Made by a program: the position numbers and the translations under genes. From a bacterium (GTDB taxonomy: Bacteria > UBP6 > UBA1177), in the NCBI GenBank assembly GCA_017405875.1, contig JAFQZM010000017.1, positions 124,001 to 188,000 of the forward strand: a stretch of DNA of 64,000 nt, in the 5' to 3' direction. Below, in pieces: positions 1-64,000 of the stretch. The notes under the pieces are model-generated. The model saw only the letters and a list, made by a program, of their open reading frames with translations, did not search any database and was not told the DNA's origin. Position 1 is the stretch's first letter, and each line of letters begins with the position of its first letter.

Positions 1-2203
1 CTTCGAAGACGCTTCTTTCGGTGCAGTAAGCTGCTTCGGTGCTCTTCTTGAGGAAGAACAGGAAAAGGCTAAGAAAGAGGCTCAGAACAGAATCGCAAAG
101 GCAAAACAGGAAAAAACCGGTGAAATCAGTGCTGATCTCGTAAAGGCTGCTGACGACAAGGATGCGGACAAGAAAGATAAAGTCGCTGATGAAAACAAGG
201 AAAAACCGATCCCCGAGCTTCATCAGAAGTTCATAACCGCTTGCGATACCTACATTAAAAACATCCCGAGATCGAAATATCTCGTTGATATCATTTACAA
301 ACAGGCTATTACTTACTACGTTTTCAACCACTTTGAAAAGGCTGTTCCTGTTTTCGAAATGATCGTTCAGAAGTATCCGAGACACGAACTTGCAGAGTTC
401 TCGGCTGACCTCATCATGGACTCTCTCAACATGGCGAGAGACTGGGAGGCAATCAATAATAAGTCAAGAGAATTCCTCAAGAATTCGGCTCTTCTTTCGG
501 GAAGAAACAGACTTAAAACCGACCTTGAGAAGTTCAAGGAAATGGCAACATTCTACTCAGCTGACATTCCGCACAAAAACGGAAAGAGCCTTGAATCCGC
601 TGACAGATACATGGCTTTCGTAAACGAATTCCAGAAATCGAAGTTCAACGATGTCGCTATGTACAACGCGATCGTTTACTACCAGAAAGGCGGCGACCTT
701 TACAAGTCGATCCGTGTTCAGGAACAGTTCCTCAGAGAGTCCGACGATGTTTACAAGAAATCTCCGCACAGAGACAAAATCATGTTCGGACTTGCAAAGA
801 ACTACGAAGCTATCGCTTACTATGACAAGGCTGCTCAGCTTTACATCGACTTCGTTGAAAAGTCTCCGAACAGCAAGGATGCAGGCGATGCGGTTTACAA
901 TGCTGCAGTTCTTTACGAGAGCTTGGGCGAAACCGAAAAAGCTATCGACAACTACAGACTTTTTGTTGACAAGTATGCGAAAGACGACAAAGAAAAGGCT
1001 CAGATCGCTCTTCAGTACGGTTACATCTGGATGAGAAAGGGCAAAACTTTCTACGACAGAGCTGAAAAAGGTTTTGACAGATTTGTCGCTGACCATACCG
1101 ATATAAAAGGTCTCAAGGATTACTACTATATTGATGAAGCAGGCAAGAAAAAACCTGTTGATGCAGTCAATAAAGTCACTGTAGAAAAGGGCGAACCCAA
1201 TACTCTGCTTGCTCTTTACGGCGCAAAGGTAAAGATGTACAGAGAGCAGAACAATACGAAAGAATACTACAAGAGCATCGACAAAATCCTCCAGATCTCG
1301 AGAGGTGCCGAATTCAAAGAAAAGGCTGAACTTGACGAGATTTCGAGAGATATCGTTGCAGAAGCGCTTCTTGAAGAACTTCTTCCGGAATACAACGAAT
1401 ATATGTCGATCAAATTCGACAATATCCCGTTTGCTAAGAAGCACAAAGGCTACGAACTCCTTCAGCTCGGTTTCGACGTTGAAGACGGCAAGATCATCCA
1501 TCACGGCGATGCAAATCCCGATGAGCTTTATCCGGATGAAAAGGCTAATTTGAAGGCAGCTGCAAAAGTAAAGGACGAGTTCAACAAGATTTCTCAGGAG
1601 AGAATGACCAAGAAGATCGAGCTTACCGTTTCTCTTTCGCAGAAATACGAGCAGATCATCGCGATCACGACTTCTCCGAGATTCACACCGGCTGTTCTTT
1701 ACTACATCGGCAAGATCTACAAAGACCTCACCGACCAGATGTTCAATGCTCCGATCGCTCCGTGGCTCAGCGAAGCCCAGATTTCCGAGTATAAGAACTA
1801 CCTCGATGAAAAGGCTTTCGGTGCTCAGAAAAACGCCGTTACCTACTTCGAAACGGCTATGAAGAAAGGTTACGAAAGCTCTGTTTACAACGAGTGGGTT
1901 GCTAAGGCTAAATACGAGCTTCGTTTCTTCCAGGAAGTTACCGGTGGAAAATATTACGATGAAAACGAGATTGTTCCGGCTTCCGACATGATCGAAACAT
2001 CGTCTTTGATCGGAAAGATCGATACCGATTACAAATTCCCGAAGATTTCCGATGAAGAAAGGGCAAGACTCAAAAAGAGCGCAGGTCAGCCGAAAGCTGC
2101 TCCGGTAGCGGCTGAAGCTCCGGCAGAAACGGCTCCGAAGGCTGAAGAAGCTGCACAGCCTGCTGCTGAAAATGTTGAAAACAACGAGGAACAGGGAGAA
2201 TAA
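1..2203 (+). CDS. Large TPR-repeat protein of envelope block A (5' end outside window)
   Basis: The reading frame is open from the left window edge, so the N-terminus is missing. The visible part is rich in Tyr and Lys helical repeats of TPR type (for example around bases 780-1060). It ends in an Ala/Glu/Pro-rich tail before the TAA at 2201. The C-terminal third resembles that of the 1113-residue TPR protein at 9848: both have a helical block followed by an Ala-Val-Thr-Tyr helix and an N-x-W motif. I therefore treat the two as paralogues. The next gene starts 2 bases downstream, so they are surely co-transcribed. TPR proteins of this kind act as periplasmic scaffolds in Myxococcota envelope machines. 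The exact role is inferred from context and is not visible in the sequence. Confidence 0.8.
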   Translation, partial: FEDASFGAVSCFGALLEEEQEKAKKEAQNRIAKAKQEKTGEISADLVKAADDKDADKKDKVADENKEKPIPELHQKFITACDTYIKNIPRSKYLVDIIYKQAITYYVFNHFEKAVPVFEMIVQKYPRHELAEFSADLIMDSLNMARDWEAINNKSREFLKNSALLSGRNRLKTDLEKFKEMATFYSADIPHKNGKSLESADRYMAFVNEFQKSKFNDVAMYNAIVYYQKGGDLYKSIRVQEQFLRESDDVYKKSPHRDKIMFGLAKNYEAIAYYDKAAQLYIDFVEKSPNSKDAGDAVYNAAVLYESLGETEKAIDNYRLFVDKYAKDDKEKAQIALQYGYIWMRKGKTFYDRAEKGFDRFVADHTDIKGLKDYYYIDEAGKKKPVDAVNKVTVEKGEPNTLLALYGAKVKMYREQNNTKEYYKSIDKILQISRGAEFKEKAELDEISRDIVAEALLEELLPEYNEYMSIKFDNIPFAKKHKGYELLQLGFDVEDGKIIHHGDANPDELYPDEKANLKAAAKVKDEFNKISQERMTKKIELTVSLSQKYEQIIAITTSPRFTPAVLYYIGKIYKDLTDQMFNAPIAPWLSEAQISEYKNYLDEKAFGAQKNAVTYFETAMKKGYESSVYNEWVAKAKYELRFFQEVTGGKYYDENEIVPASDMIETSSLIGKIDTDYKFPKISDEERARLKKSAGQPKAAPVAAEAPAETAPKAEEAAQPAAENVENNEEQGE

Positions 2204-2205
2204 TC

Positions 2206-3369
2206 ATGAAAAAAATAGCATTATCTTTCTTGTTGGTATTTTCCTTGATTTTGGCTTCCTGCGGAACGGCTCCGGAGAAAGCTCAGGAAGACAAACCTGC
2301 ACAGGCTAAGTCAGAAGCGCCTGTTGCAAAGACTAAACCGAAAGAACCGGAAGATTGGGCGAAATATTACACTGAAGAGGGTATAAAAGCTCTCGAAGTC
2401 AAAGACGGCAAAGTCAACTTTGATGCAGCCATCAAAAATTTCGAGCTTGCAATCGAAGCTTTCCCGACCGCTCCGATCCTTCACTACAACCTCGGTCTGG
2501 CTTATCAGCGCAAAGGTGATGACCAGAATGCGGTAAAAAATTACAACAAAGCTCTCGAACTTGATCCGAAATATTCTATGCCGGTCATCAACAAGGCGGC
2601 TATCTATGCCAACAAACTTGAGTACAACCGCGCAATAGAAGTTTGCGAGAAGTTCCTTGAGAAAGAGAACGACAAGGACAAAGGCGTTCTTTCGGCAGTC
2701 GCAGGTTTCTACCTTCTTAAAGGTGACTACATCAATGCGATTCAGTCCGTTAGAAAGATTCTCATTCAGGATCAGGCTGATGTCGATGCGCTTAAAAACC
2801 TCGGTATGATCTACTTCAAAAAGAACGATGCAGGACTTGCTTCGATGGTAACGACAAACTCCTACAATCTGAAGTCGGATGATGCCGGTATCGCCAACAA
2901 CCGCGGTGTTCTTTATTCCGCGCAGAACGACGACTCGCTCGCTATGCTTTACTTCACCCGCGCTATCGCTAACGATCCGAAGAACAAAAGCGCTAACTTC
3001 AATGTCGGTTCGATCGCTATGAAATACGGCGATGCTGAGACTGCTTACGAAAGATTTTCCGTCGTTCTTTCTCAGGATCCCGACAATTTGAATGCAAGAA
3101 TCGGTCTTGCAATGGCTCTTAGAGGTCTTGGAAGATTCGAAGATGCCGAAAAAGAGTATCTCGCAGTTCTTCAGAAAGATCCGAACAACGCTGTTGCGAC
3201 TTTCAACCTTGCAGTTCTTTACAACGATCACATGAACAAACAGGTCGAAGCAAAGAGAAATTTCAGAAAGTATATTTCCATTACCGGCGGCAGTTTACCG
3301 GCTGACCACATTGTCAACCAGTATCTGAGCGATAAAGTAAACATCAGACCGGTTGAAAAAACCGAGTAG
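2206..3369 (+). CDS. TPR-repeat lipoprotein of block A
   Basis: This is a 387-residue protein. A classic lipoprotein signal with lipobox LILASC ends at Cys19. A charged Lys/Pro/Glu linker follows, then at least six consecutive 34-residue TPR units (about residues 75-370) with the usual Gly/Tyr/Ala/Pro positions, for example the H-Y-N-L-G-L-A-Y repeat. The start is fixed by the signal peptide and lies 2 bases after the upstream stop. It is paralogous to the lipoprotein at 13173, which occupies the same place in block B and shares the SCGTAP sequence around the lipid-modified Cys. It is probably anchored in the outer membrane facing the periplasm as a scaffold or pilotin-like protein. Function is inferred. 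Confidence 0.88.
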   Translation: MKKIALSFLLVFSLILASCGTAPEKAQEDKPAQAKSEAPVAKTKPKEPEDWAKYYTEEGIKALEVKDGKVNFDAAIKNFELAIEAFPTAPILHYNLGLAYQRKGDDQNAVKNYNKALELDPKYSMPVINKAAIYANKLEYNRAIEVCEKFLEKENDKDKGVLSAVAGFYLLKGDYINAIQSVRKILIQDQADVDALKNLGMIYFKKNDAGLASMVTTNSYNLKSDDAGIANNRGVLYSAQNDDSLAMLYFTRAIANDPKNKSANFNVGSIAMKYGDAETAYERFSVVLSQDPDNLNARIGLAMALRGLGRFEDAEKEYLAVLQKDPNNAVATFNLAVLYNDHMNKQVEAKRNFRKYISITGGSLPADHIVNQYLSDKVNIRPVEKTE

Positions 3370-3377
3370 GAGAAAAT

Positions 3378-3405
3378 TTGATATTTCGAGCTTAATGGCT
3401 ACACT
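3378..3405 (+). promoter_or_regulatory. Candidate promoter for the small exported protein and AgmX-like gene
   Basis: TTGATA (3378-3383) and TACACT (3400-3405) are separated by 16 bases and followed by the GC-rich discriminator AGGGCG. It lies just after the TPR lipoprotein stop and 33 bases before the next start codon. The matching position in block B (14955-14983) also holds a promoter-like pair. Confidence 0.45.
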
Positions 3406-3437
3406 AGGGCGTTGATTTTAATACGGAGGTCGTTGCT

Positions 3438-3698
3438 ATGAAAAAGTTGGTCGCTGTTTTGTTTTTGTTGCTTTCCTTCTCGTTCCTGGCTGCACAGGAA
3501 ACCGATGAAGAGGGACGACTTATCAAATACCGTGAAAAAACAGTCATCGATTTCGAAGATGTAATGTTGGAAGGTCAGATCAAGAAACCTTCGGGTTCAT
3601 TCCTTATGGATAGATCAAAAACCAAATTCAACTCTTTGATCAACCTCAAACAGGATTTCAACAAAGAGTTGGTAAGGTCCGTTGACCTGCTTAATTAG
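3438..3698 (+). CDS. Small exported protein, paralogue of the one at 15020
   Basis: This 86-residue protein has a cleavable signal peptide (MKKLVAVLFLLLSFSFLAAQ). The short mature domain contains the pattern I-x-F-E-D-V-x-L-E-G-Q-I-K-K-P, followed by a region ending in a hydrophobic helix. The 72-residue protein at 15020 has the same pattern (I-x-I-E-E-I-Q-I-E-G-T-I-Q-K-P), so the two form a small family. A good ribosome site (ACGGAGG) precedes the ATG. In both blocks it follows the TPR lipoprotein and precedes the motor/AgmX genes. I do not recognise a named family. A periplasmic accessory subunit of the envelope machine is the likeliest role. Confidence 0.72.
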   Translation: MKKLVAVLFLLLSFSFLAAQETDEEGRLIKYREKTVIDFEDVMLEGQIKKPSGSFLMDRSKTKFNSLINLKQDFNKELVRSVDLLN

Positions 3699-3741
3699 AG
3701 TATTGTTATGTTGATGTTAACCATTATATGAGGCCGAGACT

Positions 3742-5151
3742 ATGCCTGAGAAATCAAAAATGAGAAAAAGATTGCTTTACGATTTGTCTCCGATTCCGGA
3801 AATTCCGGTAAATGACGGAGCCAAAGGAAAATTGGAGCCGGAAGTCAGAGTCGTTTACGACAACAAAGTCCTGCTCGATTTGCAGAAAGTTGACAACAAA
3901 TTCACCTTGGGAACGGAAATCGGTGCGGATTGTGTCGTGGACGAAGCTTTTCTGTCCGAAAACAAGTTCGATTTTGCTTCCGTTTCAGGAAAGAATTTTT
4001 CAGTAAATCTCAAGAGCGGATTCAAAGGTGCTCTCTACAAAGGAACCGAGAAGACCGATCTGGAAAAGTACATCGCTGAAGGTCACACGAGTGTCGATAT
4101 CGACGACACGACGCTTCTTGTCGTTGAGTTCGGTCCGATTTCAGTCTGCGCTATGAAGTCACCTGCGGAAAAATACAAAGGCGGTGCTTTGCAGTTCGAT
4201 TTCGCGTTTGCGATAATCCTGCTTCTCATCTTTATCATCGGCGGTTTTGTTTTTAATATGATTGTCGAAACTCCGCCTATAGAAGTCGATATTTTCGAGC
4301 TCGACAACAGATTCGCAAAACTGATCGTTGAGACGAAAGAAGAAGAGATAAAGGTCGAAGAGATCGAAGAAGAAAAGAAAGTCAAACTCGAAAAACCGAA
4401 AGAAGGTCTTGTCGAAGCTACTTCGCAGAGAAAGTCTCTCGGTGAAGAAGGTAGAGTCGGTGACAAGAAGAGCCGTGTTGCAAACGCACAGGGTTCCGCA
4501 AGAAGAGGTCTTGACGCTAAGGTTGCTCAGAGCTCCGGTATTATGGGTGCTCTTTCATCCGGTGCTGCCAGCTTCGACCGAGTATTCGGCGGCGGCGGTC
4601 TCGGTGCCGGCATGGAAAAGACACTCGGATCGGTAACCGGTCTTGCAGGTGTTGACCAGTTCGGTTCAGGCGGTCTCGGAACAAGAGGTTTCGGTACAGG
4701 CGGCGGCGGTAACGCTCTCGGAATCGGCGGTCTCGGAACAAGAGGACGTGGCGGCGGCGGTGCCGGCGGAAAATACGGTATGGCAGCTGGTCAGATCGGC
4801 AGAAAAGGTCGTTCGGATATTTCTGCGGGCGGCGGTCAGGCAGTCATCATGGGTGCTCTTGACAGATCAGTCATTGACGCATACATCAGAAGAAACCTTG
4901 CGAAGATCAGATGGTGCTATGAGAAGGAACTTAACAAGGATCCGAAACTTTTCGGAAGAATCGTTATCAACTTCATCATTTCTGCAACAGGTGCTGTAAG
5001 CAGTTCCAAGGTTCAGAGAACCACGATGGGCAACGCAACGGTTGAAAGCTGCGTCGCAGATCAGATCAAAAAGATTCGTTTCCCTGCTCCTAAAGGCGGC
5101 GGTATCGTTATCGTAAATTACCCGTTCGTATTTAAGAACTCAGAAAGCTAA
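3742..5151 (+). CDS. AgmX/PglI-type transmembrane protein (block A)
   Basis: This is a 469-residue single-pass protein. Residues 35-135 form a beta-rich, FHA-like cytoplasmic domain. A transmembrane helix spans about 153-174. An N-R-F-A-K-L-I motif and an acidic/basic Glu-Lys stretch follow (190-220), then a Gly-rich linker (about 275-370) with repeated L-G-T-R-G motifs. The C-terminal domain (about 385-469) is TonB-C-like, of the AgmX/PglI type. It carries the R-x-x-L-x-K-I-R-W-C-Y-E motif and a second Cys in V-E-S-C-V, which could form a disulfide. Such proteins couple a TolQR-type motor to periplasmic and outer-membrane parts (GltG/GltJ in Myxococcus). It is paralogous to the protein at 17150. 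No motor genes lie beside it here, so it may share the motor encoded in block B. Confidence 0.85.
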   Translation: MPEKSKMRKRLLYDLSPIPEIPVNDGAKGKLEPEVRVVYDNKVLLDLQKVDNKFTLGTEIGADCVVDEAFLSENKFDFASVSGKNFSVNLKSGFKGALYKGTEKTDLEKYIAEGHTSVDIDDTTLLVVEFGPISVCAMKSPAEKYKGGALQFDFAFAIILLLIFIIGGFVFNMIVETPPIEVDIFELDNRFAKLIVETKEEEIKVEEIEEEKKVKLEKPKEGLVEATSQRKSLGEEGRVGDKKSRVANAQGSARRGLDAKVAQSSGIMGALSSGAASFDRVFGGGGLGAGMEKTLGSVTGLAGVDQFGSGGLGTRGFGTGGGGNALGIGGLGTRGRGGGGAGGKYGMAAGQIGRKGRSDISAGGGQAVIMGALDRSVIDAYIRRNLAKIRWCYEKELNKDPKLFGRIVINFIISATGAVSSSKVQRTTMGNATVESCVADQIKKIRFPAPKGGGIVIVNYPFVFKNSES

Positions 5152-5162
5152 GGGGGAAAAAC

Positions 5163-5816
5163 ATGAAAAAGTTGTTTATGTTGCTTATGGCACTTTTGGT
5201 CAGTTTTTCGCTTTTGGCTGAGTCCGAAGAAGCTACGGGTGATGTTTCCGGTAACGATCTTGATCCGATCCTCAGAGGTCTTCATCTTCAGTTTTCCGGC
5301 GGTATCGTAGGTTATGTCGGCAAGGCTGGCGGAGATAATGCCGGAAGTCCTCTCGGTTCGACTTTGAGGCTCAATTTCGGTTATGACATTCCTATTCAGG
5401 ATAAGGTCAATATCGGAATCGCGCTTTCTGTCGGTATGCTCCAGTTCAATGCAAAGGAAAACGATGCTGACCTTGAGCAGAATCACAAGGATTCACCCTG
5501 GGTCGAAGATTACAGCCCGCTTGCAGTCGGTCTTGATCTCGATGTTACCTGGATGATTGATCCGAGATGGGAATTCGGCGTTCTCGTCAACTTTGACTAC
5601 TACGCTTTGGCGAAAACTTATAAGTCAGGTAAAGATGCGCTTGATAAGGACGCTACCAACAGCGGCAATATTGCTGTCGGCGGCGGCTTGATTTTCGAGC
5701 GCTACACTTTTGCCCGCCATTTCTCGGTAGGTGCTTCCGTTGAGTTCAACTATGTTGTTGACTTCGACGGTATGAATATCATTTTCACTCCTTTCATGAA
5801 GTACACATTCTTCTAA
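5163..5816 (+). CDS. Small outer-membrane beta-barrel protein
   Basis: The protein has 217 residues with a Lys-Leu signal peptide ending at LLA. The mature protein alternates polar and aromatic/hydrophobic residues in amphipathic strands with Gly-rich turns. It ends in M-K-Y-T-F-F, the C-terminal aromatic typical of barrels folded by BamA. It begins 11 bases after the AgmX-like gene, behind a strong AGGGGG ribosome site. Barrels of this size form the outer-membrane part of Glt/Nfs-type complexes. An assignment to GltA/GltB is only an analogy; the sequence itself supports just a barrel of perhaps 8-10 strands. Confidence 0.75.
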   Translation: MKKLFMLLMALLVSFSLLAESEEATGDVSGNDLDPILRGLHLQFSGGIVGYVGKAGGDNAGSPLGSTLRLNFGYDIPIQDKVNIGIALSVGMLQFNAKENDADLEQNHKDSPWVEDYSPLAVGLDLDVTWMIDPRWEFGVLVNFDYYALAKTYKSGKDALDKDATNSGNIAVGGGLIFERYTFARHFSVGASVEFNYVVDFDGMNIIFTPFMKYTFF

Positions 5817-5824
5817 TAAGTGCT

Positions 5825-6625
5825 GTGTTTTCCTTCAACAAAAATCCTGTAGGTATCTTTGACAGCGGCGTCGGCGGTCTCACTGTTTTTGATCAAGTCA
5901 AGAAAGTTCTGCCGAACGAAAGTGTCTTTTATCTCGGCGATACGGCGCGTGTTCCGTACGGAAGCAAGTCGGTCGATGTTGTAAAACACTATTCGCTTGC
6001 CAATGTCAATCTGCTTATGGCTCTTGGTGTCAAGGCGGTCGTTGTTGCATGCAATACCGCTTCGGCTGCTGCGCTTTCATTCCTGCAGGAGCGTTTCCCA
6101 AATTTCAACATAATAGGCGTTATCGAACCGGTTGTCGAATATCTGCTGACCCGGCCTGAACTTAAGCGGATAGGTATAATCGGAACGAATACGACTATTT
6201 TGTCGGGGGCTTATCAGAAGGCTCTGATCCGCGGCAACAAAAATCTCGATATTTCGGCCAAGGCGTGTCCTCTGTTCGTTCATCTGGTGGAAGAAGGGCT
6301 TTTTAAGGGAGAGATCACAGAAATGGCAATTGATATGTATCTCTCTGAAATGAAGAAGAATCCGCCTGATGCGCTTGTACTCGGCTGCACGCACTATCCG
6401 ATGCTGAGAAATGTTATTTCCGATTATTTCGGCAAAAAAGTCGAGATTCTGGACACCGCTTTTTACACGGCAAAAAAACTTGCAGGAATTTTATCTGAAA
6501 ATGGTATGATGAATTGTGGAAGTATTGAAAATGACAGGTTTTTTGTCACCGACGATCCGAATTCTTTCAAAGCTACGGCAGAGCTTTTCCTCGGATATAA
6601 AGTCGGCAATGTCTTTCATATATAA
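5825..6625 (+). CDS. murI: Glutamate racemase
   Basis: This enzyme converts L-glutamate to D-glutamate for peptidoglycan. The 266-residue protein has the family's two catalytic cysteines in their motifs: Cys76 in A-C-N-T-A-S and Cys188 in L-G-C-T-H-Y. The N-terminal G-I-F-D-S-G-V-G-G-L motif carries the conserved Asp13. Length is normal. The start is a GTG only 8 bases after the upstream stop, with a weak ribosome site, so translation is probably coupled to the barrel gene. It is a housekeeping gene lying between the two envelope blocks. Confidence 0.96.
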   Translation: MFSFNKNPVGIFDSGVGGLTVFDQVKKVLPNESVFYLGDTARVPYGSKSVDVVKHYSLANVNLLMALGVKAVVVACNTASAAALSFLQERFPNFNIIGVIEPVVEYLLTRPELKRIGIIGTNTTILSGAYQKALIRGNKNLDISAKACPLFVHLVEEGLFKGEITEMAIDMYLSEMKKNPPDALVLGCTHYPMLRNVISDYFGKKVEILDTAFYTAKKLAGILSENGMMNCGSIENDRFFVTDDPNSFKATAELFLGYKVGNVFHI

Positions 6626-6643
6626 TTTATTTTTGTATAAAGT

Positions 6644-6671
6644 TTGCCTTTTTTTAATAATTGCCTATTAT
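6644..6671 (+). promoter_or_regulatory. Candidate promoter at the head of block B
   Basis: TTGCCT (6644-6649) and TATTAT (6666-6671) are spaced by 16 bases and followed by the discriminator TGGCG. It lies in the 77-base gap after murI and 31 bases before the ATG of the next gene. Confidence 0.45.
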
Positions 6672-6702
6672 TGGCGACTGGATTTTTTTTGCGGAGTTTG
6701 AA

Positions 6703-7557
6703 ATGAAAACTTTTTTAATGATCGTATCTTTTTTGGTTTTTTCTTTTTTAGGGGCTGAGGAGCCGCAGACTCCGGCTCAGGATCAGAACAATAACCCGGA
6801 AGCAACTGCTGAAGCGCCTGCTGAAACTGCACAGGAGGCTGCGCCGGCAGAGGCTGCACCAGTAGAAGCTGCACCTGCAGAGGCTGCTCAGGCTGAAGCG
6901 ACACCTGCTGAAACTGCACAGGAAGCTGCACCGGCTGAAGCTGCCGAACAGCCTGCCGCTGAAGAGCCGAAAGTAGAGGAACAGAAAGCTGAAGAACCTG
7001 CACAAACCGCTCCGGCAAATACGGAAGACGAGCAGGGCTACAATCTTAAACTCAGAGCTCTTGAAGAAAAAATCGACACTTTGAAGGACAAGATATTCAA
7101 ATCAAAACAGAGACTTGCAATCCTTCAGGAAACTGTTCTCGGCGGAACTGTCGGCGGCTCGACCGTAACGATAGTCCACAACAACGAAGTTGGCAACCTT
7201 TTCAAACTTGTTTCGGCGGTTTACTATTTTGACGACAAACCGGTTTTCAAAAAGGTCGACCTTCCGGAAGAGCTTGAGGAAAAGGAAATTCAGGTTTACG
7301 ACGCTGCTGTCGTTCCCGGACCTCACCGTATTTCGGTTTATTTTGTTTATATAGGTAAAGGCTACGGTGTTTTCTCCTACTTGAAAGAATATTCCATCAA
7401 AGTTACTGCCGATCAGTCTTTCTCGCTTGAAGAGGGCGATATTGTTGAAATCGAAGCCAGCGCTTTTGATAAAGGCGGAATGTACAGCTTTGAAAACAGG
7501 ATCGGTGTCGAGTTGAAAGTCAACAAAAACACGTTTGAAAACGCTCAAGAGGAGTAG
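6703..7557 (+). CDS. Exported Ala/Glu/Pro-repeat coiled-coil protein
   Basis: I chose the ATG at 6703, with a CGGAG ribosome site, over an upstream TTG. It gives a clean signal peptide (MKTFLMIVSFLVFSFLGAEE) and a 284-residue protein. About residues 20-110 are a low-complexity repeat built from A-E-A-A-P and A-E-T-A-Q units, likely an extended linker across peptidoglycan. A short coiled coil (about 112-140) and a compact beta-rich domain (about 145-270) follow. The last domain contains a P-G-P-H-R-I-S-V-Y motif, as in periplasmic beta-sandwich domains. Only 2 bases separate it from the next gene. Linker-plus-domain proteins like this occur in Myxococcota Agl/Glt loci, but I cannot name it. 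Confidence 0.78.
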   Translation: MKTFLMIVSFLVFSFLGAEEPQTPAQDQNNNPEATAEAPAETAQEAAPAEAAPVEAAPAEAAQAEATPAETAQEAAPAEAAEQPAAEEPKVEEQKAEEPAQTAPANTEDEQGYNLKLRALEEKIDTLKDKIFKSKQRLAILQETVLGGTVGGSTVTIVHNNEVGNLFKLVSAVYYFDDKPVFKKVDLPEELEEKEIQVYDAAVVPGPHRISVYFVYIGKGYGVFSYLKEYSIKVTADQSFSLEEGDIVEIEASAFDKGGMYSFENRIGVELKVNKNTFENAQEE

Positions 7558-7559
7558 TT

Positions 7560-9851
7560 ATGATCAGAGAGCTCAAAGTTCTTTTTCTGTTGTTTCTCTG
7601 TTTTCCGGCGGTTGCAGCAGCGGATTCTCAGGAAGTTCCTGCCGCAGCCGACAGCGGTCTTGATCAGGCTCAGGCTTCTCTGAGAGAGATCAATGCCGAA
7701 TTCGAGAACAACTTAAAAGGATATCTTTCTCTTAATATTTCCGACGCTGACTACAAGCTGTCGCCTTCCGAAAAGATGAAAAGAGGTGATTTTTTCTTCG
7801 GGAAAGGCGATTACGCTACGTCTGCCGGTATTTTTTATTCGGTAACGGTGTCGGTTGCAGACAGTGACGCTGTAAAGTACGAGGCTCTCTACAAGCTCGG
7901 CGAATCGCTGTTCATGCAGAAAAATTACGTTTCCGCGACCCGTTATTACGAGATGCTTCTTGCTTCTTCCGGCAACACCGATTTAAAAGCGAAGGCTCTT
8001 AAAAGACTTATTTTTATGAGCTATTCTCTGGGTGAATACGCGGCGGCTGAAAAGTATTGCGACCAGTTCACAAAAGGCGGCAACGATATTTCCGCCGATC
8101 CGGAACTTCTTTACTACTTTGCCAAAACGCTTTTCTTCAGCGGAAAGACCGATGAAGCGGTAAAACTTTTCTCTTCGGTGACCAAAGAGTCCCCGTTCTA
8201 TCCGCAGGCACGCTATTTCCTCGGTGTAATGGCGCTGCGCGATAAAAAACTCGAAGAGGCGCGCGCTCTTTACGAAGAGATCCTTGCTCTTCCCGAAGAC
8301 GGCGGATATCACAATTTCGGAAACATCCGCGAGCTTGCAGGACTTGCAGTTGCAAGAATAGCTTTCGAGCTTGAGGATACCGACACGGCCTCGGCGCACT
8401 ATGCGCCGGTCGCATTCGATTCCCGCTCTTTCCCGCAGGCTTACTATGAGTTGAGCTGGACTTTCATAAAGCGCGATCGTTTCGAAGATGCGGTTGATAC
8501 GCTGCGTCTCGTTAAAAATCTTGCTCCGTATTCCAGAATCGCGACTCAGGCAGAGATTCTCGAAGGAACGCTTCTCGTCAAGATGGGAAGGTTCGGCGAG
8601 GCTCTGGTGCTTTTCAATTCGATAGTTTCGAAGTACACCAAATATCAGGATGAGCTTTTCTCGATCGACGGAAAGGCATTTCTTGCAAGCGGAAGATCAG
8701 GCAAGGTCTCCGATTTCCTTCTTCCTTATTCGCCGGCAGTCCGTTCGGTACTTGAAGACAGCAAGAAATTTTCGGAAACGGTTGCTCTGAACGACACGAT
8801 CATCGAGTTGGAAGAAGAGCTTAAGCGTATCGAAGATCTCGAGAAAAAGATCGTGACGATGGCTGGCAACAAAAATTCCGCCGCTCTTTTCCCGCCTCTT
8901 AAAGAGGCTGCAAGAGGCGTCATGACGCTCAGAAACAAAATCACGGTCGTAAAAAATTCGCTCGTTATGGCAAGAAACGGATTTGCCGGCACCGGTCTCA
9001 CTGAGGATCAGCGCGGCGAATTCGAAAAACTTGATTCGGAAAAACGCAAGCTTCTTGAGATAGAGAACACCGTTGAGGTCGCTCACGAAAGAATCAGAGA
9101 GCGTGCCGAAGAATACGGTGACAAAGTCGTTAAACTTGACGAGAGGATGCACCTTGTTTCGATGGAACTCGAAAAGGTTTCGGAAAGGCTTGACCTTTTG
9201 ATCGCTTCCTACTCGGAAGAAAAGAATGCCGAGAAGGAAAACGATAATGACAAGGAGATTCTCGAAAGGATCGGTCAGGAACGTGAAAAGTTCAACGCTC
9301 TTTCGGCTGAAAGCGATGCCTGTCAGGCTGAGATAGACGACGAGAAAAACGGCCTTGTTCTCGGCGGAACGCTGATCGAAGCGGAAAACGAGATAAGAGA
9401 TTCGTTCAACGGAATCGTGGCGCGTCAGCAGGGTATCATCGGAAATTCATCCGACAGAAGAGAGGCTGCCGAAGTCGCTGCAGTAATCGAGGAAGCCGAC
9501 AGGATCGATGCAAAACTCGCTGATTTTTACGACAGACTGAACGATGCGATGAAGGGAATCATTGCTGATCTCAAGCTTTCCTACGAGCAGGAAAGAAGCA
9601 ATGTCGACAGCTACAAGAGCGAGCTCCTGAGAGCAAAGCGCGAAGTCGAGGAAATGGCAGTTCTCGCGATTTATTCGAATATGAATACCGCACGCAATAT
9701 TTTTGCAGACCTTGTACTTCAGGGCGATCTCGGGTTGATAGACGTTGCATGGGAAAAGAAAGAGGATTCCACTTCCGAAATCATGCGTCTCAAAACCAAG
9801 AAAGCTACCGAAATACAGCAACTCCAATTTAATTTAGACGGTGAACAATGA
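7560..9851 (+). CDS. Exported TPR and coiled-coil protein
   Basis: This 763-residue protein begins with a signal peptide ending near A-V-A-A-A-D. Residues about 65-400 are TPR-like repeats (K-R-G-D-F-F-F-G-K-G-D-Y motif and later units). The second half (about 410-760) is almost entirely charged heptad-like helix, a long coiled coil. The stop overlaps the next start (ATGA at 9848), so the two are translationally coupled. The domain order suits a long periplasmic scaffold. A role in block B assembly is inferred from position. Confidence 0.8.
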   Translation: MIRELKVLFLLFLCFPAVAAADSQEVPAAADSGLDQAQASLREINAEFENNLKGYLSLNISDADYKLSPSEKMKRGDFFFGKGDYATSAGIFYSVTVSVADSDAVKYEALYKLGESLFMQKNYVSATRYYEMLLASSGNTDLKAKALKRLIFMSYSLGEYAAAEKYCDQFTKGGNDISADPELLYYFAKTLFFSGKTDEAVKLFSSVTKESPFYPQARYFLGVMALRDKKLEEARALYEEILALPEDGGYHNFGNIRELAGLAVARIAFELEDTDTASAHYAPVAFDSRSFPQAYYELSWTFIKRDRFEDAVDTLRLVKNLAPYSRIATQAEILEGTLLVKMGRFGEALVLFNSIVSKYTKYQDELFSIDGKAFLASGRSGKVSDFLLPYSPAVRSVLEDSKKFSETVALNDTIIELEEELKRIEDLEKKIVTMAGNKNSAALFPPLKEAARGVMTLRNKITVVKNSLVMARNGFAGTGLTEDQRGEFEKLDSEKRKLLEIENTVEVAHERIRERAEEYGDKVVKLDERMHLVSMELEKVSERLDLLIASYSEEKNAEKENDNDKEILERIGQEREKFNALSAESDACQAEIDDEKNGLVLGGTLIEAENEIRDSFNGIVARQQGIIGNSSDRREAAEVAAVIEEADRIDAKLADFYDRLNDAMKGIIADLKLSYEQERSNVDSYKSELLRAKREVEEMAVLAIYSNMNTARNIFADLVLQGDLGLIDVAWEKKEDSTSEIMRLKTKKATEIQQLQFNLDGEQ

Positions 9852-12800
9852 GATATTTTCTGATTTTTCTATTTGCGTTGTTTGCGGCTCTTCCAGTTTT
9901 TGCGGATGAAAAGCCGTCTGAAACGCAGAACGCCGAAGCGGAAAAGTCTGCTTCTTCTCCGGATGACGTGATCGTTGACGGCGATCTTTTCAACAGCGAG
10001 GCTTTCGCAAGGGAAGTCGTCCGTTTCGAAGGGCGCGTAAGGGAATACCAGAAGGAATTCCAGCAGCTCGTTCTCAGGGAAGTTGCGGAAAAAAGAAGAT
10101 TCGTCGAGTCGAAATATTCCGAAGCGATATCAGAACAGGAACTTAAGGAGACTCAGGCCAGAAAGGATGCGATAATCCTTTTCGAGGAATTCATCAGAAA
10201 GTATCCCGACAATCCGAAGTACACTCCGAATGCGATGTACAGGCTCGCCGAGCTCTACTACGAACGTTCGATGATAGTCTACAACGAAAAGACTGAAGGT
10301 TACGAGGCTGCTCTCGAAAAATTCGACAACCACGAAATTTCAGTCGAGCCGGAACTTCCGGAAATCGATTTTTCCGATTCGATAAGGCTTTACACCGAGA
10401 TGATACGCCGTTTCCCCGATTTTGAATACATCGGCTCGGTTTATTATCTGCTCGGTTACTGCTACTCCGAGTCGGGTCAGGGCGAAAAAGCCGTTCAGGT
10501 CTGGCTCACACTGCTTGAAAAAGGACTTGCCGGCGAAAATTACGTCGAACTCAGGCTCCGTCTGGGTGACTACTACTTCGCTGAAAACGACCTCAAAAAA
10601 GCCGAAGAACAGTATCTTGAAGGTAAAAAATTCCCTGAAAGCAACTTCTACGACCAGATTCTCTACAAACTGGCGTGGACATACTACAGACAGTTCCGTC
10701 TCGAAGACGCTGTCAAGACATTTACGCAGCTCCTTTTCTACTCCGACGAGATGAAGGCTCAGGGTGTCGACAAAGGTCAGAACCTCAGAAAAGAGGCGAT
10801 CCAGTATATCGCGATCAGTTTTGCAGACGACGAGTGGGGCAGCGCGGACAAGGCGATCGCCTACTTCTCGGGAATCAAGGCTGAGTCGTTTGAAATCGAC
10901 GTTTTCGAGCAGCTGGGCGGCTACTTCGACGAAAACAACAAATATACGGAGGCCGAGAAGGTTTACCGCTACATAATCGGTCGTTATCCTTACTACGAAA
11001 ATACGCCTATGCTCCACAATTCTCTCATTCAGCTCTGTAACAAGGCTCGTGAATTCGACAAGGCAGCTGCCGAAACTGAGATTTTTGCGGAAAAGTATAA
11101 TGCTTCGAGCGAATGGGCCAGAGTCAACCGCGGAAATCCTGCTGCGGTCCGTGCTGCTGCGGAACTTGCAAAGGTTGCGCTTCTCGACACGGCGGTTTTC
11201 CACCACAAACAGGCTCAGGCGCTGAAGGAAAACGGCGATGCTGACGGTGCGGCTGCAGAATACCGTAAGGCTGCAAACTTCTACGCCGCATACCTCAAGG
11301 ATTTCCCGTACACTTCGGAAACTTACGACATAACTTACAGTCTGGCCGACACGCTGTTCTATTCGGGCGACATCAAGGCTGCGGTCGTTGTTTACGAAAA
11401 AGTCAGAGACGACAAAAATCAGGACAAATACAGGGATGACGCGGCATTCCAGGTTTTCTACTGCTACAACAGCATCTGGGAAGGCTCCGACGAGAAAAAC
11501 GTTCCCGCTTCCGAAAAAGCAGGCAAGCCGCTCAGCGATCTTGAGCAGAAACTTGTTCTGTCGAGCGATATGTACCTGAAACTTGCGAAAGAGGTCGAAG
11601 ACAAGCCTGTTGTCGCCTACAACGTCGCAAGAATCTACTACGACCACGATCTTTACAGCGACGCTGAACCGCGCTATCTCCGCATAATCAGCGAATTCCC
11701 GGAGACTGAGCCGGCAGTTATGGCGTCGAAAGACATAATCGCATACTACACGGCTAAAAAAGACTGGGTAAGCGTTGCAAAATGGTCGAAAGTCTTTGCT
11801 GAAAGGTTCGCAACGAAAGCGAAAACCGACAAGAAGGCAAAAGAGGAGTTCTCGACATACCGTGCAAGCGCTCTTTTCAAACACGCCCAGCAGCTTGAGG
11901 AAGAGGGCAAACATTCCGAAGCGGCTGAAGAATATCTGAGAATGGTCGAGGAAAATCCGGGCAACAAAGATGCCGACAAAGCGATTTACAACGCTGCCGT
12001 CAACTATTCGAGGGCGACGATGTTCGAATCGGCTCTGCATCTGCACGAGAGGATCTACACCGAATATCCGAATTCCGATCTCGCGCCGCAGTCGCTTTAC
12101 CTCGTTGCCTACAACGCAGAAATGAGCTACGACCACGAAAAGGCGGTAAAGGCTTATATCCAGCTTTACAACAAGTATCCGAAGTATAAGGAAAAATCGA
12201 ACGCGGTCTTCAACGCGGCGTTCCTTCTTGAAAAACTTCAGAAGTACAAAGACGCGGCAAGATACTACAGGCTTTACTACACCGAAGAGAAGTCCAAACC
12301 GGAAGGAAAAGAGGCTCTCTACGATGTCGGCAGAATGTATCAGAAGGCTGAAGACTGGAAAGAGGCGATCAAAAATTACGAAAGTTTCATAACCACTTTC
12401 GAGAACGATCTTTCCGTAACTCACCTTGTTGCAAGGGCGCGCTACCAGATCGCGAAGATCTACGAGGAGAAGCTCAACAACCAGAAAATGGCGAAGGCTT
12501 CTTACGAAAAGATTCTTGCCTACATTGCCGCGAAGAAGGTCACGACCGACGAGTCGATGCTCTATGCGGCCGAGGCGAAGTTCAAACTTCTGGAAGACGA
12601 ATTCAATGCTTATCTGAAACTCAAGATTATCGGAAAGAACGACAAGCAGCTTGAGGAAAACCTCAAAAAGAAAGTTGCCGCGATGAAGGAACTTGAGGGA
12701 AAATACAACGAAGTCCTTAAATTCCAGGTTTACGAGTGGATGATGGCCGGAATGTACAGAATCGGCTTCCTTTACCAGAGTTTCTCGGACGCTCTGTTTG

Positions 12801-13189
12801 ACGCTGAGCCGCCTGCAGGACTCACTGAGGAAGAAGAGGAAATTTACACGGATATGCTCAAACAGCAGGCCGAACCTATCGAAGAACAGGCGGTTACCTA
12901 CTATTCGAAGGCTTTGGAAAAGGCTCGTGAGTTCAAAGTTTTCAACAAGTGGACGCAGCTTATAACCGAAAAACTCGCGGTTATGCGCCCGGCTGAATAC
13001 AAAGTCGGCAAAACTCCGATTTTCGCCGAGGAAAACGCGGTAGATTCAGGTTTCGCGCCGGTCATTTCGCTTGATAAGGCGGAAAAGAAAGTTTACAAGA
13101 AGGCGGGTCTCGGAGCTGCCGCAGAGGAAGGAAATTCCGAACAGAAGAATGAAACGCCTAAAGAGGTGGAAAATGAAAAAGCTGAATAA
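9848..13189 (+). CDS. Large TPR-repeat protein of block B
   Basis: This is a 1113-residue exported protein (signal peptide MRYFLIFLFALFAALPVFAD). More than a dozen TPR-type repeats run from about residue 95 to 900, many with the pattern A-x-Y-x-L-G/A-x-x-Y and an F-P/Y-P helix end. The C-terminal domain is homologous to that of the partial protein at the window start. The gene overlaps its neighbours at both ends (ATGA with the upstream gene, 17 bases with the lipoprotein downstream), which marks a tight operon. It is comparable in size and layout to the big periplasmic TPR proteins of Myxococcus Glt/Nfs loci such as AgmK/GltI, although orthology is not shown here. Confidence 0.85.
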   Translation: MRYFLIFLFALFAALPVFADEKPSETQNAEAEKSASSPDDVIVDGDLFNSEAFAREVVRFEGRVREYQKEFQQLVLREVAEKRRFVESKYSEAISEQELKETQARKDAIILFEEFIRKYPDNPKYTPNAMYRLAELYYERSMIVYNEKTEGYEAALEKFDNHEISVEPELPEIDFSDSIRLYTEMIRRFPDFEYIGSVYYLLGYCYSESGQGEKAVQVWLTLLEKGLAGENYVELRLRLGDYYFAENDLKKAEEQYLEGKKFPESNFYDQILYKLAWTYYRQFRLEDAVKTFTQLLFYSDEMKAQGVDKGQNLRKEAIQYIAISFADDEWGSADKAIAYFSGIKAESFEIDVFEQLGGYFDENNKYTEAEKVYRYIIGRYPYYENTPMLHNSLIQLCNKAREFDKAAAETEIFAEKYNASSEWARVNRGNPAAVRAAAELAKVALLDTAVFHHKQAQALKENGDADGAAAEYRKAANFYAAYLKDFPYTSETYDITYSLADTLFYSGDIKAAVVVYEKVRDDKNQDKYRDDAAFQVFYCYNSIWEGSDEKNVPASEKAGKPLSDLEQKLVLSSDMYLKLAKEVEDKPVVAYNVARIYYDHDLYSDAEPRYLRIISEFPETEPAVMASKDIIAYYTAKKDWVSVAKWSKVFAERFATKAKTDKKAKEEFSTYRASALFKHAQQLEEEGKHSEAAEEYLRMVEENPGNKDADKAIYNAAVNYSRATMFESALHLHERIYTEYPNSDLAPQSLYLVAYNAEMSYDHEKAVKAYIQLYNKYPKYKEKSNAVFNAAFLLEKLQKYKDAARYYRLYYTEEKSKPEGKEALYDVGRMYQKAEDWKEAIKNYESFITTFENDLSVTHLVARARYQIAKIYEEKLNNQKMAKASYEKILAYIAAKKVTTDESMLYAAEAKFKLLEDEFNAYLKLKIIGKNDKQLEENLKKKVAAMKELEGKYNEVLKFQVYEWMMAGMYRIGFLYQSFSDALFDAEPPAGLTEEEEEIYTDMLKQQAEPIEEQAVTYYSKALEKAREFKVFNKWTQLITEKLAVMRPAEYKVGKTPIFAEENAVDSGFAPVISLDKAEKKVYKKAGLGAAAEEGNSEQKNETPKEVENEKAE

Positions 13190-14882
13190 AATCTTTATAT
13201 TATTGGCACTTCTCTCTTTCGTTTCGTGCGGAACGGCACCTGCGGCTTCTTCTTCTGATTCGGAAAAACCGGAAGGAAGTTCCGATAAAGTCAGCGGCCA
13301 GACTGAAACTGCGCAGGAAAACGCGGACGGTTCTGAAAAACAGCCTGAATCTGCATCGGATAGTGTTGCGGCAAGTGCTGAAACGACCAAAGCTGATGAT
13401 GTTAAAGAGGAAAAAAATCCGAACTACGACGGCGGCAAATATATCGGACCGGCTGCGGCAGACTTTGAAGAAGGTCTTCGCGCTTACTCCGACGGCGGCT
13501 GTGAAAAAGCTGTCAAATTCTGGCAGGCCGCTTTCAACAAAGATCAGAAAAATGCGCAGATCGCATTCAACACGGCTGTCTGCTTCGAGCGGATGAAAAA
13601 CAGAGACGAGGCTGCGGCCTGGTACGAAAAGGCGTATCTTGCCGACAACGCTTTCACGAAACCGCTCTACAATCTGGCTCTGCTCTACATGCCCGGTCAG
13701 ATCAAGGAAAAGGAAGGCTATCTCACTCAGCTTGCCGAAAGGAATTCCGATGTTGTCGAAAAATACAACTTCATCGCGTGGCTCAATCTCCAGCTGGGAC
13801 GTACCGACGAAGCTGAAAAGTACGCGAAGATGGTTCTGAAGGAAGACGAACAGAATTCCGAGGCGGTCATTTCGCTTGCAACTTCATACTTCAACAAAAA
13901 GATGTACGAACTTGCGGAATCGGCTCTCGAAACTGCTGAAAAATGGGACCCGGAAAACTTCAGGCTTCAGAGACTTTACGGTTTTCTGCTTTACAGAACA
14001 GGCGATTCGAAAGGTGCGACGACTCATCTTATGAAATCTGTCAAGTCAAATCCTGATCAGCCGGAAGTAAGAAATATTCTGGCGGTTCTCGCTATGAAAA
14101 TCGAGGATTACTCGACGGCGAAAGAACAGCTCGAAGCGGCTTTGAAGATCAAGGATGACTTCTGGTCGGCAAAGCTGAACCTCGCTTTAGCTTACAAAGG
14201 TCTTGAAGATTACAAAAACTCTGCTGTTGTTTTTGATGAGCTCGAAGCTATAAAAGATCTGCCGGAGACGCTCCGCAACAGCGTGATTTTCAACAAGGCA
14301 CTGCTTTATCTCGATGCCGATGTCAACGGTGACAAGAATCCGGCTCGTTTCGACACCGCGGTGAAATATTTCAACGAATACCTCAAGCTTATTGCGAAAA
14401 GCAAGAACTTTAAAGAGCAGAAGGCGCTTGTCGACGGCTACATAAAAGAGGCAAACACCGAAAAGAAGAAACTCGAGTTTGCGCTCGCTGCAAAGGCAAA
14501 GGCCGAGAAGAGAAAACAGGCGCAGGAAGAAGAAGCAAGGTTGTTCAGGCAGAACAAGGAAGCGGCGTTCAAAAAGGCTGCAGAGGCAGGGACGGCAGAG
14601 GCTTGGAGCAAGTATCTGGAGGAATATCCGGTTGTTGACGAAAACGACACGCTCAGTCTTTCGGCAAAAGAGAAACTTGATGCACTGAACCCGCAGCCGG
14701 CTGAAAATCAGGCTCCGGCGGAAGCACCTGCAGAAGCGGCTCCGGAGCAGAAACCTGAAAATGCGAACGGCGACGCTGAAACTCCTGCGGAAGCTGCGCC
14801 CGAACAGAAGCCCGAAGCCGACGCTGAAGCGGCTCAAGGCGGAGCAGATGCCGGAACAGAAGAAAACAAAGAGGCGAAGTAA
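13173..14882 (+). CDS. TPR-repeat lipoprotein of block B
   Basis: The chosen ATG at 13173 gives a lipoprotein signal (MKKLNKIFILLALLSFVSC, lipid Cys19) and 569 residues. A longer reading from 13071 would lose the signal peptide. An acidic Ser/Glu linker is followed by about eight TPR units (residues 105-430), a charged coiled-coil segment (about 430-500), and an Ala/Pro/Glu tail with near-repeats of E-A-A-P-E-Q-K-P. It is paralogous to the lipoprotein at 2206 and carries the same SCGTAP sequence around the lipidated Cys. The start lies inside the end of the upstream gene. Confidence 0.88.
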   Translation: MKKLNKIFILLALLSFVSCGTAPAASSSDSEKPEGSSDKVSGQTETAQENADGSEKQPESASDSVAASAETTKADDVKEEKNPNYDGGKYIGPAAADFEEGLRAYSDGGCEKAVKFWQAAFNKDQKNAQIAFNTAVCFERMKNRDEAAAWYEKAYLADNAFTKPLYNLALLYMPGQIKEKEGYLTQLAERNSDVVEKYNFIAWLNLQLGRTDEAEKYAKMVLKEDEQNSEAVISLATSYFNKKMYELAESALETAEKWDPENFRLQRLYGFLLYRTGDSKGATTHLMKSVKSNPDQPEVRNILAVLAMKIEDYSTAKEQLEAALKIKDDFWSAKLNLALAYKGLEDYKNSAVVFDELEAIKDLPETLRNSVIFNKALLYLDADVNGDKNPARFDTAVKYFNEYLKLIAKSKNFKEQKALVDGYIKEANTEKKKLEFALAAKAKAEKRKQAQEEEARLFRQNKEAAFKKAAEAGTAEAWSKYLEEYPVVDENDTLSLSAKEKLDALNPQPAENQAPAEAPAEAAPEQKPENANGDAETPAEAAPEQKPEADAEAAQGGADAGTEENKEAK

Positions 14883-14954
14883 TAAAAGCTATGGAGAAAA
14901 ACGGCAATACAATCAAATGGTTGCATATTTTTTGCGGTGCTTTTGCCAAAAAAT

Positions 14955-14983
14955 TTGCTTTAAAAAATTTGTTTGTGTATATT
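14955..14983 (+). promoter_or_regulatory. Candidate promoter before the small protein and motor genes
   Basis: TTGCTT (14955-14960) and TATATT (14978-14983) have 17-base spacing and the discriminator CCCCGC. They lie in a 137-base gap between the TPR lipoprotein and the small exported protein. Motor genes could therefore be expressed separately from the TPR genes. Confidence 0.5.
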
Positions 14984-15019
14984 CCCCGCAACTTTGTTCT
15001 TGTAAAGGGTAATTTTGTG

Positions 15020-15238
15020 ATGCTTTTTATTTGTGCGCTTATTGCTTCACTGCTTTTTTCGTTTAATGTTGAAGCAAAAACAATAGTTATAGAAGAGATT
15101 CAGATCGAAGGAACCATACAGAAACCTGAAGTCATGACGTTTTTGTCAAGGGCTAAGTTCTCGTACCGTTCGCTGGATCTGAACGTTAGTTTTTTGGAAG
15201 AGGTGGAGAAAGCCGTCTGTGTAGACGATGCTTTCTAG
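15020..15238 (+). CDS. Small exported protein, paralogue of the one at 3438
   Basis: The ATG at 15020 (GTG at 15017 is also possible) follows an AAAGGG ribosome site and gives 72 residues with a signal peptide (MLFICALIASLLFSFNVEAK). The mature part has I-V-I-E-E-I-Q-I-E-G-T-I-Q-K-P and then a predicted helix, matching the protein at 3438 along its length. A longer in-frame reading from 14891 would bury the signal peptide and run through the promoter, so I rejected it. It sits directly ahead of the motor genes. Function is unknown. Confidence 0.72.
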   Translation: MLFICALIASLLFSFNVEAKTIVIEEIQIEGTIQKPEVMTFLSRAKFSYRSLDLNVSFLEEVEKAVCVDDAF

Positions 15239-15270
15239 TATATTATTTTTATTTTTTAGGAGGATTTACT

Positions 15271-15909
15271 ATGGAATGGTTTGCTGAGTTTTATCGTTCA
15301 GGCGGAACGTTTATGCACTTCATCGCTATTTGCGGTCTTTACGTTCTCGGTGTTGCAATTTACAAGTGCATTTTCCTTCTTGTAAAGTTCAACACAAACG
15401 GCGCAAATTTGATGAAACAGATTCAGAAGCTTGTTATGGCAAACAATGTTGACAAAGCTATCAAACTTTGCGACGCAGCAGGCGATGCAGCTCTTGCAAA
15501 AGTTATGAAGGCTGGTCTTTCCAGAGCTAACAGAGGCGAGCTTGAGATCCAGAATGCAATGGAAGAGGCTACTCTTGAAGTAACCCCGAAAGTTTCGAAA
15601 CTCCTTCCCAGCATTTTCGCAATTTCGAGTACGGCTACCATGTTCGGACTTCTTGGAACGATTTTCGGACTTATCGATGCATTCGAAGCAGTTGCTCACG
15701 CTGCTCCTGAGCAGAAATCGGCAATGCTTGCAAACGGTATCGCTATCGCAATGAACACCACCGGTTGGGGTCTTATGATCGCTATTCCCGGAACGGTTAT
15801 TCACCTTGTTCTTAACGGTCTTGCAGGAAAAATACTCAATGACCTTGATCTTTACTCTGTAAAACTTTCAAACTTGCTTGTTAGCAGAGAAAAAGGAACG
15901 GCTGAGTAG
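15271..15909 (+). CDS. TolQ/ExbB/MotA-family proton channel subunit
   Basis: The 212-residue protein has three predicted membrane helices: about 13-38, 112-138 and 160-188. The second contains the family signature G-L-L-G-T-I-F-G-L-I. Polar threonines in the third helix (N-T-T-G-W-G-L) line the channel in relatives. A strong AGGAGG ribosome site precedes the ATG. Together with two TolR/ExbD genes it makes a complete inner-membrane motor of the TolQR, ExbBD and AglRQS type, which turns proton flow into mechanical work on periplasmic partners. The one-plus-two gene arrangement is that of AglR-AglQ-AglS. Confidence 0.93.
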   Translation: MEWFAEFYRSGGTFMHFIAICGLYVLGVAIYKCIFLLVKFNTNGANLMKQIQKLVMANNVDKAIKLCDAAGDAALAKVMKAGLSRANRGELEIQNAMEEATLEVTPKVSKLLPSIFAISSTATMFGLLGTIFGLIDAFEAVAHAAPEQKSAMLANGIAIAMNTTGWGLMIAIPGTVIHLVLNGLAGKILNDLDLYSVKLSNLLVSREKGTAE

Positions 15910-15938
15910 TAAACAGACACGATTTGGAGGAATAAAAA

Positions 15939-16487
15939 ATGGGTAAGAGACGTTCACAAGGATCCGGTCAGGATCTCGACATGACGGCTGCAATGAACCT
16001 CATTCTTATTCTTATACCGTTGTTGTTGACCTCAATGGAGTCTGTAAAAATAGCCGTTGTCAACGTTGCTACACCGCAGATCGGTCCTTCTTCCGAGGCA
16101 AATCCGCCGGCAGACAGACCGGATGATAAACCTCTTAAACTGACAGTTGCTCTGACTGACAGAGGTATCACTGTTTTTGTAAGAGATCAGGTTATTGAAA
16201 ACAAAGACGATCCGTTGGGTCCGACAATTCTTAAAATTGACGGACAAGAAGAAGATGCGGAAGGCAAAATGATTGATGCTAAAGTTTATGATATTGATAA
16301 GCTTGTTGAGATCATTTCGGATTTGAAAGATGCAAATCCGGCTGAAGAAAACATTATCATCACCGCTGAACCGAATACTAAGTACAAATACATTATGAAA
16401 ATAATGGACGCTACCCGCGAGAAAAAGGACGGCGAAAAGAAGAAAACTCTTTTCCCGAACGTTGTACTTAGCGCAGGTATAGCATAA
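15939..16487 (+). CDS. TolR/ExbD-family motor subunit lacking the usual membrane Asp
   Basis: This 182-residue protein has a short cytoplasmic N-terminus, one membrane helix (about 16-35) and a periplasmic domain. In TolR/ExbD relatives the helix begins T-P-x-x-D and the Asp carries protons. Here the aligned stretch is T-A-A-M-N, with Asn20 at that place. The partner at 16498 keeps the Asp. The subunit may therefore be structural, with protons carried by the partner. The ribosome site is GGAGG. It is followed 10 bases later by the second TolR gene. Confidence 0.85.
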   Translation: MGKRRSQGSGQDLDMTAAMNLILILIPLLLTSMESVKIAVVNVATPQIGPSSEANPPADRPDDKPLKLTVALTDRGITVFVRDQVIENKDDPLGPTILKIDGQEEDAEGKMIDAKVYDIDKLVEIISDLKDANPAEENIIITAEPNTKYKYIMKIMDATREKKDGEKKKTLFPNVVLSAGIA

Positions 16488-16497
16488 GGAGGGTGTT

Positions 16498-17073
16498 ATG
16501 GCAGAAGAAAACAAAACTTACGAATACCTTCCGGAAAATTATGAAGAAGAAATCCTGAAGAGCAGGAAAAAATCTAAAGCTGGCAGAGAAAGTGCAGGCG
16601 GACAGAAATTAAACATCAACTCGTTGATGGATATTCTTACGATCATGCTTGTTTTCCTTCTTAAGAGCTATGCTACGGATCCTGTCAACATTACTCCCGG
16701 ACCGGACTTGGATATTCCGAAGTCGACTTCATTGTTGCAGCCTGCAGCGACTGTTACAGTTACTGTTGCTAAGTCTTCAATAGTTGTTGACAACGAACCT
16801 GTTACGGTTGTAAAAGACGGTAAGGTTGAAGCTTCGCAGAAACGCGGCGGCGAAGACGCTTATTTCATCATTCCGTTGAACAAAGCGCTTGTCGAGGCAG
16901 TTGAAAAGAAAAGACGTCTCGAAGCTATCAATCCCACCATCAAATTTGACGGTGTCTGCACAATCGTTATGGATAAGGAAAGTCCGTATCGTTTGTTGAC
17001 GGAAGTTATGTACACTGCCGGTCAGGCGGAATTCTCGAACTTTAAGTTCGCGACTATTTCCACCGCTGGTTAG
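16498..17073 (+). CDS. TolR/ExbD-family motor subunit with conserved membrane Asp
   Basis: The 191-residue protein has a charged N-terminus of about 36 residues and one membrane helix (about 38-58) with Asp45 in N-S-L-M-D-I-L. This is the expected proton-binding carboxylate of TolR/ExbD. A periplasmic domain follows. The ribosome site is AGGAGG. It completes the TolQ-TolR-TolR set, and a terminator-like hairpin follows. Confidence 0.9.
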   Translation: MAEENKTYEYLPENYEEEILKSRKKSKAGRESAGGQKLNINSLMDILTIMLVFLLKSYATDPVNITPGPDLDIPKSTSLLQPAATVTVTVAKSSIVVDNEPVTVVKDGKVEASQKRGGEDAYFIIPLNKALVEAVEKKRRLEAINPTIKFDGVCTIVMDKESPYRLLTEVMYTAGQAEFSNFKFATISTAG

Positions 17074-17084
17074 TATGTTTTATG

Positions 17085-17117
17085 TGGCCGGCATTAAGTT
17101 GCCGGTCACTGTTTTTT
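17085..17117 (+). terminator. Terminator or attenuator hairpin after the motor genes
   Basis: An 8-pair stem (TGGCCGGC at 17085-17092 with GCCGGTCA at 17101-17108, one G-U pair) encloses an 8-base loop and is followed by a run of six T. The next gene in the same direction starts 33 bases later, so it may only lower read-through into the AgmX-like gene. Confidence 0.65.
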
Positions 17118-17149
17118 GAAAGATTATTATTGCATTTTACGAGGTTGTT

Positions 17150-18547
17150 ATGCCCCAGGGGATATCAGATAAGGTCTTAAGGGTCGGCGTTATTCAGAAC
17201 GGTCGCATCCTTGACGAGCAGGTATTCAGAAAAGCTGAGACGGTTTTTATAGGTGACTCGGAAAAAGCGCATTTTGTTGTGCCTTCGTCTTTTTTGTCCG
17301 GAAAGTTCCCGATGTTTTATTTCAGATCAGGTCACTATGAGCTTGTTCTTACGCAGAAGATGACCGGTAAGATTTTCTTGAAAGGCGAGCCGAAAGACGT
17401 TGAAGATCTGATTAAAAGCGGAACGCTGAAGAGACGCGGTGATGATTATGTTCTTCCTATTTCCGAAGAATATCGCGGTAAAATTTTTATCGGGAATGCA
17501 ATAGTACTGTTTCAATTCGTAGTTCCTTCGCCGAAACCTCCGAAATTGAGATTGCCGAAGTCGATCAGAGGCTCGTGGACACAGCATTTTGACTGGCCTT
17601 TTGTTTCGATAGAGTTGGTCATCATGGTTTTCGGTTACTTCTTTTTTGCGGTTTATATTGCGAATGTTCCCAAGCCGGAACCGGTGGAACTTACCGATGT
17701 TCCTAACCGTTTCGCAAAACTTATCGCGCCAGAACTTGATGTGAAGGATGAAGTTATAGAAGAAAAGGAAATAGAGGATAAGACTCCGAAAGAAGAAAAG
17801 GAAGTTGATCCGAATGCACAGGCAACGGCTGCAAAAGCTAAGAAAGTTGCTGAAAAGCAGGAAGAAGCAGCTCCTAAAAAAGTTGAAAAGCCGAGAGATG
17901 CTTCCACTATACAGCGTGAAGAGTCTGTTCGTGTGGCTGAAATGCAGAAAAAAGTCGCTGGAAAAGGTCTTTTGAAAATGATCGGTTCAGTAGGTGAAGG
18001 CGGAACCGGCGGATTTATCACAGATGTTCTCGGTGACGGCGGAAAGGACAGAGATATAGATTCGGCTCTTTCCGGTGTAAAACAGATCGGAGTTGCTACA
18101 AGTTCTTCCCAGCGCAGCAGAAAAGGCGATGCCGGTGCTGTCGAAACAGCTAAGATCGATGACCTTAAAGTCGAAAAATCCGAAGGTGCTGTTGCAGTCA
18201 AAGGAAGAGCTGAAAAGGCTGTTGTCGGTAAAGCTTCCGTCGGAAAAACGGAAGTCGACGGTGCTGTTGATTCCGCAAGCGTTGCTAAGACGATCAGGGG
18301 CAGCAGCGCGGCGGTAAAACGTTGTTATGACAAGGCTCTGCTTGCAAATCCGACATTGAAAGGTAAAGTATCGGTTACTATTTTGATAAATGAAAAAGGA
18401 CGTGTTGAAAGTATCGATATAGCGGAAGATACTCTCAAAGATGCCGAAACTATAAAGTGCATCAAAGGAGTTATCGGTCGTTTGCGTTTCCCGAAACCGG
18501 AAGGCGGTCCCGCAAGCGTTACTTTCCCGTTCATGTTTAGTAATTAA
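17150..18547 (+). CDS. AgmX/PglI-type transmembrane protein (block B)
   Basis: This 465-residue protein has the same architecture as the one at 3742. An FHA-like beta-rich domain (about 10-125, with T-V-F-I-G-D) precedes one membrane helix (about 149-171). Then come the shared N-R-F-A-K-L-I motif, an acidic Lys/Glu segment and a long Ala/Lys linker. A C-terminal TonB-C-like AgmX domain (about 375-465) carries Cys in A-V-K-R-C-Y-D and I-K-C-I-K-G. Its linker lacks the heavy Gly-rich repeats of the block A protein, so the two may reach different partners. It lies just downstream of the TolQ-TolR-TolR motor and is its likely force-transducing partner. Confidence 0.85.
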   Translation: MPQGISDKVLRVGVIQNGRILDEQVFRKAETVFIGDSEKAHFVVPSSFLSGKFPMFYFRSGHYELVLTQKMTGKIFLKGEPKDVEDLIKSGTLKRRGDDYVLPISEEYRGKIFIGNAIVLFQFVVPSPKPPKLRLPKSIRGSWTQHFDWPFVSIELVIMVFGYFFFAVYIANVPKPEPVELTDVPNRFAKLIAPELDVKDEVIEEKEIEDKTPKEEKEVDPNAQATAAKAKKVAEKQEEAAPKKVEKPRDASTIQREESVRVAEMQKKVAGKGLLKMIGSVGEGGTGGFITDVLGDGGKDRDIDSALSGVKQIGVATSSSQRSRKGDAGAVETAKIDDLKVEKSEGAVAVKGRAEKAVVGKASVGKTEVDGAVDSASVAKTIRGSSAAVKRCYDKALLANPTLKGKVSVTILINEKGRVESIDIAEDTLKDAETIKCIKGVIGRLRFPKPEGGPASVTFPFMFSN

Positions 18548-18569
18548 ATTATTGGTATAGAGGTGTAAA

Positions 18570-19232
18570 ATGTCTTTTTCAAAATTCATTTTATTGTTCG
18601 TCTCTTTGCTTTTGGCTTCTGCACTTTATGCAGATATCAAAGATGATGCTCAGGCTAAAGCAAGCAAGATTGCCGATGTAGAGGCGGAATTGAACAAAGA
18701 AAACGCAGATGCTTCAGCGGCAAAGGATCAGAAGTGGAAAACGTGTGTTGCCGGACCTCTTGGAGAAGTTAAAGGTTTGGTTTCAAGTGCGGCAGGCATA
18801 GCTTCAAAGATTGCAACTTTGGTCGCTGCAGGTAAGATGGCCGAAGCTCAGGGTCAGTTGGTAATTTTGAACGGAATGGCTGAATCAGCAGAGAAAGCAT
18901 TGGCTGCTGCACAATCATGCGAACGTTCCAATCAGGCTCAGACTAAAACGGAACAGCAGAATGTTGTAAAAGTTACTGTTTCCAGTGCTATGAATCTTAG
19001 CATGGGTAACGATATGCCGACTGAAATCAACCGTGGCTCTATGGAAGGTTCCGATTCTGCAGATGCTGCAGGTATTGATGCAAGCGGTGTTATTCAGACT
19101 GCAAATGACGGTTCTGCCGCTAACGATATCGCTGCTGCTACTGCTACGGCTGCTGAAACTCCTGAAGACGCTTCTCAGGTAGTTCCTGAAGAAATAGTTC
19201 CTGATCAGGAAGATCAGAGTCCTACAATGTAA
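18570..19232 (+). CDS. Exported Ala-rich helical protein of unknown function
   Basis: A 220-residue product has a signal peptide ending at S-A-L-Y-A-D. The mature N-terminal half is amphipathic helix rich in Ala, Lys and Gln, with two Cys (in K-T-C-V-A and Q-S-C-E-R) that could pair. The C-terminal half is disordered, acidic and Ala/Asp-rich. I do not recognise a family. It starts 22 bases after the AgmX-like gene and precedes the large barrel gene by 25 bases, so it belongs to the block B transcript. Confidence 0.65.
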   Translation: MSFSKFILLFVSLLLASALYADIKDDAQAKASKIADVEAELNKENADASAAKDQKWKTCVAGPLGEVKGLVSSAAGIASKIATLVAAGKMAEAQGQLVILNGMAESAEKALAAAQSCERSNQAQTKTEQQNVVKVTVSSAMNLSMGNDMPTEINRGSMEGSDSADAAGIDASGVIQTANDGSAANDIAAATATAAETPEDASQVVPEEIVPDQEDQSPTM

Positions 19233-19257
19233 TCAGATTGTATTTGGGTAACGTAAG

Positions 19258-20679
19258 ATGACAACTAACAGAAATTTTTTCATAGCAGTTTGTTTTGTAC
19301 TGCTTGTTATGACTTTTCCAGTATCTGTATTTTCGGAAGATGCTCCGGAAAAAGGTTTCAAAATAACAAAAGACACGGTTTTGAATGTAGGTATCGCTAT
19401 TAATCCTGAATTCGAATCAAACATTACAAAAGCTTCGGAAGATACGATAACCACCGATACGAGAGTTGAAGACGGTGCAGAGAAAAAGGCTGAGATCATT
19501 TCTGATATGATTCTCCATTATAGCCCCTCTCTCCGTATCAAACTCGATGATGACAAGAAAACTCTCGGTTTTTCGCTTCTTTTCGATTACAACCACTATC
19601 TTGGTCTTGAAGACAAGAAAACATCGAAAAAGCTTTCAGAACTTGACATCAGATCGGATCTTTTGGGTGAATTCAACAAAGACGGTCTTATAATTTTCGA
19701 TTTCAAAAACTCTCTTTCAAGGTCTTCGACTCCAGACGGACAGGAACTTTCCGGCAAAAACAGAAACCTTATGGATTCATTTGCAGTAGGCGTTGCGTTC
19801 AAAAGCGTTGAAGACGTCCTTTACGGAAAGATCAAACTCGGTTTCGACATCAACTACCTTGAACAGTCGAAAGATAATGCCGCTTATAAGGATTACAACT
19901 ACATTTCCCCCTTCCTTGATCTTTTCGGAAGATGGAAATTCCTCCCGAAAACGATGGCTTTCGCTTCCGTTTCGACAAGATATCAGGATTACTATGAATC
20001 GAGAATCCGTGATGATTCGAGAGCTGTTCCGATAAACATTTTCCTTGGTTTAATGAGCCAGTTCACTCCTTATATCTCAGGAAAACTTGCAGCCGGTTAT
20101 TCGGTAAATGTTGGCAGTAGCGTTCAGCATGACTACAATGCTAATGCAGAGTTGATTTTCAAGTATCAGGATACCGGTCTTGCTCTCGGCTACCTCAAGA
20201 CGATGCGTCCTTCTGCGTATTTCCAGTATAATTCGACGCATAAAGTTTACTTGAACTTCAAACAGAAGTTTGCAAAACAGTTCCTTGCTTCGATGAATTT
20301 CAGCTATTCATACCTTATGTACGGTAAGAATATAGAGTTCAAGAGCAGAGATGAATACACTCAGGCTGATGACGGTTCCTATCAGAAAGTTGAAACATAT
20401 GATGACGGTTCTACCATTACATACTCGGTTCTTATGCCGAAAGGAAAACGCAGAGATCATCTTATAAACTTCGGTCCGTCGCTTTCCTACGCTATTTTCC
20501 CGTGGTTCGGTCTTAAACTCAGCTATGATCTTGAATACAAAGATACTGATTATGTCAGAACTTCGACCACGAATTTTAACCACGCAACAAACGCTGAACA
20601 GAGTTATACAAGAACGGTTGCAACTCATTACGACTACATTGACCACAGGGTAATGCTTTCAATCGTTCTGGATTACTAA
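19258..20679 (+). CDS. Outer-membrane beta-barrel, candidate polysaccharide export porin
   Basis: The protein has 473 residues with a signal peptide ending near V-S-V-F-S-E. Almost the whole mature chain is alternating amphipathic strands with charged loops, ending in S-I-V-L-D-Y (terminal aromatic). The strand count looks compatible with a 16-18-strand barrel. It ends 5 bases before an OPX lipoprotein gene that lacks an obvious outer-membrane-spanning segment. In Myxococcus, short OPX proteins pair with Wzp barrels of about this size encoded nearby. That pairing is the best explanation here, but no specific motif proves it. Confidence 0.72.
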   Translation: MTTNRNFFIAVCFVLLVMTFPVSVFSEDAPEKGFKITKDTVLNVGIAINPEFESNITKASEDTITTDTRVEDGAEKKAEIISDMILHYSPSLRIKLDDDKKTLGFSLLFDYNHYLGLEDKKTSKKLSELDIRSDLLGEFNKDGLIIFDFKNSLSRSSTPDGQELSGKNRNLMDSFAVGVAFKSVEDVLYGKIKLGFDINYLEQSKDNAAYKDYNYISPFLDLFGRWKFLPKTMAFASVSTRYQDYYESRIRDDSRAVPINIFLGLMSQFTPYISGKLAAGYSVNVGSSVQHDYNANAELIFKYQDTGLALGYLKTMRPSAYFQYNSTHKVYLNFKQKFAKQFLASMNFSYSYLMYGKNIEFKSRDEYTQADDGSYQKVETYDDGSTITYSVLMPKGKRRDHLINFGPSLSYAIFPWFGLKLSYDLEYKDTDYVRTSTTNFNHATNAEQSYTRTVATHYDYIDHRVMLSIVLDY

Positions 20680-20684
20680 TTCTT

Positions 20685-21320
20685 ATGAACAGACTTCTCC
20701 CAAAGCTGTTATTTTTTTTTAGTTTATCGCTTTTTGTATCCTGCACGATAAGAGTCGGTGAAAACAACGCCGACAAACAGACAAGTTCTCAGACTTCTGC
20801 TGAAGCTGTGGAAGAAGAAGAGGATCATCTTTCTTTCATCGGTGCGGGTGACAAAATCAACATTCAGGTTTACAACGAAAAGGAACTTTCCGGCGTTTAT
20901 CAGGTAAGTCCGGAAGGCTACATTAATTTTCCTTTCATAGGCGAAATCAAGGTCGACGGACTCAATATTTTTACCTTAGCGACGAAAATTTCGTCAAAAC
21001 TGAAAGAAGGTTATCTGAAAGAGCCGAATGTTACGGTTTTGGTCGAAGAGTTCGTAAGCAAGCGTATTTTTGTTTTGGGACAGGTCAAAAAGGCCGGCAG
21101 TTTCCCGATCAGAAGGCGCATGAGCGTCATCGAAGCGATAAGTCTTGCCGGCGGGTTCACTAATCTGGCAGACCTTTCTAATGTTGTTGTGACAAGAAAG
21201 GGTGGTGACGGCAGGGAAAAACGCTTTGTCGTAGATATAAAATCAATAGTGAACGGCGCGAAAGAGAATTTTTACCTTGACGCCGGTGATATAGTTTTTG
21301 TAGGTGAAAGGTTCTTCTGA
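20685..21320 (+). CDS. Polysaccharide export (OPX, Wza-like) lipoprotein
   Basis: This 211-residue protein has lipobox LFVSC (Cys20). The polysaccharide-export domain (about 45-120) carries G-A-G-D-K-I-N-I-Q-V-Y and S-P-E-G-Y-I-N-F-P. One SLBB domain (about 125-180) has the motif V-L-G-Q-V-K-K-A-G and A-G-G-F-T. E. coli Wza is much longer, with extra SLBB domains and a C-terminal helix through the outer membrane. This is a short-class OPX expected to need a separate barrel, probably the upstream gene. Its stop codon overlaps the next gene's start at 21320. Confidence 0.92.
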   Translation: MNRLLPKLLFFFSLSLFVSCTIRVGENNADKQTSSQTSAEAVEEEEDHLSFIGAGDKINIQVYNEKELSGVYQVSPEGYINFPFIGEIKVDGLNIFTLATKISSKLKEGYLKEPNVTVLVEEFVSKRIFVLGQVKKAGSFPIRRRMSVIEAISLAGGFTNLADLSNVVVTRKGGDGREKRFVVDIKSIVNGAKENFYLDAGDIVFVGERFF

Positions 21321-23509
21321 TGAATGAACAGGAACGCGAAATAGATTTAATGGAAATTCTTGCCTTGCTGAAAAGGCATATTTACCTGTTTATCGCGATA
21401 ATCCTGATCGTGATGACTTTTACTGTGGCACAGATCTACCGCATGGTCAAGATCTATTCATCGACTGCGACGATCGAAATCGAGCCGAAAGCGGCGAACG
21501 TTCTCGGTGGAAACATGGAAGTCATTCAGAGCGGAACCCAGGGAAATGTTTTTGCAAACAAAGATTATTATGCGACTCAGTACGAAATCATTCAGAGCCG
21601 CGCGGTTGCACAGAAAGTGCTCGAAATGGTGCCCGGCGAAAATGTTCTCGAGTATCTTGGTTTCGATCTCGAAAAAATCGAACCCGATAAAATAAAAGAC
21701 ATAGATCCGATTGCGGTTCTTTTGACGAAAATCACTGTTTCTCCGCAGAAAAACAGCAACATTGTGCGTATTTCGGTAGAAGACAAAGATCCAGAGAAGG
21801 CTGCTTTTCTTGCAAACGCGGTTGCTTCTTCCTACATCGAATTCAACCTCGAAAAGAAGTATTTCGAGACGAAGGATGCTGCCCGCTGGCTCATGGATCA
21901 GAGCGTCAGCCTCAAGCAGAACCTCGAAAATTCGGAGATGATGCTTTTCGAGTTCAAGCAGAGCAACAACGTTCTGGCTACGACTTTCGAAGCGAAGCAG
22001 GAACTTCTTTCGAACCGCATAATCAAGCTGACGAACACTCTGACCGATCAGGAGATCAGGCGCAACGCCCTCACGGCGAAAATCGAGGAGTATGCGCACC
22101 TCAATATCGACAATCCGGAAGACGGTTTTTTCAAGGAAATCAGCAAGGAAAACCCGATCATCGGCAATTTGAAGCTTAAATATCTTGAAGTCGTTTCGAA
22201 GATAAACGAGTCTGAGCAGGTTTACGGCGAAAAACATCCGAAAGTCGTAACTCTGCTTGCTGATAAAGAAAACATCGAAAAGACCTTCAAAAGTGAGATC
22301 GAAGGTGTCGTAAGCAGTTACAATCTAGAGTTGAAAATGCTCGACAACGAGATGAAAAAGAACCGCAAGATGCTTTCCGATTCTCAGACCGAGGCGATAA
22401 ATCTGAACAAGCTCGACATCAACTACAGCAAGCTGCGCCGCGAAGTCGAGACCAACAAAAAACTTTACGACATCGTCCTTGAAAGGTCGAAAGAGGCCGA
22501 TCTCAGCGCGCTCCTCAAGAACAACAACATCCGCATGATCGACCGTGCGCTTGTTTCAAAGATTCCGGTGAAGCCGAGAAAGCAGATAATCCTGCTTGCA
22601 GGCTTTGCTATCGCGCTTGTTCTGGCATCTCTCGCAGTTTTTCTCGTCGAATTCTTCGATACCAAGTTCAAGAGCTTCAAAGAGCTTGAAACGATTTCCG
22701 GAAAGTCGCTTCTCGGCATTATTCCTAAGTTCCAGCAGATTGAAACTTCTCAGTTTAAAGAGATTGCTTTCGAGGATAAAAGCGGCAAAAACCTTGCAGT
22801 CGAGGCTTTCAGGTCTTTGAGAACCAATATCAAGCTGAGTAACCCCGATTCAAGGCTCAAAGTAATGCTCGTTACGAGTTCCGTTCCTCACGAAGGTAAA
22901 ACGATCGTATCTTCGAACCTTGCAGCGAGTTATTCCGTCGCCGGCAAGAAGGTGCTTCTCATAGATGCCGACATGAGAAAGCCGAGGGTTCATAAAGTTT
23001 TCGGACTCAAGAACGAAAAAGGTCTTTCTACTCTTATCGTCGGCGAACATTCGATGGACGACGTTGTCAACAGGAATGTTTACGAAGGGCTTGACGTAGT
23101 TACGGCCGGCATTATCCCGCCGAACCCTGCAGAGCTTCTCGAAAGTTCGCGTTTCGCCGATATTTTGAAGGATTTTTCGGAAATTTACGATGTCGTCATC
23201 ATTGATACTCCGCCGCTCAGCCCGGTAAGCGATGCCGCAACGATCGCGCCTATGACCGACGGACTCATTCTTGCCGTCAACATCAGTGAGACTCCGCGCG
23301 ACGTATTCAAGTCTGTAATCGCGAATATTTCCAAGCCCGGTATCACGCGGCTCGGCGTTGTAGTCAACAACATCGATTTCAAGCAGGAAAAGAAGTTTAA
23401 ATCATATTACGGCTATTCCTACTACCATTCGTCATACTACAAATCGAACTATTACTACTATACCTCTAGTGAAGATGGACAAACTAAAAAGAAGAAAAAA
23501 CATTCTTAG
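21320..23509 (+). CDS. Wzc-like polysaccharide co-polymerase with BY-kinase domain
   Basis: In 729 residues it has a Wzz domain with a first membrane helix (about 17-36), a long periplasmic coiled coil, and a second helix (about 420-445). The cytoplasmic bacterial tyrosine kinase domain (about 490-700) carries Walker A (H-E-G-K-T), Walker A' (V-L-L-I-D-A-D-M-R-K-P) and Walker B (V-V-I-I-D-T-P-P). The tail is crowded with more than ten tyrosines between bases 23400 and 23470, the autophosphorylation cluster typical of Wzc. It controls chain length and export of a surface polysaccharide, working with the OPX protein. The next gene starts inside its 3' end. Confidence 0.95.
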   Translation: MNEQEREIDLMEILALLKRHIYLFIAIILIVMTFTVAQIYRMVKIYSSTATIEIEPKAANVLGGNMEVIQSGTQGNVFANKDYYATQYEIIQSRAVAQKVLEMVPGENVLEYLGFDLEKIEPDKIKDIDPIAVLLTKITVSPQKNSNIVRISVEDKDPEKAAFLANAVASSYIEFNLEKKYFETKDAARWLMDQSVSLKQNLENSEMMLFEFKQSNNVLATTFEAKQELLSNRIIKLTNTLTDQEIRRNALTAKIEEYAHLNIDNPEDGFFKEISKENPIIGNLKLKYLEVVSKINESEQVYGEKHPKVVTLLADKENIEKTFKSEIEGVVSSYNLELKMLDNEMKKNRKMLSDSQTEAINLNKLDINYSKLRREVETNKKLYDIVLERSKEADLSALLKNNNIRMIDRALVSKIPVKPRKQIILLAGFAIALVLASLAVFLVEFFDTKFKSFKELETISGKSLLGIIPKFQQIETSQFKEIAFEDKSGKNLAVEAFRSLRTNIKLSNPDSRLKVMLVTSSVPHEGKTIVSSNLAASYSVAGKKVLLIDADMRKPRVHKVFGLKNEKGLSTLIVGEHSMDDVVNRNVYEGLDVVTAGIIPPNPAELLESSRFADILKDFSEIYDVVIIDTPPLSPVSDAATIAPMTDGLILAVNISETPRDVFKSVIANISKPGITRLGVVVNNIDFKQEKKFKSYYGYSYYHSSYYKSNYYYYTSSEDGQTKKKKKHS

Positions 23510-24221
23510 TCTGTTTTTCGTGCTTGGCGCGGTTTTTCTCTGTATTCTGTCGGCAGGGTGCGAATCTCCGAGAGTGATAAAGCATCCAGTTTCGAGAGGC
23601 GACACCTATTACTATTACGTCACTTTTTACGGTGATGAATACAACGGCAGAAATATGGCGAACGGCGAGCCTTTTTCAAACGACGCGATGACTTGTGCGG
23701 CAAAAGGTTTCCCGTTCGGAACGGTGCTCGAAGTTCAGTCTTTAGATACGAAGAAAAAAGTCGAAGTCACAGTTACAGACAGACCCGGAAAAGAGGTGAT
23801 AGACCTTACGAAAAAGGCTTTCGACGAGATAGACAATGCAGCAAAAGGAAAAATCAGGGCGAAAATCAAAGTCGTAGGCCTGGCTGAAATCGCTCCGAAA
23901 GCGGCTCCTGCTGCGGCTGCAGAACCAGAAAAAAGTGCCGGAGAAGAAAAAGCGGCTCCCGAAGAAGAACAGAAAGAACCTGAAAAAGAAGCTCCGAAAG
24001 AGACGAAAAAAGAGGTCTTTTATGCAATCGTGCTCGCTGCATTCGGCAATATCGACGCGGCGAAAGCTTATCAGAGCGGAATAAAGGAAGATACCTACAT
24101 TTTCACAAGTGACGGAAAATTTGAAGTGAGATACGGCAGATACGCTTCGAAAGAGGAAGCACAGGCCGATATAAACAATTTTTCTTGGAAAGATGCCGAA
24201 ATAGTTACAATTGAAGAATAG
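23475..24221 (+). CDS. RlpA-like lipoprotein with SPOR domain
   Basis: The ATG at 23475 (GTG at 23469 is an alternative) gives 248 residues with lipobox LSAGC (Cys29). Residues about 45-125 are a double-psi barrel of the RlpA type: T-F-Y-G-D-E-Y-N-G-R, M-A-N-G-E, P-F-G-T-V-L and V-T-D-R-P-G-K motifs. A Lys/Glu/Pro linker follows, then a C-terminal SPOR domain (about 175-245) that would bind denuded glycan strands. RlpA proteins cleave or organise septal peptidoglycan. The gene overlaps the end of the Wzc gene, so envelope polymer export and wall remodelling are linked in one operon. Catalytic activity is not certain. Confidence 0.85.
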   Translation: MDKLKRRKNILSLFFVLGAVFLCILSAGCESPRVIKHPVSRGDTYYYYVTFYGDEYNGRNMANGEPFSNDAMTCAAKGFPFGTVLEVQSLDTKKKVEVTVTDRPGKEVIDLTKKAFDEIDNAAKGKIRAKIKVVGLAEIAPKAAPAAAAEPEKSAGEEKAAPEEEQKEPEKEAPKETKKEVFYAIVLAAFGNIDAAKAYQSGIKEDTYIFTSDGKFEVRYGRYASKEEAQADINNFSWKDAEIVTIEE

Positions 24222-24230
24222 GAGGAAATT

Positions 24231-24725
24231 ATGACGAAATTCAGAATTTTTGCAGCATTGTTCATTTTGTTGATGATTACGCCGGTTTATGCACAGAAAA
24301 TCGCGTTCGTCGATGTCAAAAAAGTTTGGTCTGAGTCGAAAGAAGTCGAAAAAGAGAGAAAAAAAGTCGAAGCGCTTCTGAAAAAGAGCCAGGATGAGCT
24401 CAAGGCTAAAGAGGCGGAAGTCATAAAACTTCAGGAAAAAATCAAACGAGAAGCAAAAATGGCTACTGAAGAAGCTCAGGCGATAATGCTTGAAGAGTAT
24501 CAGAAGAAAGCTCTCGAACTTCAGAAAATGGCTTCACAGAAAGAAAAGGAACTTGCAGAAAAAGATGCTGCGGCTCAAGAGGAATTCCTCGGTAAAGTGC
24601 GTAAAATCGCTATGAAAATAGCTCTTACAAAAGGTTATGACATGGTCGTTCCGGCAGAACAGACGCTTTACTACAACGACAAATTCGACATCACGAAAGA
24701 TGTTATTGCAGAAATCAACAAGTAG
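24231..24725 (+). CDS. OmpH/Skp-family periplasmic chaperone
   Basis: The 164-residue protein has a signal peptide ending at V-Y-A-Q, the family's opening K-I-A-F-V-D-V-K-K-V, a long charged coiled coil (about 45-120), and the closing segment G-Y-D-M-V-V-P with D-I-T-K-D-V-I near the end. Skp proteins hold unfolded outer-membrane proteins in the periplasm, which suits a locus with two barrels. The ribosome site is AGGAGG, 10 bases after the RlpA-like gene. The usual bamA/lpx neighbours are absent. Confidence 0.9.
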   Translation: MTKFRIFAALFILLMITPVYAQKIAFVDVKKVWSESKEVEKERKKVEALLKKSQDELKAKEAEVIKLQEKIKREAKMATEEAQAIMLEEYQKKALELQKMASQKEKELAEKDAAAQEEFLGKVRKIAMKIALTKGYDMVVPAEQTLYYNDKFDITKDVIAEINK

Positions 24726-24760
24726 TTCGCTTTTCCTCTCGCAATTTCAAAAAAATCAAC

Positions 24761-24855
24761 TATAATAACTGCCGTAGATCGTGTCGATAATGTTGATTGC
24801 CGCCGTCGTAATATCGATATATCGGAATTACGGTATATCGGCAAAGTTCGGCGGC
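24761..24855 (+). promoter_or_regulatory. Promoter -10 and nested-hairpin leader of the Ser/Thr kinase gene
   Basis: TATAAT (24761-24766) has no good -35. About 30 bases later lies a nested inverted repeat: outer arms GCCGCCG (24799-24805) and CGGCGGC (24849-24855), and inner arms CGATATA and TATATCG. The structure ends about 14 bases before the AGGAGG ribosome site of the kinase gene. It could shape mRNA stability or translation. It could instead be a repeat element resembling the CGTAAT-rich sequence near 28311. Confidence 0.4.
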
Positions 24856-24880
24856 GCGGCGTCGGAAAGGAGGTTCCTGC

Positions 24881-26278
24881 ATGCTTGAGAGATTCGACAA
24901 TTATCAGTTGCTTTCAAAGATAGCGACGGGAGGAATGGCGGAGATTTTTCTTGCCAAACATGTGAATTCGCCTGTCAACTCGATGCCGATCGCGATCAAA
25001 AAAGTGCTGAAAAAATACAGCAACAATCCGATGCTTGTTAAGATGTTTCTTGCCGAGGCGAGGATAATCTGCAATATAAGCCACGAAAACATCGTTAAAA
25101 TCTACGATTTCGGAAAGTTCGACGATCAGTATTTCATTGCGATGGAATACGTTTTCGGGCAGAATCTGGGCGCGATAATCGAAAAACTCAAGGAAAGGGA
25201 TATGATCATGCCGCTCAATCTCACGATCGAGATAATTTCTGCGGTTCTATGCGGTCTCGACCACGCCCACAACGCTCAGGACAGAAACGGCAACTTCCTG
25301 AACATCGTCCACCTCGACATGAATCCGAACAACATCCTGATTTCCTACGAAGGAAAGATAAAAGTCGTCGATTTCGGTATCGCAAACGCGAATTACACAA
25401 AAAAATTCAAGGATGCTGCTGGAATTCAGGGAACTTATGCTTATCTTTCACCCGAACAGTGCAGCGGCAAGGCAGTCGACAGGCGCAGCGACATATTTTC
25501 GGTCGGAATAATCCTTTACGAAATGCTGACAGGTCAGACGCTTTTCAAGCAGCTTGACAACGATATGGCGATCATGAATGCGATTTTGAATGACGAGATC
25601 GAGCCGATAAACGAACTCATGCCGGAAATCGATCCGAATCTCGCCAGAATCGTTATGAAGGCGCTCGAAAAGAACCCGAACAGGCGTTACGCATCGGCGA
25701 TGGATATGCGCGAAGATCTGCTTAAAATCTACAATTCGCTTGAATTCGATCCAAACAGTGAAATGCTTCCAGCGTTCGTGAAAAAGCTTTTCCCTGCTCA
25801 TTTCATCAAGATGACGAAGATCATCGAACAGGCTCAGACCGAGTATCTGATGGATGAATTATTCAACAATATCGGTGAATTGGAAGACCTTGACCTCGAA
25901 GAGAAAAAGAAAACTGAAGAAGCGGCGCGTCAGAAGGAAGAGGCTGAAAGAAAGCGCGCGAAAAACAAGGCTTTCTTTTCAAAATTTGCTCTTATTTCAG
26001 GGATTGTCGCCGGGCTTGCGGTCATTGCGCTGATACTGAAATTCCTTTTTGTCGATCCCGATGTCAAAGTCGACATGATAACGGTTTTCTCGAATCCGGG
26101 AGGAGCGCAGATTTTTGTTGACGGCGAGGATACCGGCAAGGTGACACCCGCATCGCTTCAGCTGGAACACGGCAAAAAATATATCATTGATTTTATCAAG
26201 GACAATATGATAGGTACTCTTGAATTTACGCCGAGTTCAGAAAACCGTCAGATAAATATGCAGCTTAAACCAAGGTAA
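24881..26278 (+). CDS. Membrane Ser/Thr protein kinase with C-terminal PEGA domain
   Basis: A 465-residue Hanks-type kinase. The Gly loop A-T-G-G-M-A-E is at 16-22, the ATP-binding Lys at about 40, the catalytic loop H-L-D-M-N-P-N-N has Asp146 and Asn151, and D-F-G is at 164-166. The usual HRD Arg is Leu here, so it is a non-RD type. An acidic/basic juxtamembrane segment, one transmembrane helix (about 365-390) and an extracytoplasmic PEGA domain (about 400-463, S-N-P-G-G-A-Q-I-F-V-D-G) follow. This topology is usual in Myxococcota. The next gene begins 2 bases downstream. Substrates are not visible from the sequence. Confidence 0.93.
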   Translation: MLERFDNYQLLSKIATGGMAEIFLAKHVNSPVNSMPIAIKKVLKKYSNNPMLVKMFLAEARIICNISHENIVKIYDFGKFDDQYFIAMEYVFGQNLGAIIEKLKERDMIMPLNLTIEIISAVLCGLDHAHNAQDRNGNFLNIVHLDMNPNNILISYEGKIKVVDFGIANANYTKKFKDAAGIQGTYAYLSPEQCSGKAVDRRSDIFSVGIILYEMLTGQTLFKQLDNDMAIMNAILNDEIEPINELMPEIDPNLARIVMKALEKNPNRRYASAMDMREDLLKIYNSLEFDPNSEMLPAFVKKLFPAHFIKMTKIIEQAQTEYLMDELFNNIGELEDLDLEEKKKTEEAARQKEEAERKRAKNKAFFSKFALISGIVAGLAVIALILKFLFVDPDVKVDMITVFSNPGGAQIFVDGEDTGKVTPASLQLEHGKKYIIDFIKDNMIGTLEFTPSSENRQINMQLKPR

Positions 26279-26280
26279 AA

Positions 26281-27000
26281 ATGTCTTCCGCAGCGGTTAA
26301 AATTTCTCTGAAAAACGGCGAAACTGCTTTTTCCGAGCTCAATTCGGTCGATTTTATGGGGCTGTACCTCGATTTTTACGTGCAGAGTCCGGTCGAAGCT
26401 GTGCCGCAGGAGTGTTTTCCGAATCTCAAAAAACTGATTTCTTTCGCTCTTGCATATTTCCCGTTCATGCCGGAGGGCTGGAGTTTTGCGTGGAACGTCT
26501 CGATGCCAGTGCAGAAGCGCCGGCTTTTCTGCTGCGTTGATTCGGCAAACCGCACTTTTGTTGCGAAAACCCATTCATGGGAGCCTTCGCCTTACGAAAA
26601 AAATCCCAGGATGACGGTGCAGATGGTTTCCGATATTTCGGGAATGGAAAGCGTCACGATGGTCGACTGCGCAGAGAATGTTCCGTCGGATAAGATTTTA
26701 GGTGAGCTTTTTTCGAGATTTTTTTCCGACCAGTCGCAGAGTTTTCTGAAAATCTATGAAGAAGACGAAACTTTCGGGATAAAAAATACGGAAATTGATG
26801 AAGGCTCTGAAAATATTGAAGAAATTCAGGAGGTTGCATTCGCCTTCAGATGCGGCTGCACGAAAGAAAAAATCGCGAAAATTTTTCACAGAATGGCGCC
26901 TAAGGATATAGATTTTCTGTTCGAGCAGGAGCACACGCTTCAGGTCGAGTGTCCGAGATGCGGCTTTAAATACGGGATAAGAAAAAATGACATCAGATAA
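26281..27000 (+). CDS. Protein with Hsp33-like zinc-binding C-terminus
   Basis: In 239 residues the last 55 read like the redox-switch domain of Hsp33 (HslO): C-G-C near residue 190, a helical D-I-D-F-L-F-E segment, then C-P-R-C-G-F-K-Y. The four cysteines in C-x-C and C-x-x-C bind zinc in Hsp33. The first 180 residues do not look like the Hsp33 chaperone domain to me, and the whole is shorter than the usual 290 residues or so. It sits in a tight run with the kinase upstream (2 bases) and NAD kinase downstream (14-base overlap). A redox-responsive protein is the inference; a strongly diverged Hsp33 remains possible. Confidence 0.62.
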   Translation: MSSAAVKISLKNGETAFSELNSVDFMGLYLDFYVQSPVEAVPQECFPNLKKLISFALAYFPFMPEGWSFAWNVSMPVQKRRLFCCVDSANRTFVAKTHSWEPSPYEKNPRMTVQMVSDISGMESVTMVDCAENVPSDKILGELFSRFFSDQSQSFLKIYEEDETFGIKNTEIDEGSENIEEIQEVAFAFRCGCTKEKIAKIFHRMAPKDIDFLFEQEHTLQVECPRCGFKYGIRKNDIR

Positions 27001-27820
27001 AATTTCAAAAGTTTTCCTTTTTTTCAGGCGCGACGGCAGAAAGATCGCCGAGCAGCAGGAAACGCGGGCTTTTATAACCGAAAAAAGCAGGGAACTCGGT
27101 GTAAAAATCGTTGAAAACCCTGATGAGATCGAAGGATCCGACCTCGTCATCACGGTCGGCGGTGACGGAACTTTTCTTGCCGGAGCCTCTCTTGCTTTCG
27201 AGCGCAATATCCCGATAGCCGGAATAAATGTCGGTCAGTTAGGCTTCCTTGCCGAGATAAATCCTTGCGAAAAAACGATGATCACGAATCTTCTCAAGGG
27301 TGATTTCGACGTGAAACACCGCATGATGATGGATGTCAGGCTGATCCGCGAAAACAAAGAATTCGCCGCGTTCACGGCACTCAACGAAGTGACGATAATC
27401 CGCGACATCAACGTTTCTCCGATGCTCTGCTTCGGGATCGAATACAACGATGAAGAGATGCCGCAGTACAAGTGCGACGGGCTTATAGCGGCAACGCCGA
27501 CAGGTTCTACTGCATACAATCTTTCCTGCAACGGGCCGATAATTTATCCGGGAGACGAATCTTTCGTCATCAACGCGGTCGCACCGCACGCTCTGACACA
27601 CAGGCCGATCGTTCTTCCGGCATCCGGGTCGATCCGCGTCACTTTGAAGGAGTGCGTTCTCGGATTCCTCACCTGTGACGGCAAAAATTCGGTCAAAGTA
27701 TGCGAAAACGATGTCGTGCTTATCCGCAGGAACGAACGCGATCTGAGCGTCGTTTCAAACCCTGAAAGGAGTTTCTTCGAGATCCTTTCTGAAAGGCTCC
27801 ATCTTGGAAAGAGGTTGTGA
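26987..27820 (+). CDS. nadK: NAD kinase
   Basis: This enzyme phosphorylates NAD to NADP. The 277-residue protein shows the family motifs in order: G-G-D-G-T-F-L near residue 63, N-V-G-Q-L-G-F-L near 83, N-E-V-T-I near 130, and the T-P-T-G-S-T-A-Y loop near 168. Length is standard. It overlaps the preceding gene by 14 bases and the following Smr gene by one base (TGATG), so expression is coupled. Confidence 0.96.
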   Translation: MTSDKISKVFLFFRRDGRKIAEQQETRAFITEKSRELGVKIVENPDEIEGSDLVITVGGDGTFLAGASLAFERNIPIAGINVGQLGFLAEINPCEKTMITNLLKGDFDVKHRMMMDVRLIRENKEFAAFTALNEVTIIRDINVSPMLCFGIEYNDEEMPQYKCDGLIAATPTGSTAYNLSCNGPIIYPGDESFVINAVAPHALTHRPIVLPASGSIRVTLKECVLGFLTCDGKNSVKVCENDVVLIRRNERDLSVVSNPERSFFEILSERLHLGKRL

Positions 27821-28290
27821 TGAGTAAAAAATTCCAAAACAATAGTACAATGAATTTTGCCGAGATCTTTTCAGGCAAAACCGAAAAGAAAGAGGCTGAA
27901 AAAGAGAGTTTTGCCGACCTTCTCGAAGAATATTCCGACATCGATTTCGAAATCCACAAACGCGAGAAGGAATCAAGCGCCGAAGAGCAGAAGGAGTTTT
28001 TCAGACCGCGCAGTGAAAATGTTTTTCCCGAATTCGAGATCGATCTCCACGGACTGACGCAGGATGAGGCTGAAAAAGTGGTCGAAACCAATGTCCGAGC
28101 CATGAAAAGCGGCAGAATCTATAAAATCCGTATCGTCACCGGCAAAGGACTTCATTCAAAAAGCTCGCCCGTTCTCAGAAACGCGATCGACATTCTCCTC
28201 AGACAGCTCAAAAAAGAAGGGTGCTGCTCGAAAATCGAGTGGGACAAAAAAAGTGTCGAAGAGTCGGGGCAGGTTGACGTTATTGCTTAA
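27820..28290 (+). CDS. Smr-domain protein
   Basis: The ATG at 27820 overlaps the nadK stop. In 156 residues, an acidic N-terminal region precedes a C-terminal Smr domain (about 75-156) with I-D-L-H-G-L-T near 75 and I-V-T-G-K-G-L-H-S near 107. Free-standing Smr proteins, related to the MutS2 tail, are nucleases acting on DNA or on stalled-ribosome mRNA. The D-L-H-G-L and T-G-K-G motifs that matter for activity are intact. It ends 20 bases before a hairpin region. Confidence 0.88.
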   Translation: MSKKFQNNSTMNFAEIFSGKTEKKEAEKESFADLLEEYSDIDFEIHKREKESSAEEQKEFFRPRSENVFPEFEIDLHGLTQDEAEKVVETNVRAMKSGRIYKIRIVTGKGLHSKSSPVLRNAIDILLRQLKKEGCCSKIEWDKKSVEESGQVDVIA

Positions 28291-28310
28291 TTGCGCCGCT
28301 GATTATTTGC

Positions 28311-28361
28311 CGTAATACCGCAATTACGAAATAACGTTATTACGATGCGCCACACCCTTTT
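28311..28361. terminator. Hairpin-rich convergent region between Smr and sirtuin genes
   Basis: CGTAAT (28311-28316) pairs with ATTACG (28323-28328), and a 12-base perfect palindrome AATAACGTTATT follows at 28330-28341. A run of five T comes at 28358-28362 on the + strand. It lies between two converging genes and may end both transcripts, although the stems are AT-rich. Confidence 0.4.
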
Positions 28362-28364
28362 TAA

Positions 28365-29105
28365 TTACGAAATTTCCGAAAAAACTTTGCCTATCGGCTG
28401 ATTGATTTCAAGGTCGTTCACCGGATCGAGCTTGTAGACGAGGTGTTCTTTGTTGACGATGACAAGGTGTCTGCCTCTGAAATAGCCAACGTATGATGCC
28501 GCGGGATAGACTGAAAGCGAGGTGCCGCCGATGATCAGCATGTCGGCTGATGAGATTGCTGCAATCGCCTTTGTGACGGCCTCTGCCGGAAGCTGTTCTT
28601 CGTAAAGTGTGACATCGCAGCGTATTATTCCACCGCAGTCGCAGCGCGGAATCTGTTCTTTCGATTCGAAAATGTAGTCTGCCGGATATTTCTTTCCGCA
28701 TTTTGCGCAGTAGTTGCGTGTCGTCGTGCCGTGGATCTCGTAGACATTTTTGCTTCCCGCTTTCTGGTGGAGTCCGTCGATATTCTGAGTGACAACGGCT
28801 TTGAGTCTGCCGCGTTTTTCAAGTTCGGCAAGAAAGTAGTGCGCCGCATTCGGTTGGACATTTCTTGCGTCCATTTTCTGCCTGTAGAACTCGAAAAATA
28901 CGTCAGGGTGATCGACAAGGCAGCTGTGGCTCAGCAAGTATTCCGGCCTGTATTTTTCGAACTGGACGTCGTGCTGGTTGTATAGGCCGTCCTTGCTTCT
29001 GAAATCGGGAACGCCGCTTTCGGTCGATACTCCGGCGCCTCCGAAAAATACGATGTTTTCCGATCCTTCGATGAAATCTCTCAGTTTTTTGATTTTTTCG
29101 TCCAT
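28365..29105 (-). CDS. cobB: Sir2-family NAD-dependent protein deacylase
   Basis: The start at 29105 has a GGAGG ribosome site, and a longer frame into the upstream gene was rejected. The 246-residue protein shows G-A-G-V-S near residue 21, S-G-V-P-D-F-R, T-Q-N-I-D near 106, and the catalytic His in E-I-H-G. The zinc Cys pairs are C-A-K-C and C-D-C. The Tyr/Arg pair that selects succinyl groups in CobB-like class III sirtuins was not evident, so acyl preference is open. It lies 13 bases downstream of the EGF-like lipoprotein gene on the same strand and may be co-transcribed with it. Confidence 0.93.
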   Translation of the reverse strand: MDEKIKKLRDFIEGSENIVFFGGAGVSTESGVPDFRSKDGLYNQHDVQFEKYRPEYLLSHSCLVDHPDVFFEFYRQKMDARNVQPNAAHYFLAELEKRGRLKAVVTQNIDGLHQKAGSKNVYEIHGTTTRNYCAKCGKKYPADYIFESKEQIPRCDCGGIIRCDVTLYEEQLPAEAVTKAIAAISSADMLIIGGTSLSVYPAASYVGYFRGRHLVIVNKEHLVYKLDPVNDLEINQPIGKVFSEIS

Positions 29106-29118
29106 TTTATCCTCCGGT

Positions 29119-30225
29119 TTACTCTTTTTTAACGCATTTGGAACCGTTCCACTCATAGTCGTCTTCAAGGCATCTCGTGCAGCGGATATTTTGAGTGATG
29201 CTGTCATTTGGAATGCATACGGTTTCTATTGCTCCGTTGCTGAAATTTACCGCCCAGAAGCATGCTGATTCCGGATCGTATGATGATCCCGACCAAAATG
29301 TTTCCGAATCTCCTATTATGCTGTATATGCCGCTGTCATTCTGGCTGCAGCCTTCGCAGTAGTCACTGTAACAGCTCTCGTCATAGCATTCTTCGGAAAT
29401 CTCACAGCTTCCGTTTGTTTCGGTGTAGCTGCATTTCCGGATCAATGTTCTCAGCTGGCTTATCGAAGGCGTTTCCCAATCGTACAAGTGTCCCTCAGAG
29501 AGATTTTTGCATTTTTGGTGGTATTTATTATCGCGGTATTTCGATGACCAGATGAGTCCTGTTGAAGAGTCTTTGCACGGAACAGAGTCTCCGGGACCGC
29601 ATTCGTTCATTTCAATGCACTCTTCACCGTTCCAGCGGAATCCGGTTTTGCAGATGCAGGTGTATTCACTTGCAGATTTCGGGATACATTCTTTCAAATT
29701 TTGAAGATTTCCGCACGGATTCGGTTTGCACGGGTTGACACATTTGCGCGGATCCCAGAAATAATTTTCCTCGCAACCGCAGACATAATGCTGCTCATCG
29801 TCCTCATTCCATCCGTCTTCCTTTTCACAAACTCCTGTCGAATGGCTGATATCTTTGCAGGGGTTGGGGTCGCACAGGTCGATACACTTCAATTCGTCAT
29901 CTCCCCAGAAAAAGCCCTTTTCGCATTTGCAGTCGTATTTGTTGTAGTTTGATGCTGTGCAGACGCCTGTTGAGCCTGTGATGTCGCACGGTTTGCTTTC
30001 ACACGGATCTACGCATTTTTTTTCGGATTTGCGCGGATCCCATAAATAATTTCCTTCGCATACGCAGGAAAAATCCTCTCCGCCCCAGCCTTCTTCTTCG
30101 CAGATATCTGTTGCATGTTCAATATCATAGCACGGATTGGGTTCACACCCTTTTTTGTCTTTTTTCCAGCAGCCTGAAACCGAAAAAATCAAAATCAATA
30201 TGAAAATTATGGAAAGTTTTTTCAT
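29119..30225 (-). CDS. Cys-rich lipoprotein with EGF-like repeats and a DUF1566-like domain
   Basis: A 368-residue protein with lipobox VSGC (Cys19). Four EGF-like repeats of about 45 residues follow (roughly 25-205), each with the pattern C-x-P-N/K-P-C and then C-x-C-x-x-x-Y/F-x-W-D-P-R. About residues 205-350 form a domain with S-S-T-G-L-I-W, W-x-x-P and F-W-S-G-S-S-Y motifs, typical of the DUF1566/Lcl C-terminal domain. A final Cys pair ends the protein. This Ca/EGF-plus-lectin-like layout suggests a surface-exposed adhesion or binding protein with many disulfides. The ligand is unknown. The ribosome site is GGAG, 7 bases before the ATG. Confidence 0.82.
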   Translation of the reverse strand: MKKLSIIFILILIFSVSGCWKKDKKGCEPNPCYDIEHATDICEEEGWGGEDFSCVCEGNYLWDPRKSEKKCVDPCESKPCDITGSTGVCTASNYNKYDCKCEKGFFWGDDELKCIDLCDPNPCKDISHSTGVCEKEDGWNEDDEQHYVCGCEENYFWDPRKCVNPCKPNPCGNLQNLKECIPKSASEYTCICKTGFRWNGEECIEMNECGPGDSVPCKDSSTGLIWSSKYRDNKYHQKCKNLSEGHLYDWETPSISQLRTLIRKCSYTETNGSCEISEECYDESCYSDYCEGCSQNDSGIYSIIGDSETFWSGSSYDPESACFWAVNFSNGAIETVCIPNDSITQNIRCTRCLEDDYEWNGSKCVKKE

Positions 30226-30397
30226 TACGGATCTCCGTCATCGAAAAAAGACCAACAATTTTAAATGAAACGCGATTTTATTCAAGAAAAAAACACTCTC
30301 TGCGGCGGTTTGAAAAACAAACTTTTTTAAGTTAGTTTTATTTTTTACAAATATTTAAAATAAAGAAAATTTTTCTTTCAATTTTTGTTTTCTTTAC

Positions 30398-30403
30398 TAT
30401 AAT
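30398..30403 (+). promoter_or_regulatory. Candidate -10 element for the Fic gene in a divergent AT-rich gap
   Basis: The 210-base gap between the divergent lipoprotein and Fic genes is strongly AT-rich with T and A runs. TATAAT at 30398 is followed by ATTCGGCG, the GC-rich discriminator seen at other promoters in the window. No convincing -35 is visible. The leftward promoter for the lipoprotein was not resolved. Confidence 0.4.
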
Positions 30404-30435
30404 ATTCGGCGTCCGGTTTTTTTGGGGTGCAGAAA

Positions 30436-31308
30436 ATGAGCAAAATTTCGATCCGTTTTTTCAACGACCGCGAGGTCAGAGCAGTATGGGACGAGGAAAA
30501 TTCCAAGTGGTGGTTTTCCGCTATCGATATAATTCAGGCGATCAACAACGAACCTGATTATGTCAAAGCCGGAAACTATTGGAGGTGGCTTAAAAAGAAA
30601 TTTTCAACCGACAATGTTCAACTCGTGAGTGTCACTCACGACTTCAAATTTAAGGCGCCTGATGGAAAAGAGCGTGCGGCAGACGCGCTTGACTATGATG
30701 CCGTTCAGATCATGGCAAAGCATTTTCCAAACAACAATGCCGTAAATTTTCTTGATTGGTTTAATTACAGCGACAATACCATTGACGGCCAGAGTAAGAA
30801 AAAGGCATATACATTTCTTCAAAGCAATCTTGTTGCGGATAAAGATATCGGAACGACTAAAGCACTGCTGCAAATTCATGCATACATTTTCGGCGGTCTT
30901 TACGATTTCGCGGGGAAGATCAGAACCGTAAATATTTCCAAAGGCGGTTTCAAGTTCGCGGCGGCGGAGTATCTGCCGAAAACTCTGGAGAAGATCGAGA
31001 AAATGCCCGAAAACACATTCGACGAGATCGTGGATAAATACGTTGAAATGAATGTCGCGCACCCTTTCCGTGAGGGTAACGGCCGCACAACGCGTATCTG
31101 GCTCGATCTTATGCTCAAGCGCAGCCTGAAGAGATGTGTCGACTGGAGTCAGATCAACAAATACGATTATCTTTCAGCGATGTCGGAAAGCATTCTTGAT
31201 TCCACAAAAATCAACGGACTTCTGAAAAATGCTCTCACCGATAAGATCAACGACCGCGAAATGTTTATGAAAGGGATCGACTATTCGTATTATTACGAAG
31301 AAGCTTAA
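30436..31308 (+). CDS. Fic-domain protein fused to a Bro-N-like domain
   Basis: The ATG at 30436 (a GTG at 30427 is possible) gives 290 residues. Residues 1-110 resemble the Bro-N domain of phage antirepressors: I-R-F-F-N-D-R-E-V-R, W-W-F-S-A-I-D-I-I, and Y-W-R-W-L-K. Residues about 115-290 are a Fic domain with G-K-I-R-T-V-N-I-S-K and the complete active motif HPFREGNGRTTR at 209-220. Fic enzymes transfer AMP or other phospho-groups to target proteins. I see no inhibitory (S/T)xxxE(G/N) helix and no antitoxin gene beside it, so the Bro-N part may control it. It looks like an accessory, phage-related gene. Confidence 0.9.
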   Translation: MSKISIRFFNDREVRAVWDEENSKWWFSAIDIIQAINNEPDYVKAGNYWRWLKKKFSTDNVQLVSVTHDFKFKAPDGKERAADALDYDAVQIMAKHFPNNNAVNFLDWFNYSDNTIDGQSKKKAYTFLQSNLVADKDIGTTKALLQIHAYIFGGLYDFAGKIRTVNISKGGFKFAAAEYLPKTLEKIEKMPENTFDEIVDKYVEMNVAHPFREGNGRTTRIWLDLMLKRSLKRCVDWSQINKYDYLSAMSESILDSTKINGLLKNALTDKINDREMFMKGIDYSYYYEEA

Positions 31309-31330
31309 AGCCGCGGTTTCAAAAGAAATT

Positions 31331-31360
31331 TTGCTTTTTCACTTTTTGTAGGGTTATATT
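31331..31360 (+). promoter_or_regulatory. Candidate promoter for the REC-EAL gene
   Basis: TTGCTT (31331-31336) and TATATT (31355-31360) have 18-base spacing and the discriminator CCCGCCG. The pair lies 39 bases before the ATG and closely resembles the promoter at 14955. Confidence 0.55.
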
Positions 31361-31398
31361 CCCGCCGTTTTTGTTTTTTTATTTTCCGAGAGGGAAAA

Positions 31399-33105
31399 AT
31401 GGACGAACAGAATATAAAAGAAGGAATACATAAGTTGAAGCGGACGGTGCTCGTTGTTGACGACGAGCTTATAAACCGCGAGCTTCTGGGGGAGATACTT
31501 CAGCAGAAATACGATGTTATTTATGCCGAGAACGGAAGAAAGGCGATTGACATCGTCAGAAAAATTCCTGGAAGGATATCTCTGGTGCTGCTTGATCTTC
31601 TTATGCCGGAAGTCAACGGCTACGAAGTCCTCAAGGCAATGCAGGCCGATCCGAAGCTGAGAAAAATTCCGGTCATCGTTCTTACGTCCGAAAAGAATGC
31701 AGAAGTCGAAAGCCTTCAGCTCGGTGCGACCGATTTCATTCCGAAACCTTACAATATGCCCGAAGTCATCATGGCGCGCGTTCAGCGTTCCATCGAACTC
31801 GCAGAGGACAGCGACATAATCCTGGCGACTGAAACAGACCGCCTGACGGGGCTTTACAACAAGGATTTCTTCTTCCAGTACTGCACTAAAAGCGATGTAT
31901 ATGTGCCGGGAAGGCAGATGGATGCGATAGCTGTCAATGTTTCTCGCTTTCACCTTGTCAACGAACTCAAGGGAAGGGCTTTCGGCGACAAAATTCTCTG
32001 CGCTCTCGCTGATGAGATCAAGTATTTCGCTTTTCAGAGCGAAGGGCTTGCCGGGCGCGGCGGTTCCGACCTTTTCCTGGTCTATCTGCCTCACTGCGAC
32101 TCGCACAGGGATTTTCTCGAGAGCATAAGTGATGCTACGGCTGAGATCGCAGGCGAGGGAAGGATAAACCTGAGGATGGGAGTCTATCAGAATGTCGATT
32201 TCTCAATCAGTATGGAGGAGCGTTTCGACAAGGCCAACATAGCATGCAATACGCTGAGAAAAAGTGCCTCGGAACACTATGCACTGTATGACTCGAACCT
32301 GCATGAGAAGGAGCTTTTCGCGGAAAAACTCATACACGAGGTCGATGATGCGCTGGCCGGAAGACAGTTCAAAGTGGTTTATCAGCCGAAATTCAACATA
32401 AAAGGTGACGAGCCGCGTCTCTGCAGTGCCGAAGCCCTTGTCAGATGGAACCATCCCGAGCTCGGTATGATAAGCCCGGGAACATTTATCCCGCTTTTTG
32501 AGGAAAACGGTCTCATCAGCAGGCTTGACGACTATATCTGGCGCGAAGTGGCTCATCAGATAAAAATCTGGAAAGAGGAGATCGGCATGACGGTCCCTGT
32601 TTCGGTCAATGTTTCGAGAATAGATCTTCTGTCGCCGAACTACGAGAAAAACATGCTTGAGCTTGTTCATGACAACTCGCTTCAGCCCTCGGACATGCTG
32701 CTTGAAATCACCGAATCGGCATACACGGAAAACTCTGAGCGCATAATCGAGATAGCAAATTCGCTGAGGGCGCGCGGCTTCAAACTTGAAATGGACGACT
32801 TCGGTTCAGGCTATTCGTCGCTCAACATGCTTGCATCCCTGCCGATCGATGCGCTTAAACTTGACATGAAATTCGTCCGCCGCATCTGCGAGAACGCCAA
32901 GGATCTGAGGATGGTCCAGCTTATGATAGAGATTGCGGCATTCCTGAATGTTCCCGTTATCGCAGAAGGTGTCGAGACTGAGGAACAGTACAGGCTTTTG
33001 AAGGAGAACGGCTGCGACATAATCCAGGGATACTATTTCTCGAAGCCGCTTCCGGTTGATCAATTTTCCGAAATGATAGAAAAAGAGGGGAGGAAGAGAT
33101 GCTGA
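31399..33105 (+). CDS. Response regulator with degenerate GGDEF and intact EAL domain
   Basis: The 568 residues hold a REC domain (about 15-135; acidic pair Asp21-Asp22, phospho-acceptor Asp66, K-P near 117), a GGDEF-type domain (about 150-300) and an EAL domain (about 315-560). The cyclase signature reads G-G-S-D-L instead of G-G-D-E-F, so diguanylate cyclase activity is unlikely. The EAL domain keeps E-A-L-V-R-W, E-I-T-E-S, D-D-F-G-S-G and A-E-G-V-E-T, so c-di-GMP breakdown is expected. Phosphorylation of REC probably tunes it. Its 3' end overlaps the Hpt gene by 7 bases, and hybrid kinases lie on the opposite strand next door. Confidence 0.92.
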   Translation: MDEQNIKEGIHKLKRTVLVVDDELINRELLGEILQQKYDVIYAENGRKAIDIVRKIPGRISLVLLDLLMPEVNGYEVLKAMQADPKLRKIPVIVLTSEKNAEVESLQLGATDFIPKPYNMPEVIMARVQRSIELAEDSDIILATETDRLTGLYNKDFFFQYCTKSDVYVPGRQMDAIAVNVSRFHLVNELKGRAFGDKILCALADEIKYFAFQSEGLAGRGGSDLFLVYLPHCDSHRDFLESISDATAEIAGEGRINLRMGVYQNVDFSISMEERFDKANIACNTLRKSASEHYALYDSNLHEKELFAEKLIHEVDDALAGRQFKVVYQPKFNIKGDEPRLCSAEALVRWNHPELGMISPGTFIPLFEENGLISRLDDYIWREVAHQIKIWKEEIGMTVPVSVNVSRIDLLSPNYEKNMLELVHDNSLQPSDMLLEITESAYTENSERIIEIANSLRARGFKLEMDDFGSGYSSLNMLASLPIDALKLDMKFVRRICENAKDLRMVQLMIEIAAFLNVPVIAEGVETEEQYRLLKENGCDIIQGYYFSKPLPVDQFSEMIEKEGRKRC

Positions 33106-33440
33106 CGGTCGAAAATTTGAAAGAATTCGGCGCAAATGTCGAAGAAGGCATCGCGCGCTGCATGGGACTCAACGATTTTTATCTGAAACTCGTGAATATG
33201 GCTGTTCCCGACGAGCAGCTGAACGCGCTTGAAGCGGCACTTGCGAAAAAAGACCTCGACGCCGCATTTGAAGTGGCGCACGCACTCAAAGGAATGTACG
33301 GAAACATCTCGCTCACCCCGATCTACAAACCGCTCAGCGAAATGACGGAACTTCTCCGCAGCCGCACCGACACTGACTATTCAGCACTTCTCGAAGAAGC
33401 TAAAAAGCAGAAAAAAAGACTCGAAGAGTTGGCATCGTAA
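33099..33440 (+). CDS. Hpt phosphotransfer protein
   Basis: The 113-residue all-helical protein has the Hpt motif H-A-L-K-G in the middle (His near residue 66), as in free-standing phosphotransfer proteins. It is translationally coupled to the REC-EAL gene. In a phosphorelay it would take phosphate from the receiver of a hybrid kinase and pass it to a response regulator. The convergent permease-kinase ends with such a receiver, and the upstream gene is a response regulator, so a local relay controlling c-di-GMP is plausible. Confidence 0.85.
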   Translation: MLTVENLKEFGANVEEGIARCMGLNDFYLKLVNMAVPDEQLNALEAALAKKDLDAAFEVAHALKGMYGNISLTPIYKPLSEMTELLRSRTDTDYSALLEEAKKQKKRLEELAS

Positions 33441-33475
33441 CGTCGTAACGTCGTTTCATTGTCACGCATCGTGAC
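33441..33475. repeat. Short CGTAACG/CGTCACG repeats and hairpin at a convergent gene end
   Basis: CGTCGTAACGT units repeat here, and GTCACG (33461-33466) pairs with CGTGAC (33470-33475) around a 3-base loop. The minus-strand stop codon (33462-33464) lies inside the hairpin, so the last residues of the kinase are encoded by the repeat. It may serve as a bidirectional terminator. The repeat continues weakly to about 33500. Confidence 0.45.
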
Positions 33476-36278
33476 GCCGTTCCGTCGTAACGCCGTCACG
33501 TTTTAAAAGAATTTCCCCCAGAACCTTTTTCATCAGTGCGACATCGACCGGTTTTGCGATGTGTGCCTGCATTCCGGCGTCGTGTGCCGCTTTGACGTCT
33601 TCTGCGAATGCGTTTGCGGTCATTGCGACAATGGGAATCGATGCGAGAGCCTTGTTTTCAAGTGTGCGGATCGCTTTTGTCGCTTCGTAGCCATCCATGA
33701 CGGGCATCTGGATATCCATGAGAATGATGTCGTAGTATCCTGCTTCTGAAGCCGAAACCATATCGAGGGCGATCTTGCCGTCTTTGGCGGTATCTACTAT
33801 GAAGCCGGTCTGGGTGAGTATCATTTTCGCGATCTCCATGTTTATCGCGTTGTCCTCGACTAAAAGGATCCGTTTGCCGGTAAAATCGACCTGTTTGTCT
33901 GAGACTCCGGTTTTCGAATCTTTGCTTCTTCTGATCTCATCTTCGTCTGCGAGCTTGAATTTGAGCCTGATTATCACTTCGGTGCCGCTGCCGGGCGAGG
34001 TGAGGACTTCTATCGTTCCGTCCATGAGATCGACGATGCTTTTGGTTATCGCAAGGCCCAGGCCTGTTCCTTCGATGCCGCTCTGGGTCGAAGTACGCTC
34101 GCGTTCGAAGGCTGTGAAAATTTTCTCGACGAACTCTTTCGACATGCCGATTCCTGTGTCGCCGATACGCATTTCGTAGGAGCCGTAGCCCTCTTTTTCA
34201 CTCACGGTCTCATATAAGACTGCCGTGACTCTGCCGCCTGCAGGAGTGAATTTCAGCGAGTTGCTGACAACGTTGAGAAGTATGCGGAGAATGTTCTTTC
34301 TGTCACACCAGACGTAGCTGTCGCGGACCTGCGATGTGTGGACCGAAAAATCGATCCCTTTTTCCTTCATCTGCTCTCCGAAGAGCGAACGGATCTCGTC
34401 GAAAATCATGCACAGGTCTACCGGCACGAATTCAAGTTCGATCTTTCTGTTTTCGATGCGGCTCATCTCCAGAATGTCGTTGATCAGGGCAAGGAGATGG
34501 TGGCTCGACGTGCCTATTTTCGAAAGATAACCGTGCAGAACTTCGGGATCATTCTCGGTCATGGCGAGGTTTGTATAGCCGATTATCGCATTCATAGGAG
34601 TGCGGATGTCGTGCGACATGTTGAAGAGAAAACGGCTTTTCGCCAGGCTGCTTTCGACTGCGCGGATTTTTTCGCGTTCGATGGCTTCATGTCTTTTTCT
34701 GACGATATTCTGGATATACATCATTATTGCAAGGCCTGCGAAAATTATGAGGATGAGGACAACGCCGCTTGTTGTGACCGCTTTCTGCACAGTTTCTCCG
34801 TTTCCGTCCGCAATATGTTTTGCCGCCCACATCAGCGAGGAGTAGATGAGAAGCGAGAAAAGGACGATGCCCGAAACAGACATTCCGCTGAACTCTGCCA
34901 GAGTGCTCTCCTTCAGAGTCCGCCAGTAGAAGATGAAACCGAGGAGGCACCAGAGTGCAAGCAGCAGGAAGGCTTCGCTTCCCATCGCTTCGAGAGCCGA
35001 CAGGCGGGGAACGATCTGGACGATCACAAGAACAACGGAAACTGCAGCTCCTGCAAAGCCTGCGAAAACGAACCTTTTTCTGCTTTCGGCTTTAGCAAGC
35101 TTGTATGCCGCAGCGGAAGTGTAGCCGAAACCGACTACCGCACCGAAAGAGGTGAGATCGACGAACCAGTTGAGGGTGTTTCGCCCCAGAAGCGAAAGGG
35201 TTATCGATATCATCATGATGAAAAGGATCGTGTAGGTCGTTCCTGAGAATTTTTTTGAAAGAATGTGGTCTTCAGCCATTGTCGAAAGTATTCGCAACGC
35301 TGCTCTGTAAGCGCCGATAATGCCCGTGAAAATCGCGGCGAGTGCCGTTATCGAGATAATGACGAGCCCGCTCTTGCCCATGTAAGCTGCAGCCGCGTTG
35401 AAAGTCGGAACTGCCGGAAGGCCGCGTAACTCTCCGAGAGCCGAAATATACTCTTTCCACGATGCGTACCCGTCGGGGACAAACGAAACTCCGACGATCG
35501 CCATGGCCGCATAGATAAAGCCTGCAACGATGATCGAGGTGAAAATTATCTTATTTGAATCCTTCATCTGAAATTTGAAGTGTGCAGTGTCGAAAGAGAC
35601 CGCATCAAAGCCCACAAAAGCCCACGGAGCAAGTATCACGAGAGTGAAAATGCCGTAGGAGCCGCTTATATTCTCAGTCCCGAAAGATGTCAGAATGTCG
35701 CTGCTTAAAGCGTGCGGAATGCACACGACCGCGATCACAAGCACTCCTGCGAACATTGTGAGGGCTAAAACGGTAAAAAGTTTCTGGACAAAACGCTTCG
35801 CCTTGACAAGAAGGAATCCGATCCCGGCGAAAGCAAGGACGGAAGCGGCTACTTCGGCTATGTAAATGTTGTGTCCCGCGACAGAGTAGCTCCACGAATT
35901 TTTCACGAGGGGTGCCATCGTTATTCTCGCTACGACAAAAAGCGCTGTCCCGTTGAGAAAGACGATCGTCATGTAGGAAAGACACAGGAACCACGATGAA
36001 ATGAAGGCGTGGTCGCGCCCGAAAGCCTCTTTCGTGAAGGTGTAGACGCCGCCGGTTTTCGGGCTGCGTTCCATGAGATAGGCGAAGTTTGCGCCGATGA
36101 CAAGCATAATGAGAGTGCTTGCAACCATTGCGATGATCGTGCCCAAAGGCCCTGCGACCGGCAGAAAGAACGTTCCCGGCATGACGAAGGCGCCCCAGCC
36201 GACCATTATTCCTAACGCCATCGACCAGACATCGAGCCGCGAAAGGTATTTATCTAAAATTTTTCCTTTGTGTGTCAT
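33462..36278 (-). CDS. Amino-acid permease fused to hybrid histidine kinase
   Basis: The 938-residue protein begins with an APC-superfamily transporter (about 10-520): about twelve helices, G-I-M-V-G-W-G-A-F in the first helix, and G-G-V-Y-T-F near 77. A helix and linker lead to the kinase: H-box N-M-S-H-D-I-R-T-P with His556, then N-box, G-D-T-G-I-G and G-T-G-L-G-L. A receiver (about 810-935) has phospho-acceptor Asp in I-L-M-D-I-Q-M-P. By analogy with CbrA, which has an SLC5 transporter as sensor, the permease likely senses or couples amino-acid uptake to signalling. It lies 21 bases downstream of another hybrid kinase on the same strand. Confidence 0.93.
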   Translation of the reverse strand: MTHKGKILDKYLSRLDVWSMALGIMVGWGAFVMPGTFFLPVAGPLGTIIAMVASTLIMLVIGANFAYLMERSPKTGGVYTFTKEAFGRDHAFISSWFLCLSYMTIVFLNGTALFVVARITMAPLVKNSWSYSVAGHNIYIAEVAASVLAFAGIGFLLVKAKRFVQKLFTVLALTMFAGVLVIAVVCIPHALSSDILTSFGTENISGSYGIFTLVILAPWAFVGFDAVSFDTAHFKFQMKDSNKIIFTSIIVAGFIYAAMAIVGVSFVPDGYASWKEYISALGELRGLPAVPTFNAAAAYMGKSGLVIISITALAAIFTGIIGAYRAALRILSTMAEDHILSKKFSGTTYTILFIMMISITLSLLGRNTLNWFVDLTSFGAVVGFGYTSAAAYKLAKAESRKRFVFAGFAGAAVSVVLVIVQIVPRLSALEAMGSEAFLLLALWCLLGFIFYWRTLKESTLAEFSGMSVSGIVLFSLLIYSSLMWAAKHIADGNGETVQKAVTTSGVVLILIIFAGLAIMMYIQNIVRKRHEAIEREKIRAVESSLAKSRFLFNMSHDIRTPMNAIIGYTNLAMTENDPEVLHGYLSKIGTSSHHLLALINDILEMSRIENRKIELEFVPVDLCMIFDEIRSLFGEQMKEKGIDFSVHTSQVRDSYVWCDRKNILRILLNVVSNSLKFTPAGGRVTAVLYETVSEKEGYGSYEMRIGDTGIGMSKEFVEKIFTAFERERTSTQSGIEGTGLGLAITKSIVDLMDGTIEVLTSPGSGTEVIIRLKFKLADEDEIRRSKDSKTGVSDKQVDFTGKRILLVEDNAINMEIAKMILTQTGFIVDTAKDGKIALDMVSASEAGYYDIILMDIQMPVMDGYEATKAIRTLENKALASIPIVAMTANAFAEDVKAAHDAGMQAHIAKPVDVALMKKVLGEILLKRDGVTTERRHDA

Positions 36279-36299
36279 AAGTAACTCCGCAGCCTGGAT

Positions 36300-38831
36300 T
36301 TACGACGGTTCCGATTCCCAGATAAGTTCTTCAAGTGTTCTGTAAAGGTGTTCAGGCTCGACGGGTTTTGAAAGGTGCGCGTTCATCCCGACCTGAAGGC
36401 TGCGCTGCACGTCTTCGTCGAATGCGTTTGCAGTCATGGCGATTATCGGGATCGTTTTTGCATCCTTGCGGTCGAGAGCACGGATCTTTGCTGTTGCTTC
36501 GAGGCCGTCCATCTCCGGCATCCTGACATCCATAAGTATCGCGTCATAGTGCTTCGGAGCGCTGTTTGCGAACATTTCGAGCACGATCCTGCCGTTTTCT
36601 GCGTGGTCGATCCCGGCTCCCTTTATTTTGAGGATCTGTTTCATTATCTCTGCATTGATCTGAATGTCTTCGGCCAGAAGGATCCTTTTGCCGTTGAGGT
36701 CGGCACGCCTTTTTTCGCGGAAAAGACTCATGTTGTTCTTTCTCGCGATGCGTTCGAACTCGTCGATGACATTCGATGCGAAAAGCGGCTTTGCAAGGAA
36801 GCTGTCAACGCCGATATGCAGTGCTTCATCCATGATTTCGTCCCAGTTGAAGGAGGTCAGGATTATGATCGTGGTCTCCTTGCTGTAGCGTTTTCTGATC
36901 TCTTTTGAAACTTCAAGGCCGTCCATCTCGGGCATTTTCCAGTCAAGAAGGACGAGGTTGTAGGGTTCATGCTTCGTGTGCTGCAGTTCGAGCATTTTAA
37001 GTGCTTCGGCACCGCTTGAAGCGCAGTCGGCGCTGATCCCGACTTCGTCAAGGACCATTCTCGCGTGTTCCGCTGCGATCTCTTCGTCGTCAACGATAAG
37101 CACGCGCATATCCTTGGGTTTGATGTAGCTTGTTGCCGGCCCCTGATGCTCGCAGTTCCTCAGCGTTATGGCGACCGTGAATTCAGTTCCGACACCTTTT
37201 TCAGATTCGACAGAAATCGTGCCGTTCATAAGCTCGACGATGTTTTTTGTTATCGCCATACCGAGCCCTGTGCTGCCGTATTTGTTGTTGCGGCTGCTGT
37301 CCTCCTGCGTGAAAGAGTCGAAAATTTTCGGAATGAACGACTTTTCCATGCCGATACCGGTATCTTTTATCACGAATTTGATCGTTGACTGGTCGCCGTA
37401 GGTCGCCGTCCGTTCGACCGTCATAACGATATTGCCTCCTTTTTCGGTGAACTTTATCGCGTTGCTCAGAATGTTGATGAGCACCTGTTTCAGCTTCATG
37501 TCGTCGCCGATGTAGTAGTCGCTGACTCCGCCGGTCATCCTGCATTCGTATTTGAGCCCTTTTTCGCCGCACTGCGACATCACCATCGTGTTGATCTGCT
37601 CCAACATCGAGCGGAACGAAAATTCCTCTTTGCGCAGAACGATCCTTCCCGATTCGATGCGCGACATATCGAGGATGTCGTTGATGAGACCGAGCAGGTG
37701 ACGTGCGCTTTCTCCGATCTTTTCAAGGTATTCGCGTGTTTCCGGCAGGAGCTTGTCGTTTCTCAGAGCAAGGCTGTCGAGCCCGATTATCGCATTCATC
37801 GGAGTCCTTATCTCGTGGCTCATGTTCGAAAGGAACGCCGTTTTCGCCTTGTTTGCCTCTTTTGCAGCTGCAAGAGCATCGGCAAGGGCCTTGTTTTTAG
37901 CCATCGAATCGCGCATCTCTTCGTCTATGACCGTAAGGCCGAGACCTATCGCATGGACTCTGTGGTCGTCGCGGTCTTCGGCGTGTCTGACACCGGCAGC
38001 GCGGATCATCTCGTAGTATTCCCACCCTTCGCGCTGTGCAAGATAGCGGTATGAAATGATTTCATGTTCCGCAAGCCCGGTTCTTATGTTTTCCGGTTCG
38101 ATGAAATGCAGGAAACCTTCGCGGTACGGTTCCGCCACGACATTTTCAGCATAGTGTGTGAAAGCCTCTTTGTAGGAGAAGTGAACACCCGCCTTATGCT
38201 GTTTTTTGTCGTTCGGATCGGCGCGGTAGCAGACTGCATCGTCGGTATCGAGATTGACATGGTAAACGCTGCGGTAGTCCGAAGCCATGGCGGTTATCAT
38301 TTTGTCGTACTGCTCTCTCGTCCGCTGTTCTTCAAGAAGTTTGTCCTGCAGAACCGTCCGTTTTTCGACCTCCTGCTGTTTGGCCGCAGTCAGAGCCTGT
38401 TTGAGAGTCAGTTCCTTCTGTGCGCGTTTCTCTGTGATGTCGGAAATGAAGACGTAGTAAACTCCGCCGTAGGCCTTGGTTTCGGTATAGTGGCCGTAGT
38501 CATCGACCCAGCGGATGCTCCCGTCCTTCCTTACGATGCGGTATTCCACATAGTCGAGATTTTCACTGCTCTCTTCTATCTGAACATCTATCGACTTTAT
38601 GATTTCAATATAGTCTTCAGGATAAACCATCCCCTTGAAAGTCCAGCCGGTGAGGGCTTTGAACTCCTCAAGGTCTTTGCAGCCGAAAATATTCAGCGTT
38701 GCCTGGTTTGCGTAAAGAAGTTCTTCGTTCCCGCCAGCCTTGTAGATGAAAAATCCTCCCGGCATGTGGCGGCCGATCTTTTCTGCAAGTTGAATAGTCT
38801 GGTCGTTGAGTTCGAAGTTTTGTTCCAGCAT
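36300..38831 (-). CDS. PAS hybrid histidine kinase with two receivers
   Basis: The 843 residues run: PAS domain (about 15-135), coiled coil (138-180), a second PAS-like domain (about 181-305), kinase (H-box His339 in N-M-S-H-E-I-R-T-P, ATPase G-S-T-G-L-G-M), REC1 (about 590-715, Asp in L-L-D-W-K-M-P) and REC2 (about 728-840, Asp in L-M-D-V-R-M-P). There are no membrane helices, so it senses a cytoplasmic signal. The second PAS-like domain, kinase and both receivers closely match the protein at 45962. Its first 62 codons are copied at 43999. It is upstream of the permease-kinase in the same operon. Confidence 0.93.
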   Translation of the reverse strand: MLEQNFELNDQTIQLAEKIGRHMPGGFFIYKAGGNEELLYANQATLNIFGCKDLEEFKALTGWTFKGMVYPEDYIEIIKSIDVQIEESSENLDYVEYRIVRKDGSIRWVDDYGHYTETKAYGGVYYVFISDITEKRAQKELTLKQALTAAKQQEVEKRTVLQDKLLEEQRTREQYDKMITAMASDYRSVYHVNLDTDDAVCYRADPNDKKQHKAGVHFSYKEAFTHYAENVVAEPYREGFLHFIEPENIRTGLAEHEIISYRYLAQREGWEYYEMIRAAGVRHAEDRDDHRVHAIGLGLTVIDEEMRDSMAKNKALADALAAAKEANKAKTAFLSNMSHEIRTPMNAIIGLDSLALRNDKLLPETREYLEKIGESARHLLGLINDILDMSRIESGRIVLRKEEFSFRSMLEQINTMVMSQCGEKGLKYECRMTGGVSDYYIGDDMKLKQVLINILSNAIKFTEKGGNIVMTVERTATYGDQSTIKFVIKDTGIGMEKSFIPKIFDSFTQEDSSRNNKYGSTGLGMAITKNIVELMNGTISVESEKGVGTEFTVAITLRNCEHQGPATSYIKPKDMRVLIVDDEEIAAEHARMVLDEVGISADCASSGAEALKMLELQHTKHEPYNLVLLDWKMPEMDGLEVSKEIRKRYSKETTIIILTSFNWDEIMDEALHIGVDSFLAKPLFASNVIDEFERIARKNNMSLFREKRRADLNGKRILLAEDIQINAEIMKQILKIKGAGIDHAENGRIVLEMFANSAPKHYDAILMDVRMPEMDGLEATAKIRALDRKDAKTIPIIAMTANAFDEDVQRSLQVGMNAHLSKPVEPEHLYRTLEELIWESEPS

Positions 38832-38832
38832 G
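38644..38832. repeat. 189-bp direct repeat, copy 1 (kinase 5' end)
   Basis: This segment, covering the first 62 codons and the start codon of the PAS kinase, recurs at 44009-44197 in the same orientation with two mismatches that I can see. The copies are 5365 bases apart. Confidence 0.95.
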
Positions 38833-38963
38833 GTTCCCCCGTTTAACGTGAAAAATCAAAAGACCCGCTGTGTTATATTTAATTTGCAAATAATATCAAG
38901 AGTATAATGGTCAAGCATTTCGGACAGAAAAATTATCCGGAAAAATCTTACAATTATCTCCGG

Positions 38964-39059
38964 TTTCCGTTATTTTTTTCACAAAATCAAGGAACAACTA
39001 TCCTGAATCATATGGATTTTCCCGAAAAATTGAGTATAATACGGCGGTTTTGTGGAGGT
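38964..39059 (+). promoter_or_regulatory. Copied promoter segment, copy 1
   Basis: This 96-base segment recurs at 41996-42091 with about five differences. It contains TATAAT (39035-39040), the discriminator ACGGCGG and a GGAGG ribosome site just before the AAA-ATPase start. The part from AAATTGAGTATAATACGGC recurs a third time near 49182. The 232-base gap it lies in also holds the unresolved leftward promoter of the PAS kinase. Confidence 0.75.
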
Positions 39060-39063
39060 AAAC

Positions 39064-40638
39064 ATGGGAATTTACGTAAATCCGGGAAATGAAAATTTAA
39101 AAATTGCTCTTAATTCGCAGATTTTTGTCGATAAATCGCTTTTTATCGGCAAAATCAGCAAGCTGTTGAACACTCAGCAAAGATTTATCTGCGTTTCGCG
39201 TCCCCGCAGATTCGGAAAATCTATGATAGGCGATTTGATGAAAGCATACTTTTCAAAAGGGTGCGATTCGAGGGAAATTTTTTCAAAACTGAAAATAGCC
39301 AAAGATCCGTGTTTTGAAGAAAATCTCAACAAATTCAATGTGCTGTCGATTGATTTGGGCGGCTTTTTCAGTTCGTCGGAAAATAAAAATGAAATTTTAA
39401 AAAACCTTAAAAATAAACTTCTCGAAGATTTTAGAAAAGAATTTCCTGAAATTGGATTTAGTGAAACCGATGCGATAAGTGATCTGATTTTGAGAGCATA
39501 CACTGAAACAAACACCCAATTCGTTGTAATCATTGACGAATACGATGTTCTTGTTCGCGAGCGGATCCCTGAAGATATTTTTAAATCATACCTTGAACTG
39601 CTGAATTCGCTTTTCAAGAACAACGAACTTTCGCCTGCAATTGCACTTGCTTATCTCACCGGAATTCTGCCGATAGTGCGTGACAAGGTGCAGTCAAAGC
39701 TCAATGTTTTCAAGGAATCCACAATGCTTGAGCCTTTCGGAATGGAAGAGTTTTTCGGCTTCACAAAATCAGAGGTCAAGGCACTTTGCAGAGAGTATAA
39801 AATGAAATTCAAAGAGTGCGAAGAGTGGTACGACGGCTACAAAATCGGAAAAATAAGTGTTTATAATCCGAATTCGCTTGTTGAGGCGATGATGCGCCGT
39901 GAATGCGCCAACTACTGGCATTCAACCGGTTCCTACGAAGTTGTTTCAGATTATATCAAACTTGATTATGATGGTACAAAAACTGCTGTCATTGAAATGC
40001 TCTCGGACAGGGAAGTACCGGTAAAAGTTGTTGATTTCAAAAACAGACTGGATGAAATCAAGACGAAAGACAATGTTTTGACATATCTTATTCATCTCGG
40101 GTATCTTAATTACGACAAAAAAACAAAGATGTGCAGAATCCCTAATCAGGAAATCAAGGAAGAGTGGATGTCAGCATTGCAGGATGCCGGCAATTTTGCC
40201 AAAATAGCCGAAATGATCAGGGATTCAGATAAATTACTTTATCTCGCGCAAAATGGAGCTGCAGAAGAAGTTGGAGCTGCTTTGGACAAAGCGCATACCG
40301 AAGTGACAAGTGCATTGAATTACAATTTTGAATCATCACTTCAGGCTGCAATAATTTTTGCATTTTATACTGCGCGGTCGAAATATACGATAATTCAGGA
40401 ACTTCCGGCAGGTTACGGCTTTGCCGACATAGGCTTTATTCCGATCAATAAAAAAGATCCTGCGATGATTATTGAACTCAAATGCAATCAGGATGCCGAT
40501 ACCGCGATTAAGCAGATAAAAGAGAAAAATTATCCGAAAGTTTTCGAGAATTATCTCGATAATCTGCTTCTTGTCGGCGTGAATTACGACAAAAACACGA
40601 AAGTCCACGAGTGCGTGATCGAGAAATATCAGAAATAG
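39064..40638 (+). CDS. AAA-ATPase-like / PD-(D/E)XK nuclease-fold protein, copy 1
   Basis: The ATG at 39064 has GGAGG seven bases upstream and gives 524 residues. The N-terminal AAA-ATPase-like domain (PF09820 type) has S-R-P-R-R-F-G-K-S as P-loop near 45 and a Walker B-like V-V-I-I-D-E-Y near 158. The C-terminal part (about 400-500) has the PDDEXK_9 fold motif: G-F-A-D-I-G-F then A-M-I-I-E-L-K, with catalytic-type Asp and Glu-x-Lys. These paired-domain proteins are abundant in gut bacteria and often multicopy. Function is not established. It is paralogous to the gene at 44223. Confidence 0.9.
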   Translation: MGIYVNPGNENLKIALNSQIFVDKSLFIGKISKLLNTQQRFICVSRPRRFGKSMIGDLMKAYFSKGCDSREIFSKLKIAKDPCFEENLNKFNVLSIDLGGFFSSSENKNEILKNLKNKLLEDFRKEFPEIGFSETDAISDLILRAYTETNTQFVVIIDEYDVLVRERIPEDIFKSYLELLNSLFKNNELSPAIALAYLTGILPIVRDKVQSKLNVFKESTMLEPFGMEEFFGFTKSEVKALCREYKMKFKECEEWYDGYKIGKISVYNPNSLVEAMMRRECANYWHSTGSYEVVSDYIKLDYDGTKTAVIEMLSDREVPVKVVDFKNRLDEIKTKDNVLTYLIHLGYLNYDKKTKMCRIPNQEIKEEWMSALQDAGNFAKIAEMIRDSDKLLYLAQNGAAEEVGAALDKAHTEVTSALNYNFESSLQAAIIFAFYTARSKYTIIQELPAGYGFADIGFIPINKKDPAMIIELKCNQDADTAIKQIKEKNYPKVFENYLDNLLLVGVNYDKNTKVHECVIEKYQK

Positions 40639-40647
40639 GAGAGAAAA

Positions 40648-41958
40648 ATGGCAAGCAGTCAGAAGCAGCATTACGAACACGGTCTGAAGAACCCGTCGTT
40701 CAAGACATTCAGAACGACTTCCGATCCGTTCCGCAGGCATAAAATCAGAACCGATAATCTGAAAATATCGGTCAGGCCGGAGCTGGGAGCACTCAGCAGG
40801 CGGGAAATTTCGGATGTGCGTCAGAAGATGGGAGCCGTGAATTATGAGTCGGTCATAATAAGCGGTAAAGTCAGCAAAGGCGGTCTGCATTCGATTTTAT
40901 TCGACAACATCAACAATAAGGGCAAAAAGCAGATTTTAGGCGTCATTCTGGATACTTGCAGTCATTTCATCCGTAAAAGAAGCAGAAACAGCCGCTACAT
41001 AACGTTTTCTTCCGGCTTAAATGAACCAGGATCTTTCAATCAGAATGAAAATTGCGAAACCTGCATAAGCGACGACGGTCACAGCAGTTTTTCAGGTTTC
41101 AGGTTTAAAAAGATAAACATCTCTTTTGCGTCACTTCTTGTTTTTGCAATGTGTTTCTTTGTTTCGTGCGGAGATTCCGCAAAACAGGTCACCGGCGGCG
41201 ATTCAGTATCGAATTTCGGCAAACTCGGTGGTGAATGCTATCCGAACGAAACCTGCGACAAAGGGCTTCTCTGCGACACAGAAAACAACATCTGCATTGA
41301 AGATCCGGATAACCCAACAGATACAGAACAAAACGAACATGATAATAATCATGATATAAATGATAATCAATGGGAACAACCCGATGAAAATCATCCGGAA
41401 ACCCCAGATGAACAAAATACCCCAGATAATCAGTGGGAACAAGGCGACCAAGATAATCACGAACAAAATACCCCAGATAATCAGTGGGAACAAGGCGACG
41501 AAGACCATCAAGATGTCCCAGATGAACAAAATGACCAAGATAATAACGAAATCCCGGACAATCAGGGCTGTCATGGTGAAGGATGCCAAGGTGACAACGG
41601 ATGCAAACCAGGATATGTTTGGTTTGATAGAAATGACCCTTGGGCGGCAGATGTACTTAAAAATCCTGATAATGATAATGATAACGATTGTGTTGCGTGT
41701 GTTTCTGTAGAAAGGTTAGTAAATAGTTCTAAATACTGTCCTGGCGGTGATGATTTAAGGGGTAAACGTATAATAGATCAACTTGAACGTTGTCCATCAA
41801 AGGAAACTCCAAAGAACGATTTATCCGGTTGTTATTGTCCATACGGTGTTCCACCACCGGGAAAAACTTGTGCAGACCTGTATTACGGGTGGACCCGTAA
41901 ACCGTTGATTATTAACCCAAAGGTTAATGTTGTACCGGATCAAAAAAATTTAAAGTAA
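40648..41958 (+). CDS. Asp/Asn-rich surface lipoprotein with unusual N-terminal extension
   Basis: The open frame gives 436 residues, but a lipoprotein-like signal appears only in the middle: K-K-I-N-I-S-F then hydrophobic residues and F-V-S-C near residue 175. No ATG, GTG or TTG sits just before it. The upstream 155 residues look like no family I know. After the Cys come a C-x-x-x-x-x-C-D-x-G-L-x-C-D motif typical of Myxococcota surface proteins, an Asp/Asn/Gln/Glu-rich spacer with tandem repeats, and a Cys-rich end. Either the signal-peptide start codon has been lost and the gene now reads through, or only the C-terminal part was once the gene. It starts 10 bases after the ATPase. Confidence 0.5.
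   Translation: MASSQKQHYEHGLKNPSFKTFRTTSDPFRRHKIRTDNLKISVRPELGALSRREISDVRQKMGAVNYESVIISGKVSKGGLHSILFDNINNKGKKQILGVILDTCSHFIRKRSRNSRYITFSSGLNEPGSFNQNENCETCISDDGHSSFSGFRFKKINISFASLLVFAMCFFVSCGDSAKQVTGGDSVSNFGKLGGECYPNETCDKGLLCDTENNICIEDPDNPTDTEQNEHDNNHDINDNQWEQPDENHPETPDEQNTPDNQWEQGDQDNHEQNTPDNQWEQGDEDHQDVPDEQNDQDNNEIPDNQGCHGEGCQGDNGCKPGYVWFDRNDPWAADVLKNPDNDNDNDCVACVSVERLVNSSKYCPGGDDLRGKRIIDQLERCPSKETPKNDLSGCYCPYGVPPPGKTCADLYYGWTRKPLIINPKVNVVPDQKNLK
41410..41511 (+). repeat. Two 51-bp tandem repeats inside the lipoprotein gene
   Basis: Two adjacent 17-codon units encode E-Q-N-T-P-D-N-Q-W-E-Q-G-D plus four acidic or polar residues. Shorter D-N-Q-W-E-Q versions occur upstream. Such in-frame repeats can vary in number by slippage. 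Confidence 0.8.
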
Positions 41959-41995
41959 ATAAAATAGTTCCGTAAAATTCAAATCACCTCCGTTG

Positions 41996-42091
41996 TTTCC
42001 GTTATTTTTTTCACAAAATCAAGGGACAACCATCCTGAATCATATAGATTTTTCCGAAAAATTGAGTATAATACGGCGGTTTTGCGGAGGT
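41996..42091 (+). promoter_or_regulatory. Copied promoter segment, copy 2
   Basis: This copy of the segment at 38964 has TATAAT (42067-42072), ACGGCGG and a GGAGG ribosome site. Here it drives only a broken DUF3791 gene starting at 42096. Confidence 0.75.
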
Positions 42092-42095
42092 GCTG

Positions 42096-42295
42096 ATGAG
42101 TGACAAACAGATAGAGTATTCAGTTTTTTGCATTGAAAATGTTGCTGAACGACTTGGAAAAACCGGTACGGAAGCCCTAAATATCTCCGTGACAGCTATG
42201 TTTTTGACGGCATTCTTTATCAGGTTTTCAGCGGAACACTGCATAAATCATCAGTAATAAAAACTGCACAGCCCGACAGTGACGGCTGGTTTTAA
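42096..42295 (+). pseudogene. Broken DUF3791-like gene joined to an unrelated 3' fragment
   Basis: From the ATG at 42096 the first 26 codons (M-S-D-K-Q-I-E-Y-S-V-F-C-I-E-N-V) match the start of DUF3791 proteins and resemble the intact gene at 49225. The similarity stops abruptly and the frame closes at 42257. In another frame, about 42170-42295 reads protein-like (Y-L-R-D-S-Y-V-F-D-G-I-L-Y-Q-V-F-S-G) to a TAA at 42293. It looks like a fusion of two gene remnants after a deletion. Promoter and ribosome site are intact. Confidence 0.55.
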
Positions 42296-42306
42296 TGGAG
42301 GCTAAA

Positions 42307-43989
42307 ATGAAAAAATGTTCAATAATTATAGCAACTTTAATATTCATGCTCTTTGTATCGTGTTCGTCAAACAGCAAATCTCAAAACGATTCTGACACCA
42401 TTCCAGATGCCGATTCCGACGGCAGTGATGCAGAAAGTATCGATGAAGATGCTGATTCGCAAGATGTCGATGTTAATCCATCCGATGATTCCGATTCCGA
42501 AAGTAGTGTTCCTTCTCAGGAAGAACCTGACAACGGTTCCGGCTGTCCGATTGTTGAAGGAGATCAGGATTATGAAAAACTATGGCTGACAGACGATGAT
42601 CCTTATGCCGACAGGGAAAATTTTCTCTACAAATATTACGGAGATTACAATGTCGCAGCCGATGATCCGGAACAAGTCAGGGCTACTTTGTGGAAATATC
42701 ATTTTAGCAGTTATAATGGATGCAGAATATATAACCAGTGTTCAAAAGCAGATATCCATCCTTATGAGGCATGTGCCGACAACTATCCGTTTGAACCTAT
42801 ATTGATTGAAGACTATCCTAATCAGGATGATACAGTTGTAAAAAACGAAAACATACTTAAAAACAAATGCGACGGCTTGATGACACCAGAAAAACGTTGG
42901 AAAAACGACTGGATTTACGGAAGAGACCCTGAATATTTTGCAAAAAACGGTAAGGTGGTTTTTATAATGAAATCTTATTATGCTCCAGGAGTAGTCGGTA
43001 CTTTTGTGTTTGATATTCCAACAAGACAACTTATAAAAATCGGTGACGGTGCCGCAAAATTAGACTTTAACGGGCATACGGTTTTGATGTCAACCTACAA
43101 CAAATCTATAAATGATGATTCTCCGGATCTTCCCGGATATCAGATGCCTGTTCAGGAAGTAATTTATTACGACATAGAAAAGCATAAATACGGTTATGCG
43201 TGGTACGGAGAAAAGTTCTATGGAATCAACTATTTAGGTTTAGGTGACAGTTATGCAATGATGAGCTATCAGACAAAACCTGATGATTACGGAGAAATGA
43301 AAGTTGTTTATACCAAAATAGGTGACTGGAAAAATTGGAAAGAATTAAAAAAATTCACAGATAACGGTATGGATTGGGTAGCAGCGATTTATCCTAATTT
43401 TTACGGCAGTCAGGTTGTTTTTTTGAACTATGATGTTGCAGCAATTTTCTGTGATCTTGAGAAAGGAGATGACGGTTGCGTGAAAGTTTCCGATGAAAAG
43501 GAAAAAGCATACTCTCCCAAAATGGTCGGCGACAGAAAAATTATTTATATTTCAACAAGTTATGATGAAAATGGAGCGGAATTAAATAATATAATTCAAC
43601 TGGAATTAAATAAAGACGGGAGTGTAAAAAGCAGAGATATTTTAATCCATGATGACAGAATAAATGCGATAAGAGATGTTAATAACGAATTCCTTCTTTA
43701 CAGCATAAAGATTGGCGAAACAGAGAACGAACACCCTATATCTGCACCATGTTACTATCGTTTCAGCGATAAGAAAACAGTGTGTCTGGACAGTGAAGAA
43801 GACGCTTTGTTTACGAAACATTACTCCTATATGCCCGGTTACGGCAGATACTTGGTTTATCAGCATTATTTCGACTATGTTCTGAGAGATATGGAGTGTT
43901 ACTGTGACTATCATCCCGACAGATGCCCTTACAGCGATTACACTCCTAACCCGGATAATCCCAAAATTCCGGTGTGGAGGAAAAAGTAA
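42307..43989 (+). CDS. Asp/Ser-rich surface lipoprotein of unknown function
   Basis: The ATG at 42307 with a GGAGG site gives 560 residues. A lipobox F-V-S-C precedes about 65 residues of Asp/Ser/Glu-rich spacer. The rest (about 85-560) is Tyr- and Asp-rich and looks like repeated beta strands, with motifs such as V-F-D-I-P-T-R-Q-L and V-F-L-N-Y. This suggests a beta-propeller-like fold similar to WD40/TolB-type surface proteins, though that is only an impression. Several Cys could form disulfides. Codon use is AT-richer than the envelope genes, in keeping with an accessory region. Confidence 0.7.
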   Translation: MKKCSIIIATLIFMLFVSCSSNSKSQNDSDTIPDADSDGSDAESIDEDADSQDVDVNPSDDSDSESSVPSQEEPDNGSGCPIVEGDQDYEKLWLTDDDPYADRENFLYKYYGDYNVAADDPEQVRATLWKYHFSSYNGCRIYNQCSKADIHPYEACADNYPFEPILIEDYPNQDDTVVKNENILKNKCDGLMTPEKRWKNDWIYGRDPEYFAKNGKVVFIMKSYYAPGVVGTFVFDIPTRQLIKIGDGAAKLDFNGHTVLMSTYNKSINDDSPDLPGYQMPVQEVIYYDIEKHKYGYAWYGEKFYGINYLGLGDSYAMMSYQTKPDDYGEMKVVYTKIGDWKNWKELKKFTDNGMDWVAAIYPNFYGSQVVFLNYDVAAIFCDLEKGDDGCVKVSDEKEKAYSPKMVGDRKIIYISTSYDENGAELNNIIQLELNKDGSVKSRDILIHDDRINAIRDVNNEFLLYSIKIGETENEHPISAPCYYRFSDKKTVCLDSEEDALFTKHYSYMPGYGRYLVYQHYFDYVLRDMECYCDYHPDRCPYSDYTPNPDNPKIPVWRKK

Positions 43990-43998
43990 TCTTTAGTC

Positions 43999-44196
43999 CT
44001 ACAGCTCGCAGCCGGTGAGGGCTTTGAACTCCTCAAGGTCTTTGCAGCCGAAAATATTCAGCGTTGCCTGGTTTGCGTAAAGAAGTTCTTCGTTCCCGCC
44101 AGCCTTGTAGATGAAAAATCCTCCCGGCATGTGGCGGCCGATCTTTTCCGCAAGTTGAATAGTCTGGTCGTTGAGTTCGAAGTTTTGTTCCGGCAT
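43999..44196 (-). pseudogene. Truncated copy of the PAS kinase N-terminus
   Basis: From the ATG at 44196 the first 62 residues equal those of the kinase at 36300 apart from one start-proximal change. The frame then reads C-E-L and stops. The underlying DNA (44009-44197) is the second copy of the 189-bp repeat. A GGAGG ribosome site precedes the ATG, and the stop of the ATPase at 44223 lies 26 bases upstream, as if the kinase once followed that ATPase. The fragment holds only half a PAS domain and is unlikely to function. Confidence 0.85.
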
Positions 44197-44222
44197 GGCT
44201 TCCTCCAAATTTTTTCTTAAAA

Positions 44223-45821
44223 CTATTTCTCAAATTTCTCGATCACGCACTCGTGTATTTTGCTTTCTTTATCGTAGTTAATTCCGACTAAAAGCAGATT
44301 GTCGAGATAATTTTCAAATCCTGCTGGATAATTTCTTTCTTTGATTTGCTTAATTGCGGTGTCTGCATCTTTGTTGTATTTCAGTTCAACTACCATTGCA
44401 GGATCCTTTTTATCAAGCGGAATAAAGCCGATATCTGCAAAACCGTTGCCTGTAGGAAGTTCTTTAACAATCGTGTACTTTGAACGAGCCGTGTAATATG
44501 CAAGTATTATTGCAGTTTTAAGAGATGATTCATTGTTGTAGTCAAGCGGATCTGCGACTGTCTGATGGGCTTTATCAAGTGCGGCGGCAACTCTTTCAGC
44601 ATCACCTTTGACAGTCCAGTTAAGCAATTTTTCAGAATCTTCGATCATTTCAGCAATCTTGCTAAAATTGCCAGCCTTTTTCAAAGCTTGTTCCCATTCC
44701 TGACGGATCTCTTTATTCGGGATTCTGCAAAGCCTTTTATCTTCGTCGAAATTCAAATATCCGAGATGTATAAGATATGCGAAAATATCATCTTTTGTTG
44801 AAAAATCTTTCAGGGAGTTCAAGAAACCTTCAGGATTGACCGGGATTTCCTTTCCGGCCATCATATCCATAACACCGCTTTTCACACCATCGAAATTGAG
44901 ATTTATATACTCTGAAACGACTTCGTAAGATCCTGAAATGTTCCAATAATTTTTGAATTTGCGGCGGGTCATTGCTTCAACGACAGAATTGGGATTATAA
45001 ATATCAAGACTGCCGATTTTATATCCGTCATACCAGTTTTCACACTCGGAAAAATCCATGTTGTATTTGTCGCAGAGAGACTTGACTTCATCTTTTGTAA
45101 AACCGAAATATTCTTCAAAACCAAACGGGTCAAGCATCGTTGACTCTTTGAAATTATTGAGTTTTGACTGAATTTTGTCGCGTATGATCGGTAGAATTCC
45201 AGTAATGTAGGCAAGAGCGACAGTCGGAGAAAGTTCGTTGCTTTTAAACAATGAATTCAGAAAAGAACGGTATTCCTCCAGGAGTTCCTTATTTTCGGAT
45301 TCTCTGACAAGCGTGTCGTATTCATCAATAATTATTACGAATGGTATCTTGATTTTATCATATACCCGCTGAATCATCTTCACTGCATGGTCGGTGTCAG
45401 AAAATTCTATATCCGGAAATTCTTTCTGAAAATCTTCCAGAAGTTCTTTTTCCAAATATTCAACGATTTCGTTTTTATTCTTCAAACGGTTGTAAATCGA
45501 ACCTAAATCCACGGATAATACATTGAATTTATTAAGATTAACCTTGAAATCAAAGTCCTTTTCAGCTTCGTTTTGTGCTTGAGCAATCTTTAAATCTTTG
45601 AAAAGTTTGTAAGAATCACATCCTTTTGAGAAATATGCCGCCATCAAATCCCGAACGATAGATTTTCCGAAACGACGTGGACGGGATATACAAATAAACT
45701 TTGAAGATCTTGTATTCAATACAGAGCACAACTTTTTCAGAATAAGTGATTTGTCAACAAAAATTTCTTCGGCAAGAGCAGCCTTAAAATTTTCATTTCC
45801 CGGATTGACATAAGTTCCCAT
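44223..45821 (-). CDS. AAA-ATPase-like / PD-(D/E)XK nuclease-fold protein, copy 2
   Basis: The 532-residue paralogue of the protein at 39064 has the same opening (M-G-x-Y-V-N-P-G-N-E-N), P-loop S-R-P-R-R-F-G-K-S and Walker B-like F-V-I-I-I-D-E-Y. The C-terminal nuclease-fold motif is G-F-A-D-I-G-F then A-M-V-V-E-L-K. Both active-site regions look intact. The ribosome site is GGAGG. It is transcribed leftwards from a promoter about 100 bases upstream. Its role is unknown; multicopy families of this type are sometimes discussed as mobile or defence-related. Confidence 0.9.
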   Translation of the reverse strand: MGTYVNPGNENFKAALAEEIFVDKSLILKKLCSVLNTRSSKFICISRPRRFGKSIVRDLMAAYFSKGCDSYKLFKDLKIAQAQNEAEKDFDFKVNLNKFNVLSVDLGSIYNRLKNKNEIVEYLEKELLEDFQKEFPDIEFSDTDHAVKMIQRVYDKIKIPFVIIIDEYDTLVRESENKELLEEYRSFLNSLFKSNELSPTVALAYITGILPIIRDKIQSKLNNFKESTMLDPFGFEEYFGFTKDEVKSLCDKYNMDFSECENWYDGYKIGSLDIYNPNSVVEAMTRRKFKNYWNISGSYEVVSEYINLNFDGVKSGVMDMMAGKEIPVNPEGFLNSLKDFSTKDDIFAYLIHLGYLNFDEDKRLCRIPNKEIRQEWEQALKKAGNFSKIAEMIEDSEKLLNWTVKGDAERVAAALDKAHQTVADPLDYNNESSLKTAIILAYYTARSKYTIVKELPTGNGFADIGFIPLDKKDPAMVVELKYNKDADTAIKQIKERNYPAGFENYLDNLLLVGINYDKESKIHECVIEKFEK

Positions 45822-45839
45822 GAAAACCTCCGAATTTCG

Positions 45840-45892
45840 GTAGAGACGTCATACTATGGCATCTTGGGGCATTTGCACCCGTAGAGACATGA
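45840..45892. repeat. GTAGAGAC direct repeats in the ATPase leader
   Basis: GTAGAGACGTCA (45840-45851) and GTAGAGACATGA (45881-45892) are 41 bases apart, between the -10 at 45918 and the start codon on the minus strand. They might bind a regulator or be a remnant of a dispersed intergenic repeat. Confidence 0.35.
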
Positions 45893-45917
45893 CCTGACAC
45901 ATTTCAAAAACCAAAGA

Positions 45918-45945
45918 ATTATAGCAGAAAAACACTTGAAAACAA
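45918..45945 (-). promoter_or_regulatory. Candidate promoter of ATPase copy 2
   Basis: On the minus strand TTGTTT (45945-45940) and TATAAT (45923-45918) have 16-base spacing. The leader to the ATG is about 95 bases. The 140-base gap also holds the GTAGAGAC repeats. Confidence 0.45.
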
Positions 45946-45961
45946 GGCATATTTTCTTCAT

Positions 45962-48900
45962 TTACGACCGGCCGTTATCCTCGTTTTTTCCGATGAGCTC
46001 TTCAAGTGTCTGATAGAGCTGTTCAGGTTTTACAGGCTTACTGAGATGTGCGTTGAGCCCTGCCTGAAGAGAACGCTGCACATCTTCGTCAAATGCGTTT
46101 GCGGTGAGTGCGATTATCGGGATCTTTTTCGCATCGGCCCGTTTCATTGCACGGATGACTCTTGTCGCTTCAAGTCCGTCCATTTCCGGCATACGCATAT
46201 CCATGAGTATCGCGTCGTAAGTCCCTTCGGGCTTGGACGAGAAGGTATCTACCGCGATTTTTCCGTTTTCAGCGACATCGCAATCTATTCCGCGCATCTG
46301 CAGGATCATTTTCAGGATCTCTGCATTGATCTGGACATCTTCCGCGACAAGGACTTTTCTTCCCGAAAGTTCCGCTTTGTGCTCGGCATGTTTTGTCACG
46401 GTGCTTTTGCGTCTTACCGCATCCTGGAACTCGTCGAGAAGGTTCGATGCGAATAGTGGTTTCGCTATGAAACTGTCAACTCCTGCCTGGACTGCTTCGT
46501 CAAGGATGTCGTCCCACTTGTATGCCGTGAGGATGATGATGGCCGACTCGTTTCCTACGATCTTGCGTATCTCTCTCGTCGTTTCGATTCCGTCCATTTC
46601 AGGCATCTGCCAGTCGACAAGGATCAGGTTGTAGGGATTTTGCCTTGCGTGGCGCAGCTTGACCATCTCTATCGCTTCTCTGCCGGAAGAAACCGTTTCC
46701 GAGGCTATTCCCGATTTTTCGAGGACGAGTTTGGCATGTTCGCATGCAACAGGATCGTCATCGACGATGAGGACGCTCATTTCGTGCGGTTTTATCTCCA
46801 GAGCATTATTGCCGGAATCTTTTCTTGCCGAGTCGAGAAGGGTCACAGTCACGGTAAAGGCCGAACCTTTTCCTTTCTCGCTTTCGACGCTTATGTTGCC
46901 GTTCATCATTTCGACGATGTTCTTCGTGATCGCAAGTCCCAGTCCCGAAGAGCCGTATTTGTTGGACGCTGACAAGTCTTCCTGTGCGAATGTGTCGAAA
47001 ATATGCGGCAGGAACTCTTTGCTCATGCCGATTCCTGTATCTCTGATGACGAAGCGGAGAGTCGATTTGCCGTCGAACTGGGCCGTCCTTTCGATATCCA
47101 GGTTGATGTTGCCGCCGGCAGGAGTGAACTTCACCGCGTTGCCTAAAATGTTGATGAGCACCTGGCGCAGCTTCATGTTGTCGCCGATGTAGAAATCATC
47201 GACGTGCCCGTTTATGTGGCAGTGGTAGTCGAGCCCTTTCCCTGAGCACTGGCTGCTGAACATCGTGTTGATGTATTCGACCAGTTTCGAGAACTGGAAT
47301 TCCTCGTTTTTGAGTATCAGGCGCCCCGATTCTATGCGGGACATATCGAGAATGTCGTTTATCAGGCTCAGGAGATGTTCCGCCGAATCTCCGATCTTGA
47401 TGAGATATTCGCGTGTTTTCGGGGATATGTCCGGGTCGTTGAGGGCAATGTTGTCAAGGCCTATGATCGCGTTCATCGGAGTCCTGATCTCGTGGCTCAT
47501 ATTCGAAAGGAACGCCGTTTTTGCCTTGTTTGCCTCTTTTGCAGCCTCAAGAGCGTTGCTCAAAGCCTCGTTGTTCGCGATTGTCTGGCGCGTCTCGGCA
47601 TCGACGTTGGTGAAGCAGGCTCCGACTGCGTGAACTAAGTGGTCATCCCTGTCCTCGGGGTGGCGTACTCCGGCGAAGCGGACCATCTCGTACGATTCCT
47701 TCCCGTGGCGTGAAACCATGTAGCGGTAGGAAATGACTCTGTTTTCCTTGAGCCCTTCCCTGATGTTGTCAGGCTGGATGAAGTTCAGAAATTCTTCACG
47801 GTATTTCCCGGTGACATAGTGTTCCGCATATTTCGTGACCGATTCCAGGTATTTGAACTTTTCGCCGACTTTGAATCCGTTTTCTATATCGGAGTGAGCC
47901 TGGTAGCAGACACCTTCGTTTTTGTCGAGCTCAAGATAGTAGACGCTCCAGTAATCCGAACACAGTGCGGTTATGAGCCTTGTCTGCTGCGTTCTCTGTC
48001 TTTCTTCTTCAAGCAGCTTTTCCTGAAGTTCGAGCCTGTGTTCAAGTTCTTGCTCTTCGATATCGGCCGCCTTTTTTTCGACCAGAAGTTTCGTGTTCTT
48101 TTTCTGCTGGAAAATTATGAATGCGAAAATGATCATCAGGAGGAACGTGGCTGAGAGCGACTGCATAAGATTCCTCGTGATGATAGCGTCCGAGATCGAG
48201 CTTATGTTATCGGCGATGACGTTTTCACGGATGAGGTAGGTGAGAAACCAGTCTGTCCCGGCGACCGGAATATAGCTCAAAGTCTCTCTGATCCCGTTGT
48301 AGGTAAATGAGGCTATGCCTTTTTGGGCGTTGTTGAAATGGTTTTCGATATCTTCATAAGAGTAATCATCCTCGAAGTCAGCGTGCTGAAGGGCTTCAAG
48401 CAGGTTGTCTTCCACTGCGAGACCTCCGAGGACCGTATTGGAAAGAGCGATGCCGTTTTTCGTGTAGATATTGCTGAAAGTCGCTGCGTCCTTGTTCGAG
48501 TGCATTGAAACGCCCTGGAGCATTTCCTCCATTTCGATCTCCATGAAGCACGCAGAGAGTTTTTCGTCTCCGACAGAAAGTCCTTTTACAGGGATCGCGA
48601 TGATGACTTTCTTGTCCGCGCTTTTCAGGTTGAATATCGATATTTCGGGCTTTGAGATCGTTTTGTAGTCGAAATGGTAGTCGCCGATGTTGTCCTGTTT
48701 TCCGTTGGCAGTGTGGATTATCCCGTTGGAATCTACGAAAGCGAACTTCACGAGTTTGTAGAGCTTCTTCATCCTCGCCTGGAACGTCTGAAGATGCTCT
48801 TCGTCGCTCAGGTCTTCATCTGTCATAAGGCTGACGGCGGTCTTCAGGTCGCTTATTCTTCCCTGCAGATTTGCTGCGACGACCTGCTCACGCCTGCCGG

Positions 48901-49057
48901 CAAGCTCGTCGAGGTAGAGAAGGCTGACCGATCTGACGGCTTTCTCCGTGTCGAGTCTCGCTTTCTGACCTTCCCAGAACGTTCCTGCGATCATCAAGAC
49001 CGCAACGACAATAATGCCAAAGATGCTTAATCTCAGGATATTACGTTCTTTGAACAT
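45962..49057 (-). CDS. Membrane-anchored Cache-type hybrid histidine kinase with two receivers
   Basis: In 1031 residues: a first membrane helix (about 10-28), a periplasmic sensor (about 30-295) of the double-Cache type (F-A-F-V-D-S-N-G-I near 105, and later W-F-L-T-Y near 270), a second helix (about 298-318), coiled coil, and the PAS-like domain shared with the kinase at 36300 (about 360-490). The kinase core follows (His522 in S-H-E-I-R-T-P), then two receivers with Asp in L-V-D-W-Q-M-P and L-M-D-M-R-M-P. It should sense a small extracellular molecule. A separate Hpt protein such as the one at 33099 may receive its phosphate. Confidence 0.93.
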   Translation of the reverse strand: MFKERNILRLSIFGIIVVAVLMIAGTFWEGQKARLDTEKAVRSVSLLYLDELAGRREQVVAANLQGRISDLKTAVSLMTDEDLSDEEHLQTFQARMKKLYKLVKFAFVDSNGIIHTANGKQDNIGDYHFDYKTISKPEISIFNLKSADKKVIIAIPVKGLSVGDEKLSACFMEIEMEEMLQGVSMHSNKDAATFSNIYTKNGIALSNTVLGGLAVEDNLLEALQHADFEDDYSYEDIENHFNNAQKGIASFTYNGIRETLSYIPVAGTDWFLTYLIRENVIADNISSISDAIITRNLMQSLSATFLLMIIFAFIIFQQKKNTKLLVEKKAADIEEQELEHRLELQEKLLEEERQRTQQTRLITALCSDYWSVYYLELDKNEGVCYQAHSDIENGFKVGEKFKYLESVTKYAEHYVTGKYREEFLNFIQPDNIREGLKENRVISYRYMVSRHGKESYEMVRFAGVRHPEDRDDHLVHAVGACFTNVDAETRQTIANNEALSNALEAAKEANKAKTAFLSNMSHEIRTPMNAIIGLDNIALNDPDISPKTREYLIKIGDSAEHLLSLINDILDMSRIESGRLILKNEEFQFSKLVEYINTMFSSQCSGKGLDYHCHINGHVDDFYIGDNMKLRQVLINILGNAVKFTPAGGNINLDIERTAQFDGKSTLRFVIRDTGIGMSKEFLPHIFDTFAQEDLSASNKYGSSGLGLAITKNIVEMMNGNISVESEKGKGSAFTVTVTLLDSARKDSGNNALEIKPHEMSVLIVDDDPVACEHAKLVLEKSGIASETVSSGREAIEMVKLRHARQNPYNLILVDWQMPEMDGIETTREIRKIVGNESAIIILTAYKWDDILDEAVQAGVDSFIAKPLFASNLLDEFQDAVRRKSTVTKHAEHKAELSGRKVLVAEDVQINAEILKMILQMRGIDCDVAENGKIAVDTFSSKPEGTYDAILMDMRMPEMDGLEATRVIRAMKRADAKKIPIIALTANAFDEDVQRSLQAGLNAHLSKPVKPEQLYQTLEELIGKNEDNGRS

Positions 49058-49181
49058 ATTTCTCCTCCGTGTTAAAAATCAAAATCGCGCGATATTATAA
49101 TAAAAAAACCTAATTTCAATTTTTAGGGGAGCTGGAAAAGCGTCTCTGTAAAATTTTTAGCCTTCTCGCTTTTTTCAAAAA

Positions 49182-49200
49182 ATTGAGTATAATACGGCAG
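49182..49200 (+). promoter_or_regulatory. Promoter core of the DUF3791-DUF3990 module (third partial copy)
   Basis: The AAATTGAGTATAATACGGC sequence (TATAAT at 49188-49193) equals the core of the copied promoter segments at 38964 and 41996. About 25 bases downstream is GAGAGGAAC, the ribosome site of the DUF3791 gene. The rest of the 167-base gap is AT-rich and holds a perfect palindrome, ATCGCGCGAT (49084-49093), near the divergent kinase start. Confidence 0.6.
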
Positions 49201-49224
49201 TTTTTGGTTTTGAGAGGAACTTGT

Positions 49225-49443
49225 ATGTGCAAAAAAGAGGAATTGGAATTTTCAGTTTTTCTTATTCATCAGCTTTCTTACGCCTGGAATAAAACTCCAG
49301 TGAAAGTGTATGAAATAGTCAATAAAACCGGTATTTTGGACAATTATATCATTCGTTGCTACGATGTGCTTCACACTATGGGAGAGCAGTATCTTGTCAA
49401 CGACATCACCGATTTTGTCAGAGAAAAGGGAGTAGCCGTATGA
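49225..49443 (+). CDS. DUF3791-family small protein
   Basis: The ATG at 49225, with a ribosome site GAGAGGA, gives 72 residues. It has the family features: E-F-S-V-F-L-I-H near the start, V-Y-E-I-V-N-K-T-G-I-L-D-N-Y-I near the middle, and Y-D-V-L-H-T-M-G-E-Q-Y-L-V-N-D-I. DUF3791 is common in gut bacteria next to DUF3990. Its stop overlaps the next start (ATGA). It may be the antitoxin-like partner. The remnant at 42096 is a broken relative under a similar promoter. Confidence 0.85.
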   Translation: MCKKEELEFSVFLIHQLSYAWNKTPVKVYEIVNKTGILDNYIIRCYDVLHTMGEQYLVNDITDFVREKGVAV

Positions 49444-49919
49444 TCGTCTACCACGGGGCAAACAGAATCGTGCAAAATCCCGACATTTCATTTTCAAAGG
49501 CTTTTCTTGATTTCGGCAAAGGTTTTTATGTAACGAGTTTCAAAAAACAGGCTGAAAAATGGGCTTTGCGAAAGGCTATGCGATACGGTGGTCTGGCGTT
49601 TGTGAATGTTTTTGAAATGCCGGATGATCTTTCTCTCTACAAAGTGCTGAAATTTGATAGCGAGGATGAAAACTGGCTTGAATTTGTCTGTGAATGCCGA
49701 AGAGGTTCGGAAAGTTACAAAAATTACGATATAATAATCGGCAAAGTTGCTAACGATGACGTGTTCAAGACTGTAAACATGTATTTTCAGGGACTTTGGG
49801 ACAAACATAAAACTTTGGAAGAACTCAGATACAGTCAGGCTAACAATCAAATTTGTGTCGTAAACGGCGAAATTATTGCCGAAGTTCTTAAATTTAAAGA
49901 TTTTTACGAAGTGAATTAA
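49440..49919 (+). CDS. DUF3990 protein, ADP-ribosyltransferase-like fold
   Basis: The ATG at 49440 overlaps the DUF3791 stop and gives 159 residues. Its opening I-V-Y-H-G-A-N and following D-F-G-K-G-F-Y-V-T and A-E-K-W-A are the DUF3990 pattern. They resemble the H-G and F-Y motifs of the ADP-ribosyltransferase superfamily, to which DUF3990 has been linked. Q-I-C-V-V-N near the C-terminus may supply the third motif. If active, it would modify a target with ADP-ribose from NAD. Translational coupling with two small genes suggests a toxin-antitoxin or conflict module; no such activity is proven here. Confidence 0.82.
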   Translation: MIVYHGANRIVQNPDISFSKAFLDFGKGFYVTSFKKQAEKWALRKAMRYGGLAFVNVFEMPDDLSLYKVLKFDSEDENWLEFVCECRRGSESYKNYDIIIGKVANDDVFKTVNMYFQGLWDKHKTLEELRYSQANNQICVVNGEIIAEVLKFKDFYEVN

Positions 49920-50141
49920 ATGGTTGATCAGGAAAAACTGACAAAATTTTACAAGCAGGAACTCGAGACCAACATAATCGGATATCTCGCTGAAAAACTG
50001 GGTGTTGATTTGAGAAAGGCGATGGATCTTTACTACACAAGCAAGCTTTGCACCCAGATAGAACAGGGTTTATACGGCATCGAAAATCTGGATTACAAAA
50101 ATCTTGCCGAAGATCTGATTGAAACAGAGATCAATAAATAG
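49920..50141 (+). CDS. Small protein following DUF3990 in the module
   Basis: The 73-residue protein starts directly at the DUF3990 stop (TAAATG), so it must be translationally coupled. It is predicted helical and contains R-K-A-M-D-L-Y-Y-T-S-K and G-L-Y-G-I-E-N-L-D-Y, features of short proteins often found in this position. I cannot attach a firm family name. With DUF3791 it may bracket the putative toxin as a second neutralising or accessory protein. Confidence 0.72.
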   Translation: MVDQEKLTKFYKQELETNIIGYLAEKLGVDLRKAMDLYYTSKLCTQIEQGLYGIENLDYKNLAEDLIETEINK

Positions 50142-50174
50142 ACAGTTTTCCTGTTTGCCTTGAATCTCGATCTG

Positions 50175-50197
50175 AGAGTGTGGTTCAAGAACACTCT
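50175..50197. terminator. Hairpin between convergent module and Sel1 genes
   Basis: AGAGTGT (50175-50181) pairs with ACACTCT (50191-50197) around a 9-base loop. There is no T run. It sits 33 bases after the module's last stop and may end transcription from either side. Confidence 0.4.
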
Positions 50198-50249
50198 AAT
50201 TATTATGCTGTTCACTGGGTAAGTATCTTAGACATTCGTCAACATTTTT

Positions 50250-50831
50250 CTACAGCTCTTCTTCGGATTCGGAAAAAATGATTTTTCTGATTTTAGGATT
50301 TTTAATAGAGGATTCAACAATTTCTTTAGCTTCAATATTTCCCCGTTTAGCCGCTTGAACATACCATTGGAGAGCCTTGCCATTATTTTGAGTTACTCCG
50401 TAACCATTGGCATAAGCCTCGCCAAGCTTAAATTGAGCATCAACATGGCCTTGATATCCTGCTTTTCTAAGCCATTTAACAGCTTTTGAATAATCTTCTT
50501 TTACTCCGTAGCCATGAATATAGGCTTCGCCAAGCATGAATTGAGCATCAACATGGTTTTGTTCTGCTGCTTTTCTGCACCATTGAGTAGATTTTTTATA
50601 ATCTCTTGTTACTCCTAAGCCGTAAAAATACAATACGGCAATATTATATTGAGCGTTTGCATCGCCTTGCTCCGCCGCTTTTTCAAACCATTTGGCCGCT
50701 TCGTCTAAATAACGAAAAGCAAGGGTTTCCATTGCTCCAATATCACCTTGCTTTGCGTCTTTTCTCAATCTTGCAAGTTCTTTCATTTTTAACCGCTCGG
50801 CTTCTTTTTTTAATTTTTCAAGATAATCCAT
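50250..50831 (-). CDS. Sel1-repeat protein
   Basis: In 193 residues about three to four Sel1-like repeats of 36 residues run from about 45 to 170, each with the pattern A-x-x-x-L-G/A-x-x-Y-x-x-G-x-G-V and A-x-x-W-x-x-K-A-A. The N-terminus is a charged helix and there is no signal peptide, so it is cytoplasmic. The start has GGGGGTTA upstream. It is the last gene of a leftward run behind four XRE regulators, 18 bases after the nearest. Sel1 proteins usually mediate protein contacts; the partner is unknown. Confidence 0.88.
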   Translation of the reverse strand: MDYLEKLKKEAERLKMKELARLRKDAKQGDIGAMETLAFRYLDEAAKWFEKAAEQGDANAQYNIAVLYFYGLGVTRDYKKSTQWCRKAAEQNHVDAQFMLGEAYIHGYGVKEDYSKAVKWLRKAGYQGHVDAQFKLGEAYANGYGVTQNNGKALQWYVQAAKRGNIEAKEIVESSIKNPKIRKIIFSESEEEL

Positions 50832-50849
50832 TCTTAACCCCCTAATATT

Positions 50850-51194
50850 TTATTCGCATAGAAGTTTTGAGAGATCTCTTTGATCTTCAACATATTCAAG
50901 AATTCTTTTTTGACGCTTCAACGGAAGCTCCTGAACAATTTTTTTGATTTTATCTGGTAACTCAGATGCTAACGGCGAATCGGAAGAACAAAACATTTCA
51001 CCTTCCCCTGTCAATAACCAGCGTAAATTAACAGAATAAATTTTCTCTATAAGTAGAGCGATTTCTGCCGTTGTATTTAATTTCCCCGACTCTAAATCTT
51101 TAATTTTAGACCAATTAAAACCCAGTTTTTCACCAAATTCAGCTTGAGTCATTTTCATTAACTCTCTTATTTCTTTAATTCTTTTCCCTCTCAA
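50850..51194 (-). CDS. XRE-family regulator 1 (one HTH)
   Basis: The 114-residue protein has an N-terminal Cro/CI-type HTH (about 5-60, M-T-Q-A-E-F-G-E-K-L-G then W-S-K-I-K-D-L-E-S-G-K), a W-L-L-T-G-E-G-E-M-F motif and a helical tail. The tail is almost the same as in the neighbour at 51254 (D-K-I-K-K-I-V-x-E-L-P-L-K-R-Q-K), so the two arose by duplication. It lacks a peptidase or inducer domain. Confidence 0.88.
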   Translation of the reverse strand: MRGKRIKEIRELMKMTQAEFGEKLGFNWSKIKDLESGKLNTTAEIALLIEKIYSVNLRWLLTGEGEMFCSSDSPLASELPDKIKKIVQELPLKRQKRILEYVEDQRDLSKLLCE

Positions 51195-51253
51195 AACACA
51201 ACCTCGAAAAATTGGTTTGCATAATTTTAATTTCCCAAAAATTTAACCATGAA

Positions 51254-51601
51254 TCATTCATTGAACAGCTTTGAAAGATTTTGCTGATCCTCGGCGTAAT
51301 TCAAAATCATCTTTTGACGCTTCAATGGAAGCTCATGGACAATTTTTTTGATTTTATCTGATAAGTCAGATGACAACGGATAATCAGGAGAATAAAGCAT
51401 TTGACCTTCACCGGTAAGTAGCCAAGTAGGATTTAAATTCAATTTTTGCACGATCAATAAAATTGTTTCAGCAGAGATTTTTGTTTTGCCGCGCTCAATA
51501 TCTGAAAGCTGTTGTCTTTTTAAATTGAATTTTTCAGCAAAATCTTTTTGAGTCAAACCGAGTTCGCTTCTCAAAATTTTGATGATTTCAGAATGTTGCA
51601 T
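51254..51601 (-). CDS. XRE-family regulator 2 (one HTH)
   Basis: This 115-residue paralogue of regulator 1 has L-T-Q-K-D-F-A-E-K-F in its HTH, then W-L-L-T-G-E-G-Q-M and the same tail. Its start overlaps the end of the two-HTH regulator by 14 bases. The HTH recognition helices differ from regulator 1 (R-Q-Q-L-S-D-I-E-R versus W-S-K-I-K-D-L-E-S), so different operators are likely. Confidence 0.88.
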   Translation of the reverse strand: MQHSEIIKILRSELGLTQKDFAEKFNLKRQQLSDIERGKTKISAETILLIVQKLNLNPTWLLTGEGQMLYSPDYPLSSDLSDKIKKIVHELPLKRQKMILNYAEDQQNLSKLFNE

Positions 51602-52250
51602 CTTTCCTAAGTTTTTCTTGCAGTTCTAAGAGTAGTTTTTTATCTTTGATATAGCCTATGCATTCTATTTGTTTTTCTTCGGGAAGTGCTGAAAGTAGCT
51701 TTACAGCTTCGGAAAGTGTGCCAGTAGGATCAGCAATATTTACAAGAGTCTTTTTACCATCTGTAAACATTTCGCCTTTTCCAAAAAGCAGCCAATTAAG
51801 ATTTACATTCAATTCAATCAGATGCGGAAAAATTTTCGGAGGCACGGTTTTATTTCCGTATTCTATCGCTGAAACGAAATTTTCTGAGATTCCGAGCTTT
51901 TTCCCTAAATCTTTTTGACTAAGTTCTAATGTCTTTCTAACTAATTTAAAACGGTTTTTTATATCGGCTATCTCTTGAAATTCCTTTAATATAGGGTGTC
52001 TTTTCCCATTTAATTCCTTTTCCTGAAACAACGGAATTTCACTGTTAGTTAAAAACATTTCCCCTTGTCCTGTAATAAGCCAATGCAGATTGACCCCGAT
52101 TTTATCGAGTGCCAAAAGCACGGTCGAGAAAATATTTCTGTTTCCTCTTTCAAGTTCTGATAAGAAATTTGAAGTTATCCCCAACTTGTCAGCAAGGGCA
52201 TATTGTTTGACATTAAGAGCTTTTCTTATAGCTTTCAATCGTTCGTGCAT
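51588..52250 (-). CDS. XRE-family regulator 3 (two HTHs in one chain)
   Basis: The 220 residues contain two complete XRE HTH units, about 4-75 and 97-168, each closed by N-L-x-W-L-x-x-G-x-G-E-M-F, followed by a tail with L-P-E-E-K-Q-I-E-C-I-G-Y-I-K-D-K-K. It is an internal tandem duplication. The start overlaps the upstream regulator by 16 bases. Confidence 0.85.
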   Translation of the reverse strand: MHERLKAIRKALNVKQYALADKLGITSNFLSELERGNRNIFSTVLLALDKIGVNLHWLITGQGEMFLTNSEIPLFQEKELNGKRHPILKEFQEIADIKNRFKLVRKTLELSQKDLGKKLGISENFVSAIEYGNKTVPPKIFPHLIELNVNLNWLLFGKGEMFTDGKKTLVNIADPTGTLSEAVKLLSALPEEKQIECIGYIKDKKLLLELQEKLRKDATF

Positions 52251-52906
52251 TTTTCCACTTGTTTTTGTAATTCAAGAAGTAGCTTTTTATCTTTGATGAA
52301 ATTGATACATTCTTTTTGTCGGTCTTCGGGGAGTTCTAACAAAATTTCTATTGCTGTTTTGATCTCGCTGTTTGAGACAGAAATTTTATTTTCATCTCCA
52401 CTGTTAAACATAGAACCTTTTCCGTCAACGAGCCAATCGAGGCTTACGTTTAATTTCTTTAACGGTATAAACAACAGGGCAGAAAACCGTTTCTCCCCTC
52501 TTTCAATAGATGAAAGAAAGGTTTGTGAAATTCCCAACAATTTAGCAAAATTCATTTGATTTAACTTGAGAGTTTTTCTTATTGCCTTCAGTCTGCTGTG
52601 GAACTCTAAATTGCTATAAAAAGACTTGTTTGAATATTTACCACCGATTTTAGGTGTTTCCTTCTTGATAGTCGAGTCATTTTCCATAGCATTTTGTGAG
52701 TGATGTTCAATATTCTTTTTCCACCATTCTGCAAAAGGTCCCCACTCAAAAGTTCCCCTTTCGATTGACTTCAGAATTGAAGTCATTGAAATACCGAGCT
52801 CTGCTGCGATAGCTTTTAAAGTAGTGTCATGCTTAATCAGATAGGTCTTGAAAAGCACTTTCCTTTCATTGATTTCTTTTCGGTTTTTCTTTTCGAAATG
52901 TTCCAT
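52235..52906 (-). CDS. XRE-family regulator 4 (first gene of the run, two HTH-like units)
   Basis: The 223-residue protein has a first HTH-like unit (about 25-55, L-K-A-I-A-A-E-L-G-I-S) and a full XRE unit (about 104-170, M-N-F-A-K-L-L-G-I-S then V-S-L-D-W-L-V-D-G-K-G-S-M-F). It ends with the same L-P-E-D-R-Q-K-E-C-I tail as its neighbours. It heads the leftward operon. The 283-base gap upstream, to the DUF4143 ATPase, has TTGACA/TACCTT and TATAAT (near 52989) candidates on the minus strand, but no clear pair. Confidence 0.85.
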   Translation of the reverse strand: MEHFEKKNRKEINERKVLFKTYLIKHDTTLKAIAAELGISMTSILKSIERGTFEWGPFAEWWKKNIEHHSQNAMENDSTIKKETPKIGGKYSNKSFYSNLEFHSRLKAIRKTLKLNQMNFAKLLGISQTFLSSIERGEKRFSALLFIPLKKLNVSLDWLVDGKGSMFNSGDENKISVSNSEIKTAIEILLELPEDRQKECINFIKDKKLLLELQKQVEKCTND

Positions 52907-53189
52907 TTTTCAAGTATTTCGGCAATAACAGCTTATAAATCCATAAAACATGACAAGGTAAGGTCGCAACGATAAAATGTCAAGTTCGATTATACAAAGA
53001 ATAGGTGATTTGCCCGGCATCTGCTTCGTTCTGCGTAAAGCCGCGTCATTTCTGGTCGCTGTCACAAAGTCAGGGCATTTTTTCCAGAAATATCCATCTG
53101 TTTGCCTTGAAAAAATCAGTTTTTCCCTTGACTTTGAGGTTTTTGCGACTAATTTGAAGTGATACTTTGGATTTGTCGCGAGGTCGGTC

Positions 53190-54455
53190 ATGTATTCGAT
53201 AAAAAGAGCAATCGAGCCGGTTTTGAAAAGAAGGGCTGAAAACAGCAAGGCAATTCTTCTTACAGGTTCAAGACAAGTCGGAAAATCGACACTTTTCAAA
53301 CATCTTTTCCCAACGGTCACGCAGGTGACTTTTGATGATGATCTGCTGCGGGCGCAGGTCGAAGAGGATATGAGCCTTTTTCTTCTCAACAATCCGTGCC
53401 CTTTGATGATCGATGAGGTTCAGAAGTGTCCGAAGATATTCGACCGCCTTAAAATCGTGCTTGACAACACGGAGAGCCTTTCAAATTTCTATCTTACAGG
53501 TTCGCAGAAGCTGCGTCTTATCGAATCGGCAAGTGAATCTCTGGCGGGCAGAATCTCGGTAATGGAGCTCGAAGGGCTTTCTCTGCGTGAAATCAACGGA
53601 GTCGCATTCAACAAACACTTTGTTCCGACCGAAAAATATATTTCAGAACGGGAAAAAGAACTGAAAAAATATGATGCCGACATTTGGCAGACGATCCACC
53701 GCGGCAGTTTTCCCGAACTTTATTCTAACCGCGAAAAAGAGTGGATGGATTTTTATCAGTCTTACGTAAAAACCTACATCGAAAGGGATGTGAACGAGCT
53801 TATCAAAGCCAAAAACCACCTGACTTTTGTCCGGTTTATGACTTCTGTTGCCGCAAGAACGGGGCAGATGATCAACTATGCGGCAATATCTTCGGAGCTG
53901 AGCGTTTCGGAAGTTACGGTCAAGGAATGGATCTCGATTCTGGAAAAAAGCGGCGTGATTTACATTCTCAAGCCTTATACCGCAAGCGTGCTCAACCGCT
54001 CGATAAAAACTCCGAAACTCTATTTCAGGGACACCGGTCTCTGTTCATATCTCACGCGCTGGCTCACACCCGAAACATTGAAAAACGGAGCTATGGCGGG
54101 AGCGATGTTTGAAACTTTTGTTGTCAACGAAATACTGAAATCCTACGCAAACGAAGGACTTGACTATGATTTTTACGTCTCATTCTACAACGGAAAAGAC
54201 AAAAAAAGGGCAAGAAAAAACGGCGGTGAAGAAAATGTTGACGGCGAGATAGACCTTATCATTCAGGAAAACGGGATACTTTACCCTGTCGAAATAAAGA
54301 TGTCGGCAACGCCTAAAGCGGATATGGCGTCAGAATTCGATGTTTTGGACAAAATTCCAGACGCAAAACGCGGTTTGGGCACGATAATCTGCCGCACTGA
54401 CAGAAAAATTTTCCTCCGGGAAAATCTTGTGGCTCTGCCTGTCAATTATATTTGA
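53190..54455 (+). CDS. DUF4143-type AAA ATPase
   Basis: The 421 residues comprise an AAA_14-like ATPase (Walker A G-S-R-Q-V-G-K-S-T near 28, Walker B L-M-I-D-E-V-Q-K-C near 71, sensor L-T-G-S-Q near 100) and a C-terminal DUF4143 region (about 185-400). The latter contains the winged-helix-like S-E-V-T-V-K-E-W and the nuclease-fold-like G-E-I-D-L-I then V-E-I-K-M. The family is widespread and multicopy in anaerobes, with no settled function. The ribosome site is GAGG. It diverges from the XRE run. Confidence 0.92.
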   Translation: MYSIKRAIEPVLKRRAENSKAILLTGSRQVGKSTLFKHLFPTVTQVTFDDDLLRAQVEEDMSLFLLNNPCPLMIDEVQKCPKIFDRLKIVLDNTESLSNFYLTGSQKLRLIESASESLAGRISVMELEGLSLREINGVAFNKHFVPTEKYISEREKELKKYDADIWQTIHRGSFPELYSNREKEWMDFYQSYVKTYIERDVNELIKAKNHLTFVRFMTSVAARTGQMINYAAISSELSVSEVTVKEWISILEKSGVIYILKPYTASVLNRSIKTPKLYFRDTGLCSYLTRWLTPETLKNGAMAGAMFETFVVNEILKSYANEGLDYDFYVSFYNGKDKKRARKNGGEENVDGEIDLIIQENGILYPVEIKMSATPKADMASEFDVLDKIPDAKRGLGTIICRTDRKIFLRENLVALPVNYI

Positions 54456-54481
54456 TCCATACTACTATTTGCCTTAAAATT

Positions 54482-54510
54482 TTGACAAAATCACGCCAAA
54501 ACACTATCTC
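54482..54510 (+). promoter_or_regulatory. Promoter of the MFS transporter gene
   Basis: A perfect TTGACA (54482-54487) and TATCTC (54505-54510) are spaced by 17 bases, 31 bases before the ATG. Confidence 0.55.
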
Positions 54511-54541
54511 TGCGCTGTTTTGCTGAGTTTCTGGAGCGGTC

Positions 54542-55750
54542 ATGGGCGGTTTCAAAGAAGTTTTCAGGCAGGATTCAAAATATAAGGCTTTTTTTATTTC
54601 GATGGTGACATTCGCACTCGCTTTCGGCTTGTATAAAGGCGTTCTTGACAACTATCTGGCGCAAGTCGTCGGAATGACAGAGTTCGACAAGGGAGTTTCT
54701 GAGTTCTTCCGCGAGCTTCCGGGATTTCTGCTCATCTTCTTTCTTGCCGTTTTTTACACTTTTTCGGCTGAAAAAATATACAAGCTGGGTGCTGTCATCA
54801 TGCTTTTCGGCATGGCGATGCAGTCAGTCGTGCCTCCCGTGCGCTTTCTCGTGATACTGGCGATGTTCATCTACTCTTTAGGTGAGCACATACAGCTCGG
54901 CATGCGCAACACGATCACTCTCGAATATGCGAAGGAGGGGCGCGGCGGGATCGCCCTCGGAATGCAGAATGCGGTGCATCAGATGGGTATGCTCGCGGGG
55001 TATATCGTAATTTTCGGTGTATGCTTTTTTATCGGAAAGACCACATCTCTTTTCAAACCGGTCTTCATGGTGAGCAGCCTGATACTTTTTCTCGGTTTCA
55101 TTTTTTCTCTGCGCATGACGGCAAGCAGCGAGACCGACAAGGCGAAAAGGCGCTTCTACTTCAGACGCAAATTTTCAAAATACTATATGCTCGAGATCTT
55201 TTACGGGGCACGCAAGCAGATCTTTTTCACTTTCGGCCCTTACGTCCTCGTTCTTTTCTACGGTGCCGACGCGATGATAATAAGCCTTCTCTTCGCGATT
55301 TCCGCAGTCTGCTGTTTCGCCGCTTCTCCGCTTGTAGGCAGGATGATCGACCGTTTCGGCTACAAGATCATAATGATCACGGACACTTTGATTCTTGTCA
55401 TAGTCTGCTTTTTCTACGGCTTCGCCCACCACATTTTTCCGCGGGATGTCGCTTTTGTAGTGTGCTGCGTGAACTACATCCTCGATTCAGTCATTTCGCT
55501 TGCTTCGATGGCTTCGAATGTCTATGTCAAGGACCTTTCCGATTCACCTGAAGAGACCCGCGCTACGATCTCCACCGGCGTTTCGGTAAACCACCTGATA
55601 AGCATCCTCATCGCCCTTTTCGGCGGCTTGATCTGGCATACTCTCGGCATCGAGACCCTTTTTGTCCTCTCGGCGATACTCGGGCTCATTAACAGCGCGT
55701 ATGCGGCGACGATAAAAACTGGTTTGACAGGCTCACCAACCGGTCATTGA
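54542..55750 (+). CDS. MFS transporter
   Basis: The 402-residue protein has about twelve hydrophobic helices arranged six plus six, with a charged central loop (about 195-215, rich in Lys/Arg). The second half has the loop motif G-R-M-I-D-R-F-G near 265, the usual MFS cytoplasmic signature. The substrate cannot be told. It is followed 40 bases later by fRMsr. Confidence 0.88.
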   Translation: MGGFKEVFRQDSKYKAFFISMVTFALAFGLYKGVLDNYLAQVVGMTEFDKGVSEFFRELPGFLLIFFLAVFYTFSAEKIYKLGAVIMLFGMAMQSVVPPVRFLVILAMFIYSLGEHIQLGMRNTITLEYAKEGRGGIALGMQNAVHQMGMLAGYIVIFGVCFFIGKTTSLFKPVFMVSSLILFLGFIFSLRMTASSETDKAKRRFYFRRKFSKYYMLEIFYGARKQIFFTFGPYVLVLFYGADAMIISLLFAISAVCCFAASPLVGRMIDRFGYKIIMITDTLILVIVCFFYGFAHHIFPRDVAFVVCCVNYILDSVISLASMASNVYVKDLSDSPEETRATISTGVSVNHLISILIALFGGLIWHTLGIETLFVLSAILGLINSAYAATIKTGLTGSPTGH

Positions 55751-55790
55751 GCAAAGTCGAAATGAGCAAGGTCGTAATGAAGGAGGAAAC

Positions 55791-56243
55791 ATGACCAACT
55801 ACGACATTCTTCTGAAACAGGCAACTGAGCTGCTTGAGAGCGAGCCGTGGGCGGTTTCGGCACTAAGCAACCTTTCGTCGCTCATCATGCAGTCGCTTGC
55901 CGATCTGAACTGGGCGGGATTCTACCTCGTGAGAAACGGAGTCCTCACCGTCGGACCTTTTCAGGGAAAACCTGCATGCATCCACATCCAGCCGGGCAAA
56001 GGCGTCTGCGGAACGGCACTCCTGAAAGATGAGACCATACTCGTTCCCGATGTCCACCTATTTCCGGGACATATCGCATGTGACAGCGCCTCAAATTCCG
56101 AAATAGTCGTTCCGATCCATTCAAACGGCAGAGTCATCGCCGTTCTCGATATCGATAGCCCTCTTACAAACCGCTTCTCCGCTCATGACAAAGCAGGACT
56201 TGAAAAACTGGTGCGGCTTCTGGAAGAAAAACTGGTGTGGTGA
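55791..56243 (+). CDS. msrC: Free methionine-R-sulfoxide reductase (GAF type)
   Basis: The 150-residue GAF-domain protein shows the fRMsr signatures: G-P-F-Q-G-K-P-A-C, G-V-C-G-T-A and F-P-G-H-I-A-C-D-S-A-S-N-S-E-I. These carry the three family cysteines (near 63, 73 and 97) used for catalysis and disulfide relay. It reduces free methionine R-sulfoxide formed by oxidants. It fits the redox theme of this part of the window. The ribosome site is GGAGG. Confidence 0.95.
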   Translation: MTNYDILLKQATELLESEPWAVSALSNLSSLIMQSLADLNWAGFYLVRNGVLTVGPFQGKPACIHIQPGKGVCGTALLKDETILVPDVHLFPGHIACDSASNSEIVVPIHSNGRVIAVLDIDSPLTNRFSAHDKAGLEKLVRLLEEKLVW

Positions 56244-56280
56244 TAGACCCCTCACCAAATAGTTTGATTTTATTAAATCT

Positions 56281-56319
56281 TTGTGCATGATTTCTCGTTT
56301 TTTATGTGGTTTGAAAAAG
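56281..56319 (+). promoter_or_regulatory. Upstream element shared with 60824
   Basis: The 39-base stretch from TTGTGCATGA to TTGAAAAAG resembles 60824-60861, in the same orientation and ahead of another gene. Both contain a core ATGTGGT-x-TGAAAAAG. It is a candidate regulatory site for the C_GCAxxG_C_C gene starting 31 bases later. Confidence 0.4.
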
Positions 56320-56350
56320 TGAAGCAGACTTTTAAAAACGGAGGGAACAA

Positions 56351-56758
56351 ATGAGTATTCAGGAAAGAGCGGAAAAAGGTGCGGCGTACAAAGCGGAAGG
56401 CCGTTACAACTGCACAAGATCGGTATTGGCGGCATTCAGCGACATCGTAAAGATCGATGAGAAGGAGCTCGCCTCGCTGACAGCAGGATTCGTCGGAGGA
56501 ATGGGAAACATGGAAGGGACCTGCGGTGCGCTTGTCGGAGCGATCATGGTCGCCGGAATAATTTCCGAAGGCAACGGAACGCTCAAATATTCTAGGATCA
56601 TCGTTGATAAATTCAAAGAACTTTGCGGTGCGACGATCTGCAAGGATCTCAAAGGGATCGACGGCACGCACTACCTCTGCAGCTGCCCCGACTGCATCAA
56701 AAACGCCATTCTGGCTTTAGGCTGCGCATTCGATATCGATTCTGACGAAGCGAAATAA
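56351..56758 (+). CDS. C_GCAxxG_C_C family redox protein
   Basis: The 135-residue protein has the ordered cysteines of the family: N-C-T-R near 20, the G-T-C-G-A-L-V-G motif near 57, then C-G-A-T-I-C and C-S-C-P-D-C near the end. Members are small helical proteins thought to bind metal or act in redox chemistry; their substrates are unknown. The ribosome site is CGGAGGG. It converges with the 7TM kinase gene with only 14 bases between. Confidence 0.9.
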   Translation: MSIQERAEKGAAYKAEGRYNCTRSVLAAFSDIVKIDEKELASLTAGFVGGMGNMEGTCGALVGAIMVAGIISEGNGTLKYSRIIVDKFKELCGATICKDLKGIDGTHYLCSCPDCIKNAILALGCAFDIDSDEAK

Positions 56759-56772
56759 TCTGCGGAAAACAG

Positions 56773-58737
56773 CTAGGAGTTTCTTTCCTGATCAGGCTGT
56801 TTGATAAGTTTTTCCAGTGTCCCGAAGAGAGCCGGCGGTTCTATCGGTTTGCTCAGATGTGCGTTCAGGCCGGCCTGCATGCTGCGCTGCACATCATCAT
56901 CGAATGCATTGGCAGTCAGAGCGATGATCGGAATGGTCCCGGCATCGGAGCGTTCCATTGAGCGGATGGTCCTTGCCGCTTCCAGACCGTCCATTACAGG
57001 CATACGCATGTCCATCAGAATGGCGGCGTAGTATCCGGGATCGTGCTGTGCGAACATTTCTGTTGCGATCTTTCCGTTCTCCGCTGTATCGACTTCGATC
57101 TTGCGCATTCCCAGGATCATCTTCACGATCTCGGCATTTACCGGCACGTCTTCGGCCAGCAGTATGCGGCATCCTGTCAGATCTGTTCCGGCACTGTCGT
57201 TTTGTGCTGCACAGCCGCTCTGCGCCTCTTCTCCGCCAGCTGTTTCAGAAGTTTTTGCGGCAGATTCTTCGAGTGTGACTGTTACAGTGAAAGTAGTTCC
57301 TTTCCCTTTTTCGCTTTCCACGGAGATAGTTCCGTTCATCAGCTCGACAATGCTTTTTGTGATCGCCATGCCGAGACCGGTGCTTCCGTAACTGCCGGCT
57401 GCTGAAGAATTTTCCTGGCTGAAAGTGTCGAAAATATGAGGCAGAAACTCTTTGCTTATCCCTATTCCGGTATCACTGGCAACGAATTTCAGCACGACTT
57501 TTCCGTCAGAACGGGAATCTTCCTCAACCTCTAAGTTCACCGACCCGCCCTCAGGTGTGAATTTGACGGCATTTCCCAGAATGTTGATCAATATCTGCTT
57601 GAGTTTCATGGCATCGCCGGTATAGCACTCGTCAAACTGCCCGCTGAGAGTGCACTTGTATGCAAGCCCTTTGTCTTTGCACTGTCCGCCGATTATGCTG
57701 TTTACCTGATCTATTGCCCTGGAGAAGGTAAACGGTTCGGTCCTGAGCGTCATCCGTCCTGACTCTATGCGGCTCATATCCAGGATATCATTGATGATTT
57801 CGAGCAGATGCCGCGCTGAGATCCCGATCTTCTCAAGATGTTTCTTCACTTCGCTGCTTGCCGTAGGATCGTTGGCAGCGATAGTGTTCAGCCCCAGGAT
57901 CGCGTTCATGGGAGTGCGGATCTCATGGCTCATGTTGGAGAGAAAGACCGTTTTTGCCTTGTTGGCGCGTTCAGCCTCTGCCAGCGCAGTCACCAGAGCC
58001 TTTTTGCTTTCAGCGAGCTCATCTTTCTGCGACTGCTCGCGAAGCAGCGATTTTTCCAGCTTTCTGCGGTATTCCTCTTTTTCGTCCTCAACGACAAAAG
58101 TGTGGAGCAGGCATGTTCCGACCATATATCCCATCGCGTAGAACGGCCACAGCGGATAGAGGATCTGAAGAGCTATCAGAGCGATCATTGCGATTCCGAA
58201 GAGGCCTATGGTAAGGTTTCTCCGCCGCATTTTTCCCTCGGTTCTGAGAGTGACATGAAGCGTGTAGGCCGATGTCAGCAGAAACATCAGGATCTGGATG
58301 GCAAGAGTGACATGCCTGATGCTTTCCGCGTGGTAGACGCCGTTTTTATCGAACCAGAACATGACAGGATGAAAAATATTGAGCGTTATCACAATGATTT
58401 CAAAGCCGAAAAACGCCCATCCGGTATACTTCAGTATCTTGTCAAAAATATTCCCTCTTTCCAGATAATCGACCACGTACTGCGTCCACAGAAGCACAGC
58501 TGCCGCCATTGCCGCGAAATAGAGCGTCGTATCGGCGAACTGGATCTTCGTCATCCGGTATTCGTCGAAAATACCCCACAGCGCATCGGTGACATAGTAG
58601 CTCAGCACTGCCAGAAGAAACCAGCAGTAAGTGTGACGGGTGTTCGCAATACCGTCCGTTTTCTGGGTCAGAAACACATCCCTGTTTGTTATCACCAGTA
58701 TGATTGCTGCTAAAATTCCTATTATTGAATATGTCAT
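56773..58737 (-). CDS. Hybrid histidine kinase with multi-helix membrane sensor
   Basis: The first 215 of 654 residues contain about seven hydrophobic helices (near 1-18, 36-54, 70-90, 103-124, 142-163, 176-194 and 197-215), a 7TM-type sensor. A coiled coil leads to the kinase: His271 in N-M-S-H-E-I-R-T-P, then G-S-T-G-L-G-M. One receiver (about 525-645) has Asp in L-M-D-M-R-M-P. Kinase and receiver belong to the same subfamily as those at 36300 and 45962, with a different sensor and no first receiver. Ligand unknown. Confidence 0.92.
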   Translation of the reverse strand: MTYSIIGILAAIILVITNRDVFLTQKTDGIANTRHTYCWFLLAVLSYYVTDALWGIFDEYRMTKIQFADTTLYFAAMAAAVLLWTQYVVDYLERGNIFDKILKYTGWAFFGFEIIVITLNIFHPVMFWFDKNGVYHAESIRHVTLAIQILMFLLTSAYTLHVTLRTEGKMRRRNLTIGLFGIAMIALIALQILYPLWPFYAMGYMVGTCLLHTFVVEDEKEEYRRKLEKSLLREQSQKDELAESKKALVTALAEAERANKAKTVFLSNMSHEIRTPMNAILGLNTIAANDPTASSEVKKHLEKIGISARHLLEIINDILDMSRIESGRMTLRTEPFTFSRAIDQVNSIIGGQCKDKGLAYKCTLSGQFDECYTGDAMKLKQILINILGNAVKFTPEGGSVNLEVEEDSRSDGKVVLKFVASDTGIGISKEFLPHIFDTFSQENSSAAGSYGSTGLGMAITKSIVELMNGTISVESEKGKGTTFTVTVTLEESAAKTSETAGGEEAQSGCAAQNDSAGTDLTGCRILLAEDVPVNAEIVKMILGMRKIEVDTAENGKIATEMFAQHDPGYYAAILMDMRMPVMDGLEAARTIRSMERSDAGTIPIIALTANAFDDDVQRSMQAGLNAHLSKPIEPPALFGTLEKLIKQPDQERNS

Positions 58738-58818
58738 ATCACACCTTTTGCAGTTTAAAAAACTGCGGGATAATACAATAAATTCGCCGATGTTTCAATA
58801 TAAAAAAGAGATTTGTTT

Positions 58819-58848
58819 TTGACAGAGTATCCGTTTTTCGGCTATGAT
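58819..58848 (+). promoter_or_regulatory. Promoter of the methyltransferase operon
   Basis: A perfect TTGACA (58819-58824) and TATGAT (58843-58848) with 18-base spacing are followed by CACGCG and a T run, 41 bases before the ATG. Confidence 0.6.
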
Positions 58849-58888
58849 CACGCGTTTTTTTGAGATACTTGAAAATAAGGAGTAGGGA

Positions 58889-59539
58889 ATGAGCAGCTGG
58901 CTCTATCGCAGATTCAAAAATATGGCGGCAAAACCGGTCGGAATTCTGGGAAAGATCATGGTTCGAAAGCTCAACGGAGAGCGTCACGCAGTCCTTGCCG
59001 ACTGGGGATTCTCGCACTTGAAAGTTCCTGAAAACGCCGATTGTCTCGACTGCGGATGCGGCGGCGGAGCGAACGTCAGACGCCTTCTCGGCATGACGAA
59101 AGGGCGCGTTTTCGGAGCAGATTTTTCAAAAGTGGCGGTCGCAGAGACGAAAAAGATCAACAAAAACGAGGTCAAAAGCGGCAGATGTCAGGTCTTTCTT
59201 GCGGACGCGAAAAAACTTCCGTTCGAAGACGCAACATTTGATGTCGTGACCGCCTTTGAAACCATTTATTACTGGGAAAATCTGACCGAATGTTTCAAAG
59301 AGATCCTGCGTGTCATCAAAAACGGCGGCGTTTTCATGATAACGAACGAAGCGGCGGGCCGCATTGCCGAAAATTTCGAGTGGGAAAAGCAGATCCCCGG
59401 ACTCAAGATCCATACGGGCGAAGAAATCAAAACTGCAATGGAATCAGCAGGTTTTGCCGATATTTCAATAGATGAGATAATCGAAAAAGACTATATCTGC
59501 GTAGTGGCTAAGAAAATAACTGACACGGTGTCAAAATAA
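58889..59539 (+). CDS. Class I SAM-dependent methyltransferase
   Basis: The 216-residue protein has motif I C-L-D-C-G-C-G-G-G near 51, the acidic F-G-A-D-F near 73, A-D-A-K-K-L-P-F near 107, and F-D-V-V-T-A-F-E near 117: a methyltransferase of UbiE/Methyltransf_11 type. The substrate is unknown. Its last codons contain a TGACAC-G-GTGTCA palindrome that likely regulates the next gene. Confidence 0.9.
   Translation: MSSWLYRRFKNMAAKPVGILGKIMVRKLNGERHAVLADWGFSHLKVPENADCLDCGCGGGANVRRLLGMTKGRVFGADFSKVAVAETKKINKNEVKSGRCQVFLADAKKLPFEDATFDVVTAFETIYYWENLTECFKEILRVIKNGGVFMITNEAAGRIAENFEWEKQIPGLKIHTGEEIKTAMESAGFADISIDEIIEKDYICVVAKKITDTVSK
59521..59533. promoter_or_regulatory. Candidate Rrf2 operator before the flavin reductase
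   Basis: TGACACGGTGTCA, a perfect palindrome apart from its central base, lies in the final codons of the methyltransferase gene and 31 bases before the flavin reductase start. It differs by one base from the two sites at 62828 and 62852. Confidence 0.6.
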
Positions 59540-59563
59540 GAGAGTTTTAATATCGGAGGGATC

Positions 59564-60202
59564 ATGAAAGTTTTGCTTTTTAACGGTTCGCCGCACAAAA
59601 ACGGCTGCACGTTCACCGCTTTGGAAGAGATCGCGAAAACTTTGAAGGAAGAGGGGATCGATTCCGAAATTTATCAGATCGGGACCGGTGCGATCACCCC
59701 TTGCAGGGCTTGCGGAATGTGCGGAAAACTCGGAAAATGCGTCGTAAACGATGACGGTGTGAATGATTTCGTTGACTATGCAGCCGGTTTCGACGGTTTT
59801 GTTTTCGGCTCTCCTGTTCATTATGCTTCGGCAAGCGGTGCTATCACAGCTTTTCTGGACAAGGTTTTCGTCTCCGCTTTCAAATCGGGCAGGGGAGATA
59901 TCTTCAGGCACAAACCGGGAGCTGCGATCGCAAGTGCGAGACGCGCCGGAACGACCGCGACTTTAGATCAGCTCAATAAATATATGAGCATTTCGGAAAT
60001 GCCTATAATTTCGGGCAGATACTGGAACATGGTCCACGGCGGCAAACCCGATGACGTGAAACAGGATCTTGAAGGAATGCAGAACATGCGCATCCTTGCC
60101 CGAAACTTCGCATGGCACCTCAAATGCCGCGAGGCTGCCGAAAAAGCGGGAGTTAAGCTGCCGGAAAGAGAAGAAATCGTCTCCACGAATTTTATAAGAT
60201 AA
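59564..60202 (+). CDS. NADPH-dependent FMN reductase / iron-sulfur flavoprotein-like
   Basis: The 212-residue flavodoxin-fold protein has the FMN phosphate loop G-S-P-H-K-N-G near 8 and a compact cysteine motif C-R-A-C-G-M-C-G-K-L-G-K-C near 48-60 (C-x2-C-x2-C-x5-C). This matches the 4Fe-4S ligand motif of Isf-type flavoproteins. G-S-P-V-H-Y-A-S near 85 binds FMN in relatives. It likely passes electrons from a reduced carrier in anaerobic redox defence. A strong GGAGGG ribosome site precedes it. The alkyltransferase gene follows within 6 bases. Confidence 0.9.
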   Translation: MKVLLFNGSPHKNGCTFTALEEIAKTLKEEGIDSEIYQIGTGAITPCRACGMCGKLGKCVVNDDGVNDFVDYAAGFDGFVFGSPVHYASASGAITAFLDKVFVSAFKSGRGDIFRHKPGAAIASARRAGTTATLDQLNKYMSISEMPIISGRYWNMVHGGKPDDVKQDLEGMQNMRILARNFAWHLKCREAAEKAGVKLPEREEIVSTNFIR

Positions 60203-60208
60203 CGGCAA

Positions 60209-60721
60209 ATGACTTTCACAAAGATCTACCGCACGCCAAACGGTTTTGACGACATGGTGATGAGCTCCGACGGCGAAGTGCTCACCGGCTTGAGGTTCAT
60301 AAACAAGCAAGATCAGTCAAAACAGACAATGGATCGCGAAGAAAAAGACCTTTCTGTTTTCAGCGACACAAAGAAGTGGCTCGACATCTATTTTTCGGGC
60401 AGGCAACCTGATTTTATTCCGGCATACCGCATAGATCGCTTCACTCCATTCAGAAAGAAAGTCTCTGACATAATGCAATCCATCCCGTTTGGACATACCA
60501 TGACTTACGGTGAGATCGCGGCACTTATCGCACAGAAGCGCGGCATCAAAAGAATGTCTGCGCAGGCTGTGGGAGGTGCTGTCGGCTGGAATCCTCTCTG
60601 CATAATCATTCCCTGCCACCGTGTTATCGGTGTAAACAAAAGCCTTACCGGTTACGGCGGCGGCATCAAAAACAAGATCGCGCTGCTGAAACTGGAAGGG
60701 ATAGATTTCAGGAAACCGTAA
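60209..60721 (+). CDS. ogt: Methylated-DNA-protein-cysteine methyltransferase
   Basis: This DNA-repair protein removes alkyl groups from O6-guanine onto its own Cys. The 170-residue protein has an N-terminal domain of about 80 residues, a DNA-binding helix segment (G-H-T-M-T-Y-G-E-I-A near 91), the active P-C-H-R-V motif near 137-141 and G-Y-G-G-G near 152. Length suits the Ogt/MGMT family. It starts 6 bases after the flavin reductase without a clear ribosome site, so it is probably translationally coupled. Confidence 0.94.
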   Translation: MTFTKIYRTPNGFDDMVMSSDGEVLTGLRFINKQDQSKQTMDREEKDLSVFSDTKKWLDIYFSGRQPDFIPAYRIDRFTPFRKKVSDIMQSIPFGHTMTYGEIAALIAQKRGIKRMSAQAVGGAVGWNPLCIIIPCHRVIGVNKSLTGYGGGIKNKIALLKLEGIDFRKP

Positions 60722-60741
60722 ACTTCCGCGGTGTCAGAATC

Positions 60742-60799
60742 CGCCAAATTGCCAAGCAAAAATGCGCCAAATTGCCAAGCAAAAATGCGCCAATTTGCC
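60742..60799. repeat. 23-bp tandem repeat (two full, one partial unit)
   Basis: CGCCAAATTGCCAAGCAAAA plus ATG repeats exactly at 60742-60764 and 60765-60787, with a partial third unit to 60799. It is in the 149-base gap after ogt. No spacer structure is present, so it is not CRISPR. Confidence 0.9.
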
Positions 60800-60823
60800 A
60801 AATTTGTTGATTTTAGTGGATTT

Positions 60824-60861
60824 TTGCACATGCTTTTTCGGTTTCATGTGGTGTGAAAAAG
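60824..60861 (+). promoter_or_regulatory. Inverted-repeat element shared with 56281
   Basis: CACATG (60827-60832) and CATGTG (60845-60850) form an inverted repeat with a 12-base loop. It is followed by GTGTGAAAAAGGAG, which includes the ribosome site of the acetyltransferase gene. The 38 bases resemble 56281-56319. It may be an operator or an RNA element near the start codon. Confidence 0.45.
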
Positions 60862-60870
60862 GAGCAAAAT

Positions 60871-61515
60871 ATGAACTGCGAAACAAAACCCGATCCGAAT
60901 GTCGTTCATCCGATTGACGGCTACGAAAAAGAGATTTATGTGAAGCCGACACTAAAAAATCCCGCGATCATCGTTGGTGATTTCACCTATATTGCAGATT
61001 CCGATTTTGAAAGTCATGTGACACACCTTTACGAATGGAACGGCGACAGGCTGATAATCGGTAAGTTCTGCCAGATTGCCGCAGGGGTCGAGTTTGTGAT
61101 GAACGGCGCGAACCACCAGATGAATGCAATAACTACTTTTCCGTTTTACACGCTGCAGGGCTGGAATATGAAGGCTCCCGCTCTTTCCGATCTGCCGCTC
61201 AAGGGCGACACAGTTATCGGAAACGATGTTTGGATCGGTCAGAATGCAACGATCATGCCGGGAGTTCATATCGGTGACGGAGCGATCATCGGGGCGAACA
61301 GCACAGTCGCAGGCGAAGTCCAGCCTTACACGATTGTTGCCGGAAACCCTGCACGCCTTATCCGCAAACGCTTTGACGACGAAATGATCGATCTGCTTGA
61401 ACGCTTTGCGTGGTGGGATAAACCGATAGATGAAATAAATGTACTTATCCCGATTCTTACGAGCAGTGACTTGGAGAAGGTTAGGAAAGAGATCAAATTG
61501 AGACTCGGAAAGTAG
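60871..61515 (+). CDS. Vat-like xenobiotic O-acetyltransferase (left-handed beta-helix)
   Basis: The ATG at 60871 with AAGGAG gives 214 residues. It follows the streptogramin-A acetyltransferase (Vat/XAT) pattern: P-I-D-G-Y near 13, I-I-G-K-F-C-Q-I-A-A-G-V near 62, the catalytic His in N-G-A-N-H-Q-M-N near 80, then hexapeptide repeats G-N-D-V-W-I-G-Q-N-A-T-I-M-P-G-V and V-A-G-N-P-A-R-L-I near 160. Family members transfer acetyl groups from acetyl-CoA to hydroxyls of small molecules. Drug resistance cannot be concluded from sequence alone. Confidence 0.88.
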   Translation: MNCETKPDPNVVHPIDGYEKEIYVKPTLKNPAIIVGDFTYIADSDFESHVTHLYEWNGDRLIIGKFCQIAAGVEFVMNGANHQMNAITTFPFYTLQGWNMKAPALSDLPLKGDTVIGNDVWIGQNATIMPGVHIGDGAIIGANSTVAGEVQPYTIVAGNPARLIRKRFDDEMIDLLERFAWWDKPIDEINVLIPILTSSDLEKVRKEIKLRLGK

Positions 61516-61599
61516 ACTTTTAAATGACTTCTCGATTAGGAGCATCCAATGTCCTCAAGTAGAGGCTAAAAAACAGGCTGTCAAATGAATTTGATTCAG

Positions 61600-62075
61600 T
61601 TACGGCTTGCAGTGAAACTCTATCGTGCACCTGTCGCGAAGCTGGCGCAGCATCCTTCTTCTCTGTCTGAGTCTAGGATTCTGGATGATCCAGACGCCCG
61701 CCATTTCCCACATTGCGAAAGCGCCGATAGTCGATAGAATCGTGAAGGCGACTTTGTCAACGAACTTTTCGATGGTGATGCTGACGGCGATGAACATGGC
61801 GCCGATGATAAACATCCACAACTGCCGCATGATATTGATTCTGGCTTCGCGTTTCAGCAGCAGAAATTCCTCGTCATACCAGTCGTTGAAAGCTTGTTTC
61901 ATGCGCTCTTCATCAACAGGCTGTTTCGTGACGATTATTATCCGCATATCCTGATGCAGACTGATTCTGCGCTGCTTGAGTTCGATATATTCCCTCAGAT
62001 CCGTGCTGAGTTCCGAAGTCCCGCTGTAATGATTGTAAAGGTCTGACTCGCAGTTTGCTTGATGATGTCCTGCAT
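61600..62075 (-). pseudogene. Two-helix membrane protein gene with an apparent frameshift
   Basis: The 115-residue frame from the ATG at 61947 has two hydrophobic helices (about 46-66 and 68-88) and a basic R-Q-R-R-R tail. Protein-like sequence continues upstream in the same frame (S-G-T-S-E-L-S-T-D-L-R-E-Y-I) but has no start codon. The plausible start (ATG at 62075, M-Q-D-I-I-K-Q-T-A) is in another frame. Shifting frame near 62028-62036 would join them into a protein of about 158 residues. Either it is a recent pseudogene or one base is wrong in the assembly. I do not know the family. Confidence 0.6.
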
Positions 62076-62153
62076 GCCGTTTTTCTCTTCAAACACCCGA
62101 AAAAACGCGGCATTTTAGGTTTTTCGGCAGAGATGACAAGTTTCTGCAGTTGT

Positions 62154-62762
62154 TCAGAATTGTTCAGCCCATTTTGCGAGTTCGGCTTTGTCCTGTCTGC
62201 CGTTCATCATTTTTCCTTCGATGATAGTTGCTTTCGGTGCGCTCGGCTGAAGTTCCTTCACGGTGTTTCCGAAGCCGCTGCCTCCGCTCGTCGCAAAAAC
62301 GACTACTTTCTTTCCGCTGAAATCGTAGTTTTCAAGGAAAGTGTTGATGATGTGCGGAGCCACATACCACCAGATCGGGAAACCGATGAAGATCACGTCG
62401 TAATCGGCGATCTTTGCGTTTTTGTCGGCAAGTTTCGGACGGCTTTTCTTGTCAGCCATCTCAACGCTGGAGCGGGAAGATTTGTCTCTCCAGTCGAGAT
62501 CGTTGCTCGTGTATTTTGTCTCAGGTCTGATTTCATAAAGGTCGGCTTTTGCGGCTTCGGCAAGCTCTTTCGCGACTCTTGCGGTCGTTCCGCTCGCACT
62601 GAAATAGGCGACTAATTTCTTCGGCATCTTTTTTCCTCCTTCATTTTGTTGAACAGCAGTTTTCTGAGCATTTTCCGGCTGTTTTTTCGTTTCGGACTTT
62701 CCCTGAGCGAAGAGAACAGCCGCAAGCAGTGCAACGACTAACATCACAATAACTTTTTTCAT
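62154..62762 (-). CDS. Exported flavodoxin
   Basis: The ATG at 62762 with GGAGG gives 203 residues. A signal peptide (M-K-K-V-I-V-M-L then A-V-L-F-A) and a short Lys/Gln linker precede a flavodoxin domain (about 50-203) of Flavodoxin_4 type: Y-F-S-A-S-G-T-T for the FMN phosphate near 56, and G-F-P-I-W-W-Y near 135. A flavodoxin outside the cytoplasm is unusual and implies an exported electron carrier, possibly reducing envelope proteins or quinones. Its promoter overlaps one of two palindromic operators. Confidence 0.9.
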   Translation of the reverse strand: MKKVIVMLVVALLAAVLFAQGKSETKKQPENAQKTAVQQNEGGKKMPKKLVAYFSASGTTARVAKELAEAAKADLYEIRPETKYTSNDLDWRDKSSRSSVEMADKKSRPKLADKNAKIADYDVIFIGFPIWWYVAPHIINTFLENYDFSGKKVVVFATSGGSGFGNTVKELQPSAPKATIIEGKMMNGRQDKAELAKWAEQF

Positions 62763-62827
62763 TCGATCCTCCATACAAGGTTTTGTCACATCCGGCGTCT
62801 GCCGGAACGGCATAATTTATATAAAAC

Positions 62828-62864
62828 TGACACGATGTCAAAATAAATAATTGACACGATGTCA
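62828..62864. promoter_or_regulatory. Double palindromic operator overlapping the flavodoxin promoter
   Basis: TGACACGATGTCA occurs twice (62828-62840 and 62852-62864), with centres 24 bases apart. On the minus strand TTGACA (62841-62836) overlaps the first site and TAAATT follows after 16 bases, so binding would block the flavodoxin promoter. The second site lies 8 bases beyond the Rrf2 gene's stop. A related site is at 59521. Confidence 0.7.
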
Positions 62865-62871
62865 GTATAAA

Positions 62872-63294
62872 TCACTTAACCTGTTCAACCAGATCTGCAA
62901 TGGTTGTTTTGGAAAGTTCTGTTTCAAGCGCATTCTGGGCGTTGTGCAGAACGGGGTCAAGGACTGTGTGGATGTTTTTTCCTATCGGGCATTCTGGATT
63001 GGGGGAGGGATGAAAGTTAAAAACTTCCTGTCCGCACTCGGTATCATTTATTGCGTGATAAACGTCAAGCAGGCTGATTTTGTTGGGGTTTTTCGCCAGA
63101 TGTGATCCGCCGACACCGGCTGTTGTCTCGATCAGCCCTGCGTGTTGGAGCTGAAGCAGGATTTTTCTGATTATGACTGCATTGACTCCGGTGCTTCCGG
63201 CAATGAAATCGGATGTTACGCGATAATCTTTCTCAAAATACATGATGCACAGAAGTGTGTGTACCGCCGCAGTGAAACGGACTGAGATTTTCAT
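62872..63294 (-). CDS. Rrf2-family transcriptional regulator
   Basis: The ATG at 63294 (AAAGGGG site) gives 140 residues. The winged helix (about 2-70) has the Rrf2 pattern K-I-S-V-R-F-T-A-A-V, then N-A-V-I-I-R-K-I-L-L-Q-L near 40 and G-V-G-G-S-H-L near 62. The C-terminal part has two Cys (E-C-G-Q near 87 and E-C-P-I-G near 103). The spacing is not the compact three-Cys iron-sulfur motif of IscR/NsrR, so thiol sensing, as proposed for YwnA-like members, is likelier. It very likely binds the TGACA-N3-TGTCA sites next to it and controls the exported flavodoxin. Confidence 0.9.
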   Translation of the reverse strand: MKISVRFTAAVHTLLCIMYFEKDYRVTSDFIAGSTGVNAVIIRKILLQLQHAGLIETTAGVGGSHLAKNPNKISLLDVYHAINDTECGQEVFNFHPSPNPECPIGKNIHTVLDPVLHNAQNALETELSKTTIADLVEQVK

Positions 63295-63352
63295 TGTTCC
63301 CCTTTTTAAGCGAATTAGCAAAAGGCAGAGCATTGAAGTATTCCGCCAAACT

Positions 63353-64000
63353 CTATGCTTTTACCAGAGAAATACGTTTTTGTATATAAAAAACTTCACC
63401 GATGTCACCGTTGATACATATTGATCTGTTTGAAATTTCCGGCGGAACGACCGCTTCCCCGAAGTTTACGCAGACATAGAAAGCGTTTTTGTTGAGCGTG
63501 GTCATGCGCCAGAACGGATATTTGATGATCATAGGAGTGTTTCCGCCGACTCCGAGTTCGAGGAAGAGGACTTTCCCGTCTTTCGTGGCATTTCTTGAAA
63601 CAAGAAAATTTTTGTATCTTTCTGACGCCGCGTACCAGCCTTCATCCTGCACGAAAGTGTTGTCGGAACGAAGATTCATGCTCATCGGCTTTCCGCATTT
63701 AGGGCAGTGAGGAACAAGTTTGGACGGGATTTTCATATCGCGCTGCTCTTCGAACATAAGCCTGATTTCCGCTTCGTTGTCGTAAGTCTCCTGATGACAC
63801 GGCTCGCTGCACTGGAACAAACCATAATCTCCCTGCATGTAATAAAGGCGCGATTTGTCGAATCCAGCTTTCTGAAAACAATGGTCGACATTCGTAGTTA
63901 TGACAAAATAATCCTTATCTTTCACAAGAGAAAGCAGATTTTCGTACACAGGTTTCGGGGCATCCATGTAGCGGTTTATCATAATGTAGCGGCTCCAGTA
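63353..64000 (-). CDS. Macrodomain-associated sirtuin (SirTM), 5' end outside window
   Basis: The frame is open to the right window edge, so the N-terminus is missing. The visible 215 residues match class M sirtuins: R-Y-I-x-I-N-R-Y, F-V-I-T-T-N-V-D-H with F-Q-K-A-G-F, then M-Q-G-D-Y-G-L-F-Q-C (His replaced by Gln next to G-D), the zinc Cys pairs C-S-E-P-C and C-P-K-C, and L-E-L-G-V-G-G-N-T-P. SirTM enzymes ADP-ribosylate lipoylated GcvH-L in an oxidative-stress operon with a macrodomain protein and LplA2. Those partners would be beyond the window. Confidence 0.9.
   Translation of the reverse strand, partial: YWSRYIMINRYMDAPKPVYENLLSLVKDKDYFVITTNVDHCFQKAGFDKSRLYYMQGDYGLFQCSEPCHQETYDNEAEIRLMFEEQRDMKIPSKLVPHCPKCGKPMSMNLRSDNTFVQDEGWYAASERYKNFLVSRNATKDGKVLFLELGVGGNTPMIIKYPFWRMTTLNKNAFYVCVNFGEAVVPPEISNRSICINGDIGEVFYIQKRISLVKA

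Follow-up and report, generated by a model that had tools for sequence, protein, structure and literature searches.

The open reading frame at positions 26281-27000 (+) of the analysed 64,000-nucleotide stretch of DNA (the window) raises the question of what kind of protein carries the Hsp33-type zinc motif found near its carboxy end. In the sequence-only reading the motif was taken for a redox sensor that would control a domain of a new kind. The boundaries of the frame were confirmed exactly: it starts with ATG and encodes 239 amino acids. Pfam, a family alignment, an AlphaFold2 model and fold searches were combined to describe the product, a short-linker Hsp33-like protein.

The zinc domain and its gene

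The Hsp33 zinc (redox switch) domain comprises residues 187-239 (26839-26997, +) and was recognized by Pfam, NCBIfam and the solved E. coli redox domain 1xjh_A. The Pfam HSP33 match was confined to residues 177-232, and since its 28.8 bits (E 1.1e-6) exceed the cut-off of 21.4, the zinc module is no chance motif. The NCBIfam Hsp33 profile gave an E-value of 2e-8 but stayed far below its full-length cut-off, and 1xjh_A was matched with the family profile at E 4.4e-7. The CGC motif (C191 and C193; codons 191-193 at 26851-26859, +) and the CPRC motif (C224 and C227; codons 224-227 at 26950-26961, +) were kept, with all four cysteines invariant, in each of the 16 full-length members of the family alignment. 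The spacer between them was 30 residues in 16/16 members and in 25/33 sampled canonical Hsp33s, so that CxC, CxxC and a spacer of about 30 are shared with Hsp33. In canonical Hsp33 the motifs read C-x-C and C-x-[FYW]-C. The protein is predicted to bind zinc. The C-terminal module had thus been identified correctly before, including its Hsp33 spacing; GFKY, described as the ending, is present at residues 228-231 but is followed by eight further residues.

In the genome of origin the Hsp33-like gene was the only PF01430 match, and a PF01430 search of that genome found no second, canonical HslO. Relatives were present in 17 of 28 genomes of the phylum, all of them in the family to which the window belongs, where they occurred in 17 of 19 genomes; the two family genomes without a match were G002 (59% complete) and G017 (91% complete). 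According to the record titles, the named relatives come from uncultured genomes, mostly from ruminant stomachs. A phage origin of the gene was rejected, as there was no PHROG match. Promoters and terminators predicted between 24700 and 28400 were about as numerous as expected from shuffled sequence (7 versus 3.8 and 4 versus 5.2) and were given no weight.

Fold and ancestry of the N-terminal domain

No Pfam family was found over residues 1-170, and residues 1-176 did not match the canonical Hsp33 profiles of Pfam or NCBIfam. Direct profile-profile comparison of the N-terminal domains of this type, which we call UBP6-type after three relatives whose records are titled 'bacterium UBP6', with canonical ones by hhalign, whose E-values refer to single comparisons, found nothing either (score 18.0; L066 and L086 were left out because their N-termini were trimmed short). 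By sequence profiles, then, the statement that residues 1-180 are unlike the Hsp33 chaperone domain was correct, but it did not hold for the predicted fold. The AlphaFold2 model of the 239-residue protein was confident (pLDDT 87.0, pTM 0.82), and Foldseek against the PDB, with the model as query, returned six matches at E <= 0.001, of which all, ranks 1-6, were Hsp33 (E 2e-9 to 1e-4). VIA-align superposed model residues 3-173 on the chaperone domain of Hsp33, at Z 14.9 for both 1i7f and 3m7m (for 1i7f residues 6-179, rmsd 3.3 over 154 residues), whereas the top unrelated fold reached only Z 5.3; rows of fluorescent proteins below the Hsp33 rows, at Z of about 5, were put down to the commonness of such barrel arrangements. 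Alignment with full-length 1vq0 gave Z 15.1 over 215 residues with an rmsd of 6.8, and because the rmsd is high over the full chain, the model suggests that the arrangement of the two domains relative to each other is not that of 1vq0.

A sequence bridge between the two types was found in Planctomycetota. There, 30 of 294 sampled genomes had a PF01430 match; most of these proteins were canonical, and a minority were divergent, with CGC and CPRC motifs. Ten divergent members were read, nine from loci of the 294-genome sample (one being in the genome of L056 itself) and L057 from a separate search. With hhalign the UBP6-type N-terminal domains matched those of the divergent Planctomycetota proteins with a score of 47.9 over 60 columns (maximum of 30 column-shuffled controls, 22.5), and the Planctomycetota domains matched the canonical ones with a score of 47.6 over 129 columns (maximum of 30 column-shuffled controls, 20.8). 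At the level of sequence comparison, the divergent Planctomycetota subfamily is thus a bridge from the UBP6-type domain to canonical Hsp33. In L056 the PF01430 match runs from position 4 to 268 out of 273. A model of this protein (pLDDT 87.1) aligned with 1vq0 at Z 20.1 and rmsd 3.4 over 240 residues. In a tree of 36 rows, for which 7 of the 16 full-length members were used, the UBP6-type, the divergent Planctomycetota and two Proteobacteria rows were split from canonical Hsp33 with support 100/100, nine canonical Planctomycetota rows falling on the canonical side; only this split was used, the branching order within the divergent group being unsure and the Proteobacteria pair carrying a long-branch warning with this family. 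The two Proteobacteria relatives (L058:5272-6162 and L059:3782-4657) have CRC/CPRC zinc motifs and linkers of 76-81 residues and are another divergent Hsp33 type.

Residues 1-169 (26281-26787, +) are therefore described, from the predicted fold, the fold matches and the Planctomycetota bridge, as an Hsp33 chaperone (N-terminal) domain of strongly diverged sequence. The S-[ED]-Q motif, present in 33/33 sampled canonical Hsp33s and in 10/10 of the divergent Planctomycetota members read, was found in only 3/16 family members. Six residues of the domain are conserved in the 16-member alignment (R80, D87, H98, W100, R110 and Q114), and such a pattern could point to a function more specific than holding unfolded clients.

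The reduced linker and selection

Residues 170-190 (26788-26850, +) form a reduced linker of 21 residues, as defined by the AlphaFold2 model, the alignment and dN/dS. The first zinc cysteine followed the end of the last strand of the chaperone domain after 19-21 residues in the five members of genus g1 measured and after 38-39 in two sister-genus members and in Planctomycetota L056 and L057. The canonical linker, anchored on motifs, spanned 57-67 residues in 31 of 33 sampled sequences (29 from genomes of one search around G049 and 4 from another search), the exceptions being L083, with a value of 33 due to a false motif match, and L023, which lacks the anchor. Family linkers were measured from an alignment column and canonical ones from a motif; L056, with Q just before the column, ties the two measures together. 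PMC7423844 describes the canonical linker as about 50 residues long with the motifs TxxxxE and RL(Y/F), neither of which was found by eye in the 21 residues. In the model this linker contains no helix, and its last 11 residues (180-190) are modelled as a strand that runs on into the zinc domain; in the L056 model two short helices are retained.

What really sets the protein apart, unnoticed in the sequence-only reading, is that most of its linker has been lost. Because the metastable linker of about 50 residues is absent, the protein is filed as a variant of the Hsp33 family and not as canonical HslO. It has the same two domains by fold, the same domain order and the same four-cysteine spacing as Hsp33/HslO (PF01430) of the E. 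coli and B. subtilis type, from which it differs in its linker, its CGC/CPRC motifs, the frequent loss of S-[ED]-Q and an N-terminal domain beyond profile recognition. With the divergent Planctomycetota proteins (L056, L057 and L143-L150), in which CGC was found in 10/10 and CPRC in 9/10 (one CRRC), it shares a divergent N-terminal domain, a shortened linker and a position in the tree apart from canonical Hsp33, but the linker of L056 and L057 is longer and S-[ED]-Q is kept in all ten. Values of dN/dS, determined for the 12 members, out of 16, that were equal in length and more closely related, were 0.107 for residues 1-163, 0.417 for residues 164-186 (linker region) and 0.116 for residues 187-239. 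Purifying selection is strong on both domains, and the linker is much less constrained.

Gene neighbourhood and possible function

Upstream lies a gene for a Ser/Thr protein kinase with a C-terminal PEGA domain (24881-26278, +; profile match), which stops 2 bases ahead of the start codon of the Hsp33-like gene and adjoins it in 15/15 loci. Downstream is the NAD kinase gene (26987-27820, +; profile match), whose first 14 bases lie within the Hsp33-like gene. The position between the two kinases had been noted before, but an overlap exists only with the NAD kinase gene. The order kinase, Hsp33-like gene, NAD kinase was found in all 15 named loci (L041-L055). Nine NAD kinase loci were inspected from genomes in which the Hsp33-like gene is missing or split, the Ser/Thr kinase being identified there by reading translations. 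In five of these (L110 and L112-L115, of G017, G019, G020, G021 and G023) the kinase directly precedes NAD kinase, with no Hsp33-like gene; in G018 the contig starts inside the Hsp33-like gene, and in G025-G027, which belong to another family, neither the kinase nor the Hsp33-like gene is present at the locus. The Hsp33-like gene thus lies between two genes that also occur side by side without it. The simplest reading is that it was inserted when the family arose and was lost in G017, the alternative being loss elsewhere.

Further downstream in the window, a Sir2-family ORF and a putative cysteine-rich lipoprotein, the latter with repeats and a sub-threshold Lcl_C match, are encoded at 28365-29207 (-) and 29119-30225 (-), respectively. 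The longest start of the Sir2-family ORF overlaps the lipoprotein gene, so its true start is probably further in. A Fic/DOC family protein is encoded at 30427-31308 (+).

That the protein is homologous to Hsp33 and has its fold is hardly in doubt. The idea that an Hsp33 zinc switch was fused to a new, unrelated N-terminal domain draws on the failure of both the Hsp33 profiles and the direct profile-profile comparison to match residues 1-176, but the model, the fold searches and the Planctomycetota bridge, including the L056 model, all lead to Hsp33; the proposal was rejected on the fold searches, and we regard it as very improbable. The AlphaFold comparison that had been proposed as a check of the N-terminal part gave Hsp33, the very outcome that the sequence-only reading had named in advance as refuting it and leaving only a diverged HslO. 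Decay of hslO into a pseudogene would fit the lower identity of the Hsp33-like protein at the distant loci L052-L055 (33-42%, where the kinase has 63-66% and NAD kinase 52-63%). It was rejected on the dN/dS of about 0.11 in both domains, no internal stops were found in 18 matches of the gene, and we give this explanation scarcely any credence.

More weight is due to two other readings, although we consider both unlikely. The protein could be an ordinary redox-activated Hsp33, in which the short linker does the canonical job and activation proceeds by oxidation and unfolding as in E. coli. In its favour are the invariant zinc cysteines, the retained domain order and fold, and the 38-39 linker residues of the sister genera; yet only 19-21 residues are left in g1, against the canonical length of about 50 given in PMC7423844, neither motif reported there was seen by eye, about half of the linker is a predicted strand, and it is the fastest-evolving part of the protein. 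Alternatively, the Hsp33 scaffold may now serve one of its neighbours, the Ser/Thr kinase or NAD kinase, as a dedicated partner or regulator and no longer be a general holdase. The constant gene order with its tight spacing is consistent with this, as are invariant polar residues in an N-terminal domain beyond profile recognition. However, the five genomes with the pair and no Hsp33-like gene show that neither kinase needs the protein, and no NAD kinase match was found in the examined flanks of the Planctomycetota relatives L056 and L057. We judge this reading improbable.

Overall, the protein is a member of a diverged Hsp33 (HslO) subfamily, composed of a chaperone domain, a reduced linker and a CGC/CPRC zinc domain; the explanation as a whole, function included, we consider probable. 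As such it would act as an ATP-independent holdase whose clients are handed to DnaK, a function that we favour by a small measure. Hsp70 matches are present in the genome of origin. One Hsp70-type match outside the window (G000:C15:91124-92650, profile positions 1-507) contains two in-frame TGA codons, which may reflect damage to this copy, a fault in the assembly or some other cause. Oxidative stress may be slight in the ruminant stomach, from which most named relatives come, and this counts against the explanation.

According to PMC4735815, the canonical linker rests on the hydrophobic face of the N-terminal domain, and its unfolding is necessary and sufficient for activation. In canonical Hsp33 the metastable linker shields the client site. 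As it is almost gone here, the client surface would either be exposed at all times or have the zinc domain lying directly over it, and oxidation or zinc loss would act by freeing the zinc domain rather than by linker unfolding. Such altered redox control is put forward tentatively. The core resembles that of 1i7f (Z 14.9), an isolated Hsp33 domain whose entry title refers to constitutive chaperone activity, but in the 239-residue protein a natural zinc domain lies close to the core. That this is a natural Hsp33 without the metastable linker, its client surface being gated by the zinc domain alone or not at all, is possible, though we would sooner bet against it.

No description of a short-linker Hsp33 subfamily was found in titles and the beginnings of abstracts, which is weak evidence, subscription papers being mostly outside the search. 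A survey (PMC7423844) reports no family with just one of the two Hsp33 domains. The divergent subfamily, with CGC/CPRC motifs and a shortened linker, is mostly caught by the Pfam profile only via its last 60 or so residues. The published activation model (PMC4735815, PMC7423844) rests on the unfolding of a linker of 40-50 residues. A lineage under purifying selection that has kept both domains and lost most of the linker makes this model testable, and if the gating proposed here is true, it would be a natural deletion experiment on the very element regarded as both necessary and sufficient for activating Hsp33.
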